64,000 bases of DNA from Streptomyces sp. NBC_00457 (lineage in GTDB: Bacteria > Actinomycetota > Actinomycetes > Streptomycetales > Streptomycetaceae), in NCBI RefSeq assembly GCF_036014015.1, contig NZ_CP107905.1, forward strand, positions 8,618,001-8,682,000. Direction: 5' to 3'. Below are positions 1 through 64,000 of this stretch, one piece after another. The notes below the pieces were generated by a model. It saw only the letters and a program-made list of their open reading frames with translations, did not search any database and was not told the DNA's origin. The translations under genes and the position numbers were made by a program. Each line of letters starts with the position of its first letter. Positions within the stretch are counted from its first letter, which is position 1.

Positions 1-12
1 GCGGGGAAATGT

Positions 13-170
13 CAGCCCCTCCGGCGGGAAAATTTCAGCCCCTCCGGCGTTTGAGGAGCGGGGGTCCGGGGGCTGGCCCCCGAACGGGGTCCAGGGGCGG
101 AGCCCCTGGTGGGGTCGAAGGGGCGAAGCCCCTGGAGGATGGGACGGGTAGGGGCGGCGGGGGCGAAAAC
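13..170. repeat. dispersed GC-rich intergenic repeat (family A)
   Basis: A dense set of short inverted repeats (GGGGGCTGGCCCCC, CAGGGGCGGAGCCCCTG, AAGGGGCGAAGCCCCTGG) follows a near-duplicate of CAGCCCCTCCGGCG at about 10-22 and 38-55. This pattern is familiar to me from Streptomyces intergenic regions. It lies at the 3' end of the minus-strand hydrolase gene that ends at 178, so a role in transcription termination or RNA 3'-end stability is plausible but not shown. Confidence 0.6.
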
Positions 171-177
171 CCGCCGG

Positions 178-861
178 TCACGCTGCCGCACGCACCAGCG
201 CCTCCATGACCCGCAGATCCTCCCCCATCTCCGGATGCCACTGCACCCCCAACACCCACCCGCCAGCAGGCAGTTCCACCGCCTCCACAGTCCCGTCCCC
301 CGCATACGCCGACACCACAAGCCCCGCCCCCAGCCGATCCACGGCCTGATGGTGATACGTCGGCACAGCCGTCTCCTCCGGGACGGCACCCGCATACAAC
401 GTCCCCGGCACAGGCTTCACCGAGTGCCGCCCGAAGACACCCACCACCTCCGCATGCCCGTCGAGATGCTGAACGAGCGTGCCGCCAAGGGCGACGTTCA
501 GCAGCTGCATCCCCCGGCAGATGCCCAGCAACGGCACGCGGGCCTCCAACGCGGCCTCGATCAGCGCAAGCTCCCACGCGTCCCGCGCCCGCGCCGGCGG
601 CCCGGTCCGGGCGTCGCGCTCGGCGCCGTAGCGAACCGGCTCGACATCCGGCCCACCCGCGATCACCAGCCCGTCCAGCCGCGCCACGGCCGCCGCGGCG
701 AGCGAAGGCTCGTCCGGCGGAAGCATCACCGCCAGCCCGCCCGCCGCCTGCACGAGCCGCGGATACCCGGCGGGCAGCAGCGCGGCCTCCAGTTCCCAGA
801 CCCCCCAGCGGGCCCCGGCCTCCAGATACGTACTGATGCCGATCAACGGCCTGCCGGTCAT
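178..861 (-). CDS. class I glutamine amidotransferase-like gamma-glutamyl hydrolase (peptidase C26, PuuD-like)
   Basis: Predicted 227-residue cytosolic hydrolase of the peptidase C26 family, which cleaves gamma-glutamyl amides such as gamma-glutamyl-GABA. The nucleophile elbow GICRGMQ places Cys115, and the C-terminal VQWHPE supplies His209 and Glu211, so the triad is complete. I start at the internal ATG before TGRPLIGIS, the usual N-terminus of the family, rather than seven codons upstream. It reads in the same direction as, and 73 bp downstream of, the GntR regulator gene, and it faces away from a gamma-glutamylating ligase gene. That context fits release of glutamate at the end of a gamma-glutamylated amine pathway. 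I recall the S. coelicolor counterpart as SCO1615, proposed for ethanolamine use; the exact substrate here is inference. Confidence 0.88.
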   Translation of the reverse strand: MTGRPLIGISTYLEAGARWGVWELEAALLPAGYPRLVQAAGGLAVMLPPDEPSLAAAAVARLDGLVIAGGPDVEPVRYGAERDARTGPPARARDAWELALIEAALEARVPLLGICRGMQLLNVALGGTLVQHLDGHAEVVGVFGRHSVKPVPGTLYAGAVPEETAVPTYHHQAVDRLGAGLVVSAYAGDGTVEAVELPAGGWVLGVQWHPEMGEDLRVMEALVRAAA

Positions 862-934
862 ACGTCCTCCCGCTCCCTTCAATGGATCGCGCTCACACCA
901 TTGCCGTAACCATCCTCCAACCGCAAGCCCGCCC

Positions 935-1672
935 TCAGGCCAGGAACCCCCGCAGCAGCGCCGCCGTCCCCCCGCAGTGCTCCCGCATCATCTCCCGCGC
1001 CCCGTCCGCGTCCCCGTCCAGCACCGCCTCGACGATCGCGATGTGCTGCCGCTGGGAGTGCTCGAGGTTGCGGACGAGGAGCGGGATGCAGTCCAGCAGG
1101 TCGTTCACCGTGGCCCGGACCGCCGCGTACTGCGCGGTCAGCGACGGTGACCCGCACAGCTCGGCCAGGGTGAGGTGGAGCAGTGTGTCCAGCCTGCGGT
1201 AGTCGGACAGCGGAGCGTCCTGTGTGCGGGCGAGGGCCTCGCGGAGCCGGGCGGTCTGCTCGTCGGTGAGGCCGTGCGCGGCGCACAGGCCGGCCGCGCC
1301 GACCTCCAGCACCTCACGGAAACGCAGCATGTCCTCGATGTCGACCTCGGCGACCCGCCGCCGCAGCTCGTCCTCGCCGCCGCCGTCCTTGCGCGGCAGC
1401 ACGAACGTCCCACCGTACCGCCCGCGGCGTGACTCGACGAGCCCCTGGTCCTGGAGCACCTTGAGCACCTCGCGCAGGGTGACCCGGCTGATGCCGAGCC
1501 GCTCCGCCAGCTCCCGCTCGGCGGGCAGCCGCTCGCCGCCGGGCACCAGTCCGAGGCGGACGACCTGGAGGATCTGCTCCAGCGCCTCCTCGAAGCCGTT
1601 GCCCGCGCGCACCGGCCGCAGCACCGGGGTCAGTCCGTCCTGCTGAGTGGTGCCGTCGGGATCGACCGACAT
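935..1672 (-). CDS. GntR/FadR-family transcriptional regulator of the glutamylation cluster
   Basis: A 245-residue regulator. Residues about 30-95 form the GntR winged helix (GERLPAERELAERLG, then SRVTLREVLKVL) and the rest is an all-helical FCD ligand domain with metal-type Asp/His positions (RRLDTLLH, HSQRQH, MREHC). The start is the ATG at 1672, before SVDPDG; longer versions run into the promoter of the divergent ligase gene. It is transcribed divergently from the glutamine-synthetase-like gene with 97 bp between the two starts, the usual layout for a local repressor. I recall that the S. coelicolor counterpart (SCO1614) was proposed to control glnA4, but the effector cannot be read from sequence. 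Confidence 0.88.
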   Translation of the reverse strand: MSVDPDGTTQQDGLTPVLRPVRAGNGFEEALEQILQVVRLGLVPGGERLPAERELAERLGISRVTLREVLKVLQDQGLVESRRGRYGGTFVLPRKDGGGEDELRRRVAEVDIEDMLRFREVLEVGAAGLCAAHGLTDEQTARLREALARTQDAPLSDYRRLDTLLHLTLAELCGSPSLTAQYAAVRATVNDLLDCIPLLVRNLEHSQRQHIAIVEAVLDGDADGAREMMREHCGGTAALLRGFLA

Positions 1673-1769
1673 AGGCCGTGCCCCCTTCCCAAGCAATGGT
1701 TCTCCGCAATACCTTATGGCTCTCGGCTGGCTGAAACCAGCGCGCAGAAGCCCGAAGGAGGCCCTTCCC
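1673..1769. promoter_or_regulatory. divergent promoter region, GntR regulator / glnA4-like ligase
   Basis: This 97-bp AT-richer gap separates the two divergent starts. It contains GGTTCTCCGCAATACC (about 1699-1714), a GGT-N10-ACC arrangement loosely like FadR-type half sites, and an inverted repeat GCTGG-N6-CCAGC further on. The plus-strand gene has a strong ribosome binding site, GAAGGAGG at 1754-1761. Operator assignment is tentative. Confidence 0.35.
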
Positions 1770-3134
1770 GTGGCAGACCGCACACCCCCGCTCGGCGTCG
1801 AGGAGCTGCACGCCCTCGTCGCGGGCGGTGAGATCGACACTGTCGTCCTGGCCTTCCCTGATATGCAAGGGCGGCTCCAGGGCAAGCGGTTCGCCGCCCG
1901 CTTCTTCCTCGACGAGGTTCTTCACCACGGCACCGAGGGCTGCAACTACCTCCTCGCCGTCGACACCGAGATGAACACGGTCGACGGCTACGCGATGTCG
2001 TCCTGGGACCGCGGCTACGGCGACTTCGCCATGCACCCCGACCTGAGCACCCTGCGCCGCGTCCCCTGGAACGAGGGCACGGCCATGGTGATCGCCGACC
2101 TCGCCTGGACCGACGGCTCCCCGGTCGTCGCCGCCCCGCGCCAGATACTGCGCCGCCAGCTGGAGCGCCTCGCCGAACTCGGCCTCACCGCCCAGGTCGG
2201 CACGGAGCTGGAGTTCATCGTCTTCAAGGACACCTACGAGCAGGCCTGGGACGGGCACTACCGGGGGCTCACCCCGGCGAACCAGTACAACATCGACTAC
2301 TCCGTCCTCGGCACCGGCCGCATCGAGCCCCTGCTCCGCCGCATCCGCAACGAGATGGCGGCCGCCGGCCTCACCGTCGAGTCCGCCAAGGGCGAGTGCA
2401 ACCCGGGCCAGCACGAGATCGCCTTCCGCTACGACGAGGCCCTGGTCACCTGCGACCAGCACGCCGTCTACAAGACCGGCGCCAAGGAGATCGCCTCCCA
2501 GGAGGGCATGTCGCTGACCTTCATGGCCAAGTACAACGAGCGCGAGGGCAACTCCTGCCACATCCACCTCTCGCTCGCGGACGCGGCCGGGAACAATGTG
2601 ATGCCGGGGGAGGGGCCTGGCGGCATGTCCGAGGTGATGCGCCAATTCCTCGCCGGACAGCTGGCCGCCCTGCGCGACTTCTCCCTCCTGTACGCCCCCA
2701 ACATCAACTCGTACAAGCGCTTCCAGCCCGGCTCCTTCGCCCCCACCGCCGTCGCCTGGGGCTACGACAACCGCACCTGCTCCCTCCGCGTCGTCGGCCA
2801 CGGCCGCTCAATGCGGTTCGAGAACCGGCTGCCCGGCGGCGACGTCAACCCGCACCTCGCGGTGGCCGGGCTGGTCGCGGCCGGGCTGTACGGCGTCGAG
2901 CAGAAGCTGGAGCTGCCCGAGCCCTGCCCCGGCAACGCCTACACCGCCGACTTCGAGCACGTCCCCACCACCCTGCGCGAGGCCGCCGAGCTGTGGGAGA
3001 ACAGCCCGATCGCCAAGGCGGCCTTCGGCGACGAAGTCGTCGCGCACTACCGCAACATGGCGCGCGTCGAGCTGGACGCCTTCGACGCCGCGGTCACCGA
3101 CTGGGAGCTGCGCCGCTCCTTCGAACGTCTGTGA
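1770..3134 (+). CDS. glnA4: glutamine synthetase-like gamma-glutamyl-amine ligase (GlnA4-like)
   Basis: A 454-residue type-I-like glutamine synthetase homologue predicted to join glutamate to an amine with ATP. Family motifs are in order: GTELEF (metal-binding Glu), NPGQHEI, SCHIHLSL (His), the Arg-rich YKRFQPGSFAP region and RFENRLPGGDVNPH. It starts at GTG 1770, eight bases after GAAGGAGG; upstream in-frame codons lie in the promoter. The next gene starts inside its stop codon (GTGA), and aldehyde dehydrogenase and SDR genes follow. That context argues for amine catabolism rather than ammonia assimilation. I recall S. coelicolor GlnA4 (SCO1613) as a gamma-glutamylethanolamide synthetase with this gene order. 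The symbol is by analogy, and ethanolamine versus polyamine is not decided by sequence. Confidence 0.85.
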   Translation: MADRTPPLGVEELHALVAGGEIDTVVLAFPDMQGRLQGKRFAARFFLDEVLHHGTEGCNYLLAVDTEMNTVDGYAMSSWDRGYGDFAMHPDLSTLRRVPWNEGTAMVIADLAWTDGSPVVAAPRQILRRQLERLAELGLTAQVGTELEFIVFKDTYEQAWDGHYRGLTPANQYNIDYSVLGTGRIEPLLRRIRNEMAAAGLTVESAKGECNPGQHEIAFRYDEALVTCDQHAVYKTGAKEIASQEGMSLTFMAKYNEREGNSCHIHLSLADAAGNNVMPGEGPGGMSEVMRQFLAGQLAALRDFSLLYAPNINSYKRFQPGSFAPTAVAWGYDNRTCSLRVVGHGRSMRFENRLPGGDVNPHLAVAGLVAAGLYGVEQKLELPEPCPGNAYTADFEHVPTTLREAAELWENSPIAKAAFGDEVVAHYRNMARVELDAFDAAVTDWELRRSFERL

Positions 3135-4516
3135 GGCCCTTCTTGTCCGCCGAGCACGAACTCGAAGTACTGAACCCGGCGACCGAGGAGGTCGTCGCCA
3201 CCGTCCCCGCCGCCGACGCGGCCGACGTGGACCGTGCCGTCGCCCGCGCCGCCGTCGCCCAGCGGTCCTGGGCGGCCGCCGCCCCCGCCGACCGGGCCCG
3301 GCTGCTGCGCCGCTTCGCCGACGTCGTCGACACGCACATCGAGGAGCTGGCCCAACTGGAGGTCCGCGAGGCGGGCCACCTGCTCGGCAACGCCCGCTGG
3401 GAGGCCGGCAACGCCCGCGACCTGCTGCTGTACGCGGCCGGCGGCGCCGAACGCCTCCTCGGCAAGCAGATCCCCGTACCGGGCGGCTGGAACGTCACCT
3501 TCCAGGAACCCCTCGGCGTGGTCGGCGTCATCGCACCCTGGAACTTCCCGATGCCCATCGCCGCCTGGGGCTCCTTCCCGGCCCTCGCCGCGGGCAACGC
3601 CGTCGTCCTCAAACCGGCCGAGACCACCCCGCTCACAGCGCTGCGCCTGGCCGAACTCGCCCTGGATGCGGGCCTGCCCGAAGGGCTGTTCCAGGTCCTC
3701 CCCGGATACGGCCATATCGCGGGCCGCGCCCTCGTCGACCACCCCGACGTGGCGAAGATCGTGTTCACCGGCTCCACCCGCACCGGCCGCGAAGTCATGG
3801 AGCGCTGCGCCCGCCTGGTCAAGCCCGTCACCCTCGAACTCGGCGGCAAGAGCCCCAACATCGTCTTCGCCGACGCCGACCTGAAGCGCGCGATCGACCC
3901 CTTCTCCTTCCTGGACAACAGCGGCCAGGACTGCTGCGCCCGCACCCGGATCCTGGTCCAGGAGTCCGTCCACGACGAGGTCCGCGACCTGCTCGCCGAC
4001 GCGCTGTCCACGGTGGTCGTGGGCGACCCCGCCGACGAGAAGACCCAGATGGGCCCGCTGATCAGCCGTCAACAGCTGGACCGCGTACGGTCATTCGTCC
4101 CCGACGACGCCCCGGCCCTGCGCGGCAGCGCCCCCGACGGCCCCGGCTTCTGGTTCGCGCCGACCGTCCTGACCGGCGAGCGGCACGACTCCGCGGCGGC
4201 CTGCGAGGAGATCTTCGGCCCGGTCGCCGTTCTGCTGCCCTTCACCGACGAGCAGGACGCGATCCGCCTCGCCAACGACACCCCGTACGGCCTCGCCGGC
4301 TCCCTCTGGACCCGCGACCTGGGCCGCGCCCTGCGCGTCTCGCAGGCCGTCCGGGCAGGCAACCTGTCCGTCAACTCCCATTCCGCGGTCCGCTACTGGA
4401 CCCCCTTCGGCGGCCTCAAGCAGTCCGGCGTCGGCCGCGAGCTGGGCCCGGACGCCCTGGCCGCCTTCACGGAAACCAAGAACGTCTTCATCAGCACGGA
4501 AGGCCCCGCACAGTGA
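3131..4516 (+). CDS. NAD(P)+-dependent aldehyde dehydrogenase
   Basis: A 461-residue aldehyde dehydrogenase of normal length. Seen directly are the Rossmann and substrate motifs PWNFPMPIAAW, FTGSTRTGREVM, the general-base segment TLELGGKSPN and the catalytic segment NSGQDCCART (nucleophile Cys268), ending with the usual PFGGLKQSGVGRE. Translation starts at GTG 3131, whose last two bases are part of the upstream TGA, so synthesis is probably coupled to the ligase. In a gamma-glutamylated amine pathway it would oxidise the gamma-glutamyl aldehyde to the acid, with the following SDR as a candidate alcohol dehydrogenase. Cofactor preference cannot be settled here. Confidence 0.9.
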   Translation: MRPFLSAEHELEVLNPATEEVVATVPAADAADVDRAVARAAVAQRSWAAAAPADRARLLRRFADVVDTHIEELAQLEVREAGHLLGNARWEAGNARDLLLYAAGGAERLLGKQIPVPGGWNVTFQEPLGVVGVIAPWNFPMPIAAWGSFPALAAGNAVVLKPAETTPLTALRLAELALDAGLPEGLFQVLPGYGHIAGRALVDHPDVAKIVFTGSTRTGREVMERCARLVKPVTLELGGKSPNIVFADADLKRAIDPFSFLDNSGQDCCARTRILVQESVHDEVRDLLADALSTVVVGDPADEKTQMGPLISRQQLDRVRSFVPDDAPALRGSAPDGPGFWFAPTVLTGERHDSAAACEEIFGPVAVLLPFTDEQDAIRLANDTPYGLAGSLWTRDLGRALRVSQAVRAGNLSVNSHSAVRYWTPFGGLKQSGVGRELGPDALAAFTETKNVFISTEGPAQ

Positions 4517-5295
4517 CCGAAGAGAATGTGTGCCGCCGACTGGTCGGCCGTACCGCCGTCATCACCGGAGCCGGCAGCGGCATCGGCCTCGCCACCGCCC
4601 GCCGGCTCGCCTCCGAGGGCGCGCATGTCGTCTGCGGCGACGTGGACGAACAGCGCGGCAAGGCGGCCGCCGAAGAGGTCGGCGGGATCTTCGTGAAGGT
4701 CGACGTCACCGACCCCGAGCAGGTCGAGGCGCTGTTCAGGACGGCGTACGACACCTACGGCAGTGTCGACATCGCCTTCAACAACGCGGGCATCTCGCCG
4801 CCCGACGACGACTCCATCCTGGAGACCGGCCTGGACGCCTGGAAGCGCGTCCAGGAGGTCAACCTCACCTCCGTCTACCTGTGTTGCAAGTCGGCCATCC
4901 CGTACATGCGGCGCCAGGGCAAGGGGTCGATCATCAACACGGCGTCCTTCGTGGCCCGGATGGGCGCGGCCACGTCGCAGATCTCGTACACGGCGTCCAA
5001 GGGTGGCGTCCTGGCCATGTCCCGCGAACTCGGCGTGCAGTTCGCCCGCGAGGGCATCCGCGTCAACGCGCTCTGCCCCGGCCCGGTCAACACCCCGCTT
5101 CTGCAGGAGCTGTTCGCCAAGGACCCGGAGCGGGCGGCACGCCGGCTCGTCCACATCCCCCTCGGCCGGTTCGCCGAGGCCGAGGAGATCGCCGCCGCGG
5201 TCGCCTTCCTGGCCAGCGACGACTCGTCCTTCGTGAACGCCACCGACTTCCTCGTCGACGGCGGAATCTCGGGGGCATACGTCACACCCCTGTAG
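4513..5295 (+). CDS. short-chain dehydrogenase/reductase (classical SDR)
   Basis: A 260-residue classical SDR. The NAD-binding GAGSGIG is near residue 20, NNAG follows strand 4, Ser is in NTASF, and the catalytic pair is in YTASKGG (Tyr-x3-Lys). The acidic residue after strand 2 (CGDVDEQ) favours NAD over NADP. It starts at GTG 4513 inside the TGA of the aldehyde dehydrogenase gene, completing a three-gene coupled unit. It could oxidise the hydroxyl of a gamma-glutamylated amino-alcohol before the aldehyde dehydrogenase step. The same fold could serve unrelated alcohols, so the substrate is inferred from context only. Confidence 0.88.
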   Translation: MTEENVCRRLVGRTAVITGAGSGIGLATARRLASEGAHVVCGDVDEQRGKAAAEEVGGIFVKVDVTDPEQVEALFRTAYDTYGSVDIAFNNAGISPPDDDSILETGLDAWKRVQEVNLTSVYLCCKSAIPYMRRQGKGSIINTASFVARMGAATSQISYTASKGGVLAMSRELGVQFAREGIRVNALCPGPVNTPLLQELFAKDPERAARRLVHIPLGRFAEAEEIAAAVAFLASDDSSFVNATDFLVDGGISGAYVTPL

Positions 5296-5304
5296 GCCTC
5301 GCCC

Positions 5305-5310
5305 TACAGT
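5305..5310 (+). promoter_or_regulatory. -10 element of a probable leaderless promoter
   Basis: TACAGT fits the TANNNT -10 consensus, and its last base is nine positions before the ATG at 5319. There is no Shine-Dalgarno sequence in between. This suggests transcription starting at or next to the start codon. The -35 region is weak. Confidence 0.45.
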
Positions 5311-5318
5311 GCCGGGAT

Positions 5319-6233
5319 ATGAGCATGACGCCCCCGCCCGGCTGGTACCGGGACCCGTCCGGCCCGCACCTGGAACGCTGGTGGGACGGAACGGCCTGGA
5401 CCGAGCACCGGCGCCCGCCCGAGCTCCCCGCGCCGCCGGTGCCGGTCGCCGACGGGGCCTCCGGACGCGCCAAGGCCATCGCCGTCACCAGCGCGGCCGT
5501 CGTCCTCGTCGTCGCGATCGTCACCGGCGCGGTCGTCCTCGGCCGGGACGACGGCGGCGGTGGCTCGGACCCGATCGCCGACCCGACGATCGCGACGCCC
5601 ACCGCCGAGGCGCCGGCCGGCGAGACCCCGTCCCCGTCCACGAGCGAGCCGTCCGCCGACGACCCCGCTCTGGTCGTCGACCAACTCAACGGCATCACCC
5701 TGCCGTTGATCGACGGCTGGGTCCGCCCCCAGTACGTCGCCGACCCCGATGTCCTGATGACCACCGACGGCACCTACGAGTGCCCGGCCGACGCCGGAGT
5801 CTGCCGCCACGGCGTCGTCATCTCCCGCACGGTCACCGGCACCGACGAGAAGTCCCCCGAGGCCCTGGCCAAGGCGGACATCCCGGACGCGGCCGATGAC
5901 GCCTACGACCGCGACCGCATCGGACGGCACCCCTTCGGCGGCATCGAGTCCCACAAGCTCATCGGCTCCGGGCAGGTCGCGGTGGCGGGCCGCACCGGGT
6001 ACTACGTGCGCTGGCAGGTCAGCACGGCCAAGGGGCCCGGCGGTTACGTCCAGTCGCTCGCCTTCCCGGGCGGCGTCGGCCCCGAGTCCCGGGTCATCGT
6101 CCGCTATGTGTTCGACGCGGGCGCGGACGGGCCGCCGATGGCCGACATGGACCGGATCACCAAGGGAATCAAGGTGACCGGGGACGAGGACGGCGGCGGA
6201 GGGGTCGGCAGCAGCATCGGCCCGAGGGGCTGA
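5319..6233 (+). CDS. DUF2510 single-pass membrane protein
   Basis: A 304-residue protein. Residues about 7-31 form a DUF2510 motif (GWYRDPSG, RWWDGTAWTEH), a short Trp-rich domain common in actinobacterial membrane proteins. One transmembrane helix follows at about 49-71 (AVVLVVAIVTGAVVLG), then a Thr/Pro/Ser-rich linker and an extracytoplasmic domain with two cysteines in CPADAGVC. It starts 23 bp after the SDR stop but has its own -10 element, so it is probably not in that operon. The function is unknown; the layout suggests an exported domain anchored in the membrane with a small cytosolic docking motif. Confidence 0.75.
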   Translation: MSMTPPPGWYRDPSGPHLERWWDGTAWTEHRRPPELPAPPVPVADGASGRAKAIAVTSAAVVLVVAIVTGAVVLGRDDGGGGSDPIADPTIATPTAEAPAGETPSPSTSEPSADDPALVVDQLNGITLPLIDGWVRPQYVADPDVLMTTDGTYECPADAGVCRHGVVISRTVTGTDEKSPEALAKADIPDAADDAYDRDRIGRHPFGGIESHKLIGSGQVAVAGRTGYYVRWQVSTAKGPGGYVQSLAFPGGVGPESRVIVRYVFDAGADGPPMADMDRITKGIKVTGDEDGGGGVGSSIGPRG

Positions 6234-6249
6234 CGAGCTGCACGACGGG

Positions 6250-7452
6250 CTATAGGAACGTCAGACCCTCGCCGCGATACGTCGGTACGGTCGCCGTCAC
6301 CGCGTCCCCCTCGATCAGCTGCAGCGCGTCGAACCGCTCACACAGCTCACCGGCCTTGGCATGCCGGAACCACACCTTGTCGCCGATCAGCAGATCGTCG
6401 GCGGGCGGCCCGAGCAGCGGCGTCTGTACCTCGCCGGGCCCCTCCTGCGGGTCGTAGCGCAGCCCTTCGGGCAAATACGGCACGGGCAGCCGGTCCAGCC
6501 CGGCCGCACCGGACGCCGGATAGCCGCCGCCGAGGACGGTCACGACCCCGACGCCGGGCCGGCGCACCACGGGCTGGGCGAACAGCGCGGCCGGACGCCC
6601 ACTGAACGACGTGTAGTTGTCGAACAGCCGCGGCACATACAGCCCCGACCCGGCCGCGATCTCCGTGACGGCGTCCTCGGCGGCGGTGTGCTGCACACTG
6701 CCGGTCCCGCCGCCGTTGACGTACTCCAGGTCGGGCGCCACGGCCCGCACCGCCCGCACCACCTCGGCCCGCCGATCGGCGAGTTCCCGGCGGGCGGCGG
6801 CCTGCATCAGCCGGACGGCACGCGAGCGCAGCGGCCGCCCGGCGATCGCGTCACCGACGCCGGCGATGTGCCCCTCGTAGGCCATGATCCCCACGACCTT
6901 GAAGCCGGGACGGCGGGCCACCGTACGGGCCATGTCGGCGACTTGGGCGGGGGAGTGCAGCGGAGAACGCAGCGCCCCGATCCGCACGCGCCCGCCGAGC
7001 AGCTTCAGTGACGTGTCCAACTCCAGGCAGACCCGCACCACTTCACGTCCGCCGTCGCGGGAGGCGTCGATGAGCGCGAGCTGCGCCGGGTCGTCGACCA
7101 TCACGGTCACCGCGGAGGCGAGCTTGGGATCACCGGCCAGCTCGGCGAATCCGGCGCGGTCCGCCGACGGGTAGGCCAGCAGGATGTCGTCGAAGCCCGA
7201 CCGCGCCAGCCACAGGGACTCGGCGAGGGTGAAGGACATGATGCCCGCGAAGCGGTCCCTGGCGAGGGCGCGTTCGAGCAGGGCCCGGCAGCGTAGGGAC
7301 TTGCTGGCGACGCGGATGGGCTTTCCGCCCGCTCGGCGGACCAGATCCTCCGCGTTGGCGTCGAAGGCATCCAGGTCCACGATCGCGAGAGGGGCGTCGA
7401 GATGGGCGGTGGCCCGGTCGTATCGGGCCCGGTCGGCGGCGCGCGCAGTCAT
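6250..7452 (-). CDS. PLP-dependent amino acid deaminase/aldolase (alanine racemase N-terminal fold)
   Basis: A 400-residue fold-type III PLP enzyme. An alanine-racemase-like barrel carries the PLP lysine in RVASKSLRCR near residue 50, and a C-terminal beta domain ends with the metal-type DKVWFRHAKAGE. Length and motifs match the actinobacterial amino acid deaminase/aldolase group related to D-threonine aldolase. I use the ATG at 7452, before TARAADRARYD; the upstream extension has no homology-like features. It ends 17 bp from, and convergent with, the DUF2510 gene. The substrate is probably a D-hydroxy amino acid, by family only. Confidence 0.82.
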   Translation of the reverse strand: MTARAADRARYDRATAHLDAPLAIVDLDAFDANAEDLVRRAGGKPIRVASKSLRCRALLERALARDRFAGIMSFTLAESLWLARSGFDDILLAYPSADRAGFAELAGDPKLASAVTVMVDDPAQLALIDASRDGGREVVRVCLELDTSLKLLGGRVRIGALRSPLHSPAQVADMARTVARRPGFKVVGIMAYEGHIAGVGDAIAGRPLRSRAVRLMQAAARRELADRRAEVVRAVRAVAPDLEYVNGGGTGSVQHTAAEDAVTEIAAGSGLYVPRLFDNYTSFSGRPAALFAQPVVRRPGVGVVTVLGGGYPASGAAGLDRLPVPYLPEGLRYDPQEGPGEVQTPLLGPPADDLLIGDKVWFRHAKAGELCERFDALQLIEGDAVTATVPTYRGEGLTFL

Positions 7453-7624
7453 GAACGAAGCCTGCCAGACTGGATTACCGCAGGGTAGGGGGACGTTCCG
7501 GGCAGATGCCCCGGCGTCGTGGACCGGTTCCCGTTCGACCGGGGGCAACCCGTAGAGTTGCGCGCACGCACGCAGGAACGACTCCGGCCCGCGGAAGGCC
7601 CGGGCACGAGGAAACGGGGGGTGC

Positions 7625-9805
7625 ATGAGCACGGAAGCGAGGCACGCCTCCGTACCCCCACGCCCACCTCAGCAGCCCACGGTCCCCGCGGATTACGACC
7701 AGCCGGGGACCGGCGGCCAGTCATCCCCTGAGCAGCCGGTGAACGCTACGCCCGCCGAGACGCCGGCGAACGGCACGGCGGCGAGACCGGGACGGGATGG
7801 TGCCGGTCAGACGGTGACACGGGGTGCGGCGGAGATGCCGGTGCGGAGTAACGGTGGGGCGGCGACGCGGGGTGCGGCGGAGATGCCGGTGCGGAGTGAC
7901 AGTCGGACGGTGACGCGGGGGACAGGTCCGGTTGCGTCCTCGAGCGGCGCCCCGATGTCCGACGTGCCGTCGCAGGGCAGGGGCTCCCGGCCGGACGCCC
8001 CCGTCACACCGGCGCACGGCGCACCGCACGGACGCGGCGTATCGGCCCCCTCAGGCACCGAGCCCCATCTCACCGACCTGCGCGGCTCGTCCCCTCAGGA
8101 CACCGACCCCACCACTCCACCGCCCCCACCGAGGGCCTCCGCCCGCTTCCCGGACACCCCACCCCCCACCGCCCACCCGACAGGCCCGGAGCCCTCCGCA
8201 CCGCAACGGTCGGCACAGCAACCGCCGACTCCGCCACACCATCCGGCCGCACCGGCACCGAACGCCGAGAACTCGCACCGCCCGAGCGGACCTGCGGCGC
8301 CTACCGAGCCCGCGCACCGCCCGGGTGTACCCGCGGCGTCTGCCGAACTCCCGCACCGTCCGAGCGGATCTGCGCCGCCTGCCGAGCCCGCGCACCGGCC
8401 GGGCGTATCCGCGGCTTTCGGCGAGCCCGCGCACCGACCGGGTGTACCCGCGGCTCCCGCCCAGCCCCCGCGTCGTTCGGCCGCCCAACCCCCCGCGTCC
8501 GCTGAGGCGCTGGCGCGTCCCGTCGCGCAACCATTGCCTGCCGAGCCCCCGCAGCGCCCGGGTGCACCCGAGGTTCCCGCTGCGCAGCCGCGCCATTCGG
8601 CCGCCGCGCCCCCGGCCTCTGCCGAGCCCCCGCGGCGTCCCGTCGCGCAACCGCTGCCTCCTGAGGCCCCTCGGCACCCCGACGTACCCCCGGCGCCGGC
8701 CGAGAGCTTGCGGCGGTCGGTTGTGCAACCGCGGCCTCCCGAGGCCCCGCGGCGTCGCGACGTACCCCCGGCGCCCGCCGAGCCGCCGCGGCGTCCGGTG
8801 GCGCCTCCCATGCCTGCCGAGGCCGTCTCCGAGAGGACCACGCGTCTGCGGCCGGTGCCGGCGGGTCCGTCGTCCGCTGGGGAGTCCGGCCGGAGCGGTG
8901 TGCCGCCGCGGCCCGGCTCGCCGCCGGTGGCTGGGCGGGGCTTCTCGCCCGACCCGGCGTTCTCCTGGGGCGCGCCGGCGGCGCGGCCGTTCGTGTCGTT
9001 GGGGGAGCCGGAGGGATATGACGACCGGGCGCGGCCGCGTCCGCTGGGGGGCCGGGTGCGGAATCGTACCGTCGTGGCGACAGCCTGCCTCGTGCTCGGG
9101 CTCGGGCTGATCGGCGGTGCCGTGACCGGGAGTTGGCTCCTCACCGACGGAGGCGAAGGCGGTACGGGCGGCGCGTTCGCCGCGGCCGGAAGCCTGTGGC
9201 ACAGCGTGCCGGTCGATCAGCTGTTCCCGCCCAGCGTCGAAGGCCAGGGCGCCGGACCCGGCGGAGCCGACCGTACCTGGACCCGCGTCGCCGTCGCCCC
9301 GGACACCGGCTGCGCCGACGCCTTCGACCCGCTGCTGCGCAAGGCCCTCGCTCCGGTCGGCTGCCAGCGCCTGCTGCGCGCCACCTACACGGACGCGACC
9401 CAGAGCTACGTCACCACCGTCGGCCTGCTCTTCACCAAGGGCGACTCAGCCGCCATGGCCGCCCTGCGCACCCGGTTCAAGAACGAGAGCCTGGACAGCC
9501 GTACCGACCTGATGCCCCGCCCGTACGCCGCGAAGAACACCGTCGCCGCGGGGTTCGGCAGCGAGCAGCGCGCCTCGTGGACCGTCTCCGTCCTCACCGA
9601 CGCCCCGGTCGTCGTCTACGCCGTCTCCGGCTGGGCCGACGGCCGCACCGTCGACGAACCCGAGCCCGCCGCCAAAGCCATGGCATCCGGCGCCACCACG
9701 GCCGTCGCCCAGGCAGGCCTGGGCCAGGAGGCGCGCGGCCTCGCCGACCGCGTCGAACGGGCGCTGCGCAAGACCGTCGACTCGGCCACGGAGCAGCCGT
9801 CATGA
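7625..9805 (+). CDS. proline-rich repeat membrane protein, partner of mycosin-like protease
   Basis: A 726-residue protein. About 480 residues are disordered, Pro/Ala-rich and full of degenerate repeats, with units like PAEPAHRPGVPAA and two exact-looking 16-residue units built on TRGAAEMPVRS. One transmembrane helix lies at about 482-505 (CLVLGLGLIGGAVTGSWLL), followed by a 215-residue extracytoplasmic domain with two cysteines (TGCADAF, VGCQRLL) likely to be disulphide-linked. The start is the ATG at 7625 after a G-rich tract. Its stop overlaps the start of a subtilase gene (ATGA), so the two are probably made together. No enzyme domain is recognised; a wall-spanning adaptor or protease partner is a guess. 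Confidence 0.75.
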   Translation: MSTEARHASVPPRPPQQPTVPADYDQPGTGGQSSPEQPVNATPAETPANGTAARPGRDGAGQTVTRGAAEMPVRSNGGAATRGAAEMPVRSDSRTVTRGTGPVASSSGAPMSDVPSQGRGSRPDAPVTPAHGAPHGRGVSAPSGTEPHLTDLRGSSPQDTDPTTPPPPPRASARFPDTPPPTAHPTGPEPSAPQRSAQQPPTPPHHPAAPAPNAENSHRPSGPAAPTEPAHRPGVPAASAELPHRPSGSAPPAEPAHRPGVSAAFGEPAHRPGVPAAPAQPPRRSAAQPPASAEALARPVAQPLPAEPPQRPGAPEVPAAQPRHSAAAPPASAEPPRRPVAQPLPPEAPRHPDVPPAPAESLRRSVVQPRPPEAPRRRDVPPAPAEPPRRPVAPPMPAEAVSERTTRLRPVPAGPSSAGESGRSGVPPRPGSPPVAGRGFSPDPAFSWGAPAARPFVSLGEPEGYDDRARPRPLGGRVRNRTVVATACLVLGLGLIGGAVTGSWLLTDGGEGGTGGAFAAAGSLWHSVPVDQLFPPSVEGQGAGPGGADRTWTRVAVAPDTGCADAFDPLLRKALAPVGCQRLLRATYTDATQSYVTTVGLLFTKGDSAAMAALRTRFKNESLDSRTDLMPRPYAAKNTVAAGFGSEQRASWTVSVLTDAPVVVYAVSGWADGRTVDEPEPAAKAMASGATTAVAQAGLGQEARGLADRVERALRKTVDSATEQPS

Positions 9806-10968
9806 CCGCAACCCGCCGCGCCGGCGTCGTCAGCGTCCTGCTCGCCGCCTCCGTCGCCCTCGTGCCGCCCACCGCCGCCCACGCCGACGGCATACGCGCC
9901 CAGCAGTGGGCCCTGGAGGCCATGCACACCGACGAGGCCTGGCAGACCACCAAGGGCGCGGGTGTCACCGTCGCCGTCCTGGACACCGGCGTCGAGTCCG
10001 ACCACCCCGACCTCGCCGGCAACGTCCTCGAAGGCAAGGACATGATCGGCTTCGGCGCCGACCGGGGCGACCGCGCCTGGGCCCGCCACGGCACCGCCAT
10101 GGCCGGCATCATCGCCGGTCACGGCCATGGCGCGGGCAACGGCGACGGCGTCATGGGCATCGCCCCCGAAGCCAAGATCCTCCCCGTCCGCGTGATCCTC
10201 GAAGACGGCGACTCCGCCCGCGCCAAGGCCCGCAACACCCGCGGCAACGCCCTCGCCGAAGGCATCCGCTGGGCCGCCGACCACGGCGCCGACGTCATCA
10301 ACCTCTCCCTCGGCGACGACTCCAAGTCCGCCCACCCCGAACCCGCCGAGGACGAAGCCGTCCAGTACGCCCTCAAGAAGGGGTCCGTCGTCGTCGCCTC
10401 CGCCGGCAACGGCGGCGACAAGGGCGACCACATCTCCTACCCGGCCGCTTACCCGGGCGTGATCGCCGCGACCGCCGTCGACCGCTACGGCACCCGCGCC
10501 GCCTTCTCCACCCGCCGCTGGTACGCCACGGTCAGCGCCCCCGGCGTCGACATCGTCATCGCCGACCCCGACCGCAAGTACTACGAGGGATGGGGTACGA
10601 GTGCCGCCGCGGCCTTCGTCTCCGGCGCCGTCGCCCTCGTCAAGGCGGCCCACCCGGGACTGACCCCGGCCCAGATCAAGAAGCTCCTGGAAGACACCGC
10701 CCGCAACGCCCCGGCGAACGGCCGCGACGACTCCCGCGGCTACGGCCTCGTCGACCCGGCCGCCGCGATCAAGGCCGCCGACCGCCTCGAACCGAAGCGT
10801 CTGCGCGCGGCGGCCTACGAGGACAAGTACTTCGGCTCGGGGCCCGACGCCGCCGAGGCCGAGGACACGACGTCGAGTTGGGCCGCCCCGCTGGCGGGCA
10901 GCTTCGGCGGGGTGCTGCTGGTCGTCGCGGTGGTGGTGTGGCGCGGGCGGCGAGCGCTCCGCGGGTAG
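9802..10968 (+). CDS. mycosin-like membrane-anchored subtilisin family serine protease (S8)
   Basis: A 388-residue S8 protease with a signal peptide (residues about 1-28, ending AHADG). The triad is in AVLDTGV (Asp), HGTAMAGIIAG (His) and GTSAAAAF (Ser), and a C-terminal helix (GVLLVVAVVVW) before RGRRALRG anchors it in the membrane. That plan matches mycosins, the proteases of type VII secretion. No esx or ecc genes are in this window, so it is either an orphan mycosin or serves another export route. It is translationally coupled to the proline-rich membrane protein just upstream, which is an obvious candidate substrate or partner. Confidence 0.88.
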   Translation: MTATRRAGVVSVLLAASVALVPPTAAHADGIRAQQWALEAMHTDEAWQTTKGAGVTVAVLDTGVESDHPDLAGNVLEGKDMIGFGADRGDRAWARHGTAMAGIIAGHGHGAGNGDGVMGIAPEAKILPVRVILEDGDSARAKARNTRGNALAEGIRWAADHGADVINLSLGDDSKSAHPEPAEDEAVQYALKKGSVVVASAGNGGDKGDHISYPAAYPGVIAATAVDRYGTRAAFSTRRWYATVSAPGVDIVIADPDRKYYEGWGTSAAAAFVSGAVALVKAAHPGLTPAQIKKLLEDTARNAPANGRDDSRGYGLVDPAAAIKAADRLEPKRLRAAAYEDKYFGSGPDAAEAEDTTSSWAAPLAGSFGGVLLVVAVVVWRGRRALRG

Positions 10969-11000
10969 TGCCGCGATGTGCCGTCTTTTGTCTGCCGCGC

Positions 11001-11044
11001 CGTCGTGGCTGGTCGCGCAGTTCCCCGCGCCCCTTCGGGGCGCT
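11001..11044. repeat. dispersed 3'-end repeat, family B, copy 1
   Basis: CGTCGTGGCTGGTCGCGCAG followed by TTCCCCGCGCCCC and a GCGCCCC/GGGGCGC hairpin is a reverse-oriented copy of the element found at nine other places in this window. It sits between the convergent 3' ends of the protease and serine-hydrolase genes. Confidence 0.75.
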
Positions 11045-11071
11045 GCCGAACCGCAGGCGACTTCGCCCCGC

Positions 11072-12073
11072 TCAGGAAACCGAGGCCGAAGCCGACGCGG
11101 TCGGCTTCTTCTCGCTGACCACCGGGATCGCGGCCCTTGCCGCCGCCTCGACCAGTGAAATCCCCTTCGCCTGTGTCGAGTTGCCGTCGGACAGCACCGC
11201 CACCAGGCACCCGTGGCCGTCGACGGTGATCCGCCCGATGCTGTTGATGTCCCACAGTCCGGTTGCGGTGCGCGGCAGCCAGCCGTTCTTCAGCGCCCAG
11301 GCCGAGCCGTCGGCCGCCGCCGACACACCCCACTGCTGCCCGGCGGCTATCCGCGCCATCAGCCCCTGGACGTACGACCGCGAGGCCTCGGTCAGTTCCG
11401 AGTTCTTCTCCCCGAACACCTGCTGGAGCAGCACGAGTTGATCTGTTGCCGTGGTCTGCGTCAGCCCCCACAGCATGTCGTCGCCGCCCTCGGTGTCGGT
11501 GAGCCCGAGACGCTCGTTCGCGGCGTCGAGCCCGGCCGCCTTCCCGATGGTGCGCCACAGGGCCGACGCGGAGGTGTTGTCGCTGTGCTCGATCATCGCC
11601 GTGGCGTACGACTTCTCCGCAGCGGTCAGCTCGCGTCCCGCGTCCTGCGCCTGGAGCAGCAGCGCCGCCAGGATGTCCACCTTGACGATGCTCGCGGTGT
11701 CGAAGAGACCGTCCCCGTACGAGGCGCTTGCGCCGGACGCCAGGTCCAGCACTGCCACCGACACCTCGGCACCGTCCTCGACGGTCACCGACTCCATCGC
11801 CTCGGCCAGCAGCTCGTCGTGGTCCACCACCGGCTGCGCCACCGCTTCCACTGATGCCATCGGTGCCTCCCCGCTCGCCGAGGCCGACGGCGACGCGGAG
11901 ACCGACGGCGATCCGGAGACCGACGATACGGCCCCCGCACCGGAGTGCGCCTGCGCCTTCACGTACACGGTCCCCCCTGCCGTACCGCCCACGACGGCGA
12001 CCGCGGCGAGGGCGGCGTACACCAGCGTGCGGCGGCGGGACGGAGCACGGTGGGCGGTGCTGGAAGACTCCAT
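11072..12073 (-). CDS. class A beta-lactamase-fold serine hydrolase, exported
   Basis: A 333-residue protein with a membrane anchor or signal (about residues 17-36, VYAALAAVAVVGGTAGGTVYV) and a Ser-rich linker. The penicillin-binding fold follows: SIVK gives the Ser-x-x-Lys motif, SDN appears in HSDNTSA, and the third motif is KNG rather than the usual KTG. These are class A beta-lactamase-type motifs, but a glutamate of the omega-loop type is not obvious. It may be a beta-lactamase-related hydrolase or a cell-wall enzyme rather than a resistance determinant. It is transcribed alone from a promoter region facing the SseB-like gene. Confidence 0.82.
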   Translation of the reverse strand: MESSSTAHRAPSRRRTLVYAALAAVAVVGGTAGGTVYVKAQAHSGAGAVSSVSGSPSVSASPSASASGEAPMASVEAVAQPVVDHDELLAEAMESVTVEDGAEVSVAVLDLASGASASYGDGLFDTASIVKVDILAALLLQAQDAGRELTAAEKSYATAMIEHSDNTSASALWRTIGKAAGLDAANERLGLTDTEGGDDMLWGLTQTTATDQLVLLQQVFGEKNSELTEASRSYVQGLMARIAAGQQWGVSAAADGSAWALKNGWLPRTATGLWDINSIGRITVDGHGCLVAVLSDGNSTQAKGISLVEAAARAAIPVVSEKKPTASASASVS

Positions 12074-12208
12074 GGCCGCGATGGTCGGGCAGCCGGCTGT
12101 GCTCTCTGTTAGACGGATGTTAGATGTCTGTCAGGGATGTCTGAGAAAACGCTGAAGGCGTCACGGCCGGGTTTCCGGGGCCGCACAACCGCAGCAGCAT
12201 CCCCCCGA

Positions 12209-12214
12209 TAGGGT
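12209..12214 (+). promoter_or_regulatory. -10 element deciding a leaderless start
   Basis: TAGGGT ends nine bases before the GTG at 12223 and only three before the alternative GTG at 12217. A transcript starting about seven bases after the element would begin at 12221-12223, which favours the downstream GTG as a leaderless start. No Shine-Dalgarno sequence is present. Confidence 0.5.
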
Positions 12215-12222
12215 CGGTGACC

Positions 12223-12957
12223 GTGGCGAACAAGAACATTCCCGACTCCGGCTTCTCCGACGACGATGGCTCAGCCGACCCCCGGCTGAGCGTGGCGCTC
12301 GCTGCCTGGGCCGAGGACCGCACCGCCGTGGAGCCGGTGCTCGAGGCCCTGAAGGGCGCCCGGCTCCTCGTCCCCGTGGTGGCCGTCCTCGGCGAGGTCG
12401 AGGAGGACGAGAACGGGCTGCGCCGCGAGAAGACCAGCGACATGGCCGTACCGACCCTGAAGGCCGGCACCCGCACGGCCCTGCCCGCCTTCACGTCCAC
12501 CGACTCGCTGGCCCGCTGGGACCCCGAGGCCCGCCCCGTCGCAGTACCGCTGCACCAGGCGCTGCAGGCCGCGGCGCACGAGAAGGCGGACACGATCGTG
12601 CTGGACCTGGCCGGACCCGTGCCGTACGAGCTGACGCGGCCCGCGCTGCTGGCGCTGGCCGAGGGCCGTACGACCACCGATCCGCTCGCCGACCCCGCCG
12701 TCACCGGAGCCGTACGCGCCGCCGTGGCCGCCGAGCCCGCCGTACTCCGTGCCTACCTCGGCCCCGGCCAGGCCGACGGCACGCTCGCCCTCGTCCTGGA
12801 CCCCGACGCCACCCCGGGCCCGGCCGCCCGCACCCTGGCCGAACGTCTGGCCGCCGACGAAACCCTGCGGGCCCGCCTGGTGCAAGGCCTAGACCTGGCG
12901 CTACTGCCGCCCGGTGCGACACCACCGGGCGAGCCCTTGTACGTGCGCCCCGAATAG
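12223..12957 (+). CDS. SseB family protein
   Basis: A 244-residue protein of the SseB/enhanced-serine-sensitivity family. Recognisable features are the N-terminal ARLLVPVVAV segment, the acidic EEDENGLRREKTSDMAVP region, TRTALPAFTSTDSLARW and the YELTRPALLALAEGR helix. Function in actinobacteria is not established. I choose GTG 12223 because the -10 element is too close to GTG 12217. The gene sits upstream of, and convergent with, DUF1844 and infC, as I recall for other Streptomyces. The reading frame ends just before a family B repeat. Confidence 0.78.
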   Translation: MANKNIPDSGFSDDDGSADPRLSVALAAWAEDRTAVEPVLEALKGARLLVPVVAVLGEVEEDENGLRREKTSDMAVPTLKAGTRTALPAFTSTDSLARWDPEARPVAVPLHQALQAAAHEKADTIVLDLAGPVPYELTRPALLALAEGRTTTDPLADPAVTGAVRAAVAAEPAVLRAYLGPGQADGTLALVLDPDATPGPAARTLAERLAADETLRARLVQGLDLALLPPGATPPGEPLYVRPE

Positions 12958-13003
12958 TGCGCCCCGAAGGGGCGCGGGGAACTGCGCGCCCAGCCACAAC
13001 GGC
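12958..13003. repeat. dispersed 3'-end repeat, family B, copy 2
   Basis: GCGCCCCGAAGGGGCGC hairpin followed by GGGGAACTGCGCG and CCAGCCACAACGG. It lies between the convergent ends of the SseB-like and DUF1844 genes and probably serves both as a terminator-like structure. Confidence 0.75.
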
Positions 13004-13027
13004 GCGGCAGACGACCGACGACCCATC

Positions 13028-13384
13028 TCAGCCGTAGATGGGCCCCGTGTACTTCTCGCCCGGCCCCTGCCCCGGCTCGTCCGGGACGATCGACGCCTCA
13101 CGGAACGCCAGCTGGAGGGACTTCAGCCCGTCGCGCAGCGGAGCCGCGTGGAAGGAGCTGATCTCGGTCGCGCTCGCGTCGAGGAGACCGGCGAGGGCGG
13201 ACACCAGCTTGCGGGCCTCGTCCAGGTCCTTGTGCTTCTCACCCTCCTCGGTCAGACCGAGCTTCACCGCGGCGGCGCTCATCAGGTTCACGGCGACCGT
13301 CACGATCACCTCGACCGCCGGGACCTCGGCGATGTCACGGGTCATGGCGTCGAAGTCGGGCGTCTCAGGAGGGGTGTCACTCAT
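13028..13384 (-). CDS. DUF1844 domain protein
   Basis: A 118-residue small protein matching DUF1844: a conserved hydrophobic helix (VEVIVTVAVNLMSAAAVKLGL), a charged KHKDLDEARKLV stretch and a helical C-terminal half. The start is the second ATG of the frame, at 13384. TATCGT on the minus strand ends eight bases upstream, so the mRNA is probably leaderless. It is divergent from infC, an arrangement I recall as conserved in the genus. The biochemical role is unknown, and a link to translation initiation rests on location only. Confidence 0.82.
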   Translation of the reverse strand: MSDTPPETPDFDAMTRDIAEVPAVEVIVTVAVNLMSAAAVKLGLTEEGEKHKDLDEARKLVSALAGLLDASATEISSFHAAPLRDGLKSLQLAFREASIVPDEPGQGPGEKYTGPIYG

Positions 13385-13391
13385 GCCGGAC

Positions 13392-13397
13392 ACGATA
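13392..13397 (-). promoter_or_regulatory. -10 element for DUF1844 gene (leaderless)
   Basis: Read on the minus strand, TATCGT is followed by seven bases and the ATG at 13384. The spacing fits transcription starting at the start codon, and no ribosome binding site is present. Confidence 0.45.
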
Positions 13398-13415
13398 GGC
13401 CCCGGTGCACGCCGG

Positions 13416-13445
13416 TTCGCACCACCCCCGGGATGCTGCTAACCT
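13416..13445 (+). promoter_or_regulatory. candidate infC operon promoter
   Basis: TTCGCA (13416-13421), an 18-bp spacer and TAACCT (13440-13445) form a plausible sigma-70-type promoter. Transcription would start near 13452, leaving a leader of about 300 nt before infC. Confidence 0.4.
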
Positions 13446-13451
13446 TGTGTA

Positions 13452-13750
13452 ACGACCGGTCGGACGCGCATGCCTCACGGCACCGGGCCCGACCTACAAG
13501 TGGAGGCTTTCGAACTCCCACCTGACCGCCCCCCGGGCGGCGGGTCACCGGTCAGGCGGTCCCGTCCAGCGACGGGTATCCGCCCGAAAGTGCGCCCCGC
13601 GATCCTTGCGGCGGTCGCTCCGGTAGTTCGAGGAGCCCCGCCTGTGATCGTCCGGGGCATTTTTTGTGCTTCGGCGCGGTTAGGTCTATCGAAAAGAGAC
13701 GTTACGCGGCTGTCCTCCAGACAGTCGTGTGGTGCTACCGAGGAGGATCC
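13452..13750 (+). promoter_or_regulatory. structured 5' leader of the infC-rpmI-rplT operon
   Basis: This roughly 300-nt gene-free stretch contains successive hairpins: GTGGAG/CTCCCAC near 13499-13520, the strong CCTGACCG (13521-13528) / CGGTCAGG (13549-13556), and GGCGG-CCGTC / GACGG-CCGCC around 13555-13583. A terminator with a U-tract follows at 13635-13665. Leader-mediated control of infC-rpmI-rplT is known in Firmicutes (L20 autoregulation) and proteobacteria. I do not recognise this as a named Rfam family. The gene start itself has AGGAGG at 13741-13746. Confidence 0.55.
13635..13666 (+). terminator. intrinsic terminator / attenuator ahead of infC
   Basis: GCCCCG (13635-13640) pairs with CGGGGC (13653-13658), immediately followed by ATTTTTTG. 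A six-T run is striking in DNA of this GC content and makes this one of the few classical rho-independent terminators in the window. It lies 85 bp before the infC start, inside the leader rather than after a gene. Confidence 0.65.
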
Positions 13751-14407
13751 ATCAGCGCCGAGCCCCGCATCAACGACCGGATTCGCGTTCCCGAGGTGCG
13801 ACTTGTCGGTCCCAGTGGCGAGCAGGTGGGCATCGTCCCCCTGGCCAAGGCACTGGAGCTTGCGCAGGAGTACGACCTGGACCTGGTCGAGGTCGCGGCG
13901 AACGCCCGTCCGCCCGTGTGCAAGCTCATGGACTACGGGAAGTTCAAGTACGAGTCGGCCATGAAGGCCCGTGAGGCGCGCAAGAACCAGGCGCACACGG
14001 TCATCAAGGAGATGAAGCTCCGGCCGAAGATCGACCCGCACGACTATGACACCAAGAAGGGTCACGTCGTCCGGTTCCTCAAGCAGGGCGACAAGGTCAA
14101 GATCACGATCATGTTCCGTGGTCGCGAGCAGTCCCGGCCCGAACTGGGCTACCGACTGCTGCAGCGTCTCGCGGAGGACGTCCAGGACCTCGGTTTCGTG
14201 GAGTCGAACCCGAAGCAGGACGGCCGAAACATGATCATGGTTCTCGGTCCGCACAAGAAGAAGACCGAGGCGATGGCCGAGGCTCGCCAGGCGCAGGAAG
14301 CCCGCAAGGCTGAAGCGAAGGCCAACCCCGGCAAGTCGCAGAACGCCGCGGAGTCTGAGAGCGACGAGGTTGCCGAGGCACCTGCCGAGGCTTCCGCCGA
14401 CGCGTGA
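13751..14407 (+). CDS. infC: translation initiation factor IF-3 (ATC start codon)
   Basis: A 218-residue IF-3 that binds the 30S subunit and discriminates start codons. Signature segments are [36 protein letters not shown] and the C-terminal [17 protein letters not shown] with MIMVLGPHK; an extended Ala/Glu-rich tail follows residue 180, usual for the genus. The start is assigned to ATC at 13751, four bases after a perfect AGGAGG and directly before SAEPRIND. Rare non-canonical starts are the hallmark of infC autoregulation, since IF-3 rejects them. A longer GTG start upstream is possible but lacks such a ribosome binding site. rpmI and rplT follow. Confidence 0.93.
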
Positions 14408-14517
14408 TCCCGGGGGACGTGAGTCCCCAGGCCATAACCGATACAAGAGCGACGCTCCACCGTGCCCGGTTTCACGACCGGGCATCGGAGCGCCACTGAC
14501 GAGGAGAGAACGGCGCT
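14408..14517 (+). promoter_or_regulatory. structured infC-rpmI spacer
   Basis: The 110-bp spacer has one simple hairpin, GGGGAC (14413-14418) / GTCCCC (14423-14428), and a two-stem structure: CGCTCC (14453-14458) with GGAGCG (14487-14492) enclosing GCCCGG (14464-14469) / CCGGGC (14478-14483). The nested stem ends just upstream of GAGGAG before rpmI. It may be an RNA-processing or ribosomal-protein binding structure. Confidence 0.45.
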
Positions 14518-14712
14518 ATGCCGAAGAACAAGTCGCACAGCGGTGCCAGCAAGCGCTTCAAGGTCACCGGCTCCGGCAAGGTGCTCCGTGAGCGCGCCGG
14601 CAAGCGCCACCTGCTCGAGCACAAGTCGTCCCGACTGACGCGTCGCCTCACCGGCAACGCCGAGATGGCCCCGGGCGACGCCAAGAAGATCAAGAAGCTT
14701 CTCGGCAAGTGA
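14518..14712 (+). CDS. rpmI: 50S ribosomal protein L35
   Basis: A 64-residue, very basic protein matching bL35 in length and sequence: [20 protein letters not shown] at the start, the [16 protein letters not shown] core and a lysine-rich KKIKKLLGK end. It is a component of the large ribosomal subunit. The start is ATG 14518 after GAGGAGAGAACGGCGCT. It is the middle gene of the conserved infC-rpmI-rplT operon, with 110 bp on each side carrying RNA hairpins, consistent with post-transcriptional control of the ribosomal genes. Confidence 0.97.
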
Positions 14713-14822
14713 CGTACGGGCGCCTGATCTTCGGATCGCCGAGCGCCGTACGCCAGGACCGGGACCCCATCGATTCCGGGCCGTGTGAGTCCAACCACGG
14801 CCCCGCTACAAGGAGTTAAAAA
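14713..14822 (+). promoter_or_regulatory. structured rpmI-rplT spacer
   Basis: A long hairpin starts one base after the rpmI stop: CGTACGG-GCGC (about 14713-14723) pairs with GCGC-CGTACG (14743-14752), with an inner GATC/GATC loop. Further GC-rich pairing occurs before the AAGGAG ribosome binding site of rplT. The spacer is long for a ribosomal-protein operon. Confidence 0.4.
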
Positions 14823-15206
14823 GTGGCACGCGTCAAGCGGGCAGTCAACGCCCACAAGAAGCGCCGGGCGATCCTCGAGCAGGCCTCCGGCTACCGCGGT
14901 CAGCGCTCGCGCCTGTACCGCAAGGCCAAGGAGCAGGTCACCCACTCGCTGGTCTACAACTACAACGACCGCAAGAAGCGCAAGGGTGACTTCCGCCAGC
15001 TGTGGATCCAGCGCATCAACGCCGCTGCCCGCGCCAACGGCATCACGTACAACCGCTTCATCCAGGGCCTGAAGGCCGCCAACGTCGAGGTCGACCGCAA
15101 GATCCTCGCCGAGCTGGCCGTCAACGACGCGCACGCGTTCGCCGCGCTCGTCGAGGTCGCGCAGAAGGCGCTGCCGGCGGACGTCAACGCGCCGAAGGCC
15201 GCGTGA
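14823..15206 (+). CDS. rplT: 50S ribosomal protein L20
   Basis: A 127-residue bL20 of standard length, with [15 protein letters not shown], the [16 protein letters not shown] helix, RRLWIQ-type residues as [14 protein letters not shown] and the C-terminal [17 protein letters not shown]20 binds 23S rRNA early in assembly and is an operon autoregulator in several bacteria. The start is GTG 14823 after AAGGAGTTAAAAA. A hairpin terminator follows at 15241. Nothing unusual is seen in the protein. Confidence 0.97.
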
Positions 15207-15240
15207 CGCTGGCGCTGAGCCTAGGCCGACGTGACTGAAC

Positions 15241-15270
15241 GGACCCGTGGGTTTCGCCTGCGGGTCCGTT
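15241..15270 (+). terminator. rplT terminator
   Basis: GGACCCG (15241-15247) and CGGGTCC (15261-15267) form a stem with GTT following. It lies 34 bp after the rplT stop and before the methyltransferase gene. Confidence 0.65.
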
Positions 15271-15363
15271 GCTGTGTGAGCACCGGTTGGTTCGGCACCG
15301 CCGAAAGCCGCCGTCGTGGTTGATCGCCGTTGCGGCGGAAGATAGTTGCTGAAGGTGAGTCGA

Positions 15364-16212
15364 ATGTCCCCCGTCACCCCCGAGCTGATCTCCCCCCGGT
15401 CCCCCCGGGTCTCCGCCGCCCGGCGGCTGGCCAAGCGGAACGTCCGGGGGAAGGAGCGGCTGTTTCTCGCGGAGGGGCCGCAGGCTGTGCGGGAGGCGGG
15501 GGAACAGGCGGACACGTTGGTCGAGTTGTTCGCCACTGTCGAGGCCGCGGAGCGGTACGCCGACATCGTCGGGCGGGCCAGGGACATCGGCGCGCGCGTG
15601 CACCTCGCCGCCGAGCAGGTCATCGCCGACATCTCGACCACCGTCACCCCCCAGGGCCTCGTCGGGATCTGCCGGTTTCTGGACACGCCGTTCGAGGAGA
15701 TCCTCGCCGCCCGGCCCAAGCTGGTCGCCGTGCTCGCGCATGTGCGGGACCCGGGGAATGCCGGGACCGTGCTGCGGTGTGCCGATGCCGCCGGGGCCGA
15801 GGCGGTCGTACTGACCGACGCGTCCGTCGATCTGTACAACCCCAAGACCGTGCGGGCCTCCGTCGGGTCGCTGTTCCATCTGCCGGTCGCCGTCGGGGTC
15901 CCCGTGGAGCGGGCCGTGGCGGGGCTCAAGGACGCCGGGGTGAGGATTCTCGCCGCTGACGGGGCCGGGACCGACGACCTGGACGACGAGTTGGACAAGG
16001 GCACCATGGGCGGGCCGACGGCCTGGGTGTTCGGGAACGAGGCGTGGGGACTGCCGGAGGAGACCCGCGCGTTGGCGGACGCCGTCGTGCGCGTTCCGAT
16101 CCACGGGAAGGCCGAGAGCCTGAACCTCGCCACCGCCGCCGCCGTATGTCTCTACGCGTCCGCCCGTGCACAGCGCGCCTCCGGAGGGTGCCGCTCCGTC
16201 ACCGTGAGCTAG
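15364..16212 (+). CDS. TrmH/SpoU-family RNA 2'-O-methyltransferase (SPOUT)
   Basis: A 282-residue SPOUT methyltransferase. The N-terminal substrate-binding part has the usual RRLAKRNVRGKERLFLAEG, and the C-terminal knot carries the three SpoU motifs: VRDPGNAGTVLRCADAAGA, WVFGNEAWGLP and IPIHGKAESLNLATAA. It uses SAM to methylate a ribose in rRNA or tRNA; the precise nucleotide cannot be inferred. The start at ATG 15364 follows GAAGGTGAG with correct spacing; an upstream TTG lies before that site. It sits directly after the infC-rpmI-rplT block, consistent with an rRNA-related role. Confidence 0.9.
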   Translation: MSPVTPELISPRSPRVSAARRLAKRNVRGKERLFLAEGPQAVREAGEQADTLVELFATVEAAERYADIVGRARDIGARVHLAAEQVIADISTTVTPQGLVGICRFLDTPFEEILAARPKLVAVLAHVRDPGNAGTVLRCADAAGAEAVVLTDASVDLYNPKTVRASVGSLFHLPVAVGVPVERAVAGLKDAGVRILAADGAGTDDLDDELDKGTMGGPTAWVFGNEAWGLPEETRALADAVVRVPIHGKAESLNLATAAAVCLYASARAQRASGGCRSVTVS

Positions 16213-16218
16213 TAGGGT
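16213..16218 (+). promoter_or_regulatory. -10 element of the sensor kinase gene
   Basis: TAGGGT matches the Streptomyces -10 consensus. A transcript would start near 16225 and give a 40-nt leader to the ATG at 16265, which is preceded by GAGAGGTGGGG. The element overlaps and therefore argues against the GTG at 16217 as the start. Confidence 0.45.
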
Positions 16219-16264
16219 GACCGGCTCGGGGGCCCTGCGCCGTCGTGAGAGGTGGGGTACGGGG

Positions 16265-18655
<2,391 letters not shown>

Positions 18656-18656
<1 letters not shown>

Positions 18657-21172
18657 TGCGGGTCCCGCTTTCTTGGCTGCGGGAGTACGTCGACCTGCCG
18701 GAGACGCAGACCGGCCGTGACGTGCAGGCCAAGCTCATTTCGGCCGGTCTGGAGGTCGAGACCGTCGAGCAGCTCGGCGACGGCCTCAAGGGGCCCCTGG
18801 CCGTCGGCCAGGTGCTGACCATCGAGGAGCTGGAGGGCTTCAAGAAGCCGATCCGCTTCTGCACCGTCGACGTCGGCACCGCCAACGGCACCGGTGAGCC
18901 CCAGGAGATCGTCTGCGGCGCCCGCAACTTCGCCGTCGGCGACAAGGTCGTGGTCGTGCTCCCGGGCGCGGTCCTGCCCGGCGGCTTCGCGATCAGCGCC
19001 CGCAAGACCTACGGCAAGACGTCCCACGGCATGATCTGCTCCAGCGACGAGCTGGGCATGGGCGACGACGGCACCAAGGGCATCATCGTGCTGCCGCCGG
19101 AGTCCGAGATCGGCAAGGACGCCATCGATCTGCTCGAACTCGTCGACGAGGTACTGGACATCGCCGTCACCGCCAACCGCGGCGACTGTCTGTCCATCCG
19201 CGGCGTCGCCCGCGAGACCGCCATCGCCTACGGCCTCCCGCTGCGCGACCCGGCCCTCCTCGACGTCCCCGGCCCGAACGCCTTCGGCTACCCGGTGAAG
19301 GTCTCCGACCCGCTCGGCTGCGACCGCTTCACTGCCCGTACGGTCACCGGCCTCAGCTCCGAGGCGCGCTCCCCGATCTGGCTGCGGCGCCGCCTGCAGA
19401 AGGTCGGCATGCGCCCGATCTCGCTCGCCGTCGACGTCACCAACTACGTGATGATGGAACTCGGCCAGCCCCTGCACGCCTACGACCGCTCCCTCGTCCA
19501 GGGCACGATCGGTGTCCGCCGGGCCGCCGAGGGCGAGAAGATCGTCACCCTCGACGGCGTCGAGCGGAAGCTGCACGCCGAGGATCTGGTGATCACCGAC
19601 GACCGCGGCCCGATCGGGCTCGCCGGTGTCATGGGCGGCGCCAACACCGAGATCGCCGACCACGAGGACGTCGACAACGCGACGACCGACGTGGTGATCG
19701 AGGCCGCGCACTTCGACCAGGTCGCGATCGCCCGCACCGCCCGCCGCCACAAGCTGTCCTCTGAGGCGTCCCGCCGCTTCGAGCGCGGCGTCGACCCGCA
19801 GGCCGCCGCCGCTGCCGCCCAGCGCACGGTCGACCTGCTGGTCCTGCTCGCCGGCGGCACCGCCGAGGCCGGGGTCACCGAGGTCATCGCCCCGTCCGCG
19901 CCGCACACCATCACCGTCCCGGCCGACCACCCGGACAAGGTCGCCGGCGTCGACTACGGCCGCGAGACCGTCGTACGCCGCCTCCAGCAGGTCGGCTGTG
20001 ATGTGTACGGGCAGGACGAGCTGATCGTCACCGTGCCGTCCTGGCGGCCCGACCTCATGGAGAAGAACGACCTCGCCGAAGAGGTCATCCGCCTGGAGGG
20101 CTACGAGAACCTGCCCTCCACGCTGCCCAAGCCGCCGTCCGGCCGGGGCCTGACGCACCGCCAGCGGCTGCACCGCCGCGTCGGCCGGGCGCTGGCCGGC
20201 GCCGGATACGTCGAGGCGCCGAACTACCCGTTCGTCAGCGAGCAGGTCTTCGACCAGCTCGGCCTGGACGCGGACGACCCGGCCCGCCGCGTCGTCAAGC
20301 TCGTCAACCCGCTCAACGACGAGGAGCCCGCGCTCCGTACGTCGCTGCTGCCGGGCCTGCTGGGCGCCCTGCGGCGCAACGACGGCCGCGGCTCGCACGA
20401 CCTCGCCCTGTTCGAGACCGGGCTGGTCTTCCAGCCGCGCGAACAGCAGCGGGTCGCCGCCCCCCATCTGCCGGTCGACCGGCGTCCCACGGACGAGGAG
20501 ATCGCCGCGCTGAACGCCGTGCTGCCGGAGCAGCCCCGGCATGTCGCGGTCGTCCTCGCGGGCGCGCGCGAGCAGGCCGGCTGGTGGGGCGAGGGCCGTC
20601 CGGCGGGGTGGGCCGATGCGGTGGACGCGGGGCGCGTCGCCGCGCGGGAAGCCGGGGCCGACCTGATCGTCCGCAGCGGTCAGTACGGTCCGTGGCACCC
20701 GGGCCGTTGCGCCGAGTTCGCGGTCGTCCTCGACGGCACCGAGACGGTCGTGGGCCATGCGGGCGAGTTGCACCCCCGTGTGCTCAAGGCCCTGGGCCTG
20801 CCCGCGCGTACCTGTGCGATGGAGCTGGACCTGGATGCCCTGGAGCAGGTGAGCGACGGTGTCCCGCAGGCGCCGAGCATCTCCACGTTCCCGGTGGCCA
20901 CGCAGGATGTGGCGCTGGTCGTCGACAAGTTCGTGCCGCAGGCCGATGTGGAGGCCGCGTTGCGTGAGGGCGCGGGTGAACTCCTCGAGGCGATCCGGCT
21001 GTTCGACGTCTATGAGAACGAGGACCAGCTGGGGGAGGGCCGCAAGTCGCTGGCGTATGCGCTGCGGTTCCGGGCGGGGGACCGGACGCTGACCGTGGAT
21101 GAGGCGTCTGCTGCTCGGGATGCGGCGGTTGCCCTGGCGGGCGAGCGTGTGGGGGCTGTTCTGAGGGGCTAG
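18656..21172 (+). CDS. pheT: phenylalanyl-tRNA synthetase beta subunit
   Basis: An 838-residue beta subunit. The N-terminal catalytic-like module [15 protein letters not shown] leads into an EMAPII-type tRNA-binding domain (about 40-150, with [19 protein letters not shown]). The B3/B4 editing region, B5 ([13 protein letters not shown]) and the inactive synthetase core come next, and the C-terminal FDX-ACB domain closes it ([30 protein letters not shown]). It overlaps pheS by one base. Nothing suggests loss of function. Confidence 0.97.
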
Positions 21173-21211
21173 GCGCCGTGGGGGACTGTGTGGTTTGCCT
21201 GGTGCGGGTCT

Positions 21212-21258
21212 CGTCGTGGCTTGTCGCGCAGTTGCCCGCGCCCCTGTCGGGGCGCTGC
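21212..21258. repeat. dispersed 3'-end repeat, family B, copy 3
   Basis: CGTCGTGGCTTGTCGCGCAG then TTGCCCGCGCCCC and a short GCCCC-TGTC-GGGGC hairpin. It is the reverse orientation, 40 bp downstream of pheT. Confidence 0.7.
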
Positions 21259-21320
21259 AGTCACCTCACTCGATGGGGTGACCTTTTGGGGTGATCTGGT
21301 CTTTCCGGGCCATGTGGTCG

Positions 21321-21360
21321 ACAGAATCGGACCGGCCTTTCGGGGCCGGTCCGATTCTGT
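21321..21360 (+). terminator. long perfect hairpin downstream of pheST
   Basis: ACAGAATCGGACCGGCC (21321-21337) and GGCCGGTCCGATTCTGT (21344-21360) are perfect 17-bp inverted repeats around the loop TTTCGG. There is no U-tract, as is common for terminators in this genus. It separates pheT from the phosphatase gene that starts at 21391. Confidence 0.75.
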
Positions 21361-21390
21361 GCTGTCAGGGCCTATTGGGGGGCCATCGGC

Positions 21391-22461
21391 ATGAACCGCA
21401 TCAAGGCTGGGGTTCCCCGCAGGGCGGGGCGCCGGGTGCTCGCAATCGGGCTGCCGACGGTGTGGGGTGCCATAGCGATCACGTACAAGATGGCCTGTCC
21501 GCTCGCCCAGCAGAACGGGCTCGGGGCGCGCATCGTCACCAGCGCCGTCTTCTTCGCCGTGGGCACGGGGCTGGTCGTCCATGTCCGGCAGGCGCTGCTG
21601 CGTGAGCTGCGGCAGGTGCGCCGGGTCGCGGGCGCCGCCCAGAGTGTGCTGCTACGGCAGTTGCCGCCCCGTATCGACGGGCTGCATGTCGCCGCCGCCC
21701 AACTGTCCGCGGAGCGCGGCGCGGTCATCGGCGGCGACCTGTACGAGGTCATCGCCACCGAGCACGGCGTACGGGCCGTGATGGGCGACGTACGCGGACA
21801 CGGTCTCGCCGCCATCGGCACCGTCGCCGCCGTCCTCGGCAGCTTCCGTGAGGCCGTGCACGACGAGCCCGACCTCGGTGGTGTGCTGCGCAGGCTGGAG
21901 CGGGCCCTGGCCCGGCATCTGCGCGAGCGCGCCCGCGCCGCCCCCGACAGCCCGGTGGCCGAGGAGTTCATCACGGTGCTGCTGCTGGAGATCGGTCCGG
22001 ACGGCGAGACGCACGCCCTCAACTGCGGCCACCCCTGGCCGTACCGCCTCACCGGCACCCACGTGGAACCCCTCACCCACGCCGACCCCCTGCCCCCGCT
22101 GGGCCCTTTCCCACTCCCACCCGACCTGCCCGCCGTACCCTGCGGCCAACTGAAGCCCGAAGAGGCGCTGTTCCTCTACACCGACGGCGCCGAGGACGCC
22201 CGAGACGCCCATGGCCGGTTCTTCCCACTGCCGACCGTACTCACAGAGGCCCTGAGCGACGGCGTGAACACCCCCCAGCCCCTCCTCGGCACAGTCTTCA
22301 CCCAACTCCTGCGCCACACGGCAGGAAGACTGACGGACGACGTGGCATTGCTGGTCCTACAGAACGACCGAACTCGGGTTGAGTGCAGCGCCCCGTCAGG
22401 GGCGCGGGGAACTGCGCGACCAGCCCCCACGCACCGGCTGCCGACAAACAACCTCCACTGA
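21391..22461 (+). CDS. SpoIIE/RsbU-type PP2C serine phosphatase, membrane-associated
   Basis: A 356-residue protein. Two hydrophobic segments near the N-terminus (VLAIGLPTVWGAIAI and IVTSAVFFAVGTGLVVHV) are followed by a SpoIIE domain with intact metal-binding motifs GGDLYE, MGDVRGHG and LFLYTDGAED. Such phosphatases usually dephosphorylate anti-sigma-factor antagonists; no partner gene is next to it. The last 20 or so codons are read through a family B repeat (22386-22429), so the C-terminal tail is repeat-derived and the ancestral stop was probably earlier. The ATG at 21391 starts 30 bp after the strong pheT hairpin. Confidence 0.87.
   Translation: MNRIKAGVPRRAGRRVLAIGLPTVWGAIAITYKMACPLAQQNGLGARIVTSAVFFAVGTGLVVHVRQALLRELRQVRRVAGAAQSVLLRQLPPRIDGLHVAAAQLSAERGAVIGGDLYEVIATEHGVRAVMGDVRGHGLAAIGTVAAVLGSFREAVHDEPDLGGVLRRLERALARHLRERARAAPDSPVAEEFITVLLLEIGPDGETHALNCGHPWPYRLTGTHVEPLTHADPLPPLGPFPLPPDLPAVPCGQLKPEEALFLYTDGAEDARDAHGRFFPLPTVLTEALSDGVNTPQPLLGTVFTQLLRHTAGRLTDDVALLVLQNDRTRVECSAPSGARGTARPAPTHRLPTNNLH
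22386..22429. repeat. dispersed 3'-end repeat, family B, copy 4 (inside a coding end)
   Basis: CAGCGCCCCGTCAGGGGCGC and GGGGAACTGCGCGACCAGCC are present in the forward orientation. This copy lies within the reading frame of the SpoIIE-type phosphatase and encodes part of its C-terminus. Confidence 0.75.
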
Positions 22462-22614
22462 ACGGCGCTTAGTCGCACCGCCAAGCCCCCGGCAGGGCCG
22501 CCGCACTGTACGAGGGGGAGCCGGCGGCCCGGCCGGCCTCTGACGAGGCATTTCAGTCAACCGGTCGGCAACTCTCCGCAACAGCGCACGCACGGTGCGG
22601 ATTCGCGCACTCGG

Positions 22615-22648
22615 TTCACACCCCGTGTGAAGACGGAACCACTAATCT
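22615..22648 (+). promoter_or_regulatory. palindromic operator and -10 element before the TPR regulator gene
   Basis: TTCACACCCCGTGTGAA (22615-22631) is a perfect 7-bp inverted repeat with a 3-bp centre. TAATCT (22643-22648) follows as a candidate -10, with transcription start near 22655. The palindrome lies where a -35 factor contact would be, so it is a candidate repressor or autoregulatory site. Confidence 0.5.
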
Positions 22649-22678
22649 GACGCCACCGAGCCACCCGGGGGGCAACCC

Positions 22679-24019
22679 ATGCAGCCCAACACTCTGCTCG
22701 ACGCGATCCTGGACGAGGCGGGCATCTCGCACGCGGGACTGGCCGCACATGTGAATCAGGCGGGACGGGCCCGCGGCCTCGCCCTCAGGTACGAACACAC
22801 CGCCGTGGCACGGTGGTTGAAGGGCCAGCGCCCCCGCGGCCAAGTCCCCGACCTGATCTGCGAGGTACTCGCCGCCCGGCTGCAACGCCCCGTCACACTC
22901 GACGACATCGGCCTCGGCGTGCCCGGCGAGCCGTCCGCCCCGCACGGCACCTCGCTGTCCGGCTTCGTCGAGCGGGCCACCGCGCTGTGGCGCTCCGACG
23001 AACAGCAACGCCCGCACATCCTGGGCGCCCCCGCCGTCACCGGCACGCCCGCCGTGATGCCGGTCTGGGAGTGGGAGAACCCGCCGGAGGACGTCGACGT
23101 CTCCCGCGGCGGCCGGCACCGGGTCACCCCCTCCGACCTGGAGATGCTGCGCGCCGCCCGTACGCACTACGAGCAGATGTACCGCAAGGCCGGCGGTATA
23201 GCGACCCGCACCCGGATCGTCGGCTTCCTCAACTCCGAGGCCGCGCCGCTGCTGCGCGGCAGCTACACCGACGCCACGGGCCGCCAAGTGCACCGGGCCA
23301 CCGGCGGGTTGGTGGCGATCGCCGGGATCTGCGCGTACGACTCCGACGCCCACGGGCTCGCCCAGCGCTACTTCCACCAGGCGCTGAGGCTGGCGAAGGC
23401 CAGCGGGGACCGGGGACTCGGGGCGTACATCATCGCGCTCCTCGTCAACCAGGCCCTGTTCATGCGGGAGCACCGCCAGGCCGTGGCCTTCGCGGAGGCC
23501 GCGCTGCGGGCGGCGGGCAAGCACATCACCCCGGCTCTCGCCTCCGACCTGTACGCGATGCAGGCGAAGGCGTACGCGCACCTGGGCGACGGCACGAGCG
23601 CCCTGTCCTGCATCCGGCGTGCCGAGACGGCCGCCGAACGCATCCGGCGCGGATACGAGCCCGACGAGACGGGCTATGTCCAGCCGGGACTCGTCAACGT
23701 CCAGGTGGCTGAGGCGCTTCTCAGCCTCGGTGAACTGGCGGCGGCGGGGGAGCATGCCGCGGCCGCTGTCGGTAACCCGGCCCACGATCGCGGGCGGGTG
23801 CACCGGCTCGCCATGCTCAGCACGATCGAGCTGCGGCAGGGCAACGCGGACAAGGCGGTGGCCACCGCGGTGCAGATGGCCGAACAGGCCCGGGGGATGG
23901 AGTCCCAGCGGCTGCGCGACAGACTCCGGGCGGTACGCGAGCACTTGATGCGCAGCGGCTGCGCGGGCACGGCCGAGGCCGCCGAACTCATCGACGGGGC
24001 ACTGCGCGTACCGCTGTAA
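22679..24019 (+). CDS. TPR-type regulatory protein (NsdA-like family)
   Basis: A 446-residue protein. Residues about 1-80 are helical and DNA-binding-like (LLDAILDEAGISHAGLAAHVN, YEHTAVARWLKGQRPRG). The remainder is mostly tetratricopeptide-like helical pairs, for example HGLAQRYFHQALRLAKASGD, FAEAALRAAGKH and LSTIELRQGNADKAV. It resembles the Streptomyces family of putative regulators that includes NsdA and NsdB, known as negative influences on differentiation. I cannot place it as an orthologue of either. A palindrome overlaps its promoter region. A NUDIX hydrolase gene follows after 74 bp. Confidence 0.75.
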   Translation: MQPNTLLDAILDEAGISHAGLAAHVNQAGRARGLALRYEHTAVARWLKGQRPRGQVPDLICEVLAARLQRPVTLDDIGLGVPGEPSAPHGTSLSGFVERATALWRSDEQQRPHILGAPAVTGTPAVMPVWEWENPPEDVDVSRGGRHRVTPSDLEMLRAARTHYEQMYRKAGGIATRTRIVGFLNSEAAPLLRGSYTDATGRQVHRATGGLVAIAGICAYDSDAHGLAQRYFHQALRLAKASGDRGLGAYIIALLVNQALFMREHRQAVAFAEAALRAAGKHITPALASDLYAMQAKAYAHLGDGTSALSCIRRAETAAERIRRGYEPDETGYVQPGLVNVQVAEALLSLGELAAAGEHAAAAVGNPAHDRGRVHRLAMLSTIELRQGNADKAVATAVQMAEQARGMESQRLRDRLRAVREHLMRSGCAGTAEAAELIDGALRVPL

Positions 24020-24093
24020 TCGGGCGCTGGAACACCGACACTCATAGTCCCTGCTGCGATATTGCCACTTACTCGACGGAAGGTGGCAGAACC

Positions 24094-24639
24094 GTGCAGT
24101 GGACGAAACAGAACGAACAAACTGTGTATGAAAACCGCTGGTTCACCGTCAACCTGGCAGACGTGGAGCTGCCCGACGGCCGGCACCTGGACCACTTCCT
24201 CATACGGCTGCGGCCGGTCGCCGTGGCCACAGTGGTCAACGAGGCCAATGAAGTGCTCCTCCTGTGGCGCCACCGCTTCATCACCGACAGCTGGGGGTGG
24301 GAACTCGCGGCGGGCGTCGTCGAGGACGGCGAGGACATCGCCTGCGCGGCCGCCAGGGAACTCGAGGAGGAGACCGGATGGCGGCCGGGACCGCTGCGCC
24401 ACTTGATGAGCGTGGAGCCGTCCAACGGGCTCACCGACGCCCGGCACCACGTCTACTGGGCCGACGAGGGCGAGTACATCGGCCACCCCGTGGACGACTT
24501 CGAGTCGGACCGCCGGGAGTGGGTCCCCCTCAAACTCGTCCCCGACATGATCGCCCGTGGGGAGGTCCCGGCCGCCAACATGGCGGCCGCGTTACTGATG
24601 CTGCACCACCTCAGGCTGGGGCAGGACGCCTTGCCCTGA
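24094..24639 (+). CDS. NUDIX hydrolase with a TTA codon
   Basis: A 181-residue NUDIX hydrolase that would cleave a nucleoside diphosphate linked to another group, such as ADP-ribose. The Nudix box is complete: G-x5-E in GVVEDGEDIACA and RELEEETGW. The preceding LLLWRHRFITDSWGWELAAG resembles ADP-ribose pyrophosphatase-type enzymes. The start is GTG 24094 with GGAAGGTGG upstream. Codon 167 (24592-24594) is TTA, so translation may depend on bldA tRNA. It lies 74 bp after the TPR regulator gene and may be cotranscribed. Confidence 0.87.
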   Translation: MQWTKQNEQTVYENRWFTVNLADVELPDGRHLDHFLIRLRPVAVATVVNEANEVLLLWRHRFITDSWGWELAAGVVEDGEDIACAAARELEEETGWRPGPLRHLMSVEPSNGLTDARHHVYWADEGEYIGHPVDDFESDRREWVPLKLVPDMIARGEVPAANMAAALLMLHHLRLGQDALP

Positions 24640-24653
24640 TGCGACGTCCCTGA

Positions 24654-24911
24654 TCAATGCCCTACCGCCTGCCAGATCGCCACGACGAGAGCACCCACGG
24701 CGGTGAGGGCGGCGACCGCGGGCAGCGGCCAGCGCGCGTGTTCCAGTGTGTAGATCCGGGTGTTCAGCTCGTCGAGTTCCTTGGCGGACTCCTCGGTACG
24801 GTGCGTGAGCAGAGCCAGGTCGCCCTCCACGCGGGCGTAGGCGACGTCGAGACGACGTCGTAACTCTGCGAGTTCACCGGTTACGACCGGATGCTCGGGA
24901 TCGGCGGTCAC
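24654..24911 (-). CDS. small coiled-coil tail-anchored membrane protein
   Basis: An 85-residue protein with a predicted coiled coil (ELAELRRRLDVAYARV and EESAKELDELNTRIYTLE) and a C-terminal transmembrane helix (LPAVAALTAVGALVVAIW) with almost nothing after it. The GTG at 24911 is chosen because AAAGGAG sits seven bases upstream; longer frames swallow that site. The topology suggests a tail anchor with the coil in the cytosol. No family is recognised. It is transcribed convergently with the NUDIX gene, 14 bp apart. Confidence 0.7.
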   Translation of the reverse strand: MTADPEHPVVTGELAELRRRLDVAYARVEGDLALLTHRTEESAKELDELNTRIYTLEHARWPLPAVAALTAVGALVVAIWQAVGH

Positions 24912-25042
24912 GAGTCCGCTCCTTTCCGTAGTCGTTTCCATCCCTGGCATGCGCAGACAAAGTGAACTCGCCTGGTGGGCGTGTGGGGAGAGTGTGCGAG
25001 GGGCATATGCGAGCCCGGTGCGCACACGGTGTGTGAATGACG

Positions 25043-25073
25043 CGGGCCCGGCACCTCTTCGGTGCCGGGCCCG
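25043..25073 (-). terminator. terminator of 3-hydroxybutyryl-CoA dehydrogenase gene
   Basis: CGGGCCCGGCACC and GGTGCCGGGCCCG form a perfect 13-bp stem with the loop TCTTC. It is 31 bp downstream of the minus-strand gene that ends at 25104. Confidence 0.75.
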
Positions 25074-25103
25074 TGTACTTGGCCGGAATCTGACCGTCTG
25101 TAA

Positions 25104-25964
25104 TCAGCCGTAGGTGTAGAAGCCCGACCCCGACTTCCGGCCCAGCCGGCCCGCGTCCACCATGCGCTGCAGCAGCGGGGGAGCGGCGTACAGCGGCTCC
25201 TTGTATTCCTCGTACATCGAATACGCCACCGAGGCGACCGTGTCCAGGCCGATCAGGTCGGACAGCTTCAGCGGGCCCATCGGGTGGGCGCAGCCGAGTT
25301 CCATGCCGTTGTCGATGTCCTCGCGGCTGGCGATGCCCGACTCGAACATCCGGATCGCGGAGAGCAGATACGGGATCAGCAGGGCGTTGACCACGAAGCC
25401 GGAGCGGTCCTGGGCGCGGATGGCGTGCTTGCCGAGCAGCTTCTCGGCGAACCCCTGCGCCCGGCTGAGCGTGCCCTCGGAGGTGGTGAGCGCCGGGATC
25501 AGCTCGACCAGCTTCTGCACCGGGGCCGGGTTGAAGAAGTGGATGCCGATGACGTGGTCGGGCCGCGAGGTGGCGACCGCGAGCTTCACCAGCGGGATGG
25601 AGGAGGTGTTGGAGGCGAGGATCGCGTCCGGGCGCGTCACGATCTGGTCGAGCACCTGGAAGATCTCGGTCTTCACCTGCTCGTTCTCGACGACGGCCTC
25701 GATCACCAGGTCGCGGTCGGCGAACTCGCCGAGGTCGGTGGTGAAGCCGAGCCGCGCCTGCGTCGCCTCCAGCTCCTCCGCCGTGATCTTGCCGCGCTCG
25801 GCCGCCTTGGACAGGGAGTTGAGCAGCCGGGTGCGGCCGATCTCCAGGGACTCGCCGGTGGTCTCGGCGACCATCACGTCCAGTCCGGCGCGGGCGCACA
25901 CCTCGGCGATGCCCGCTCCCATCTGTCCGCAGCCCACGACTCCGACGCGTTGGATGTCGGTCAC
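25104..25964 (-). CDS. 3-hydroxybutyryl-CoA dehydrogenase
   Basis: A 286-residue enzyme that interconverts acetoacetyl-CoA and 3-hydroxybutyryl-CoA with NAD(P)H. The Rossmann motif GVVGCGQMGAGIAE is at the N-terminus. SNTSSIPL, the catalytic His in GIHFFNPAP and the dimer segment FVVNALLIPYLLSAIRM all match the short monofunctional family (PaaH/FadB2 type). It starts at GTG 25964. No other fatty-acid genes are adjacent; the divergent neighbour is a secreted glycosyl-hydrolase-like protein. A strong terminator follows. Confidence 0.92.
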   Translation of the reverse strand: MTDIQRVGVVGCGQMGAGIAEVCARAGLDVMVAETTGESLEIGRTRLLNSLSKAAERGKITAEELEATQARLGFTTDLGEFADRDLVIEAVVENEQVKTEIFQVLDQIVTRPDAILASNTSSIPLVKLAVATSRPDHVIGIHFFNPAPVQKLVELIPALTTSEGTLSRAQGFAEKLLGKHAIRAQDRSGFVVNALLIPYLLSAIRMFESGIASREDIDNGMELGCAHPMGPLKLSDLIGLDTVASVAYSMYEEYKEPLYAAPPLLQRMVDAGRLGRKSGSGFYTYG

Positions 25965-26132
25965 ATCGTCCCCTTACTGATCGACGCCTGCGACAGGCCG
26001 CCATTTGTGTGGAGCCTGCTCCGATCGTGCACGTTACCCGTAAGTATCGATGATCGATCGCCGGGGTACGGGCATTCTGGGGCGCGGAGACGATCCGTGA
26101 CCGAGCGGGTCCGCAGCGTATGGGGTGTGCAG

Positions 26133-27356
26133 ATGGGACGGTTGTCACGTCGGGCGTTCGCGCTGGCCGCGCTGGCGGCCCTCACGCCGGCGTCGAGTGC
26201 GGCGGGCGTACCGCGGAATCCGCGGGCCGCGACCGAGATGCGCGGCATGTGGCTGGCGACCGTGGCCAATCGCGACTGGCCCTCCCGGGCCGGCCTGAGC
26301 CCGGCCCAGCAGCGGGCGGAACTGATCACCCATCTCGACACCGCGGTCCGCAACCGCCTCAACACCGTGATCTTCCAGGTCCGCCCGACGGCCGACGCGC
26401 TGTGGCCCTCGCCGTACGAGCCCTGGTCGCAGTACCTCACCGGCACCCAGGGCAAGGACCCGGGCTGGGACCCGCTCGGCTCGGCCGTGGCCGAGGCGCA
26501 TGCCCGGGGCCTGGAACTGCACGCCTGGTTCAACCCGTTCCGTATCGCCAATCACACCGACCCGCAGCGGCTCGCCGCCTCGCACCCCGCGCGCAAGCAC
26601 CCGGACTGGGTGGTGACGTACGGCGGGAAGCTCTACTACAACCCGGGGCTGCCCCAGGTCCGCGCCTTCGTCCAGGAGGCCATGCTCGACGCGGTGCGCA
26701 AGTACCCAGTCGACGCCGTGCACTTCGACGACTACTTCTACCCGTATCCGGTGGCGGGCCAGACCTTCGACGACGCCGCCGCCTTCGATCTCTACGGCGG
26801 CGGCTTCGGGAACCGGGCCGACTGGCGGCGGGACAACATCAACCGGCTGGTGGGCGAGATGGCGGCCCGGATCAAGTCGCTCAGGCCAGGCACACAGTTC
26901 GGGATCAGCCCCTTCGGGGTGTGGCGCAACGCCGCCACGGACCCTCTCGGCTCCGACACCCGGGCGGGGGTGCAGACGTACGACGACCTGTACGCCGACA
27001 CCCGCAGGTGGGTCCGCGAGAACTGGATCGACTACATCTGCCCGCAGCTCTACTGGAACATCGGCCTCGCCGCGGCCGACTACGCCAAGATCCTGCCCTG
27101 GTGGGCCTCGGCCGTGCGCGGCAGCGGCACACGGCTGTACGTCGGCGAGGCGCTCTACAAGGCGGGCGACCCGGCCCAGCCCGCCGCCTGGCAGAACGCC
27201 GACGAACTGTCCCGGCATCTCACACTCGCCAAGAACTTTCCGGAGACGCGCGGCCACGTCTTCTTCGCCGCGAAGGACGCGACGACGGACCGGATCGGCG
27301 CGCTGGCACGGGTGGTCGCCGACCACTACAGGCAGCCGGTGAGGCCGCCGCGCTAG
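26133..27356 (+). CDS. secreted glycosyl hydrolase-like protein (GHL10 / DUF187)
   Basis: A 407-residue protein. The N-terminus MGRLSRRAFALAALAALTP has a twin-arginine-like pair and ends in AAG, indicating export. A GHL10 TIM-barrel domain follows, with EMRGMWLATVANRDWPS, LHAWFNPFRI, HFDDYFYPYP and SPFGVWRN, and probable catalytic acids in the DDYFYP region. Related proteins act on cell wall or polysaccharide glycans, and some cut denuded peptidoglycan. The ATG at 26133 is preferred to long upstream extensions lying in the divergent intergenic region. It ends at a family B repeat. Confidence 0.85.
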   Translation: MGRLSRRAFALAALAALTPASSAAGVPRNPRAATEMRGMWLATVANRDWPSRAGLSPAQQRAELITHLDTAVRNRLNTVIFQVRPTADALWPSPYEPWSQYLTGTQGKDPGWDPLGSAVAEAHARGLELHAWFNPFRIANHTDPQRLAASHPARKHPDWVVTYGGKLYYNPGLPQVRAFVQEAMLDAVRKYPVDAVHFDDYFYPYPVAGQTFDDAAAFDLYGGGFGNRADWRRDNINRLVGEMAARIKSLRPGTQFGISPFGVWRNAATDPLGSDTRAGVQTYDDLYADTRRWVRENWIDYICPQLYWNIGLAAADYAKILPWWASAVRGSGTRLYVGEALYKAGDPAQPAAWQNADELSRHLTLAKNFPETRGHVFFAAKDATTDRIGALARVVADHYRQPVRPPR

Positions 27357-27399
27357 AGCGCCCCGTAAGGGGCGCGGGGAACTGCGCGACCAGCCCCCA
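27356..27399. repeat. dispersed 3'-end repeat, family B, copy 5
   Basis: GAGCGCCCCGTAAGGGGCGC and GGGGAACTGCGCGACCAGCC begin at the stop codon of the glycosyl hydrolase-like gene, which is convergent with the DUF1918 gene. Confidence 0.75.
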
Positions 27400-27435
27400 C
27401 CGGCCCGCAGTCAACGAACCGCAGAACGCGGAGCG

Positions 27436-27630
27436 CTAGTGTCGGGTTTCCTTGTGGCGGATCTCCGTGTCGGGCCCCGGTGAGCACACGCCCTCGTGCC
27501 CGTCCTCGAACCTGACGCGATACGGGGGGTTCCCCTCGCGTCCCATCACTTCGACGATCTCGCCGACCTTGTCGTGCTGTCCGACCACCCTGCCGTGCTG
27601 GACAAGCTGGTCGCCCACGGTTGCACGCAT
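27436..27630 (-). CDS. DUF1918 domain protein
   Basis: A 64-residue protein matching DUF1918: MRATVGDQLVQHGR, GEIVEVMGREGNPPYRVR and DGHEGVCSPGPDTEI. This small SH3-like domain is common and often multicopy in Streptomyces, with no proven function. The start is ATG 27630; longer frames extend through unrelated sequence. A GAGG-rich ribosome binding site (complement of CCTCCTCAC) is upstream. It is the second minus-strand gene after the EamA transporter gene but has a separate 95-bp leader region. Confidence 0.85.
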   Translation of the reverse strand: MRATVGDQLVQHGRVVGQHDKVGEIVEVMGREGNPPYRVRFEDGHEGVCSPGPDTEIRHKETRH

Positions 27631-27725
27631 CTTGTAGGGCCTCCTCACCTCGTGCGGGAGCAGCGGTCCTTCGGCCTTGATTTTACGGCGCGGGGCGCCG
27701 GTTGGGACGGTGCCGTACGGCCTCC

Positions 27726-28790
27726 TCAGCCGCGCGCCCTCTGTGTGACGGCGATGCATACGAGCACCGCCGCCGCCGTGAGCGGGGCGGCCACTGTCAG
27801 GTGCTCGCCCAGCAGCAGCACCGACCACACCAGTGTGAGCAGCGGCTGGGCCAACTGCAACTGGCTGGCCTTCGGGATGCCGATCGCCGCCATGCCGCGG
27901 TACCAGACGACGAGGCCGAGGAACTGCGAGCCGGCCGCGACCCACAGCAGCCCCGTCACGCTGTGCGCGGTCAACTGCACCGGCTCGTACGACAGGGCGA
28001 GCACCGCGGCGGGCACCCCGATCGGCAGACACAGCACCAGCGCCCAGCCGACGACCTGCCAGCCCGGCATGACGCGGGCCAGCCGGCCGCCCTCGGTGTA
28101 TCCGGCCGCGCACACCAGCAGCGCCCCGAAGAGATACAGGTCGGCGGTGGTCAGCGCCCCGCCGCTCTGCTGCACGGTGAAGGCGACCACGGCAGCGGCG
28201 CCCACGAGCGCGGCCGTCCAAAAGGTGCGCGAGGGGCTGAGCGGGTTTGGCGAAGTCGGCTGCGGGTCGGCAGCGCCCCGAAGGGGCGCGGGGCTGTGAC
28301 ATATGCGGCTCCGCCGCGTGGGCGCGACCAGCCACGACGGCCCCGCAGATGCTCGACGGCCGATTTTGGCACGTCCCGCGGAGCGCTTCGTGCCGACCCG
28401 CAGGGCGGAGCAGAGTGCGGTGGTCAGCGGGAGCAGGCCGACCACGACGGCGGCGTGTGCGGTGGTCGAGGTCCGCAGGGCGAGGGTCGTCAGCAGCGGG
28501 AAGCCGACGACGACTCCGGCGGCGACCACGGCGAGTCCCGGCCAGTGCGCTCGTCCGGGCAGCGGCACACGCAGCGCCAGCAGACAGCCGCCCGCGATCA
28601 GCGCCGCGAGCACGCTGCGCACGGCGACCAGGGACCACGGCCCGAAGCCCTCCAGTCCCCATGCGGTCGCGGGGAAGGTGAGGGAGAAGGCGATGACTCC
28701 CAGGACGGCCTGAAGAGTGCCGATCGAGGTACCGGACCGACCGCTGACCGCTATCCCGGTCGGGGTGATAGCGCTACTCTGTGCTCTCAT
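27726..28790 (-). CDS. EamA (DMT) family transporter carrying an in-frame repeat insertion
   Basis: A 354-residue drug/metabolite-type transporter with about ten transmembrane helices in two EamA halves (for example LQAVLGVIAFSLTFPATAWG, VVGLLPLTTALCSAL, FWTAALVGAAAVVAFT, AAAVLVCIAVTQ). Between the halves, about 50 residues (roughly 143-195, including SWLVAPTRRSRICHSPAP) are encoded by a copy of the family B repeat. Without them the length would be about 304, normal for the family. The frame is kept with no stop. The ATG at 28790 overlaps the ATG of the opposite MocR gene. The substrate is unknown; the regulator suggests an amino-compound. Confidence 0.8.
   Translation of the reverse strand: MRAQSSAITPTGIAVSGRSGTSIGTLQAVLGVIAFSLTFPATAWGLEGFGPWSLVAVRSVLAALIAGGCLLALRVPLPGRAHWPGLAVVAAGVVVGFPLLTTLALRTSTTAHAAVVVGLLPLTTALCSALRVGTKRSAGRAKIGRRASAGPSWLVAPTRRSRICHSPAPLRGAADPQPTSPNPLSPSRTFWTAALVGAAAVVAFTVQQSGGALTTADLYLFGALLVCAAGYTEGGRLARVMPGWQVVGWALVLCLPIGVPAAVLALSYEPVQLTAHSVTGLLWVAAGSQFLGLVVWYRGMAAIGIPKASQLQLAQPLLTLVWSVLLLGEHLTVAAPLTAAAVLVCIAVTQRARG
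28250..28375. repeat. family B repeat, long variant, inserted in the EamA gene
   Basis: The core at 28269-28340 has CAGCGCCCCGAAGGGGCGC, then an extra segment CTGTGACATATGCGGCTCCG, then GGGCGCGACCAGCCACGACGG. It is the only copy in the window that lies inside a conserved coding region rather than at a gene end. Outer limits are estimated from where transporter-like protein sequence resumes. Confidence 0.7.
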
Positions 28791-28803
28791 GCAAGAGCGT
28801 AGC
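28750..28803. promoter_or_regulatory. overlapping face-to-face promoters and MocR operator
   Basis: GCTATC (28750-28755) and GATAGC (28767-28772) form a perfect inverted repeat with an 11-bp spacer. TAGCGCTA (28769-28776) is a palindrome, and GCTAC (28773-28777) is mirrored by GTAGC (28799-28803). TACTCT (28775-28780) ends nine bases before the plus ATG at 28789, and the minus-strand TACGCT ends six bases before the minus ATG at 28790. Both mRNAs would be leaderless. Confidence 0.5.
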
Positions 28804-30234
28804 AGCGTCGGTGAACTGGCGAATCGGCTACGACGGGAACTAGACCGCTACTCACCGGGCGGAAAGCTCCCGTCGAGCCGGGCCCTCGTCGAGCGGTACC
28901 GGGTCAGCCCGGTGACCGTCTCGCGCGCCCTGGCGCAGCTGGCCGCCGAGGGACTGGTGGTGACCCGCCCCGGCGCCGGTGCCTTCCGCGCCCGGCGGCC
29001 CCGTACGACAGCCGCGCCCGCCGGGGACACCTCCTGGCAGGAGGTCGCGCTCAGCGCGGACGGCGCCTCCGACGTCGTACCGCGCTCGGTGGACGCGTCC
29101 GGAGTCGTGGTCTCGCTCGCCGCTCCGCCGACCGGAGTGATCGAGTTCACCGGCGGCTATCTGCACCCCACGCTCCAGCCCGAGCGTGCGCTGACCGCCG
29201 CGCTGGCCCGTGCGGGACGCCGGCCCGGAGCGTGGGGCCGGCCGCCGTTGGACGGACTGCCGGAGCTGCGTGAGTGGTTCGCCCGTGAGATCGGCGGCAC
29301 CGTCACCGCTGCCGAGGTGCTGGTCGGCGGGGGCGGCCAGGCGGCGCTGACCACAGCGTTCCGCGCGCTGGCGCCACCCGGCGCGCCCGTCCTGGTCGAG
29401 TCGCCGACCTACCCCGGCATGCTGGCCATCGCCCGTGCGGCCGGGCTGCGGCCGGTCCCGGTGCCGGTCGACCCGGACGGCGTGCGCCCCGCCCTGCTCG
29501 CCGACGCGTTCCGGGCGACCGGGGCCCGGCTCTTCGTGTGCCAGCCGCTGTTCCAGAACCCGACCGGGGCGGTGCTCGCCGCGAACCGCCGCGCGGAGGT
29601 GGTCGCCATCGCACGGGCGGCGGGCGCGTTCGTGATCGAGGACGACTTCGTACGACGGCTGGTGCACGAGGACGCGGGCCCGCTGCCGCGTCCGCTGGTC
29701 GCCGACGACCCCGACGGAGTCGTCGTCCACGTCAGCTCGCTCACCAAGGCCACCTCGCCCAGCTTCCGGGTGAGCGCGATCGCCGCGCGCGGCCCGGCGC
29801 TGGAACGCCTGCGCGCCATCCAGATCGTCGACACCTTCTTCGTGCCCCGGCCCCTCCAGGAGGCCGCGCTCGAACTCGCCGGCTCGCCCGCCTGGCCACG
29901 CCATCTCCGGTCGATCTCGGCGGAGTTGAAGACCCGCCGGGACGCAATGACGGCTGCGTTGCGGGCCGACCTCCCCGAACTCGCCCTGCCGCACATCCCC
30001 TCCGGCGGCTACCACCTGTGGCTGCGCCTGCCCGACGGCACCGACGAGGCCCTCCTCACCGCCGCCGCCCTGCGCGCGGGCGTCGCACTCACCCCCGGCC
30101 GCCCCTACTTCAGCGCCGAACCCCCGGCCGGACACGTGCGGCTGAGCTTCGCGGCCGTGGCGGGGACGAGCGAGATCACGGAAGGGGTGCGGCGGCTGCG
30201 TACGGCCTTCGACGAGGGGGCCGGTCGAAAATGA
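28789..30234 (+). CDS. MocR-family regulator: GntR winged helix fused to PLP aminotransferase domain
   Basis: A 481-residue MocR/PdxR-type regulator. Residues about 1-75 are a GntR winged helix (SVGELANRLRRELDRY, SPVTVSRALAQLAAEGL), then a fold-type I aminotransferase domain with GGGGQAALTTAF, VESPTYPGM, NPTG and the PLP lysine in SSLTKATSPSF. These proteins sense PLP or amino-compounds and usually control a divergent gene. The ATG at 28789 is leaderless; earlier starts lie within the promoter. The divergent EamA transporter gene begins in the same CATG, so the regulator almost certainly controls it. Confidence 0.9.
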   Translation: MQERSSVGELANRLRRELDRYSPGGKLPSSRALVERYRVSPVTVSRALAQLAAEGLVVTRPGAGAFRARRPRTTAAPAGDTSWQEVALSADGASDVVPRSVDASGVVVSLAAPPTGVIEFTGGYLHPTLQPERALTAALARAGRRPGAWGRPPLDGLPELREWFAREIGGTVTAAEVLVGGGGQAALTTAFRALAPPGAPVLVESPTYPGMLAIARAAGLRPVPVPVDPDGVRPALLADAFRATGARLFVCQPLFQNPTGAVLAANRRAEVVAIARAAGAFVIEDDFVRRLVHEDAGPLPRPLVADDPDGVVVHVSSLTKATSPSFRVSAIAARGPALERLRAIQIVDTFFVPRPLQEAALELAGSPAWPRHLRSISAELKTRRDAMTAALRADLPELALPHIPSGGYHLWLRLPDGTDEALLTAAALRAGVALTPGRPYFSAEPPAGHVRLSFAAVAGTSEITEGVRRLRTAFDEGAGRK

Positions 30235-30331
30235 CAGGCAAGCCAGTCGGTATTTTCGAGCGAATTGCCCCTTCGGTCCTGACCGTGAAGTAAGGCTTCG
30301 CGCACCCTGGGTAACTCCCGAGTAAACCCTC

Positions 30332-30360
30332 TTGACCTGCACCTTTCCGCGACTCACGAT
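30332..30360 (+). promoter_or_regulatory. promoter of the phosphatase-fold gene (leaderless)
   Basis: TTGACC (30332-30337), a 17-bp spacer and CACGAT (30355-30360). The ATG at 30367 is seven bases after the -10, so the transcript should begin at the start codon. Confidence 0.55.
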
Positions 30361-30366
30361 CCCCGT

Positions 30367-30960
30367 ATGCAACTTCGCCTCACGTTCGTCGCCGCCGCGC
30401 GCAGCACGCCGCTGCTGGCGGAGCGGTTCGAGGACGACCGGCCGCTGGATCAGGCGGGCTGGGACGAGGTGCAGCGGGCCGCGCAGGATCTCATTCCGCT
30501 GGCGGCGGCCGAGCTGCGCTACTGCTCGCCGACGCCGCGCAGCCGGGCCACCGGTGACGCCCTCGGCTATGCACCGCTGGTGCAACTCGCGCTGCGGGAC
30601 TGCGACATGGGCCGCTGGCGCGGGCTCACGCTGGGGGAGGCGATGGCGCGTGAGCCGGAGGCGGTGGACGCCTGGCTGGCCGACCCGCGCGGCACGCCGC
30701 ACGGCGGTGAGTCGCTGCTCGCCTTCATCACCCGGGTCGGCGGCTGGCTCGACACCCGGCCGGTCGACGACGGAGGCCGGATCGTCGCCGTGGCCGAGCC
30801 GTCGGTGATCCGCGCGGCCCTGGTGTACGCGCTGAAGGCGCCGCCGTCGACGTACTGGAACATCGACGTCCGCCCCTTGTCGACGACCACGGTCACGGGT
30901 CGGGCGGGGCGCTGGAATCTGCGCTTCGAGGGGGTCTCGGCTCAGCCCACGCGCGCGTAG
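30367..30960 (+). CDS. histidine phosphatase-fold protein lacking the catalytic histidines
   Basis: A 197-residue protein with the layout of the histidine phosphatase (phosphoglycerate mutase) superfamily: LTFV at strand 1, CSPTPRSRATGDAL for the conserved arginine segment, PHGGESLLAFITRVGGWLD, and VAEPSVIRAALVYAL near the end. The normal RHG signature is replaced by AARST, and the second His (usually SHGG) by AEPS. An active phosphoenzyme is therefore unlikely; it may be a binding or regulatory pseudo-enzyme. It is expressed from its own leaderless promoter. Its 3' end overlaps the convergent DUF6314 gene by 19 bp. Confidence 0.75.
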   Translation: MQLRLTFVAAARSTPLLAERFEDDRPLDQAGWDEVQRAAQDLIPLAAAELRYCSPTPRSRATGDALGYAPLVQLALRDCDMGRWRGLTLGEAMAREPEAVDAWLADPRGTPHGGESLLAFITRVGGWLDTRPVDDGGRIVAVAEPSVIRAALVYALKAPPSTYWNIDVRPLSTTTVTGRAGRWNLRFEGVSAQPTRA

Positions 30961-31385
30961 TCGGTCGTGAGGACCAGGTCCTTCGCCGGGCCGCGCACGC
31001 GCCACACCGTCCGCCAGTGGTCGGCGTCGGTGACGGTGAACTCGCCCCGGTAGAGGTCGGCCGAGCACGGATGGTCGGCCGTGTGCCGTCCGGAGGTCAG
31101 GTCCAGGTCGTGGAACGGGCGGCCGTCCGCGAACCGTACGTCCGCCGCACCCGGCTCCCGGGACGGCAGGAAACGCAGGGTCCGCTCGGCGGGCCGGGGA
31201 ACGCCCTGCCAGACGAACGTGCCGGACTCCTGGTGCAGCAGTCCGCCGCCTTCGAGCGGACGGAACGCGGTGGTCCCGCGGAACTCGCCCCGCTCGTCGC
31301 CGGCGAGGTCGCGCACCGATCGCTCGACCCGCCACTGCCCGGCCAGATAGGCCAGTACGTCCGGCACTGGCCAGAACTCGCCCAT
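30942..31385 (-). CDS. DUF6314 family protein
   Basis: A 147-residue protein with DVLAYLAGQWRVERSVRD, GEFRGTTAFRPL, HQESGTFVW and a final RVRGPAKDLVLTTDYARVG. This looks like the beta-barrel DUF6314 family of unknown function, with the lipocalin-like GxW motif as GQW. The ATG at 31385 begins just before this domain; the longer frame is unlike the family. It is convergent and slightly overlapping with the phosphatase-fold gene. No signal peptide is seen, so it is probably cytosolic. Confidence 0.72.
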   Translation of the reverse strand: MGEFWPVPDVLAYLAGQWRVERSVRDLAGDERGEFRGTTAFRPLEGGGLLHQESGTFVWQGVPRPAERTLRFLPSREPGAADVRFADGRPFHDLDLTSGRHTADHPCSADLYRGEFTVTDADHWRTVWRVRGPAKDLVLTTDYARVG

Positions 31386-31457
31386 TCCGTATCGCTTCCC
31401 GTCACATGTGCTGCTGCGCGACCCATTGACGCGACTGTGCCCCCTCCCTATCTTGCC

Positions 31458-31492
31458 GTTCGAAGTGCTGACCATAGTCCGATATTTCGAAC
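31458..31492 (+). promoter_or_regulatory. inverted-repeat operator before the arabinofuranosidase gene
   Basis: GTTCGAA (31458-31464) and TTCGAAC (31486-31492) form a perfect inverted repeat with 21 bp between arms, about 20-55 bp upstream of the ATG at 31514. CGAA/TTCG-type repeats mark sugar-responsive repressor sites in Streptomyces glycosidase promoters. The regulator gene is not in the window. Confidence 0.5.
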
Positions 31493-31513
31493 AGCTAGAG
31501 CCGCGGAGTATCC

Positions 31514-33991
31514 ATGTCACGCACCACCCGCCGGAGACTAGGCGTCACCGCCACCGCCCTCCTGATGGCGGCCGTCGCCCTGGCCGCCCCCGCGCACGCC
31601 GAGGACATCACCGACTACGCGATCACCGTCGACCCCGCCTCCCAGGGCGCGAAGATCGACGACACGATGTACGGCGTCTTCTTCGAGGACATCAACCGCG
31701 CCGCCGACGGCGGACTGTACGCCGAGCTGGTGCAGAACCGGTCCTTCGAGTACTCCACCGCCGACAACAGCTCGTACACGCCGCTGACCTCCTGGACGGT
31801 CGCGGGGTCGGCCGAGGTCGTGAACGACGCCGGGCGCCTCAATGAGCGCAACCGGAACTACCTCTCCCTGGGCGCCGGTTCGTCGGTCACGAACGCCGGA
31901 TACAACACCGGCATCCGCGTCGAGCAGGGCAAGAAGTACGACTTCTCCGTGTGGGCGCGCGCCCAGAGCGGCACCACGCTCAGCGTCACCCTGAAGGACG
32001 CGCCGGGCACGCTGGCGACCACCCGCCAGGTCGCCGCGAAGGGCGGCTGGGCGAAGTACACGGCCACCTTCACCGCGACCCGCACCAGCAACCGCGGCCG
32101 CCTCACCGTCGCCTCATCGGGCGCCGCCTCGCTCGACGAGGTCTCCCTCTTCCCGCGCGACACCTACAAGCACCAGCCGAACGGCCTGCGCAAGGACCTC
32201 GCCGAGAAGATCGAGGCCCTGGACCCCGGCTTCGTCCGCTTCCCGGGCGGCTGCCTGGTCAACACCGGCTCCATGGAGGACTACAGCGAGGCCTCCGGCT
32301 GGCAGCGCAAGCGCTCGTACCAGTGGAAGGACACCATCGGCCCGGTCGAGCAGCGCGCCACGAACTCCAACTTCTGGGGCTACAACCAGAGTTACGGCCT
32401 CGGCTACTACGAATACTTCCGCTTCTCCGAGGACATCGGCGCGATGCCGCTGCCCGTCGTGCCGGCCCTCGTCACCGGGTGCGGCCAGAACCGGGCCACC
32501 GACGACGAGGCGCTGCTCCAGCGGCACATCCAGGACACCCTGGATCTCATCGAGTTCGCCAACGGCCCTGTGACGAGCAAGTGGGGCAAGAAGCGTGCCG
32601 AGATGGGCCACCCCAAGCCCTTCCGCCTCACGCATCTCGCCGTCGGCAACGAGGAGAACCTGCCGAACGAGTTCTTCGCCCGCTTCCAGAAGTTCCGCGC
32701 CGCGATCGAGGCCAAGTACCCGGACATCACGATCATCTCCAACTCCGGCCCGGACGACGCCGGCGCGACCTTCGACACCGCCTGGCAGCTCAACCGCGAG
32801 GGCAAGGTCGACATGGTCGACGAGCACTACTACAACAGCCCGCAGTGGTTCCTGCAGAACAACGAGCGCTACGACAGCTACGACCGCGGCGGCCCGAAGG
32901 TCTTCCTCGGCGAGTACGCCTCCCAGGGCAACGCCTTCAAGAACGCGCTGTCCGAAGCCGCGTACATGACCGGCCTGGAGCGCAACGCCGACATCGTCAA
33001 GCTCGCCTCCTACGCTCCGCTGCTCGCCAACGAGGACTATGTGCAGTGGCGCCCGGACCTGATCTGGTTCAACAACCACGCCTCCTGGAACTCGGCCAAC
33101 TACGAGGTCCAGAAGCTGTTCATGACCAACGTCGGCGATCGTGTCGTCCCGTCCACCGCGACCGGCACCCCGAACGTGAGCGGCCCGATCACCGGCGCCA
33201 TCGGCCTGTCGACCTGGGCGACCAGTGCGGCGTACGACGATGTCAAGGTCACCGGCGAGGACGGCTCCACGCTGTTCGGCGACGACTTCTCCGGTGACGC
33301 GTCGAAGTGGACGCCGGGCGGTGCCGGCAGCTGGAGCATCCAGGACGGGCAGTACGTCCAGACGGATGCCGCCGCCGAGAACACGCTGGTCACGGCTGGC
33401 GATCCCGCCTGGAAGAACTACGACCTGCACGTGAAGGCCACCAAGAAGTCCGGCAAGGAGGGCTTCCTCGTCGCCTTCGGGGTCAAGGACACCGGCAACT
33501 ACTACTGGTGGAACCTGGGCGGCTGGAACAACACCCAGTCCGCGATCGAACAGGCCGTGGACGGCGGCAAGTCGACGCTGATGTCCAAGGCCGGGTCGAT
33601 CGAGACGGGCCGTGCCTATGACATCGACATCAAGGTGCGGGGCCGTCAGGTGACCCTCTATCTGGACGGCCAGGAGTGGGGCAGCTTCGCCGACGACAAG
33701 CCGGCCGAGCCGTTCCGCCAGGTCGTCACCAAGGACGCGAAGACCGGTGACCTGATCGTCAAGGTCGTCAACGCGCAGTCCGCCGAGGCTCGTACGGCGA
33801 TCGACCTCGGCACCTCCAAGGTCGCGTCCAAGGCCCGCGTGACCACCCTGGCCGCCGGCCCCGACGAGGTGAACACCGAGACGGACACGCCGGTGACCCC
33901 GGCGACGTCCACCTTCCAGGGAGTCGCCAAGAAGTTCACGTACACCTTCCCGGCGAACTCGATCACCTTCCTGCGGATCAAGCAGCGGTAA
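31514..33991 (+). CDS. secreted alpha-L-arabinofuranosidase, GH51
   Basis: An 825-residue exported glycosidase. The signal peptide is residues about 1-29 (RRLGVTATALLMAAVALA, ending AHAED). An N-terminal CBM4/9-like insert (about 75-210, SGTTLSVTLKDAPG) interrupts the start of the GH51 domain, where MYGVFFEDINRA and VRFPGGCL are typical. The acid/base Glu is in AVGNEEN and the nucleophile Glu in VFLGEYASQG. A C-terminal laminin/LamG-like beta-sandwich is inserted or appended at about 560-730 (FSGDASKWTPGG onward). It releases arabinose from arabinan or arabinoxylan. A palindrome upstream suggests sugar-dependent repression. Confidence 0.9.
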   Translation: MSRTTRRRLGVTATALLMAAVALAAPAHAEDITDYAITVDPASQGAKIDDTMYGVFFEDINRAADGGLYAELVQNRSFEYSTADNSSYTPLTSWTVAGSAEVVNDAGRLNERNRNYLSLGAGSSVTNAGYNTGIRVEQGKKYDFSVWARAQSGTTLSVTLKDAPGTLATTRQVAAKGGWAKYTATFTATRTSNRGRLTVASSGAASLDEVSLFPRDTYKHQPNGLRKDLAEKIEALDPGFVRFPGGCLVNTGSMEDYSEASGWQRKRSYQWKDTIGPVEQRATNSNFWGYNQSYGLGYYEYFRFSEDIGAMPLPVVPALVTGCGQNRATDDEALLQRHIQDTLDLIEFANGPVTSKWGKKRAEMGHPKPFRLTHLAVGNEENLPNEFFARFQKFRAAIEAKYPDITIISNSGPDDAGATFDTAWQLNREGKVDMVDEHYYNSPQWFLQNNERYDSYDRGGPKVFLGEYASQGNAFKNALSEAAYMTGLERNADIVKLASYAPLLANEDYVQWRPDLIWFNNHASWNSANYEVQKLFMTNVGDRVVPSTATGTPNVSGPITGAIGLSTWATSAAYDDVKVTGEDGSTLFGDDFSGDASKWTPGGAGSWSIQDGQYVQTDAAAENTLVTAGDPAWKNYDLHVKATKKSGKEGFLVAFGVKDTGNYYWWNLGGWNNTQSAIEQAVDGGKSTLMSKAGSIETGRAYDIDIKVRGRQVTLYLDGQEWGSFADDKPAEPFRQVVTKDAKTGDLIVKVVNAQSAEARTAIDLGTSKVASKARVTTLAAGPDEVNTETDTPVTPATSTFQGVAKKFTYTFPANSITFLRIKQR

Positions 33992-33998
33992 CACCCAC

Positions 33999-34035
33999 GG
34001 CGGCTCAGGCGACACCGAAGCGCGCCTGAGCCGCC
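33999..34035. terminator. bidirectional terminator
   Basis: GGCGGCTCAGGCG (33999-34011) and CGCCTGAGCCGCC (34023-34035) form a perfect 13-bp stem between the convergent arabinofuranosidase and SRPBCC genes. Confidence 0.75.
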
Positions 34036-34080
34036 CGCACCGGTTGGGGTGCAGGATGGTCGTCCTCTGACTCCCGCGGC

Positions 34081-34590
34081 TCAGCTCAGGGACTCGAAGT
34101 ACGCCTTCTGCGCGGGGTAGTAGTCGGCGAAGTCGGGGCGGGGGCCGCCTGTGCGTGCGGCGGTGAGCATGTCGAGGTAGTACTCCCAGCCGGGGCCGGT
34201 CGAGCCGAGGTGTTCCGTGGAGGTGACGTGGTGGACCAGCCGGAGCTCGGTGGTACCGGTGGTCTCCGCCTCCCCCTCCGCCTCGGCGAGCAGCAGCTCC
34301 AGCGACCAGGAACCTGCCTCGTCCTCCGCCGACACCGCGAGCCGGTGAGGCGGCTCGCAAGCCTCGATCAGGAGCGGGCTCCAGGGCGCCTCCTCCTCGA
34401 ACACCATCTGCACCTCGACGGTGCGCCCGGGAGCCGCCTCGCCGCGCCACGGCCCGAACCAGCGGGCGGTGCGCTCCGACTCGGTGACGCTCGCCCAGAC
34501 GTCGTCGACGGGGGCGCGGTAGCTGCGGGTGAGGATCAGGTCGAACCCCGCTGAGGTGCGGACGAGCCGACCGGTGGGCTCGGGAGTCAT
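34081..34590 (-). CDS. SRPBCC / AHSA1-like domain protein
   Basis: A 169-residue START-like hydrophobic-pocket protein. The hallmark SRPBCC opening is ILTRSYRAPVDDVWASVTES, followed by RTARWFGPW and the C-terminal GWEYYLDML. Members bind small hydrophobic ligands or act as chaperone-activator relatives, but this one has no assigned ligand. The ATG at 34590 is supported by AGGAGG nine bases upstream on the minus strand; longer frames run into the argC promoter. It is divergent from argC, sharing a 147-bp intergenic region. Confidence 0.85.
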   Translation of the reverse strand: MTPEPTGRLVRTSAGFDLILTRSYRAPVDDVWASVTESERTARWFGPWRGEAAPGRTVEVQMVFEEEAPWSPLLIEACEPPHRLAVSAEDEAGSWSLELLLAEAEGEAETTGTTELRLVHHVTSTEHLGSTGPGWEYYLDMLTAARTGGPRPDFADYYPAQKAYFESLS

Positions 34591-34683
34591 GCCGTGTCCT
34601 CCTGTCGGCCTGCCGTGGGCCTCCTGTGCCTGACAGCATGAACGTATCCCGCCGTGGGCGTGGCGGCCCAGCCTGGGCACGGG

Positions 34684-36910
<2,227 letters not shown>

Positions 36911-36914
<4 letters not shown>

Positions 36915-37819
36915 GCTCTACTCGTAAGCACACCGCCCTGCCCAAGGCCCAGATCCTCATCGAGGCGCTGCCCTGGCTGGTCCGGCACAACGGCAAGACC
37001 GTCGTCATCAAGTTCGGCGGCAACGCCATGGTCGACGAGGAACTGAAGGCCGCCTTCGCCCAGGACGTCGTGTTCCTGCACCACGCCGGCCTCAAGCCGG
37101 TCGTCGTGCACGGCGGCGGCCCGCAGATCAGCGCCGCCCTCGACAAGCACGGCATCGTCAGCGAGTTCAAGGCGGGCCTCAGGGTCACCACCGAGGACGC
37201 CATGGACGTCGTACGCATGGTCCTCGCCGGACAGGTGCAGCGCGAGCTCGTCGGGCTGCTCAACCAGCACGGGCCGCTCGCCATCGGTCTGACCGGCGAG
37301 GACGCGCACACCATCACCGCCATCAAGCACCAGCCCGAGATCGACGGTGAGTTGGTCGACATCGGGCGGGTGGGCGAGATCACCGAGATCGACACGGGCG
37401 CGATCGAGGCACTGCTCGCCGACGGCCGTATCCCGGTCGTCTCCTCGATCGCCCGCTCCCAGGACGACGGACATGTCTACAACGTCAATGCTGATACGGC
37501 GGCTGCGGCACTCGCTGCTGCGCTGGACGCCGAAACCCTCATGGTCCTCACGGACGTCGAGGGCCTCTACGAGGACTGGCCGAACAGCGACGAGGTGATC
37601 AGCCGCCTCACCGCTTCCCAACTGGAGAAGCTGCTGCCGGAGTTGTCGTCCGGAATGGTGCCGAAGATGGAGGGCTGTCTGCACGCCGTGCGCAACGGGG
37701 TGACCACCGCCCGGGTCATCGACGGCCGCGTCCAGCACTCCATCCTGCTGGAGATCTTCACCGACGAGGGCATCGGCACGATGGTCGTGCCGGACGAGCA
37801 AGAGGGGGACGCCGTATGA
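36911..37819 (+). CDS. argB: acetylglutamate kinase
   Basis: A 302-residue amino acid kinase that phosphorylates N-acetylglutamate. The N-terminal KFGGNAM and [11 protein letters not shown] are the phosphate-binding motifs. The additional N-terminal helix ([20 protein letters not shown]) is the extension typical of arginine-inhibited hexameric enzymes, so feedback control by arginine is likely. [20 protein letters not shown] and the C-terminal [11 protein letters not shown] are conserved. It overlaps argJ and argD through ATGA, so translation is coupled. Confidence 0.96.
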
Positions 37820-39018
37820 CCGCCAATCAGGACCTGACCACGCGGTGGCAGGGCGCGCTCATGAACAACTACGGCACTCCGCGACTGCCGCTCGTGCGCG
37901 GGGAGGGCGCGAAGCTCTGGGACGCCGACGGCAAGGAGTACGTCGACTTCGTCGGCGGTATCGCGGTCAACGCGCTCGGCCACGCCCACCCGGCGATCGT
38001 CGAGGCGGTGAGCCGGCAGATCGCCTCGCTGGGGCATGTGTCGAACCTGTTCGTCGCCGAGCCGCCGGTCGCGCTTGCCGAACGGCTGCTGCAGCTCTTC
38101 GGGCGGGACGGCAGGGTCTTCTTCTGCAACTCCGGGGCCGAGGCGGTCGAAGGGGCGTTCAAGATCGGGCGGCTGACCGGGCGGTCGCACATGGTCGCCA
38201 CCGACGGCGGCTTCCACGGCCGCACCATGGGCGCCCTCGCCCTCACCGGACAGCCCGGCAAGCAGACCCCCTTCCTGCCGCTGCCCGGCGATGTCACGCA
38301 CGTGCCGTACGGCGACGCGCAGGCGCTGGCCGCCGCGGTCACCGAGGAGACGGCCCTCGTCATCATCGAGCCGATCCAGGGCGAGAACGGGGTCGTGGTC
38401 CCGCCGACGGGCTATCTGAAGGCGGCCCGCGCGATCACCGCCGCCACGGGCAGCCTGCTGGTGCTGGACGAAGTGCAGACCGGGATCGGGCGCACCGGGC
38501 ACTGGTTCGAGTACATGGCGCACGACGGCGTGCTGCCGGACGTCGTCACGCTCGCCAAGGGCCTCGGCGGCGGGCTGCCGTTGGGCGCGACCGTGGCCTT
38601 CGGACGGGCGGCCGAACTCCTCCAGCCCGGACACCACGGCACGACCTTCGGCGGCAACCCCGTCGCCTGCGCGGCCGGACTCGCCGTCCTCGACACCATC
38701 GCGAACGACGGGTTGCTGGAGAACGTCAAGCGGCAGAGCGAGAGCTTGCGCCACGGAATCGAGTCACTGAACCACTCGTTGATCTCCCACGTCCGGGGTG
38801 CGGGGCTCCTGCTGGGTATCGTGCTCACCGAGCCGCTTGCGCCACAGGTGCAGCACGCGGCCCAGGACGCCGGTTTCCTGGTGAACGCGCCCGCCCCCGA
38901 TGTCGTACGACTGATGCCGCCCCTCAACCTGGGCGACGACGCGGTGGACGCCTTCCTCCGGGCGCTGCCCGGTGTCCTGGACGCGGTGACCGAAGGGGAC
39001 GGACATTCCGGAGAATGA
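37816..39018 (+). CDS. argD: acetylornithine aminotransferase
   Basis: A 400-residue class III PLP aminotransferase that converts N-acetylglutamate semialdehyde to N-acetylornithine. Conserved segments are [60 protein letters not shown] and the PLP lysine in [32 protein letters not shown] is also intact. The start overlaps the argB stop. argR follows seven bases after its stop. Confidence 0.95.
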
Positions 39019-39025
39019 GACGACG

Positions 39026-39565
39026 ATGAGCCAGGCGCAGGATCAGGAGCAGCCGAGCGGGCCTGCCGTGCCGCAGACCCGCACCGCGCGTCACCGCCGG
39101 ATCGTGGACATCCTCAACCGGCAACCCGTGCGGTCGCAGAGCCAGTTGGCGAAGCTGCTCGCCGACGACGGGCTGACCGTCACGCAGGCGACGCTCTCCC
39201 GGGACCTGGACGAGCTGAACGCGGTGAAGATCCGCAACACCGACGGCGATCTGATCTATGCGGTGCCGAGTGAGGGGGGTTTCCGTACGCCGCGTGCTCC
39301 GCTGGGGGGGTCGGCGAAGGAGGAGCGGATGCGGCGGCTCTCCGCGGAGCTGCTGATCTCCGCGGAGGCTTCGGCGAACCTCGTGGTGCTTCGTACGCCG
39401 CCGGGTGCGGCGCAGTTTCTCGCCTCGGCGATCGACCAGGCTGAGCTGCACGACATTCTGGGGACGATCGCTGGTGACGACACGTTGCTGTTGATCAGCC
39501 GGGATCCTACGGGTGGGCAGGCGCTGGCGGATCATTTGCTGCGGTTGGCTCAGAACGGGCACTGA
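39026..39565 (+). CDS. argR: arginine repressor
   Basis: A 179-residue ArgR. A winged-helix N-terminal domain (residues about 18-75: [32 protein letters not shown]) is followed by a linker and the C-terminal hexamerisation and arginine-binding domain ([22 protein letters not shown]). It is encoded at the end of the operon it should repress; ARG-box-like sequences occur at argC and also ahead of argG at 53.6 kb. The N-terminal extension of about 17 residues before the helix-turn-helix is usual for the genus. Confidence 0.95.
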
Positions 39566-39589
39566 AGGGTTGTGTGTCGGGTGCGGGTT

Positions 39590-39632
39590 CGTGGGGGCTT
39601 GTCGCGCAGTTCCCCGCGCCCCTGACGGGGCG
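39590..39632. repeat. dispersed 3'-end repeat, family B, copy 7
   Basis: GGGGGCTTGTCGCGCAGTT then CCCCGCGCCCCTGACGGGGCG, reverse orientation, between the convergent 3' ends of argR and the ECF sigma gene. Confidence 0.75.
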
Positions 39633-39638
39633 TTGGCG

Positions 39639-40790
39639 TCACCGTTTTGTATTGAGGCGGGCCGCCTGGCGCGTTAGGTGGTTGCGTTCCTCGAGGGTGG
39701 GGGCCTTTTGGGCTGCCTCGGAGTACAGGTGTGCCGCCGTGTCCAGGTCGCCGTCGCGTTCGTGGAAGTAGGCGGCTACGGCGGTGTAGCGGGGGAGTGA
39801 GTCGTCCAGTTCCGCTAGTGCCGCCAGGCCTGCGCGCGGTCCGTCTGCCTCTCCTACGGCGACCGCGCGGTTGAGGCGGACTACGGGGCTGTCGGTGAGG
39901 CGGGTCAGCTCGTCGTACCACTCGACGATCTGGACCCAGTCGGTCTCCTCGGTGCGGGGCGCGTCCGCGTGGAGGGCGGCGATGGCGGCCTGGGCCTGGA
40001 ACTCGCCGAGCCGGTCGCGGGCGAGGGCCGACTGCAGGATCTCGACGCCCTCGGCGATCGACTTGGTGTCCCACAGGCCGCGGTCCTGCTCGGCGAGCGG
40101 CACCAGGCTGCCGTCGGGCGCGGTCCGGGCCGCGCGCCGGGCGTGGTGGAGCAGCATGAGGGCGAGCAGCCCGGCCACCTCGGGGTGGTCGATCGCCGCC
40201 GCGAGCTGCCGGGTGAGCCGGATGGCCTCGGCGGCGAGGTCGATGTCGCCGGAGTAGCCCTCGTTGAAGACCAGGTAGAGGACGCGCAGCACGGTGGCGA
40301 CATCGCCGGGCTGGTCGAACCGCACGCCGGACACGGTCCGCTTGGCCCGGCTGATGCGCTGCGCCATGGTCGCCTCGGGCACGAGGTAGGCCTGGGCGAT
40401 CTGCCGGGTGGTGAGGCCGCCGACGGCGCGCAGGGTGAGGGCGACGGCGGACGAGGGGGTCAGGGAGGGGTGGGCGCAGAGGAAGTAGAGCTGGAGGGTG
40501 TCGTCCACCGCGGGCGCGGAGCCTCGTACCGGCTCCTCCTCCACGCGGTCCTCGCGTCGGCGTCGGGCGGTGTCCGCGCGGGTCGCGTCGAGGAACTTGC
40601 GCCAGGCCACGGTGACCAGCCAGCCCTTCGCATCCCGCGGCGGGTCGGCCGGCCAGACGCGGACCGCCTCGACGAGCGCGTCCTGGACGGCGTCCTCGGC
40701 CGCCGCGAAATCTGCTCCGCGGCGGACGAGGACGGTGAGCACGCTCGGTGTGAGGCTGCGGAGCAAGGCCTCGTCCATGGATGGGGTCAC
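39639..40790 (-). CDS. ECF42-type RNA polymerase sigma factor with C-terminal extension
   Basis: A 383-residue sigma factor. Sigma region 2 (LVRRGADFAAAEDAVQDALVEA, RDAKGWLVTVAWRKFLD) and region 4 (VGGLTTRQIAQAYLVPEATMAQRISRAKRTV) are followed by about 200 residues of helical repeats typical of ECF42 (DUF6596/TPR-like: LMLLHHARRAARTAPDG, LAALAELDDSLPRYTAVAAYF). No anti-sigma gene is present; such sigmas pair with DGPF/YCII proteins, and exactly that gene is upstream. The start is GTG 40790 inside the YCII stop codon (GTGA). Confidence 0.9.
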   Translation of the reverse strand: MTPSMDEALLRSLTPSVLTVLVRRGADFAAAEDAVQDALVEAVRVWPADPPRDAKGWLVTVAWRKFLDATRADTARRRREDRVEEEPVRGSAPAVDDTLQLYFLCAHPSLTPSSAVALTLRAVGGLTTRQIAQAYLVPEATMAQRISRAKRTVSGVRFDQPGDVATVLRVLYLVFNEGYSGDIDLAAEAIRLTRQLAAAIDHPEVAGLLALMLLHHARRAARTAPDGSLVPLAEQDRGLWDTKSIAEGVEILQSALARDRLGEFQAQAAIAALHADAPRTEETDWVQIVEWYDELTRLTDSPVVRLNRAVAVGEADGPRAGLAALAELDDSLPRYTAVAAYFHERDGDLDTAAHLYSEAAQKAPTLEERNHLTRQAARLNTKR

Positions 40791-41194
40791 TCCGTGACGG
40801 TGGGCCGCACGCCGTAGAACGGGCGCAGTTCCAGCCACTCGTGGATCGTCTTGCCGCCCGCCCCGGGCGCGGCGGACAGTTCCCCGGCCAGCTCGACGGC
40901 GCGCTCGTAGCTGTCGACGTCGATCACCATCCAGCCGGCGATGAGGTCCTTGGTCTCGGCGAACGGTCCGTCGGTGACCGGCGGGCGCCCCTCACCGTCG
41001 TACCGGACCCACGTCCCCTCTGGGGCGAGTGCCACCTCGCCGACGAACTCACCGGTCTTCTCGAGCCGCTCCGCGAAGTCCCGCATGTACTGCACGTGCG
41101 CCGTGATCTCCTCCGGCGTCCACTGATCCATGGGCACGTCGTTGACCGCCGCCGGCGCGCCGCGGTAGTGCTTGAGCAGCAGGTACTTGGCCAT
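40787..41194 (-). CDS. YCII/DGPF domain protein, ECF42 partner
   Basis: A 135-residue YCII-related protein with MAKYLLLKHYRGAP, the family signature DGPFAETKDLIAGWMVIDVDSYERAVELA and a His-containing KTIHEWLELRPF. It forms a ferredoxin-like dimer; the activity is unknown. Several such genes usually form the regulon of an ECF42 sigma factor. Here the gene is translationally coupled to the sigma gene and preceded by a sequence matching the ECF42 promoter pattern. The ATG at 41194 has GAGGAG upstream. Confidence 0.9.
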   Translation of the reverse strand: MAKYLLLKHYRGAPAAVNDVPMDQWTPEEITAHVQYMRDFAERLEKTGEFVGEVALAPEGTWVRYDGEGRPPVTDGPFAETKDLIAGWMVIDVDSYERAVELAGELSAAPGAGGKTIHEWLELRPFYGVRPTVTE

Positions 41195-41245
41195 CGTGAT
41201 TCTCCTCGGTGTGCTGCGACCCATTGTGGCCGCGTTCACCCCAGG

Positions 41246-41272
41246 GACGGAGCCGACCACGGATCCTCGACA
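41246..41272 (-). promoter_or_regulatory. candidate ECF42 autoregulatory promoter
   Basis: On the minus strand TGTCGA (41272-41267), 17 bp and CGTC (41249-41246). I recall TGTCGA / CGTC as the -35/-10 pattern recognised by ECF42 sigma factors. It lies 52 bp upstream of the YCII start codon, giving a leader of about 45 nt. Confidence 0.6.
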
Positions 41273-41340
41273 TCGCCGAGCGAACTTTTTTCTACCGGCC
41301 GAGCTCCGGGTGTGCGAGCCGCCCAGCTCCCAGGCCTCCG

Positions 41341-41432
41341 CTGTAGCTGCGGGCAGTCGTGCCGCCTGGGGCGGCACGGGTGGGCGCAGGCGGCACCCCG
41401 TCAGCGCCGGGCTGCGCGACCCACCCCGCCTC
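41341..41432. repeat. dispersed GC-rich repeat, family C
   Basis: GTAGCTGCGGGCAGTCGTGC, the hairpin GTGCCGC (41359-41365) / GCGGCAC (41371-41377) and GGGTGGGCGCAGGCGGCACC resemble another element I know from Streptomyces intergenic regions. It lies just downstream of the ApbE gene that ends at 41448. Only one copy is seen in this window. Confidence 0.6.
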
Positions 41433-41447
41433 AGCCACCGCGCCCCG

Positions 41448-42260
41448 TCACCCCAACCGCGCCGCCAACCCCCCGGTGCACCGCACCTCATCCCCCGCCG
41501 TCACCAGCAACGCCTCCACATCCGGCAGCGACTCCAGCCACCGCAACCCCGCCCGCGAACCCATCGCAAACGCGGCGGTGGCCCAGCAGTCCGCCCACGT
41601 CAGTGAAGGCCCCACCACGGTCACCGCCACCAGGTCGGTCACGGCGGACCGCCCGGTCCGCGGATCGACGATGTGCGCGCCGCGCTCGGCCGTCCCGGAC
41701 GTGGCGACGGCCAGCTCCTCCACCCCCGCAGCCGACACGACCGCCGCAAGTCCCCCCGGCCGCAAGGGATCCGCCACCCCGACCCGCCACGGCCGCTGCG
41801 GCCCGGGGCTGCCGAGCAGCTGGACGTCACCCCCGCCGTTCACGCTCACCCCGCTCGCCCCGACCGCCGCCAGCGACCGCGCCGCCCGTTCGACGGCCCA
41901 GCCCTTGACGATCCCGGTCGGATCGAGCCGCCCCTCGTACGACGTGCTGAACCAACCCTCACTCAGCCGCTCCGCCTCCGCGGCCAGCTCCAGCACCTCG
42001 GCGACCTCGGGATCACAGTCACCGACGGTCAGCTCACCCCGGGCCAGCCGCGACACCTGGCTGTCCTCCCGGTAGGTGCTGAACACCTCGTTCACCTGGT
42101 GCAGCCCGGCGACCGCCTCCTCCAGCGCCGCCTTGACCGCACCGGGATCCCCGCCGCGGACGTCGAAGGAGAAGACGGTCCCCATGACCTCCTCCACATG
42201 ACGCACCGCGGCGGGAGCTCCTGCTGCCGATTCGGCGTGCTCGGCCACCGACTCAGACAC
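41448..42260 (-). CDS. apbE: FAD:protein FMN transferase (ApbE)
   Basis: A 270-residue flavin transferase that attaches FMN covalently to a Thr/Ser of target proteins, using FAD and Mg. MGTVFSFDV, FSTYREDSQVSRLARGE, GIVKGWAVERA, SVNGGGDVQLLG and HIVDPRTGRS are family motifs, and the late metal site lies in the WADCWATAAFAMG segment. No clear signal peptide is seen. The GTG start at 42260 overlaps by eight bases the gene for a protein with three FMN-binding domains, its obvious substrate. Confidence 0.9.
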   Translation of the reverse strand: MSESVAEHAESAAGAPAAVRHVEEVMGTVFSFDVRGGDPGAVKAALEEAVAGLHQVNEVFSTYREDSQVSRLARGELTVGDCDPEVAEVLELAAEAERLSEGWFSTSYEGRLDPTGIVKGWAVERAARSLAAVGASGVSVNGGGDVQLLGSPGPQRPWRVGVADPLRPGGLAAVVSAAGVEELAVATSGTAERGAHIVDPRTGRSAVTDLVAVTVVGPSLTWADCWATAAFAMGSRAGLRWLESLPDVEALLVTAGDEVRCTGGLAARLG

Positions 42261-43449
42261 CGGCCTGGTCCAACGCCGACTGCAGGGACTTCTTGTACCC
42301 GGCGCTGGTGTACGTCGCCCCGGACACCGCGTCGATGTCCGCGCTGCCCGCGGCCACCGTCTGCTGGTTGAGCTTGGGCACCGCGTTGTTGGAGACCTGG
42401 GTGCTCTTCCCGCCACTGGGCGCCTGCACCACCGCGGCCTGGACGATCTTGCCGTCGCGCATCGTGATCCGGACCTGCACCGGCCCGTACTCGGTCTGCG
42501 CGACCGCGCCGGTGACGGTCCCGGTCCCATTGCTGACACCGCCGCCGGCGTCCTGCCCAGCACCGGCACCGGCACCAGCACCGGCCTCGGCACCGGCATC
42601 GCCGCCGGCAGCAGGCGCGCTGGGGCTGGCGCCCGCGCCGGCCTCCGCCCCGCTCCCCGACTCCGCGCCACCGCCGGCGGGCTTCACCTTGTCGAGCGCC
42701 GACTGGAGGGACTTCTTGTACCCGGCGCTGGTGTAGGTCGCCCCGGAGACCGCGTCGATGTCCGCCGTCCCGGCGGCCACCGCGGCCTGGTTGAGCTTGG
42801 GCACCGCGTTGCCGGTGATCTGCGTGCTCTGGCCGCCGGTCGGTGTCTGTACCGCCTCGGCCTTGGTGATCTTCCCGCCGTTGACGGTGATCCGGACCTG
42901 CACGGGCCCGTACTGCGTATCGGCCACGTCACCGGTGACGGTCTGAGCCTGCGCGGCCCCGCCACCCCCCGCACCCTGACCCGAGCCGCCGCCCTGCGCC
43001 GCGGCCTTGTCGAGCGCCGACTGCAGGGACTTCTTGTAGCCCTCGCTGGTGTAGGTCGCCCCGGAGACCGCGTCGATGTCCGCCGTCCCGGCGGCCACCG
43101 CGGCCTGGTTGAGCTTGGGGATCGCGTTGTTGTTGATCTGGGTGCTCTGGCCGCCGGTGGGGTTCTTTACCGCCTCGGCCTTGGTGATCTTCCCGCCGTT
43201 CACGGTCAGCCGGACCTGCACGGGCCCGTACTGCGTGTCGGCCGCGTCACCGGTGAAGCTTCCGGTGCCGATCGCCTGGGCGCCGCCCTGGGCGGATTCC
43301 TGTGCGCCGATCGACTGGCCCGGTGCCGCGCCGCCCACCGCCTCGGAGCCGGAATCCGACCCCGGTTTCAGCGACAGCAGCAGTACGATCCCGGACACGG
43401 TGGCGGCGCCGGCCAGCACGACACGCCGAAGGGGATGGGTCTTCCTCAT
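42253..43449 (-). CDS. membrane-anchored protein with three FMN-binding domains
   Basis: A 398-residue protein. An N-terminal helix (residues about 8-27, VVLAGAATVSGIVLLLSL) anchors it, and three FMN_bind domains follow at about 62-149, 169-255 and 309-396, joined by Gly/Ala/Gln-rich linkers. Each ends with the flavinylation motif DAVSGATYTS, where the Thr after SGA is the expected FMN-ester site, so up to three flavins could be carried. The repeats are 75-90 percent alike, including at DNA level, indicating recent duplication. Flanked by ApbE and a ferric-reductase-like gene, it is probably an electron carrier outside the membrane. Confidence 0.9.
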   Translation of the reverse strand: MRKTHPLRRVVLAGAATVSGIVLLLSLKPGSDSGSEAVGGAAPGQSIGAQESAQGGAQAIGTGSFTGDAADTQYGPVQVRLTVNGGKITKAEAVKNPTGGQSTQINNNAIPKLNQAAVAAGTADIDAVSGATYTSEGYKKSLQSALDKAAAQGGGSGQGAGGGGAAQAQTVTGDVADTQYGPVQVRITVNGGKITKAEAVQTPTGGQSTQITGNAVPKLNQAAVAAGTADIDAVSGATYTSAGYKKSLQSALDKVKPAGGGAESGSGAEAGAGASPSAPAAGGDAGAEAGAGAGAGAGQDAGGGVSNGTGTVTGAVAQTEYGPVQVRITMRDGKIVQAAVVQAPSGGKSTQVSNNAVPKLNQQTVAAGSADIDAVSGATYTSAGYKKSLQSALDQAGV

Positions 43450-43522
43450 CGCTCCTGAACTCCTGATTCCCGAAGATTCCCGAAGGTCCTGAAGACCCCG
43501 AAGGTTGTGATGTTTCCCGTCG

Positions 43523-44905
43523 TCACATCTCGAACGACTCGTGATGGATACGGCGGGCGGGGACCCCCGCGCCGCGCAGTGCCTCGTACACGCCCTGCGC
43601 GAAGCCGGGCGGCCCGCACAGGAACACGTCGTGCTCGTCGATGTCCGGCAGCTTCTGGCGCAACCGCTCCGCCGAGATGTCCGGGCGTTCCCCGTCCGGG
43701 GAGTTGACGGCGTACATCAGCCGGGCGCCCCGCTCGTCGGCGATGGCGGCCAGCTCGTCCCAGAGGGCCAGGTCCTGGGTGCTGTTGGCCCGGTAGAGCA
43801 GCGTGATGTCACCGGAGGCGCCCGGCAGTGTCTCGAACAGCGCCCGCATCGGCGTGATGCCGACCCCGCCGGCGACCAGCAGCACCTTGCCGCGGCTGCG
43901 GCGCTGGGCGGTCAGCGCGCCGTACGGGCCCTCGGCCCACACGCGCGTGCCGGGCGTCAGCTCCCGCAGGCGTTCGCTGTGGTCGCCGATCGCCTTCACC
44001 GTGATCCGCAGCATGTCCGGCCGCGGCGCCGCCGACAGCGAGTACGGGTGCGAGCTGAACCGCATGCCCGGCGCCAGGAACCGCCAGCGGAAGAACTGGC
44101 CCGCCTCCGCGCCCATCCGGTGCAGCTTCCGGCCGCCGATCAGCACGGACACGATCCCGGGCGTCTCCTCGATGACCGCCTCGACCCGCAAGCGGTGGCG
44201 CATGTTCAGCCGGATCGGGGTGAGGATCCGGTACCAGATCACCAGCGCCGTCACCGTGCCGTACAGCCCGTACCAGGCGGTCTTCGCGAGGGGCTCGACG
44301 GCGAACTCGTTGCCGGTGCTGAGCTGGTGCCAGAAGGTGAGGAACACCGCCGCGTACGTCAGCAGATGGACGTGGTACCAGGTGTCGTACGGAATCAACC
44401 GGCGGATCCCGCCGATGGAGATGATCCCGATGAAGAACAGCAGACCGGTGCCGATGGCGGCCTTGCCCATGTCCGGCAGCTGGTTGACGGAGTCGATCGT
44501 CTGCTGGGCGATGTAGCCGAGGTCCTTGCCGGCCTGGCGGGCGTAGCCCCACATGATCAGGAAGACATGGGCGACGGTCAGGCTGAGCGTGTAGCGGCCG
44601 CTCATCGCATGCCAGCGCGCCACCCGGTCCGAGCCGACCCGACGCTCCAGCGCGGGCACCCGGGCCATCTGCAGCACGACCAGCGCCATCAGGTAGCCGG
44701 CGAGCAGACCGGTGATCCGGCCCGCGGCGATGATCTTGCCGGTGGTGTCGCCGATGGACGGGGTGTTGCTCCACCACAGCCAGATCACTCCGGCCGCGCC
44801 CGCCCACACGGCGAGCAGCAAGAGGGTCGCCGGGGAGCGGCGCGGACGAATGCGGCGCATCGTCTGGCGGCGGGCGGCGCGGCCGCTTGCGAGCGTGGTG
44901 GTCAC
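43523..44905 (-). CDS. ferric reductase-like transmembrane flavoprotein oxidoreductase
   Basis: A 460-residue protein. Six or so transmembrane helices (residues about 25-240) include a ferric-reductase-like core with paired histidines (RWHAMSGR, TVAHVFLIMWG, TWYHVHLLTYAA, LTFWHQLS) that could hold two haems. A cytosolic ferredoxin-NADP reductase domain follows: FAD site HPYSLSAAP, NAD(P) site GGVGITPMRAL and CGPPGFAQGV near the end. It would move electrons from NAD(P)H through FAD and haem to the outer face. It is first of a three-gene run with the triple FMN-binding protein and ApbE. Confidence 0.88.
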   Translation of the reverse strand: MTTTLASGRAARRQTMRRIRPRRSPATLLLLAVWAGAAGVIWLWWSNTPSIGDTTGKIIAAGRITGLLAGYLMALVVLQMARVPALERRVGSDRVARWHAMSGRYTLSLTVAHVFLIMWGYARQAGKDLGYIAQQTIDSVNQLPDMGKAAIGTGLLFFIGIISIGGIRRLIPYDTWYHVHLLTYAAVFLTFWHQLSTGNEFAVEPLAKTAWYGLYGTVTALVIWYRILTPIRLNMRHRLRVEAVIEETPGIVSVLIGGRKLHRMGAEAGQFFRWRFLAPGMRFSSHPYSLSAAPRPDMLRITVKAIGDHSERLRELTPGTRVWAEGPYGALTAQRRSRGKVLLVAGGVGITPMRALFETLPGASGDITLLYRANSTQDLALWDELAAIADERGARLMYAVNSPDGERPDISAERLRQKLPDIDEHDVFLCGPPGFAQGVYEALRGAGVPARRIHHESFEM

Positions 44906-45037
44906 GGTTCCTCCGTGCGAACGGGCTGTGGCCTTGGCCCACAGATACGTGCCGCGACGGCAGTGTGTTCAGCCGCTTGCCGAGTCCCGTGTGCCGGAAG
45001 CGACTCGCAGTAACCGTCGCCGGTCCCGCGCGGCGCC

Positions 45038-45658
45038 CTACCCCTGCGCGGGGCAGGAGGAGACGGGTGTCACCGACGTCACGACGGTGTCGGGCAGGGT
45101 GATCCGCTCGCGGTCGCCGCCCTTCCCCTCGATGCCGAGTACGACGGCGTCGGGCCCCGAGGCCAGGAAGGCTCCGCACCGGTCACCGGTGGTCGTTCCG
45201 ACCCGGACCAGATGATCCGGAGCCGACTCGGTCGTCGACCAGGCGACGGCGATCGCCGCGGCCGCGAGCACGATCCCGGCACAGCAGCACAGAGCGGCCA
45301 GGCGCAGAGATCGCGTGACCCGGCCGATCTCGCGCGTGGTCCAGCGGCGTAGCGCCTGACCGCCCATCAGCCTGGATCTCTCATCCATCCGGCCGTGCGC
45401 GGCACGGGTCGCCAGGACGGAACCGGCGACCAGGAGCAGGAACGCCAGAGCGATCAGCCCGGAGGCGGCGTTCCCCGCCGCTGTCGGGAGCTGGGCCAGA
45501 TCGTCCCTGCCCTTGAGCACCACCAGGACAGTGAGCAGAGCGGCCAGGCCGGTGAGACCGGAGCGCCAGCCCTCGGCCTGTCTGCGCAACTCACCGAGCT
45601 GCGTGAACTCCAGTTCATCGGCGAGCAGGTCCCACCGCTCGTCGGACTCCAGGCTCAC
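45038..45658 (-). CDS. three-TM membrane protein of the caspase-Hsp90 operon
   Basis: A 206-residue protein with a 35-residue cytosolic acidic and helical start (ESDERWDLLADELEF, QLGELRRQAEGW) and three predicted transmembrane helices (SGLTGLAALLTVLVVL; GLIALAFLLLVAGSVLA; LAALCCCAGIVLAAAAIAVAW). A C-terminal extracytoplasmic domain of about 55 residues carries two cysteines (GDRCGAF, SSCPAQG). The GTG at 45658 overlaps the stop of the zinc-ribbon gene (GTGA). No family is recognised. In this operon it may be the membrane target or effector, but that is speculation. Confidence 0.75.
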   Translation of the reverse strand: MSLESDERWDLLADELEFTQLGELRRQAEGWRSGLTGLAALLTVLVVLKGRDDLAQLPTAAGNAASGLIALAFLLLVAGSVLATRAAHGRMDERSRLMGGQALRRWTTREIGRVTRSLRLAALCCCAGIVLAAAAIAVAWSTTESAPDHLVRVGTTTGDRCGAFLASGPDAVVLGIEGKGGDRERITLPDTVVTSVTPVSSCPAQG

Positions 45659-46062
45659 CGGGCCCCGATCCTCGCGAGGGCGCCGAGTACCCAGCTGGCA
45701 CCGCAGCCCACTCGGCCCGCGTGACCATCGGACGGCCGGTTCGGATGGGGGTGCCCACAGGCACAGAAGTACCGCTCGGCCCGCAGCACCTCTTGGTCCA
45801 TCGCCTGGTCCGTCGCGGCTTCGGGGTTCCTGCGCAACCGGAGCCACGAGGGCACGGATGGCGCCCCCTTGGTCCCCGTGCCGGGCACGATGCGCCGGAT
45901 CTCGCGCCGTGTTCTGCCATGGCAGCGGGGGCAGTTGCCCTCGACGACGACACCGAGGCCGTCATCCGCGTCGCGCCAGGTGAAGGGGGACGTGGTACGG
46001 CCGACGTCGGTGGCGGCGTACTCGGCGTCGAAGTCGTGGCTGCGGGGCGGTTGTTCAGGCAT
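45655..46062 (-). CDS. zinc-ribbon-like protein of the caspase-Hsp90 operon
   Basis: A 135-residue soluble protein. Metal-binding-like pairs are CPRCHGRTRREIRR near residue 44 and FCACGHPHPN near residue 98, followed by VGCGASWV. This looks like one or two treble-clef or zinc-ribbon units. The middle is basic (WLRLRRNPEAATDQ). The ATG at 46062 overlaps the end of the caspase-Hsp90 gene by eight bases, and its own stop overlaps the next start. No enzyme motif is present; an adaptor or nucleic-acid-sensing part is possible. Confidence 0.75.
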   Translation of the reverse strand: MPEQPPRSHDFDAEYAATDVGRTTSPFTWRDADDGLGVVVEGNCPRCHGRTRREIRRIVPGTGTKGAPSVPSWLRLRRNPEAATDQAMDQEVLRAERYFCACGHPHPNRPSDGHAGRVGCGASWVLGALARIGAR

Positions 46063-49000
46063 CGTCCCCCTCCAGACGCAGGTCGAACATGGCGGCGTAC
46101 AGGCGCAGCCGCCCTCTGATCCAGTCCTCGGTCTCTCCGGTGGCCTGCGCTGCGAGCGTGATGTGCCGTGTCGTCACCAGGCCCTCCACAGCGGGCAGTA
46201 CGCCGTCGAAATGTCTGCTCAGCAGGGCGAGGTCCTGCCACAAGGGGACTACGCCGGGCACGGACGGCAGTGTGACCGGGACCGGCCACAGGGGAAGGTA
46301 GGGCTCGATGCGCCGGGCCGTGTCCGGGAGCGGTTCGCCGAGCCGGGCGGCGACGCTGACCAGGTCCAGGGGCGAGGGCGGCTGGTCGTGGTCGCTCACC
46401 CAATGATCCGGGTCGAGCGCGGTCAGGTCGTGCCGGGTGGGGGGTGAGTCGGGCAGCGCCGCGGACGCGGCCCGGGACAGATCCGGCACCAGGGCGCCGA
46501 GGGGACGCAGCGCCGCCAGCCGTGCATAGGCCGCAGCGGTGCCGATCTTGAGTTCCGCCGCGATATCGGCCAGCCAATGGGGCGTGAGCGGCTTCCATAC
46601 GCTCGGCAGGTAGTAGTTGTTTTCCCGGGGCTGTTCGGTCAGGGCGCTGCACTCTTTGGCAGACGGACGGTGATCGGCGAGGTCCTCGGGGAGTACCGGC
46701 ACCGTCAGGCCGAAACGGGGCGCCTCGCGCTCGGCGATCCCCCACACCTCGCGCAGGGATTCGTGCAGGAATCCGGCGGACTGGAAGAGGGAGGCCGTGG
46801 TCAGCCGGTCCGTGGGCCAGTTCTCCGACTCGTTGGAGACCTCCTTCCCCGACAGGACGAAGCGCGTGCGCAAGGGGAGATCCCGCCAGGCCAGGAGGGG
46901 AGTGAGGTCGTCCGGGACATCGAGGCCCGCGGTGCGCAGCTGCTCGACGGCGTGGAGGAATCCCTCCTCGACGCCGGTCCATGGCCGTGCCAGTCGCCCC
47001 AACTGCTCGAGCCCCACGCCGTCCTCCAGCCGGTGACTGTCTCCGATGCAGTCGTTGATGAGTGCGACGACGACGGGGGTGGGGACGACCTGCGACGCGA
47101 GCGAGTCGTGGGCATAGTGGCGCTCGTGGATCAGGCCGAGACGGGCAGCCGCGTGGGCCAGGCACTCCTCGGCCTCGGCGAGGCTGATTCCCCGACCGGA
47201 CGCCAGGTCGAACGTCGCGGTCCAGGGCAGAGCGTCGTGCCCGTCGCTGTCGACGTGGACGCGATTCTTGAGGACGGTCTGGACATCGGCATCGAGTTCC
47301 GCCCAAGCGGTGACCTGTTCAGCCGGGGGAGCGGTCCAGCCGAGCCACTCGAAGCGGGAGAGCGTGGCCAGGATCTCGGAGGCCGGCAGCCCCAGGTTCC
47401 GGCTGGTCGTGTGGATCTGCTCCGGGGTGCTCACTCGGAGCAGGTTGGAGCTGTACACGTCATCACTGGGCAGTGTCAGCCTGTCGATGTCGTCGGCCGT
47501 GCACACGTAGTCCTCGTGATGCGCCGGGACGGCAGGCCAAGGCTTCTCGCGGCCCAGGACGGCGTAGCGGGCGCACCGTCGGACCACCTCTCCGAGCGGC
47601 ATCGCCAGTCGCTCGGACGCCAGCACCGCGCCGCCGAGGTCGTAGAGCCCTTCCGAACCGTCGGCGGCGATACTTCGCGGGTTGGAGAATGCGTCGACGA
47701 TGGCGCGGTCATCCTGGTCCGGAACCAGGGACGGAACCTCTCCGGAGACCGGCGACGCTCCTCTCCGCTTGTGGACCGGGCGAAATCGCCGCCTCCGCTT
47801 GATCACCTCATCCACTGGCAGGCCATGGCGTCCGGCGTACGCGACCACTCCCCACCAGGTGTTGGGGATCCCCCAGATGTCGGCGTCCCCGGGTTCTGGA
47901 ACCGGATATCCCTCCAGGCTCAAAGGCTGCGCCGGAGCGTCCGAGCCCTGCGCCAGAGCGAGGACGGCGGCTCTCCAGGGCGCGGTGTACTGGAGATCCG
48001 TGTCCGCTCCAAAACGCTTGGATGCCTGCCACCTGTCGCCAAGCGTCTGATCCAGAGGGAACCAGCCCTGCGCGTCGAGAGAATGTACGTCCGACACGCC
48101 CCTGCGCACCGTCAGCCCCTTGCCGCGCCACTCGCTGTGCAGGATGGTGGCGGCGGCCAATTGGTCGGTTTCCAACTCCCAGAGCCACTCCATGGTGAGC
48201 TCCGGCCACCCTGCGAGGGCGGCGGCGCCCGCGCGCCAGTTCTGCTCGGCCCAGGAACGGTCGTAGTCCTGGAGCTCCTTCCGGTTCACACTGAGTCGCC
48301 CCGCGTGCGGACCGGTCAGGTTGAGTACGTAGCCGAAGGGCTGCTGATCAGTGGCGATGCCGTCGCACAGTACCGCGCCCTGCCCGGGCACCCACCACAG
48401 CACGCCCGGGACGGCTTCGAGCGCCTCGGCGACCGCGCCGGCGTCCTGGTGCAGCACGCCAGGGGCCCATGGGCGATCGAGACCGGGCGCGTCACACACG
48501 TGCAGTTCGAACTCGCTGACCCGGACCAGCTCGCGCAGCGTCTTCACACACGACAGTCCGTCGGTCACGGGGCCCTCGCGCAGGTACAGGCGGACGAGAG
48601 TGCCGCCGCCGGAGAGACTGTCCCCCGTCCCGTCGTGACGCTTGATGCGGAAAAGACTGCCGCTGCTCGGAATGTCGACTTGGAGCGCGTGATCGTCGGG
48701 AATGCCCTTCTGGTTGACCTGACGAGTCACGATGGTCATCTCGTCGTCGAGCATGAAGTAGCTGAACACACCGATGCCGAAACGGCTGTTGGGATAGAGC
48801 CGTAGTCCGGGGTCGTGGCGCAGCCAGCGCGACTGCTCGCGGCGGAAGGCTTTCGACTGCTCGAAGCGACTACCGGCCCGGGTGAACGTGTACTTCAACT
48901 GCTCGGCGCTCATGCCGACGCCGTTGTCCCGGCACTCCACATAGCGGCCGCGGTCGTCCTCGCCCTGACTGATGGTGATGTGGCCGGACCAGGCGTCCGG

Positions 49001-51010
49001 GTTCATGCCCATGCTGGTCAGGTACTTCCAGCGCATCGCACGGTAACGGCACGCGTCCATGGCGTTCTGGTACAACTCGCGCAGGGCGAGATGGGGTTCT
49101 CCGGAGTAGAGCTGCTCGCCCATCAGCAGCTCGCGGACCTCGGTCTGAGCCAGGCGGAAGCGCAGCAGGGGCGTCTCGTACGCCGGGACGTTGCCGACCT
49201 GGGCAGGGCCCACCCCTCGCGGAGTGATCTTCCTCGGCACCGCTGCCAGCAGTGCCGCCTCCGCGGCCGGCCGCGTGTCGGCCAGCGTCAGGACCTCCTC
49301 AGCGATCTGGTCCGCCCGCTCGGCCACCTCGGTGAGAGCGGCATGCAGGGCCTGATGCTGGCAGAGTGCGTCGAGATGCAGCGCGTCACGGTCCTCCTCC
49401 CAGGCCAAGTGGCGGACGAGCCCGATGACTTGGTGCGCCTGCACCGGGTCGCTCACGGCCAGGTGCTCGGCCACGATCTCGGGGAAGGTGCGCACGTCCA
49501 CGGCGAGTACGGCCGCGAGGCGCAGCAGCGCGGTCAGCGGCTGGATCCGCAGTGTCTGGTGGTTGCCATGGAGGAGCACCTTGCCGCGGGCGTGCAGGTG
49601 CGCGTCCTCGCGTGGTTCGGGCAGCCCGATGGCGGCGGCAGCAGAGCACAGCAGCTCGGACAACTCCTTGACCCGGCCGTCCGCCCTGTCCTGTCCGAGC
49701 AGCAGCGAGGCGAGATCGTCGGCCGGACCGGCGGGCACCGGGGCGCTGTCCGTCTCGAAGCGCTCGGCGATCCAGCGGTGCACCAGCCACATGGTCACGG
49801 TGGTCGCGTCCTGCGCGCGGTGACGAGCGCGGCAGTCGGCCACTTTGCGGGCCACGCGCGCGTACTGGTCGATGACCTGCTCGTAGTGCCTGCGATCGTC
49901 GTTGGGCAGGATCTGCGGATCGAGGGTCAGGGGATCGGCCTCGGCCGCACGGCTCAGCCGGTCCGCCCAGGCGGCCTCGTGGAGAAAGGGGGCGGCCACC
50001 AGGACCGCCGCCTCCACGGCCGAGAGCGTGGCGGTGTCCGGCAGCAGCCGCGGCAGCCGATCGCCCAGCAGACGGATGGGGAACAGGTCGTCGACCCATG
50101 GATCCGGCTCGGGCATGCGCTTACGGGCCGTGTGGAGCGTGTCCGCGCAGCCCTTCACCCACGTCTCCAAGGACTGCAGCAGACCGGGCACGCAGGCCTG
50201 CTGGCTCTGCTCGACGCGCTTCCACAGCGGGCAGCCCCGTACGGCGTCGCGCCAGGCCTCCAGAAGTTCCTGACCCTCGCAGATCTCCGCGACCCGGGTC
50301 TCCGCCTCCAGGTTGGTGCCGTACCGGATGGCTGCCAGCTGTCGTACCTGATGCCGGTCCGCCTCGGCCTGAGCCGCCTGCTGGGCCATCGTGAAGACGC
50401 TCTGGACGGTGCGCGCGGATGTCATCGAGTCCAGGGCCTCGACGAGCCCTCCGGTGAAGAAACTGCCCCGGGGGGTGAAGTCACTGAGTTCCCCGGGCGA
50501 GCAGCCGGTCATCACGGCGAATCCCCCGTGCGGCGGGCCGTTGTCGATGCTGTTGCCGAAGGGCACGCCGTCGTCGGGCATCTCGGTACGGCAGGCGTCG
50601 ATGAGCCAGAGAACTGTTGCCGCCTTACAGCTCTTGAGCAGGGGACTGATCTTCGCCGGCAGGAGCGAGTCGATGTACGGCTCCTCCCAGTTCCCGTCCT
50701 CGGGCGGGGTCACGTCCCACGGGACGAGGAAGTCCTCCGTGCCGACACGGATGCCGTGGCCGGTGAAATAGAGCAGCAGTGTGCCGCCCTCAGGTATGCC
50801 CCGGGCCACCTCGCTGATGGTCGCCCTGATACGGGAGCGGCCCGCATCCGCGTTGTGCAGCGTCCGCACCTCGTAGTGCGAGTCGTGGAGCACCGTCTTC
50901 ATCCGGGTGAGATCGGCCGCCACGGCCGCGTCGAGCGATTCGGCGCCCGATGGTGCCGCGGGTGTGTCCCCGACCCCGATCAGCAGTGCCCTGCGTGCTG
51001 AACGCCCCAT
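46055..51010 (-). CDS. caspase-like protease fused to Hsp90-like ATPase and C-terminal repeat region
   Basis: A 1,651-residue protein. Residues 1-250 are a caspase (C14) domain with dyad His85 (YFTGHGIR) and Cys140 (WLIDACRTE). About 300-590 is all-helical and possibly an inactive HD-type domain. About 605-920 is a GHKL/Hsp90 module: N-box LRELYQNAMDA (Glu645, Asn649, Asp652), DNGVGMS (695-701), the glycine-rich FGIGVFSYF (744-752), GGTLVRLYL, and LSVNRKELQ, which resembles the Hsp90 middle-domain Arg segment. About 960-1651 holds several winged-helix-like units (LGLPASEILATLSRF, LGEPLPDTARRIEPYL). All ATP and protease motifs look intact. Two overlapping genes follow. It resembles computationally described caspase-Hsp90 conflict proteins; the role is inferred. 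Confidence 0.88.
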   Translation of the reverse strand: MGRSARRALLIGVGDTPAAPSGAESLDAAVAADLTRMKTVLHDSHYEVRTLHNADAGRSRIRATISEVARGIPEGGTLLLYFTGHGIRVGTEDFLVPWDVTPPEDGNWEEPYIDSLLPAKISPLLKSCKAATVLWLIDACRTEMPDDGVPFGNSIDNGPPHGGFAVMTGCSPGELSDFTPRGSFFTGGLVEALDSMTSARTVQSVFTMAQQAAQAEADRHQVRQLAAIRYGTNLEAETRVAEICEGQELLEAWRDAVRGCPLWKRVEQSQQACVPGLLQSLETWVKGCADTLHTARKRMPEPDPWVDDLFPIRLLGDRLPRLLPDTATLSAVEAAVLVAAPFLHEAAWADRLSRAAEADPLTLDPQILPNDDRRHYEQVIDQYARVARKVADCRARHRAQDATTVTMWLVHRWIAERFETDSAPVPAGPADDLASLLLGQDRADGRVKELSELLCSAAAAIGLPEPREDAHLHARGKVLLHGNHQTLRIQPLTALLRLAAVLAVDVRTFPEIVAEHLAVSDPVQAHQVIGLVRHLAWEEDRDALHLDALCQHQALHAALTEVAERADQIAEEVLTLADTRPAAEAALLAAVPRKITPRGVGPAQVGNVPAYETPLLRFRLAQTEVRELLMGEQLYSGEPHLALRELYQNAMDACRYRAMRWKYLTSMGMNPDAWSGHITISQGEDDRGRYVECRDNGVGMSAEQLKYTFTRAGSRFEQSKAFRREQSRWLRHDPGLRLYPNSRFGIGVFSYFMLDDEMTIVTRQVNQKGIPDDHALQVDIPSSGSLFRIKRHDGTGDSLSGGGTLVRLYLREGPVTDGLSCVKTLRELVRVSEFELHVCDAPGLDRPWAPGVLHQDAGAVAEALEAVPGVLWWVPGQGAVLCDGIATDQQPFGYVLNLTGPHAGRLSVNRKELQDYDRSWAEQNWRAGAAALAGWPELTMEWLWELETDQLAAATILHSEWRGKGLTVRRGVSDVHSLDAQGWFPLDQTLGDRWQASKRFGADTDLQYTAPWRAAVLALAQGSDAPAQPLSLEGYPVPEPGDADIWGIPNTWWGVVAYAGRHGLPVDEVIKRRRRFRPVHKRRGASPVSGEVPSLVPDQDDRAIVDAFSNPRSIAADGSEGLYDLGGAVLASERLAMPLGEVVRRCARYAVLGREKPWPAVPAHHEDYVCTADDIDRLTLPSDDVYSSNLLRVSTPEQIHTTSRNLGLPASEILATLSRFEWLGWTAPPAEQVTAWAELDADVQTVLKNRVHVDSDGHDALPWTATFDLASGRGISLAEAEECLAHAAARLGLIHERHYAHDSLASQVVPTPVVVALINDCIGDSHRLEDGVGLEQLGRLARPWTGVEEGFLHAVEQLRTAGLDVPDDLTPLLAWRDLPLRTRFVLSGKEVSNESENWPTDRLTTASLFQSAGFLHESLREVWGIAEREAPRFGLTVPVLPEDLADHRPSAKECSALTEQPRENNYYLPSVWKPLTPHWLADIAAELKIGTAAAYARLAALRPLGALVPDLSRAASAALPDSPPTRHDLTALDPDHWVSDHDQPPSPLDLVSVAARLGEPLPDTARRIEPYLPLWPVPVTLPSVPGVVPLWQDLALLSRHFDGVLPAVEGLVTTRHITLAAQATGETEDWIRGRLRLYAAMFDLRLEGDDA

Positions 51011-51110
51011 GTCAGTCCCCCCGTTTCGGCGTCAACATGATGGCACCGCGGACAAGCAACGCGAAGGGGATACAAGGAACCTGACGACGGTTCAGCAGCG
51101 GAGCGGAGGG

Positions 51111-51809
51111 TCAGTACCGCGTGATCGCCGTCCGCCCGCTCGTCGTCCCGATCGCGAGGTGCGGTCTGCGGCCGGGGTCGGCCCACTGGAGGATCCGCCG
51201 CATCGCGTCCGCCGGCACCGACACACAACCGGCCGTCGCCCCGCGCCCGTTGACATGCAGGAAGATCCCGGCTCCGCGGTGGCGGACGGGCTTGTGGTAG
51301 TTGAAGTCGACGACGAGCGCGTGGTCGTACTGCGTGGTGTACGAGATCAGCCGCTCCGACTCGGCGGCCCGGCAGTCGGCCGCCAGGGGCTCGGTCCAGC
51401 GGTTGTAGGAGCGCGAGTCGTTGTCCTGGCACCACCAGGAGTTCCGGCGCACAAGGCGGTAGGTGTACGTCGTCCCGCGCGGCGCCGCTTTGATGCCGAA
51501 GGCGTACGGCATGCCGTACAGCCCGGTGGGCGTGGTGTTCGTGCCCTGCTTGCGCGTGGCGCCCTCGACCAGGCCGTTCGCGCCGAAGCGGGCGGCGGCG
51601 GAACCCGCCTTGACCCAGCGGCCGTCGCTCAGGTCCCACCAGGTGACCGTGCCGGTCGTGGAGCCGGTCCGGGGTGCCACGGCCGTGATCAGCTGGGTGC
51701 CGCCGCCGGTGTCCGCCATCCGCGCGGGCAGCGGCGGGGCGCCCTCGGGCGCGGCACCGAGCAGGAGGAGGGGCGAGGCGGCGAGGGCGACGACGACACC
51801 GGGGCGCAT
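51111..51809 (-). CDS. secreted L,D-transpeptidase-like (YkuD) protein
   Basis: A 232-residue protein with a signal peptide (MRPGVVVALAASPLLLLGAAP). The YkuD catalytic motif appears late as IFLHVNGRGATAGCVSVP, with His and the Cys nucleophile in place. TPTGLYGMPYAFG is the usual glycan-loop lead-in. Members cross-link peptidoglycan or attach proteins to it. A dibasic, Trp-rich middle (NSWWCQDNDSRSYNRW) is typical of the actinobacterial branch. It starts three bases after the stop of the upstream PPOX gene and is likely cotranscribed with it. Confidence 0.88.
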   Translation of the reverse strand: MRPGVVVALAASPLLLLGAAPEGAPPLPARMADTGGGTQLITAVAPRTGSTTGTVTWWDLSDGRWVKAGSAAARFGANGLVEGATRKQGTNTTPTGLYGMPYAFGIKAAPRGTTYTYRLVRRNSWWCQDNDSRSYNRWTEPLAADCRAAESERLISYTTQYDHALVVDFNYHKPVRHRGAGIFLHVNGRGATAGCVSVPADAMRRILQWADPGRRPHLAIGTTSGRTAITRY

Positions 51810-51812
51810 GCC

Positions 51813-52400
51813 TCAGACCGTAGACGGGGGCAGCGGCAACGGCAGCCCGGGTAGGCCATCCAGGCTGGTCCCGATGTGATCCTTCTTCTGGAAATAGGCG
51901 CTGAGCGAGGCGTCGTCCTCGCGCGCGAAGCGCTTGGCGTGCAGGTCGCGGTCCGTGTCGTACGTCATGAAGGGCACCGCGTAACCGCAGGTGTCGCGGA
52001 CGAGTTCGGCCGTCACGACGATGATCGCGCGCAGCCCATGCGGCGTCGGGTCGATGTCCGGGAAGTGGGAGAGGAGTTCCCCGAAGCGGGGGTCGTCGCG
52101 GAAGACCGGCTCGCCCCGGCCATGCACCCGGACGATGTTGGGCGGGCCCTGGAAGGCGCACCACATGAGAGTGATCCGGCCGTTCTCTCGCAGATGAGCG
52201 ACGGTCTCCGCGTTGGATCCGGCGAAGTCGAGGTAGGCCACGGTGTGGTCGTCCAGCACCGCGAAGGAACCTTTGAGGCCCTTGGGGGAGAGGTTGACCG
52301 TGCCGTCGCCGGAGAGCGGGGCGGTCGCGGTGAAGAAGAGGGGCTGCTCCTCGATGAACGTGCGGAGCCGGCCGTCTATGCGCTCATAAGTCTTTCCCAT
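51813..52400 (-). CDS. pyridoxamine 5'-phosphate oxidase-related flavoprotein
   Basis: A 195-residue split-barrel flavin-binding protein: FIEEQPLFFTATAP, VNLSPKGLKGSFAVLDDHTVAYLD, GSNAETVAHLRENGRITLMW and VRVHGRGEPVF. These match the PPOX family, which binds FMN or F420 and reduces diverse substrates. It lacks any sign of the vitamin B6 enzyme itself. CATAAT on the minus strand nine bases before the ATG suggests a leaderless or nearly leaderless mRNA, and an inverted repeat spans that site. The L,D-transpeptidase gene follows after three bases. Confidence 0.85.
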   Translation of the reverse strand: MGKTYERIDGRLRTFIEEQPLFFTATAPLSGDGTVNLSPKGLKGSFAVLDDHTVAYLDFAGSNAETVAHLRENGRITLMWCAFQGPPNIVRVHGRGEPVFRDDPRFGELLSHFPDIDPTPHGLRAIIVVTAELVRDTCGYAVPFMTYDTDRDLHAKRFAREDDASLSAYFQKKDHIGTSLDGLPGLPLPLPPSTV

Positions 52401-52402
52401 GG

Positions 52403-52425
52403 CTAACGATTATGAGCGTAGTTAG
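52403..52425 (-). promoter_or_regulatory. operator-like inverted repeat over the PPOX promoter
   Basis: CTAAC (52403-52407) and GTTAG (52421-52425) are inverted around the minus-strand -10 element CATAAT (52414-52409). A repressor bound here would block transcription. Confidence 0.45.
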
Positions 52426-52464
52426 TTCGCCTGTCTAATGAATCTCCCGATCCGGTTGTGCGAT

Positions 52465-52540
52465 CCGGTTGCGCGGAAGTCCGCGCAACCGGCTGCCGGG
52501 ACCGTGGCCGCCCCGGCCGGCGCTCACACGGGGCGGCCAC
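52465..52540 (-). terminator. tandem hairpin terminators
   Basis: GTGGCCGCCCC (52504-52514) pairs with GGGGCGGCCAC (52530-52540), and CCGGTTGCGCGGA (52465-52477) with TCCGCGCAACCGG (52480-52492). Both lie directly downstream of the minus-strand secreted-protein gene ending at 52554 and before the PPOX promoter. Confidence 0.75.
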
Positions 52541-52553
52541 AGCGCCTGTCACG

Positions 52554-53459
52554 TCACTGGGTGAGCGTGCAGGCGGCCAGGGAGTCCAGGCCCTGGGGCT
52601 TCTCGGCGGTACGGCCGATGGCGGTGGCGATGCGGTTGACGGTGGCGATGCGCTTGTCCTCGAGCGGGCCGAGGATGGCGTTCTGCACGAAGTTGGGTCC
52701 GCCCTGGCCGACGGTGTCGACCAGCCGCTGGTTGGCTTCCGCGATCTGGGTGTCGAGCAGCGCCAGGTTGCGGTCGACCTCGGCCTGGGCGGAGGCCGGG
52801 ATCGCGGGCAGCTCGGACTCGACGTCCGGGCAGCTGATCGCGCCGGCTCCGGTGTTCCCGGCCTCGTCGCCGGCGTCCCCGGCTCCCCCGGTGGCCGGGG
52901 CGCTCGGCGTGGACTCGACCTCCTCGCCGGCACCGGCTTCTTCACCGGCGCCGGCCTCTTCACCGGCGCCCGCTTCCGCACCGCCGCCGGCTTCCTCGCC
53001 CGCACCCGCACCGCCGTCCGCGTTCAGGGTGCAGGCGGCGAACGCCTCCAGCCCTTCCGGCTTCGCCGCCGCGCGGCCGATGGCGGTCTCGATGCGGTTG
53101 AGGGCGGCGACGCGCTTGTCCTCGAGCGGACCGAGGATGGCGTTCTGCACGAAGTTGGGTCCGCCCTGTCCGACGGTGTCGACGAGCCGCTTGTTGGCTT
53201 CGTCGATCTGGGTCTGCAGCTGGGCCAGGTTGCTGTCGACCTCGGCCTGGGCGGAGGCGGGGATCGCGGGCAGCTCGGAGGTGACGTCCGGGCAGCTGAT
53301 CGTGCCGGGACCCGCGAGGGTCCGGACGCCGTCGCCGCTCTTGGACGTCTCCCCGGCGAGGGCGGACTGGGCGATCACCGCGCCGGTCAGCACGACCGCG
53401 GCGGCGCCGCCGATGAACGCGACGCGTCGCTTGTTGTACTTCGGAAGAGCCCTGGACAT
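52554..53459 (-). CDS. secreted protein with a tandemly duplicated domain, function unknown
   Basis: A 301-residue exported protein with a signal or anchor helix at about 12-35 ([21 protein letters not shown]). Two copies of a domain of about 90 residues (about 54-143 and 210-299) each run from ISCPDV to ACTL and share [34 protein letters not shown] and EDKR. One Cys sits at each end of each copy, suggesting a disulphide. The linker is Gly/Ala/Glu-rich with repeated AGEE. No known domain is recognised. The copies are also very similar in DNA, so the duplication is recent or homogenised. It stands alone, with its own terminators. Confidence 0.8.
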
Positions 53460-53608
53460 GCGGATGCCTCACTCGGGTCAGGGTCGATTCGGTGGGTTCC
53501 GAACGACTCGGTTGTTTACAAACGCGGCGCCTGCGTCCGGCGAGAGATACGGGAAAGCGATTTCCCGCGTTCAACTCCATCCGCGATTCACCTCCCGGGC
53601 CCCCGAGA

Positions 53609-53645
53609 TTGACGAACCATGCAGACTCCTGCATACTCATGCATG
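53609..53645 (+). promoter_or_regulatory. argG promoter with ARG-box-like repeats
   Basis: TTGACG (53609-53614), a 17-bp spacer and CATACT (53632-53637). Over the -10 lie ATGCA (53619-53623), TGCAT (53630-53634) and ATGCA (53639-53643), a spaced set of half-sites like those at argC. ArgR repression is likely. Confidence 0.6.
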
Positions 53646-53671
53646 TCAGCGAACACTGTGAGGAGAAACCC

Positions 53672-54865
53672 GTGACCGAGCGCGTCGTACTCGCCTACTC
53701 AGGCGGACTGGACACCTCCGTCGCCATCGGCTGGATCGCCGAGGAGACGGGCGCCGAGGTCATCGCCGTTGCGGTCGACGTCGGCCAGGGCGGCGAGGAC
53801 CTGGACGTGATCCGCAAGCGCGCCCTCGCGTGCGGTGCCGTCGAGGCCGAGGTCGCGGACGCCAAGGACGAGTTCGCCGAGGAGTACTGCCTCCCGGCGA
53901 TCAAGGCCAACGCCCTCTACATGGACCGCTATCCGCTGGTCTCGGCCCTCTCCCGGCCGACGATCGTCAAGCACCTCGTCGCCGCCGCCCAGAAGCACGG
54001 CGCCACCACGGTCGCCCACGGCTGCACCGGCAAGGGCAACGACCAGGTCCGCTTCGAGGCGGGCATCGTCGCCCTCGCCCCGGACCTCAAGTGCATCGCC
54101 CCGGTCCGCGACTACGCGATGACCCGGGACAAGGCGATCGCGTTCTGCGAGGAGAAGAGCCTCCCGATCGCGACGACCAAGAAGTCCCCGTACTCCATCG
54201 ACCAGAACGTCTTCGGCCGTGCCGTCGAGACCGGCTTCCTCGAGGACATCTGGAACGCCCCGATCGAGGACATCTACGAGTACACCCAGAACCCGGCCAC
54301 CCCGCGCGACGCCGACGAAGTGATCATCTCCTTCAAGGCGGGCGTCCCGGTCGCCATCGACGGCAAGCCCGTCACCGTTCTGCAGGCCATCCAGCAGCTC
54401 AACGAGCGCGCCGGAGCCCAGGGCGTCGGCCGGATCGACATGGTCGAGGACCGCCTCGTGGGCATCAAGTCCCGTGAGGTGTACGAGGCGCCGGGCGCGA
54501 TCGCCCTGATCACCGCCCACCAGGAGCTGGAGAACGTCACCGTCGAGCGCGAACTCGCCCGCTACAAGCGGCAGGTCGAGCAGCGCTGGGGCGAACTGGT
54601 CTACGACGGCCAGTGGTTCTCCCCGCTCAAGCGCGCCCTGGAAGGCTTCATCGACGAGGCCAGCCAGCACGTCAACGGCGACATCCGGATGACCCTGCAC
54701 GGCGGCCGCGCGGTCGTCACGGGCCGGCGCTCCGAGACCTCGCTGTACGACTTCAACCTCGCCACGTACGACACCGGCGACACCTTCGACCAGGCCGCGG
54801 CCAAGGGCTTCATCGACATCTACAGCCTGTCGTCGAAGATCGCGGCGAAGCGGGACCTTTCTTAA
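53672..54865 (+). CDS. argG: argininosuccinate synthase
   Basis: A 397-residue enzyme that joins citrulline and aspartate using ATP. The N-terminal PP-loop [13 protein letters not shown] is intact, with [13 protein letters not shown] and [12 protein letters not shown] further on. Length is standard for the short bacterial form. The start is GTG 53672 with GAGGAG upstream; the longer frame crosses the promoter. The 3' end carries a 20-bp tandem duplication (54851-54870 and 54871-54890) that includes the stop codon. argH follows after a hairpin. Confidence 0.96.
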
Positions 54866-54897
54866 GCAGTCGGGACCCCTCTCAAGCAGTAGCGTGA

Positions 54898-56397
<1,500 letters not shown>

Positions 56398-56398
56398 G

Positions 56399-56461
56399 CC
56401 CCCTGAAAGCGGCGAAGCCGCTTTTTCAGGGGCGCGGGGAACTGCGCGACAAGCCACGACG
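56399..56461. repeat. family B repeat, copy 8, with an extra inner hairpin
   Basis: CCCCTGAAAGCGGCGAAGCC and GCTTTTTCAGGGGCGCGGGG form a long stem in which the usual short loop is replaced by AAAGCGGC-GAA-GCCGCTTT. The family B tail GGGGAACTGCGCGACAAGCC follows. It starts at the argH stop codon. Confidence 0.7.
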
Positions 56462-56520
56462 GACGCGCACCCGCCAACGAGCCGCACGACCCGAGCTCTG
56501 ACGCGAAGGTCATCACGGGT

Positions 56521-56526
56521 TACGTT
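56521..56526 (+). promoter_or_regulatory. -10 element of the aldo/keto reductase gene
   Basis: TACGTT fits TANNNT; a transcript would start near 56533 and reach the ATG at 56566 with ACGGAG as ribosome binding site. It argues against the TTG start at 56527. Confidence 0.4.
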
Positions 56527-56565
56527 TTGGGGAAGCCGAACGGAGCCGACCCCACGGAGCCCGCG

Positions 56566-57537
56566 ATGCCCTTCGCCCGACTGGCAACAGCAACGACCCC
56601 CACCTGCCACATCGGCCTAGGCCTCGCCGCCGTCGGGCGCCCCGGCTACATCAACCTCGGCCGAGACCAGGACCTCGGAGAGAACCGCAGCGTCGACACC
56701 CTCCGCACCCGCACCAACGAACTCCTCGACGCCGCCTACGCGCAAGGCGTCCGCTACTTCGACGCGGCCCGCTCCTACGGCCGTTCCGAGGAGTTCCTCG
56801 CCGACTGGCTGAACGCCCACCCCGACGTCGACGACGTGGTCATCGGCAGCAAATGGGGCTACACCTACACCGCCGGCTGGTCCACCGACGCCGAGCAGCA
56901 CGAGGTCAAGGACCACAGCGTCACGACGTACGAGCGCCAGCGCGCCGAGACCGACGCCCTGCTCGGCGACCGGCTCGACCTCTACCAGATCCACTCGCTG
57001 ACCCCGGACAGCCCGGCCCTCACCGACAAGGAACTCCACGCGAGGCTCGCCGAGGCCGCCGCCCAGGGCCTCACCATCGGCTTCTCCACCAGCGGCCCCG
57101 CCCAGGCCGACACCATCCGTGCCGCCCTCGCCGTGACGGTCGACGGCGAGCCCCTCTTCCGTACCGTCCAGTCGACCTACAACGCGTTGGAGACATCCGC
57201 CGGCCCCGCCCTCGCCGAGGCCCACGACGCCGGACTCACGGTGATCGTCAAGGAGGCCATGGCCAACGGACGGCTCGCGGAACCGCACGCGCCGGACGCG
57301 CTGAAGGCCGTAGCCGAAGAAACGTCTCTGGGGTGCGATGCCGTCGCCCTCGCCCTGATCCTGCGGCAGCCGTGGGCCGGGGTCGTCCTCTCGGGCGCCG
57401 CGACCGTCGTCCAACTGGCCTCCAACCTGCATGCAGCGGTCGTCGACCTCGACGACGCTCAGCTGTCCCGGCTGGCCGCGCTGGTCGAGGACCCGTCCGC
57501 GTACTGGGAGCGGCGCGGGCAGCTGCCCTGGCACTGA
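56566..57537 (+). CDS. aldo/keto reductase
   Basis: A 323-residue NADPH-dependent TIM-barrel reductase. The tetrad is visible: Asp and Tyr in YFDAARSYGRSE, Lys in IGSKWGY and His in YQIHSL. SGAATVVQLASNLHA is the cofactor phosphate-binding region. The ATG at 56566 is preferred, since the longer frame starts within the promoter. Substrate is unknown. It sits alone between argH and the TetR/MFS pair. Confidence 0.88.
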   Translation: MPFARLATATTPTCHIGLGLAAVGRPGYINLGRDQDLGENRSVDTLRTRTNELLDAAYAQGVRYFDAARSYGRSEEFLADWLNAHPDVDDVVIGSKWGYTYTAGWSTDAEQHEVKDHSVTTYERQRAETDALLGDRLDLYQIHSLTPDSPALTDKELHARLAEAAAQGLTIGFSTSGPAQADTIRAALAVTVDGEPLFRTVQSTYNALETSAGPALAEAHDAGLTVIVKEAMANGRLAEPHAPDALKAVAEETSLGCDAVALALILRQPWAGVVLSGAATVVQLASNLHAAVVDLDDAQLSRLAALVEDPSAYWERRGQLPWH

Positions 57538-57581
57538 GAAACCGCGAGGGGACAAGCCCCGTGAGACGGCCATGCCCCGCA

Positions 57582-57621
57582 TGAGACAAGAATGTCTCAC
57601 ATGCGTTATGGTTGTCTCATG
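57582..57621 (+). promoter_or_regulatory. TetR operator and leaderless promoter
   Basis: TGAGACA (57582-57588), AGAA and TGTCTCA (57593-57599) make a perfect 18-bp palindrome. A further TTGTCTCAT half-site overlaps the start codon, and GTGAGAC occurs at 57561-57567. TATGGT (57607-57612) ends seven bases before the ATG at 57619, so the mRNA is probably leaderless; GAGACA within the palindrome is at the -35 distance. Binding would repress the TetR-MFS unit. Confidence 0.7.
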
Positions 57622-58170
57622 GCAGTCGACCGTGACCACGTGCTGCGCACCGCAGCCGCCCTGCTCACCCGTAAATCCACCGCGACCATGGACGAGGTCG
57701 CCAAGGCCGCCGGGATCAGCAGGGCCACGCTGCACCGCCAGTTCGCCGGGCGCGACGTGCTCGTCCGGGCGCTCGAGTCGCTCGGCATCGCGGAGTGCGA
57801 GGCCGCGCTGGACAGGGCCCGCCTGGACGAAGGCGGCGCGAGCGATGCCGTAAGACGGCTCGTCCGCGAGATAGAACCGGCCGCCGCTCTGCTGGCCTTC
57901 CTCTACAGCGAGAACCAGCTGTTCGAGGGCGGGCAGCAGAACGAGGGCTGGACCCGGATCGACGACCGTGTGGCGGCCCTGTTCCGACGCGGTCAGGCGG
58001 CCGGCGAGTTCCGTATCGACCTCACGCCGGCCTGGCTCACCGAGGCGCTCTACGGCCTGCTGGCCTCCGGCGCCTGGGCGGTGTCCGAAGGCCGCGTGGC
58101 CACCAACGACTTCACCTTCATGATCGTCGAGCTGCTGCTCGGCGGCGCACTACGGAGAGAGGAATCATGA
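57619..58170 (+). CDS. TetR family transcriptional repressor
   Basis: A 183-residue TetR regulator with the helix-turn-helix in about 20-45 (TMDEVAKAAGISRATLHRQF) and a divergent helical ligand domain. I use the ATG at 57619, before AVDRDH; the nine extra upstream codons would lie within the operator. Its stop overlaps the start of an MFS exporter gene (ATGA), so repressor and pump form one autoregulated unit. The inducer is unknown but probably a pump substrate. Confidence 0.9.
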   Translation: MAVDRDHVLRTAAALLTRKSTATMDEVAKAAGISRATLHRQFAGRDVLVRALESLGIAECEAALDRARLDEGGASDAVRRLVREIEPAAALLAFLYSENQLFEGGQQNEGWTRIDDRVAALFRRGQAAGEFRIDLTPAWLTEALYGLLASGAWAVSEGRVATNDFTFMIVELLLGGALRREES

Positions 58171-59690
58171 CCAGCACCCTGCAGCCGGCGAACCCGACCG
58201 AGGCGGTGAAGCGCCCCGGCCGTTGGCTCGCGCTGGCCGTCCTCGTGCTCGCCGTGCTGCTGGTGGCCGTCGACGCGACCGTCCTCGGCCTGGCGACCCC
58301 CTACATCAGTGAGGATCTGAAGCCCACGGGCAACCAGCTCCTGTGGATCGGTGACGTCTACTCGTTCGTGATCGCCGGTCTGCTCGTCTCCATGGGCAGC
58401 CTCGGCGACCGCATCGGCCGCAAGCGCATCCTGCTCATCGGCGCCACGGCGTTCGGCGCGATATCCGTGCTCAACGCCTACGCGACGACCCCGGAGCTGA
58501 TGATCGCGGCCCGGGCGCTGCTCGGTGTCGCGGGCGCGACGCTGATGCCCGCCACACTCGCCCTGATCCGCAACCTCTTCCACGACCCGCGCGAACGCAG
58601 CCTCGCCGTCGGCATATGGGGCGCCACCGCTTCCGCGGGCACCGCGATCGGCCCGATCGTGGGCGGCTTCCTGCTCGAACACTTCTGGTGGGGCTCGGTC
58701 TTCCTGATCAACCTGCCCGTGATGGCGGTCCTGGTCCTCGTCGGCATCAAGATGCTGCCGGAGTCACGCAATCCGAACCCCGGTCCCTGGGACCTGCTCA
58801 GCGTCGTGCTGTCGCTCGTCGGCATGGTCGCGCTCGTGTACGCCGTGAAGGAAGCCGCGAGCCACGGCCTCACCTGGGAGACGGTCGCCGCCGCCGTGCT
58901 GGGCCTGGCGTCGCTGTACGGCTTCGTACGGCGCCAACTCACCCTGCCCACACCTCTGCTGGACATGCGGCTCTTCCGCAACCGCGGCTTCAGCGGGGCC
59001 GTCCTGGCCGACCTGCTGACCATCTTCGGCCTGTCCGGCCTGGTGTTCTTCCTCTCGCAGTACCTGCAACTCGTCCAGGGCCGACGCCCGTTCGAGGCAG
59101 GTTTGGCCGAACTGCCCGCCGCCATCGGCGCGGTGGCCGCCGGCCTGATCGCCGGCCGCGCGGCCCGCCGATTCTCCGTACGCACCGTCGTCTCCGGGGG
59201 CCTCGCGGCAGTCGGCCTCGCCCTGGCCGCCCTCACGGTCATCGACCAGTCCACCGGCTACCCCCTCCTCGGCGCCGCCCTGCTCGTCGTAGGCATCGGC
59301 GCGGGTTTCGCCTTCACCGTCACCGCAGACGTCATCCTCTCCAGCGTGCCGAAGGAGGAGGCAGGCGCGGCATCGGCGGTCTCCGAAACGGCATACGAAC
59401 TCGGCGCGGCCCTGGGAATCGCTCTGCTGGGCTCGATCGTGACGGGCGTGTACCGGGACTTCGCAGGCCCGACGGGCACACCGGAAGCGGCCCACGAATC
59501 CCTCGGCGGCGCGGTGGAGGCGGCAGCGGGGATGCCCGCACAAACGTCTGCGGCAATGCTGGACGCGGCCCGGCAATCCTTCGTAGACGGCCTGGCCCTG
59601 GCGGCAGGCGCAGGTGCGGCAGTCCTACTCGCAGCGGCAGTAGCAGCATGGTTCATGCTCCGAAACCAACGGCTGGAAAATCGCCCTTAA
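58167..59690 (+). CDS. MFS drug exporter, DHA2 (14-TM) family
   Basis: A 507-residue major facilitator of the DHA2 (QacA/SmvA-like) group with about 14 helices. Motif A is SMGSLGDRIGRKRILLIG after helix 2, the DHA2 Asp is in VAVDATVLGLATPYIS of helix 1, and motif C is GIWGATASAGTAIGPIVGG in helix 5. It probably expels cationic or hydrophobic compounds by proton exchange. It is coupled to the TetR gene. The TAA stop is formed within the first bases of a family B repeat. Confidence 0.9.
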   Translation: MTSTLQPANPTEAVKRPGRWLALAVLVLAVLLVAVDATVLGLATPYISEDLKPTGNQLLWIGDVYSFVIAGLLVSMGSLGDRIGRKRILLIGATAFGAISVLNAYATTPELMIAARALLGVAGATLMPATLALIRNLFHDPRERSLAVGIWGATASAGTAIGPIVGGFLLEHFWWGSVFLINLPVMAVLVLVGIKMLPESRNPNPGPWDLLSVVLSLVGMVALVYAVKEAASHGLTWETVAAAVLGLASLYGFVRRQLTLPTPLLDMRLFRNRGFSGAVLADLLTIFGLSGLVFFLSQYLQLVQGRRPFEAGLAELPAAIGAVAAGLIAGRAARRFSVRTVVSGGLAAVGLALAALTVIDQSTGYPLLGAALLVVGIGAGFAFTVTADVILSSVPKEEAGAASAVSETAYELGAALGIALLGSIVTGVYRDFAGPTGTPEAAHESLGGAVEAAAGMPAQTSAAMLDAARQSFVDGLALAAGAGAAVLLAAAVAAWFMLRNQRLENRP

Positions 59691-59721
59691 GGGGCGCGGG
59701 GAACTGCGCGACCAGCCCCCA
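59682..59721. repeat. dispersed 3'-end repeat, family B, copy 9
   Basis: CGCCCTTAAGGGGCGC hairpin followed by GGGGAACTGCGCGACCAGCC, starting inside the last codons of the MFS gene and supplying its stop codon. Confidence 0.75.
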
Positions 59722-59848
59722 CAGACCCGCACTCGCCCCCCATCCCCAGCCAGCCCCCACACTAGGCTTTAAGCCCTTTTTCGCCCCGGCCTGATGGTCT
59801 TGGCTCCGTACCCGACGTCGTTCCCCACGGCCGAAGGAGCCACAGACC

Positions 59849-60037
59849 ATGACACGACGTACACGCAAACTCCTCGTCACCGGCGCCGCACTGGCAACCG
59901 TCACCCTCGCCGGAGGCGGCATCGCACTCGCAGCCGACGGAGACGAGGCGCCCCGCGAGAACGTGAGGTTCGTCGTCACGGATCACGACGACTGCCCGGA
60001 GAAGAACACCGCAGCGAACGGCGGCGCGGCGCTGTGA
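59849..60037 (+). CDS. small secreted peptide heading the MoxR operon
   Basis: A 62-residue protein: a signal peptide (RRTRKLLVTGAALATVTLAGGG, shown here in part as KLLVTGAALATVTLAGG, cleaved near LAADG) and a mature acidic peptide of about 32 residues with one Cys (DHDDCPEKN). The ATG at 59849 follows GAAGGAG. Its stop overlaps the GTG start of the MoxR gene, so the two are coupled. No homologue is recognised; the single Cys allows dimerisation or a link to a partner. Confidence 0.7.
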   Translation: MTRRTRKLLVTGAALATVTLAGGGIALAADGDEAPRENVRFVVTDHDDCPEKNTAANGGAAL

Positions 60038-61020
60038 CCGCCGAACCCCCGCAGGACAAGCTCCTCGAACACGCGCTGTTCGAGGTCAAGAGGGTCATCG
60101 TCGGCCAGGACCGCATGGTGGAACGCATGTTCACCGCGATCCTGGCCCGCGGCCACTGTCTGCTGGAGGGCGTGCCCGGAGTCGCCAAGACCCTGGCCGC
60201 GAAAACCCTGGCCCATGTGGCCGGAGGCGAGTTCGCCCGGCTGCAGTTCACCCCCGACCTCGTCCCCTCCGACATCACCGGCACGCGGATCTACCGCCCG
60301 TCCCGGGAGGCGTTCGACATTGAACCCGGCCCGGTGATCGCCAACGTCGTCCTCGCCGACGAGATCAACCGCGCCCCCGCCAAGGTGCAGTCCGCGCTCC
60401 TGGAGGTCATGGGCGAGCACCAGGTCTCCATCGGCGGCACCACGATCCCCGTCCCCGAACCGTTCCTCGTCCTCGCCACCCAGAACCCGATCGAGTCCGA
60501 GGGCGTCTACCGCCTCCCCGAGGCCCAGCGCGACCGCTTCCTGCTCAAGGTGGAGGTTCCCGCGCCCAGCGAGTCCGAGGAACTCGCCATCCTCTACCGG
60601 ATGAGCGTCGACCCGCCGAGCCCGCGCCGCATCCTCACCCCGGAGCGGCTGATCGCGCTTCAGCGCACCGCGGACCAGGTGTTCGTGCACCACGCGGTCG
60701 CCGAGTACGCCGTACGACTGGTCTGCGCGACCCGCGAACAGGCGGGCCCGGAGCGGAGGCTGGCGCACGGCGCGGGACCGCGGGCCACGCTCGGCCTGGT
60801 CGCCGCCGCCCGTGCCCTGGCCCTGCTGCGGGGCCGTGGATACGTCCTGCCGACCGACGTCAGCGACCTGGCGCACGAGGTCATCGCACACCGTCTCGTC
60901 CTGTCCTTCGACGCGCTCGCCGACGGCATCGCCCCCGGAGCGATCGTCGACGAGGTCCTGGCGGCGGTCGAGCAGCCCCGTATCAGCCCCCGTCAGGCCG
61001 CCGAGGAGGAAGCGGCATGA
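60034..61020 (+). CDS. MoxR family AAA+ ATPase
   Basis: A 328-residue MoxR ATPase with Walker A GVPGVAKT, Walker B VVLADEINRAP, sensor 1 LATQNPIE and the arginine finger segment EAQRDRFLLK. MoxR proteins act as chaperones with VWA-domain partners, loading metals or maturing complexes. The GTG at 60034 lies in the stop codon of the small secreted peptide gene, and DUF58 and VWA genes follow, giving the classical MoxR-DUF58-VWA set. Confidence 0.93.
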   Translation: MTAEPPQDKLLEHALFEVKRVIVGQDRMVERMFTAILARGHCLLEGVPGVAKTLAAKTLAHVAGGEFARLQFTPDLVPSDITGTRIYRPSREAFDIEPGPVIANVVLADEINRAPAKVQSALLEVMGEHQVSIGGTTIPVPEPFLVLATQNPIESEGVYRLPEAQRDRFLLKVEVPAPSESEELAILYRMSVDPPSPRRILTPERLIALQRTADQVFVHHAVAEYAVRLVCATREQAGPERRLAHGAGPRATLGLVAAARALALLRGRGYVLPTDVSDLAHEVIAHRLVLSFDALADGIAPGAIVDEVLAAVEQPRISPRQAAEEEAA

Positions 61021-61934
61021 ACGGCAGCACCCCGACGCTCCACGAACTCACCCCCGAACAGGCCCTGAAACACCTGGAGTTGATCTTCACCCGGCGCCCG
61101 GACGGACTCCTCCAGGGCGACCACGCCTCTCTGCTGCCCGGTCCCGGCAGCGAGGTCTCGGAGACCCGGCCGTACGTCATCGGCGACGACGTACGCCGGA
61201 TGGACTGGAACGCCACCGCCCGCACCACCGTCCCCCACGTCCGCCTCACCCTCGCCGACCGCGAACTGACCACCTGGATCGTCCTCGACGCCTCCGCGAG
61301 CATGGACTTCGGCACCGCCCGTATGGAGAAACGGGACCTCGCGGTGGGCGCGGCGGCGGCCGTCGCCTTCCTCACCGAACGGGCCGGCAACCGGCTCGGC
61401 GCGCAGATCACCGGGCCGCACGGAATCCAGCGGATCCCGCCGCGCACCGGACGCCACCACATGCTCACCATCCTGCGCGCCGCCCTCGAACGCCCCCGGG
61501 TGAACGAAGGCGCCCCCGAACACACCCTCGCCGACGCCCTGGTGGCCCTGCGCGCGCTGCCCGCACGCGGGCTCGTCGCCATCGTCTCCGACTTCCTGGA
61601 GACCGGCTGGGAGCAGCCGTTGCGCGTCGCCACCCGCCGCCACCAGGTCCTCGCCATCGAGACCGTCGACCCGCGCGAGCTGGAGCTGCCCGACGTCGGA
61701 CTGCTCACCGTCGTCGACCCGGAGACCGGCCGCAGGCGCGACATCCCCACCCACGCGCGGAGGGTGCGCGAACGGTATGCCGCGGCCGCGCTGGAGCAGC
61801 GGGCCGTCATCAAGCAGTCCATACGCCGCGCGGGCGCCGCCCACCTCAGGCTCCGCACCGACCGGGACTGGGTGAAGGACGTCGTCCGGTACGTCGAGGA
61901 CCAGCGGCGCCGAGCGGGCGGCGGCGCCGCATGA
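61017..61934 (+). CDS. DUF58 domain protein
   Basis: A 305-residue DUF58 protein. The family signature GPGSEVSETRPYVIGDDVRR and the conserved MDWNATART precede a VWA-like core (WIVLDASASMDFG, a MIDAS-type DxSxS). It is the usual partner between MoxR and VWA proteins. The start overlaps the MoxR stop (ATGA). It has no transmembrane helix of its own, so it likely works in the cytosol with MoxR. Confidence 0.92.
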   Translation: MNGSTPTLHELTPEQALKHLELIFTRRPDGLLQGDHASLLPGPGSEVSETRPYVIGDDVRRMDWNATARTTVPHVRLTLADRELTTWIVLDASASMDFGTARMEKRDLAVGAAAAVAFLTERAGNRLGAQITGPHGIQRIPPRTGRHHMLTILRAALERPRVNEGAPEHTLADALVALRALPARGLVAIVSDFLETGWEQPLRVATRRHQVLAIETVDPRELELPDVGLLTVVDPETGRRRDIPTHARRVRERYAAAALEQRAVIKQSIRRAGAAHLRLRTDRDWVKDVVRYVEDQRRRAGGGAA

Positions 61935-61944
61935 AGGAGGTCCG

Positions 61945-62895
61945 ATGAGTCTGCGTTCACCCGGCTGGCTGCTGCTCCTGGTGCCGCTCGCCGGACTGAT
62001 CGGCGCGTATCTGTTGGTGCAGCGGCGCCGGCGCCGGTACGCCGTCCGGTTCACCAACCTCGATCTGCTCGACAAGGTCGCGCCCAGCCGGCCCGGATGG
62101 CGGCGGCACGTCCCCGCCGCCGCCTTCTGCGCCACGCTCGGGCTGCTGGTCGTCGGGTTCGCGCGCCCCACCGCGGATGTGCAGGTACCGCGCGAGCGGG
62201 CCACCATCATGATCGCCTTCGATGTCTCCGGCTCCATGGAGGCCACCGACGTCGAGCCCACCCGCATGGACGCGGCCAAGCGCGCCGCCGTCACCTTCGT
62301 CGACCGGCTGCCTGAGCGGTTCAACGTCGGACTGGTGCCGTTCAGCGGTACCACCACCGTCGCGGTCCCGCCGACCACCGACCGCGTGGTGCTGCGCCGG
62401 GCCATCGAACAGCTCACCCCGGGTCAGGCCACGGCGATCGGCGACGCCGTGATGGCTTCGCGGGATGCCATCCGGACCCTCGACAAGGAGGCCGAGACCG
62501 AGCCGCCGCCCGCGCATGTCGTGCTGCTGTCCGACGGCGCCAACACCGCGGGACGCTCGGTGGAGTCGGCCGCCGCGGAGATCGCCGCCGACCGCATCCC
62601 GGTCTCGACGATCGCGTACGGCACCGAGGACGGGGTCATCGAGTTCCCGGACGGCCGTGTCCTGCAGGTCCCCGTCGACGGCCCCGCACTGGAGGGCCTC
62701 GCCGAGCGCACGGGCGGCGACTTCCACGAGGCCGCGTCCGGCGAGGAACTCCAGGCCGTGTACGAGGACATCGGCAGCTCAGTCGGCTACCGCACCGAGG
62801 AACGCGAGGTCTGGCAGTGGTTCGTCGCCGCGGGCCTCATCACCGCCCTGGCCGCCGCGGCGACCTCGCTGCTCTGGTTCTCCCGGCTGCCCTGA
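61945..62895 (+). CDS. VWA domain membrane protein (BatA-like)
   Basis: A 316-residue protein with an N-terminal helix (WLLLLVPLAGLIGAYLLV), a second at about 52-70 and a C-terminal helix (AAGLITALAAAATSLLWF). Between them lies a von Willebrand A domain with the MIDAS motif FDVSGSMEATD and later SDGANT. It should bind a divalent metal and act with MoxR and DUF58. AAGGAGG precedes the ATG at 61945, ten bases after the DUF58 stop. Confidence 0.92.
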   Translation: MSLRSPGWLLLLVPLAGLIGAYLLVQRRRRRYAVRFTNLDLLDKVAPSRPGWRRHVPAAAFCATLGLLVVGFARPTADVQVPRERATIMIAFDVSGSMEATDVEPTRMDAAKRAAVTFVDRLPERFNVGLVPFSGTTTVAVPPTTDRVVLRRAIEQLTPGQATAIGDAVMASRDAIRTLDKEAETEPPPAHVVLLSDGANTAGRSVESAAAEIAADRIPVSTIAYGTEDGVIEFPDGRVLQVPVDGPALEGLAERTGGDFHEAASGEELQAVYEDIGSSVGYRTEEREVWQWFVAAGLITALAAAATSLLWFSRLP

Positions 62896-62923
62896 CGGCC
62901 CATTCACCGACGTTGGAGGAATG

Positions 62924-63925
62924 ATGCCCGACCAGTCGCACACCGGCCCTCCCGGCTCACCGGGCCCGGCGGTGCCGACCCGCCCGCCGGGTCGCACGGA
63001 CCCGAGCGGGCCGCGGACACCGGGGGAGGCACCCGTGCCCGACGTTCCGCACATCGGTCTCGGCCACCCGCGCGGCCCCGCCTTTGTGCCCGGGCGGCCC
63101 CCGGCGCCCCTCGACCCGTACGCACACACCTCTCCCGTCACTCCCACCCCCCACATCACCCCTCAATCGCCGCCCCCGTCCCCTCCCCGCACCACCAGTA
63201 CCCGCCGCCCCCTCACCGCCGCGATCCTCGCCGCCGTCCTCGCGGGCGGGTGCGCCGGATACGTGGCCGGAGCCTTCGGGGACAGCGACCCCGCAGCCCC
63301 GACCGCCACCGTCGCCTCCGGTGACCTCGAAGCCGTGGCCGCCCGGGTCCTGCCCAGCGTGGTCTCCGTGGTGACCGCGTCCGGGCAGGGGTCGGGGTTC
63401 GTGTTCGACGAGCGGGGGCGGATCCTCACCAACGCGCATGTCGTGAGCGGGAGTTCGCGCGTGTCCGTCGAGTTGCAGGACGGGCGCCGGCTCAGCGCCC
63501 AGGTGATCGGCGACGACCCCGCGCACGACGTGGCCGTACTGGAGCCGGAGACCGCGCGCGGGCTGCGGGCCGCCGAGCTCGCCACCGCCGGACGCCCGGC
63601 CGTCGGGGACACGGTCCTCGCCATCGGCTCCCCGCTCGGCCTCAGCGGCACCGTCACCTCAGGCATCGTCAGCGCCCTCGACCGACCCGTCACACTGGGC
63701 GAAGGCACGGGCGGCGGACGGCAGCAGCGTGCGCTGCAGACCGACGCCTCGATCAACCCCGGCAACTCCGGCGGGCCGCTGGTCGACGCCGACGGACGGG
63801 TCATCGGCATCAATACGGCCATCGCGACGTTGGACCGGCAAAGGGGCGGCTCCATAGGCATCGGCTTCGCGATCCCCGTGGCCGACGCCGCGGACGCCGC
63901 GGAGACCATCATCGACGGTGGGTAG
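62924..63925 (+). CDS. HtrA-like trypsin-type serine protease, membrane-anchored, no PDZ domain
   Basis: A 333-residue S1C protease. About 95 residues of Pro-rich cytosolic sequence precede one helix (AAILAAVLAGGCAGYVAGAF), then the trypsin-like domain with His in LTNAHVVSG, Asp in DPAHDVAVLE and Ser in NPGNSGGPLV. The chain ends 35 residues after the last strand, so the usual C-terminal PDZ domain is missing. I prefer the second ATG (62924), since GGAGG lies too close to the first. A response regulator gene follows ten bases later, suggesting envelope-stress signalling. Confidence 0.87.
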   Translation: MPDQSHTGPPGSPGPAVPTRPPGRTDPSGPRTPGEAPVPDVPHIGLGHPRGPAFVPGRPPAPLDPYAHTSPVTPTPHITPQSPPPSPPRTTSTRRPLTAAILAAVLAGGCAGYVAGAFGDSDPAAPTATVASGDLEAVAARVLPSVVSVVTASGQGSGFVFDERGRILTNAHVVSGSSRVSVELQDGRRLSAQVIGDDPAHDVAVLEPETARGLRAAELATAGRPAVGDTVLAIGSPLGLSGTVTSGIVSALDRPVTLGEGTGGGRQQRALQTDASINPGNSGGPLVDADGRVIGINTAIATLDRQRGGSIGIGFAIPVADAADAAETIIDGG

Positions 63926-63935
63926 GTGGTCGTAC

Positions 63936-64000
63936 ATGAGACTGCTCGTGGTCGAGGACGAGGAGGACCTGGTCGTCGCCCTCAAGGTCGGGCTGGTCAG
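63936..64000 (+). CDS. response regulator, partial (5' end only)
   Basis: The 21 or so codons before the window edge start MRLLVVEDEEDLVVALKVG, the beta-1 strand and the acidic Asp/Glu pocket of a two-component receiver domain. An OmpR-type regulator is likely by its sequence style, but the output domain lies outside the window. It starts ten bases after the HtrA-like gene. Confidence 0.75.
   Translation, partial: MRLLVVEDEEDLVVALKVGLV

Follow-up and report, generated by a model that had tools for sequence, protein, structure and literature searches.

A candidate ATP-gated, membrane-coupled caspase cassette in a Streptomyces chromosome

The window analysed here, a stretch of 64,000 nucleotides from Streptomyces sp. 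NBC_00457, contains a cassette of three genes on the minus strand. The host is a soil bacterium. A large gene (46055..51010) encodes, according to its ORF, Pfam matches and structural models, a protein of 1,651 residues in the order caspase, iHD-CE, Hsp90-type ATPase with a middle-domain-like part, and winged-helix C terminus. It is followed by a gene for a 135-residue zinc-ribbon protein (45655..46062), recognized from its ORF and by homologue comparison and carrying the pattern CPxC..CxC..H..GCGA, and by a gene for a 206-residue membrane protein (45038..45658; TM protein) in which three hydrophobic segments precede a C-terminal domain containing a Cys pair. The coordinates agree with an earlier note on this DNA, which had the large gene overlap the zinc-ribbon gene by eight bases (46055-46062) and the latter overlap the TM gene through GTGA, whose GTG is the start codon of the TM ORF. 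An L,D-transpeptidase (YkuD) gene (51111..51809, minus strand) forms the left border of the insertion site and a ferric-reductase-like gene (43523..44905, minus strand) the right border; both lie outside the system. The GC content of the cassette is similar to that of its surroundings, no repeats of at least 18 bases were found around it, and promoter and terminator scans at the cassette revealed nothing beyond what shuffled sequences give.

The N-terminal domain of the large protein (residues 6-223; 50342..50995, minus strand) matches Peptidase_C14 in Pfam with 55.1 bits against a cut-off of 21.4. Its dyad is formed by His85 in a GHG motif (50756-50758) and Cys140 in a DACR motif (50591-50593), as the earlier note had claimed for this chain, and is intact in 40/40 iHD-CE homologues (L115 and L121, whose N termini are missing, were left out). 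The same holds for 76/76 loci of a second set, counted without L168 and drawn from 77 named loci that were selected as best from 378 relatives, of which 80 had been kept. With its His-Cys dyad and the caspase fold seen in the structural models, the large protein qualifies as a predicted caspase; among known anti-phage models, PADLOC returned only PDLC02987 'caspase' for it. The adjoining iHD-CE domain (PF24401, residues 253-603; 49202..50254, minus strand; E=2.5e-86, 290.5 bits versus a cut-off of 27) is a fourth domain missing from the earlier account, which was right about the caspase and Hsp90-type parts. Because the iHD-CE, HD-CE (PF24391) and wHTH-HSP90_Na-assoc matches (the last with 65.2 bits versus 23 for the whole protein, in two stretches) exceed the curated cut-offs, the domain kinds of this protein are already catalogued in Pfam.

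Residues 620-970 (48101..49153, minus strand) comprise the Hsp90-type ATPase and the middle-domain-like part. The motifs LRELYQNAMDA (643), DNGVGMS (695) and FGIGVFSYF (744) stand where they had been placed before and complete a Bergerat-type ATP site, the Glu, Asn, Asp and glycine-lid elements of which are presumed to have their usual functions. These residues, as well as Arg910 of the SVNRKELQ segment (907), are invariant in 38/38 homologues; alignment A1 omits L097, L099 and the duplicate L122. The N-domain reached a profile-profile probability of 99.5 against a crude reference set of 15 HtpG-like ORFs, and the structural models contain an Hsp90 fold. Matches to established families are weaker: the GHKL families of Pfam reach about 20 bits, under their cut-offs of 25-26, and HtpG-type NCBIfam models match with E values near 1e-10 but stay far under their cut-offs (HtpG 40.5 versus 371 bits, PRK14083 41.8 versus 455 bits, whole protein). 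The likeness to Hsp90 covers the N-domain and, probably, a portion of the middle domain. These two regions are what would favour a true chaperone whose caspase processes clients and whose small neighbouring genes share the operon by accident. We regard this as highly improbable, since the large protein has no match to the Pfam HSP90 family at E<=1 and the small genes do not behave as chance neighbours (see below).

The remaining C-terminal array (residues 971-1651; 46058..48100, minus strand) is mostly helical and winged-helix-like, with the best-scoring wHTH-HSP90_Na-assoc unit (PF24410) at residues 1588-1638 (46097..46249, minus strand). Pfam recognizes two stretches of such units here and up to seven in one relative, in partial support of the long winged-helix array noted previously, but the modelled C-terminal half (mean pLDDT 86.1) has no Foldseek match in the PDB at E<=0.001.

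Neither small protein matches a Pfam family over its cut-off, and no Pfam family is common to more than 2/26 zinc-ribbon or more than 3/26 TM homologues. A comparison of the TM protein with the SLATT profile gave 12 bits against a cut-off of 41 (E=0.15), and PADLOC mREase_IV matched with E=0.023. By a simple hydropathy cut-off, the TM protein has hydrophobic segments at residues 30-48, 57-89 and 114-144, in line with the three membrane passes assigned to it before; under the same cut-off, however, 20/26 aligned homologues, this one counted among the 26, have two segments and 6/26 have three. The chain often continues past the last hydrophobic segment into a C-terminal domain bearing a conserved pair of cysteines, but this domain is missing in variants of about 150 residues (for example L103-L105 and L109-L114) and in the CHAT-linked L215 and L218. 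In one locus (L220) the zinc-ribbon and TM proteins form a natural fusion ORF. We know of no established name for this Zn-TM pair.

A survey of the three genes bears on whether they belong together. The search yielded 64 iHD-CE matches, of which 60 loci were fetched and 4 short pieces left out; the zinc-ribbon and TM genes both follow in 26/60 loci, neither follows in 34/60, and never does one occur alone. The association of the three genes thereby withstands the refuting condition that the earlier note had set for itself. With start codons chosen by script, the spacing between the large and the zinc-ribbon gene is -8 to +26 bp in 25/26 loci and that between the zinc-ribbon and the TM gene -4 bp in 23/26. 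In a tree calculated without L097, L099, L115 and L121, all 26 three-gene loci fall within one group of 29 rows with a support of 100/100. The pair lies directly downstream in 59 of the 77 named loci, themselves selected as best from 378 relatives; L149, L152, L155 and L166 are named loci lacking it, and L145 has the zinc-ribbon gene only. L085, a caspase-iHD-Hsp90 gene inside the Zn-TM clade, also lacks the pair, as do related caspase-iHD-Hsp90 clades, in which the three loci scanned (L082, L096 and L118) carry a Pepco (PF24393) gene. An exchange of the effector was considered for a non-caspase clade; we make no such claim, because the N termini of L063, L067, L069, L081, L092 and L100 match no effector family and the neighbours scanned at L064, L069 and L072 are a glycosidase, RecR and DUF5063.

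The Zn-TM pair was also found at 32 loci with no detected iHD-ATPase core, at 22 of which the ~11 kb fetched include a CHAT gene. CHAT matches number 132 in 61 genomes, or ~2.2 in each, a background from which ~0.3% would be expected per 11 kb. Eight of the loci scanned had themselves supplied the sequences for the CHAT profile used in that scan, but Pfam CHAT, which is independent of this profile, was present in 8/10 neighbours scanned, and an invariant Cys column and His columns occur in 23/23 pair-linked CHAT copies. The search for TM relatives gave six further hits, weak and partial (E 3.8e-7 or worse), which do not enter these counts, and the zinc-ribbon gene stands without a TM gene at two loci (L228 and L237), one of which adjoins CHAT. 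Against a strict coupling of pair and protease, 8/58 pairs (L216, L217, L220, L224, L225, L226, L233 and L236) showed no protease gene when one or two adjoining genes were scanned at each, and the genome of L225 (G065) has zero CHAT matches. Because the small genes recur with CHAT where no Hsp90-type core was found, they appear, in a corrected reading of these gene neighbourhoods, to be partners of caspase-clan proteases at large and not of the Hsp90 module in particular; the folds, intact sites and co-occurring genes of the earlier note stand. Together with their joint presence in 26/26 iHD-CE loci having either, this recurrence already largely refutes, as judged from neighbourhoods, an accidental association. 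The presence of the pair beside a second caspase-like family suggests a shared way of linking such proteases to the membrane.

The iHD-CE system is patchy, occurring in just 45/295 genomes of the same genus, with the three-gene set in 25/295 (26 loci). The cassette is inserted between two genes that adjoin each other in 11 relatives. Tandem copies exist in one genome (G260) and broken ORFs at L099 and L154. This patchiness, the empty sites in relatives and the tandem and broken copies are unlike core development genes and render it unlikely that the cassette is a developmental or stress protease that plays no part against phages and serves, for instance, to remodel hyphae or to control the quality of the envelope. 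Such a protease would accord with the restriction of iHD-CE above cut-off to this genus within the sampled phylum (3/396), with the YkuD transpeptidase and ferric reductase as neighbours, and with the mobile elements searched, as the phage collection yielded no relative and just two plasmids gave matches, both confined to the ATPase region.

Motifs, profiles and models together show a predicted architecture of intact caspase, iHD-CE spacer, intact Hsp90-type ATP site, probable partial Hsp90 middle domain and winged-helix C terminus. We lean towards reading the chromosomal cassette as a caspase system that is gated by ATP and coupled to the membrane, and that would most likely serve in biological conflict or in controlled cell death. 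That the Zn-TM pair is a dedicated membrane partner of the protease is very probable; a conflict or death function is probable, perhaps in self-sacrifice against viruses. The C-terminal array, perhaps jointly with the middle-like part, would recognize a trigger, whereupon the Hsp90-type N-domains may close and dimerize with ATP, so that two caspase domains meet and activate. Proximity activates other caspases. The active caspase would then work at the membrane, either directly on the Zn-TM pair or by way of it; the two small proteins would be either its substrate and executioner or its anchor and sensor, and the cell would stop or die. We hold a cleaved executioner and an anchor or sensor to be equally plausible, each somewhat short of an even chance.

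In a fuller version of the latter, which we consider only tentatively, the pair acts upstream: the Cys-pair domain of the TM protein reads envelope damage, the zinc ribbon relays the signal and the caspase cuts other proteins. The frequent two-Cys domain fits such a role, whereas its absence from the short variants and the candidate sensor array already on the large protein speak against it. It would resemble the role proposed for EACC1 in the part of PMC7159879 that treats actinobacterial two-gene caspase systems (System 4), where, as here, a constant membrane component accompanies a varying protease module. In those systems, too, an actinobacterial caspase goes with a small membrane component, and the C-terminal part varies; as described there, the EACC1 gene lies 5' and its product has a single TM helix, unlike the zinc-ribbon and multi-segment membrane proteins, which sit 3' and are different. 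The large protein scores 45.5 bits against the cut-off of 140 for NF047832 (EACC1-associated caspase), the upstream gene is the YkuD transpeptidase instead of EACC1, and EACC1 is absent from the Pfam matches of the 26 TM homologues at E<=0.1.

The ATP-gated caspase system favoured here was not found described in the literature on Hsp90-caspase conflict systems, HD-CE, Pepco or C14/CHAT-membrane pairs within a coverage that excludes most subscription journals. The text of PMC7159879 has zero occurrences of 'hsp90', and apart from one occurrence of 'Trypco' there, no paper describing HD-CE or Pepco/Trypco was found. None of the Pfam families iHD-CE, HD-CE, wHTH-HSP90_Na-assoc and Pepco covers the zinc-ribbon or TM protein. 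A bolder and rather doubtful proposal is that the pair represents a new protease-operated membrane executioner, sequence-unrelated to gasdermins, which actinobacteria plug into different caspase-clan proteases, namely C14 caspases gated by Hsp90 in one lineage and, elsewhere, CHAT proteases under TPR or other gating; where Hsp90 is the gate, closure of the clamp by ATP would dimerize the caspase and set it off. If true, bacteria would possess, next to gasdermins, a second protease-membrane pairing that can be transferred between two families of protease, an Hsp90-type ATP clamp would directly switch a caspase of the same polypeptide, and chaperone mechanics, caspase activation and membrane-level self-sacrifice would be joined in one cassette. 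The natural C14 versus CHAT swaps and the natural Zn-TM fusion would then provide built-in controls.

According to the passage concerned in PMC9612521, bacterial gasdermins adjoin proteases of several kinds, among them caspase-like ones that include C14 and CHAT, and the Zn-TM pair resembles gasdermins in its choice of neighbours (C14, CHAT and one S8 nearby). It differs in the several hydrophobic segments of its TM protein; by sequence comparison, the gasdermin family is absent from the Pfam matches of the 26 TM and 26 zinc-ribbon homologues at E<=0.1. The GHKL-ATPase defence protein VcSduA, in which E27A in the ATP site abolished defence (PMC12137116), likewise fuses an effector to a GHKL ATP site, but its effector is a nuclease instead of a caspase and the passage describing it mentions no membrane partner pair. 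In the MoxR/vWA, GTPase and HSP70-tubulin conflict systems, for which the corresponding section of PMC7159879 proposes chaperone-like NTPases as a threshold for release of effectors that include caspases, the modules are AAA+, GTPase or HSP70, unlike the Hsp90-type module of the present cassette.

The large gene of the cassette (46055-51010, minus strand, 1651 aa) shares 8 bases with the Zn-ribbon ORF (45655-46062), which in turn shares 4 bases with the ORF of the small membrane protein (TM; 45038-45658); these coordinates match the overlapping three-gene arrangement described in the earlier note. Pfam bears out the caspase named there, at residues 6-223 of the large protein, but an iHD-CE domain at residues 253-603, the strongest of all matches, had been overlooked. 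HD-CE maps to roughly the same stretch, GHKL ATPase matches weakly at residues ~640-767, and wHTH-HSP90_Na-assoc is found in two stretches, the best being 1588-1638. Among the matches listed, the nearest named relative of the N-terminal half is a Streptomyces record (97%). The Zn and TM proteins of the window match no Pfam family above the cut-off; at E≤0.1, no family is common to more than three of 26 TM homologues or to more than two of 26 Zn homologues. In the window's genome (10.8 Mb, one contig), the window's locus is the only place matched by the profiles of iHD-CE, of Zn and of TM. A second caspase-domain gene of this genome, with an open frame of 882 aa, is located at L002 (G000:C1:5406715-5407380).

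Within the genus, iHD-CE occurs at 64 places in 45 of 295 genomes. A profile search found it in none of 14 control genomes, and it exceeded the cut-off in 3 of 396 genomes of an even phylum sample, all from the same genus and the window's genome among them. For locus comparison, 60 of the 64 places were taken with their flanks. An N-terminal caspase is present in 40 of the 58 loci having an inspectable N-terminus, and all 40 keep both catalytic residues. As determined with profiles grown from the window's two small proteins, Zn and TM always appear together in these loci, a co-occurrence raised in the earlier note: both lie downstream of the large gene in 26/60 (25 genomes), neither is found in 34 and one without the other in none. 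With script-chosen start codons, the spacing from the large gene to Zn is -8 to +26 bp in 25 of the 26, the exception being L111 (shortened large ORF, 2305 bp to Zn), and that from Zn to TM is -4 bp in 23.

Of 77 named loci that make up a second set, drawn from the best 80 of 378 relatives, 59 have Zn and TM directly downstream. The two small genes stand directly upstream of the large gene, tandem-array style, in L135 and L181, and past a shortened or broken large ORF in L141 and L154; L145 has Zn, TM not being found, and the profiles detected neither gene in L149, L152, L155 and L166. The sequences of L137 and L167 stop at the contig end, and the partial gene of L168 is followed by a remaining 776 bp without Zn or TM. 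Neither gene was found in the six named loci outside Actinobacteria (three cyanobacteria and a Pyrinomonadaceae, a Nealsonbacteria and a Methanosarcinales bin), of which L196 and L197 have <560 bp left to inspect. Pair-bearing genera include Streptomyces, Kitasatospora, Streptacidiphilus, Micromonospora, Nonomuraea, Kineosporia, Acrocarpospora, Actinomadura, Rhodococcus and Hamadaea. All 76 scored loci of this set keep both residues of the caspase dyad.

A midpoint-rooted maximum-likelihood tree of the iHD-ATPase core (iHD-CE plus Hsp90-type ATPase; 57 rows) places all 26 Zn-TM loci inside one 29-row group (support 100/100). Its other three rows are a second tandem copy in genome G260 (entered twice), immediately following the Zn-TM genes of the first copy, and L085, where the profiles found neither gene though it falls inside this group. 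The 18 caspase-less proteins form one separate group (97/97). In the G260 array (L068/L074), large gene A is followed by Zn, TM and then large gene B, with a single pair between the large genes; proteins A and B have drifted apart (65.7 and 54.8% relative to the window's core), and the arrangement at L135 and L181 resembles it. Three caspase-iHD-Hsp90 loci from sister clades, whose large protein is built to the same plan (L082, L096, L118), are directly preceded by a Pepco (PF24393) gene and have no downstream Zn-TM pair. Pepco in place of the pair is consistent with exchangeable protease partners.

Counting the iHD-CE loci, TM matches occur in 53/295 genomes and Zn matches in 48/295. Among 34 Zn/TM regions away from iHD-CE loci, both genes are present in 32 and Zn alone in two (L228, L237); profiles of the iHD-ATPase core and of the C14 caspase matched none of the 34, and at L227 a large gene of the cassette family survives as its tail alone. 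CHAT, like C14 a caspase-clan protease family, exceeded the Pfam cut-off in 8 of 10 large neighbours scanned. A profile grown from those same eight and then run on the whole set of regions, these eight included, found a CHAT gene in 22/32 Zn-TM regions, upstream on the same strand or divergent (~4 kb from the pair in L208), and also in L237. One Cys column and His columns are invariant in all 23 copies. Since CHAT is rare elsewhere (132 matches in 61 genomes), a CHAT gene is expected by chance in ~0.3% of random 11-kb stretches. Among the ten CHAT-less regions, L213 has a subtilase gene ~1 kb away and L227 the large-gene remnant mentioned above; no protease was found among the one or two neighbours scanned at each of L216, L217, L220, L224, L225, L226, L233 and L236. 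The recurrence of the pair beside CHAT genes at loci where the iHD-ATPase core was not found indicates, as far as gene neighbourhood can tell, that its usual partner is a caspase-clan protease. Control of that protease would then be possible in several ways, the Hsp90 module being one. The pairs of L225 and L226 are very near Hsp90-linked ones in sequence and adjoin neither a large gene nor a recognised protease; they are possibly remnants or free modules. Near the pair of L233 lies an AbiEii-like nucleotidyltransferase gene (type IV toxin-antitoxin type).

At L220, Zn and TM parts form a single continuous ORF, the only natural fusion seen, which argues for a physical Zn-TM complex. Divergent to this ORF is a 1484-aa gene (L220:2631-7085) that encodes lectin repeats of the ricin type and matches Tox-REase-5 weakly; its product looks like a polymorphic toxin. 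In a joint alignment of Hsp90-linked and other pairs, the following motifs are largely, not always, common: CPxC..CxC..H..GCGA in the Zn protein and, for TM, a WRNG segment, a KGR that lies between hydrophobic segments 1 and 2, A-x-HG-x-P, and W-x-x-P ahead of a two-cysteine C-terminal domain that is often found.

The cassette lies between an upstream YkuD transpeptidase gene and a downstream ferric-reductase-like gene and fills the 6.2 kb that separate these two genes in the window. In a search covering 61 genomes, these flank genes are ≤300 bp apart in 11 and 4.2-4.7 kb apart in five, including G022, which has the two flank proteins closest to those of the window (90 and 92% identity). Nine empty sites taken have an intergenic stretch of 76-149 bp, the right part of which is recognisable in the window's 132 bp after the TM gene. 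Both flank genes surround the same system in 7 of the 77 named loci (best 80 of 378 relatives); others are placed elsewhere. No repeats of ≥18 bases border the cassette in the window, its GC is ordinary, and phage and plasmid searches gave no phage relative and no full-length plasmid relative. The distribution is patchy and cassette-like. The Zn-TM loci L103-L105, L109, L110 and L112-L114 have common downstream neighbours on the other strand, encoding ~486 and ~1504 aa, which suggests that the system also occupies another fixed place in the chromosome. The gene downstream of the ferric reductase (42253-43419) has internal repeats of ~80 residues, seen as self-overlapping matches and also in relatives.

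Sequence comparison establishes the order of the domains, the conservation of active-site residues, the overlaps between the genes, their joint inheritance and the return of the Zn-TM pair next to CHAT genes. For the mechanism, we propose that the C-terminal array would bind a trigger and that ATP-driven clamp closure would bring about dimerisation and fire the caspase. Action would be at the membrane, where the Zn-TM pair may be the executioner, a role as anchor or sensor being about as likely; the outcome would lie in biological conflict or controlled death.

The large protein's kind is known computationally, because its domains are catalogued in Pfam; our search of the literature collection available found no paper describing it, and 'hsp' and 'hatpase' do not occur in the main text of a survey from 2012, 'Prokaryotic Caspase Homologs' (PMC3501461). 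What we regard as new is the Zn-TM pair, the fact that it is linked to CHAT as well as to C14-Hsp90 proteases, and the Zn-TM fusion. As described in PMC9612521, bacterial gasdermins adjoin proteases that are caspase-like (C14 and CHAT) or of other kinds, and the Zn-TM pair likewise adjoins C14 and CHAT proteases. EACC1, as described in PMC7159879, is a membrane component paired with caspases, and the Zn-TM membrane partner resembles it in being usually paired with a caspase-clan protease.
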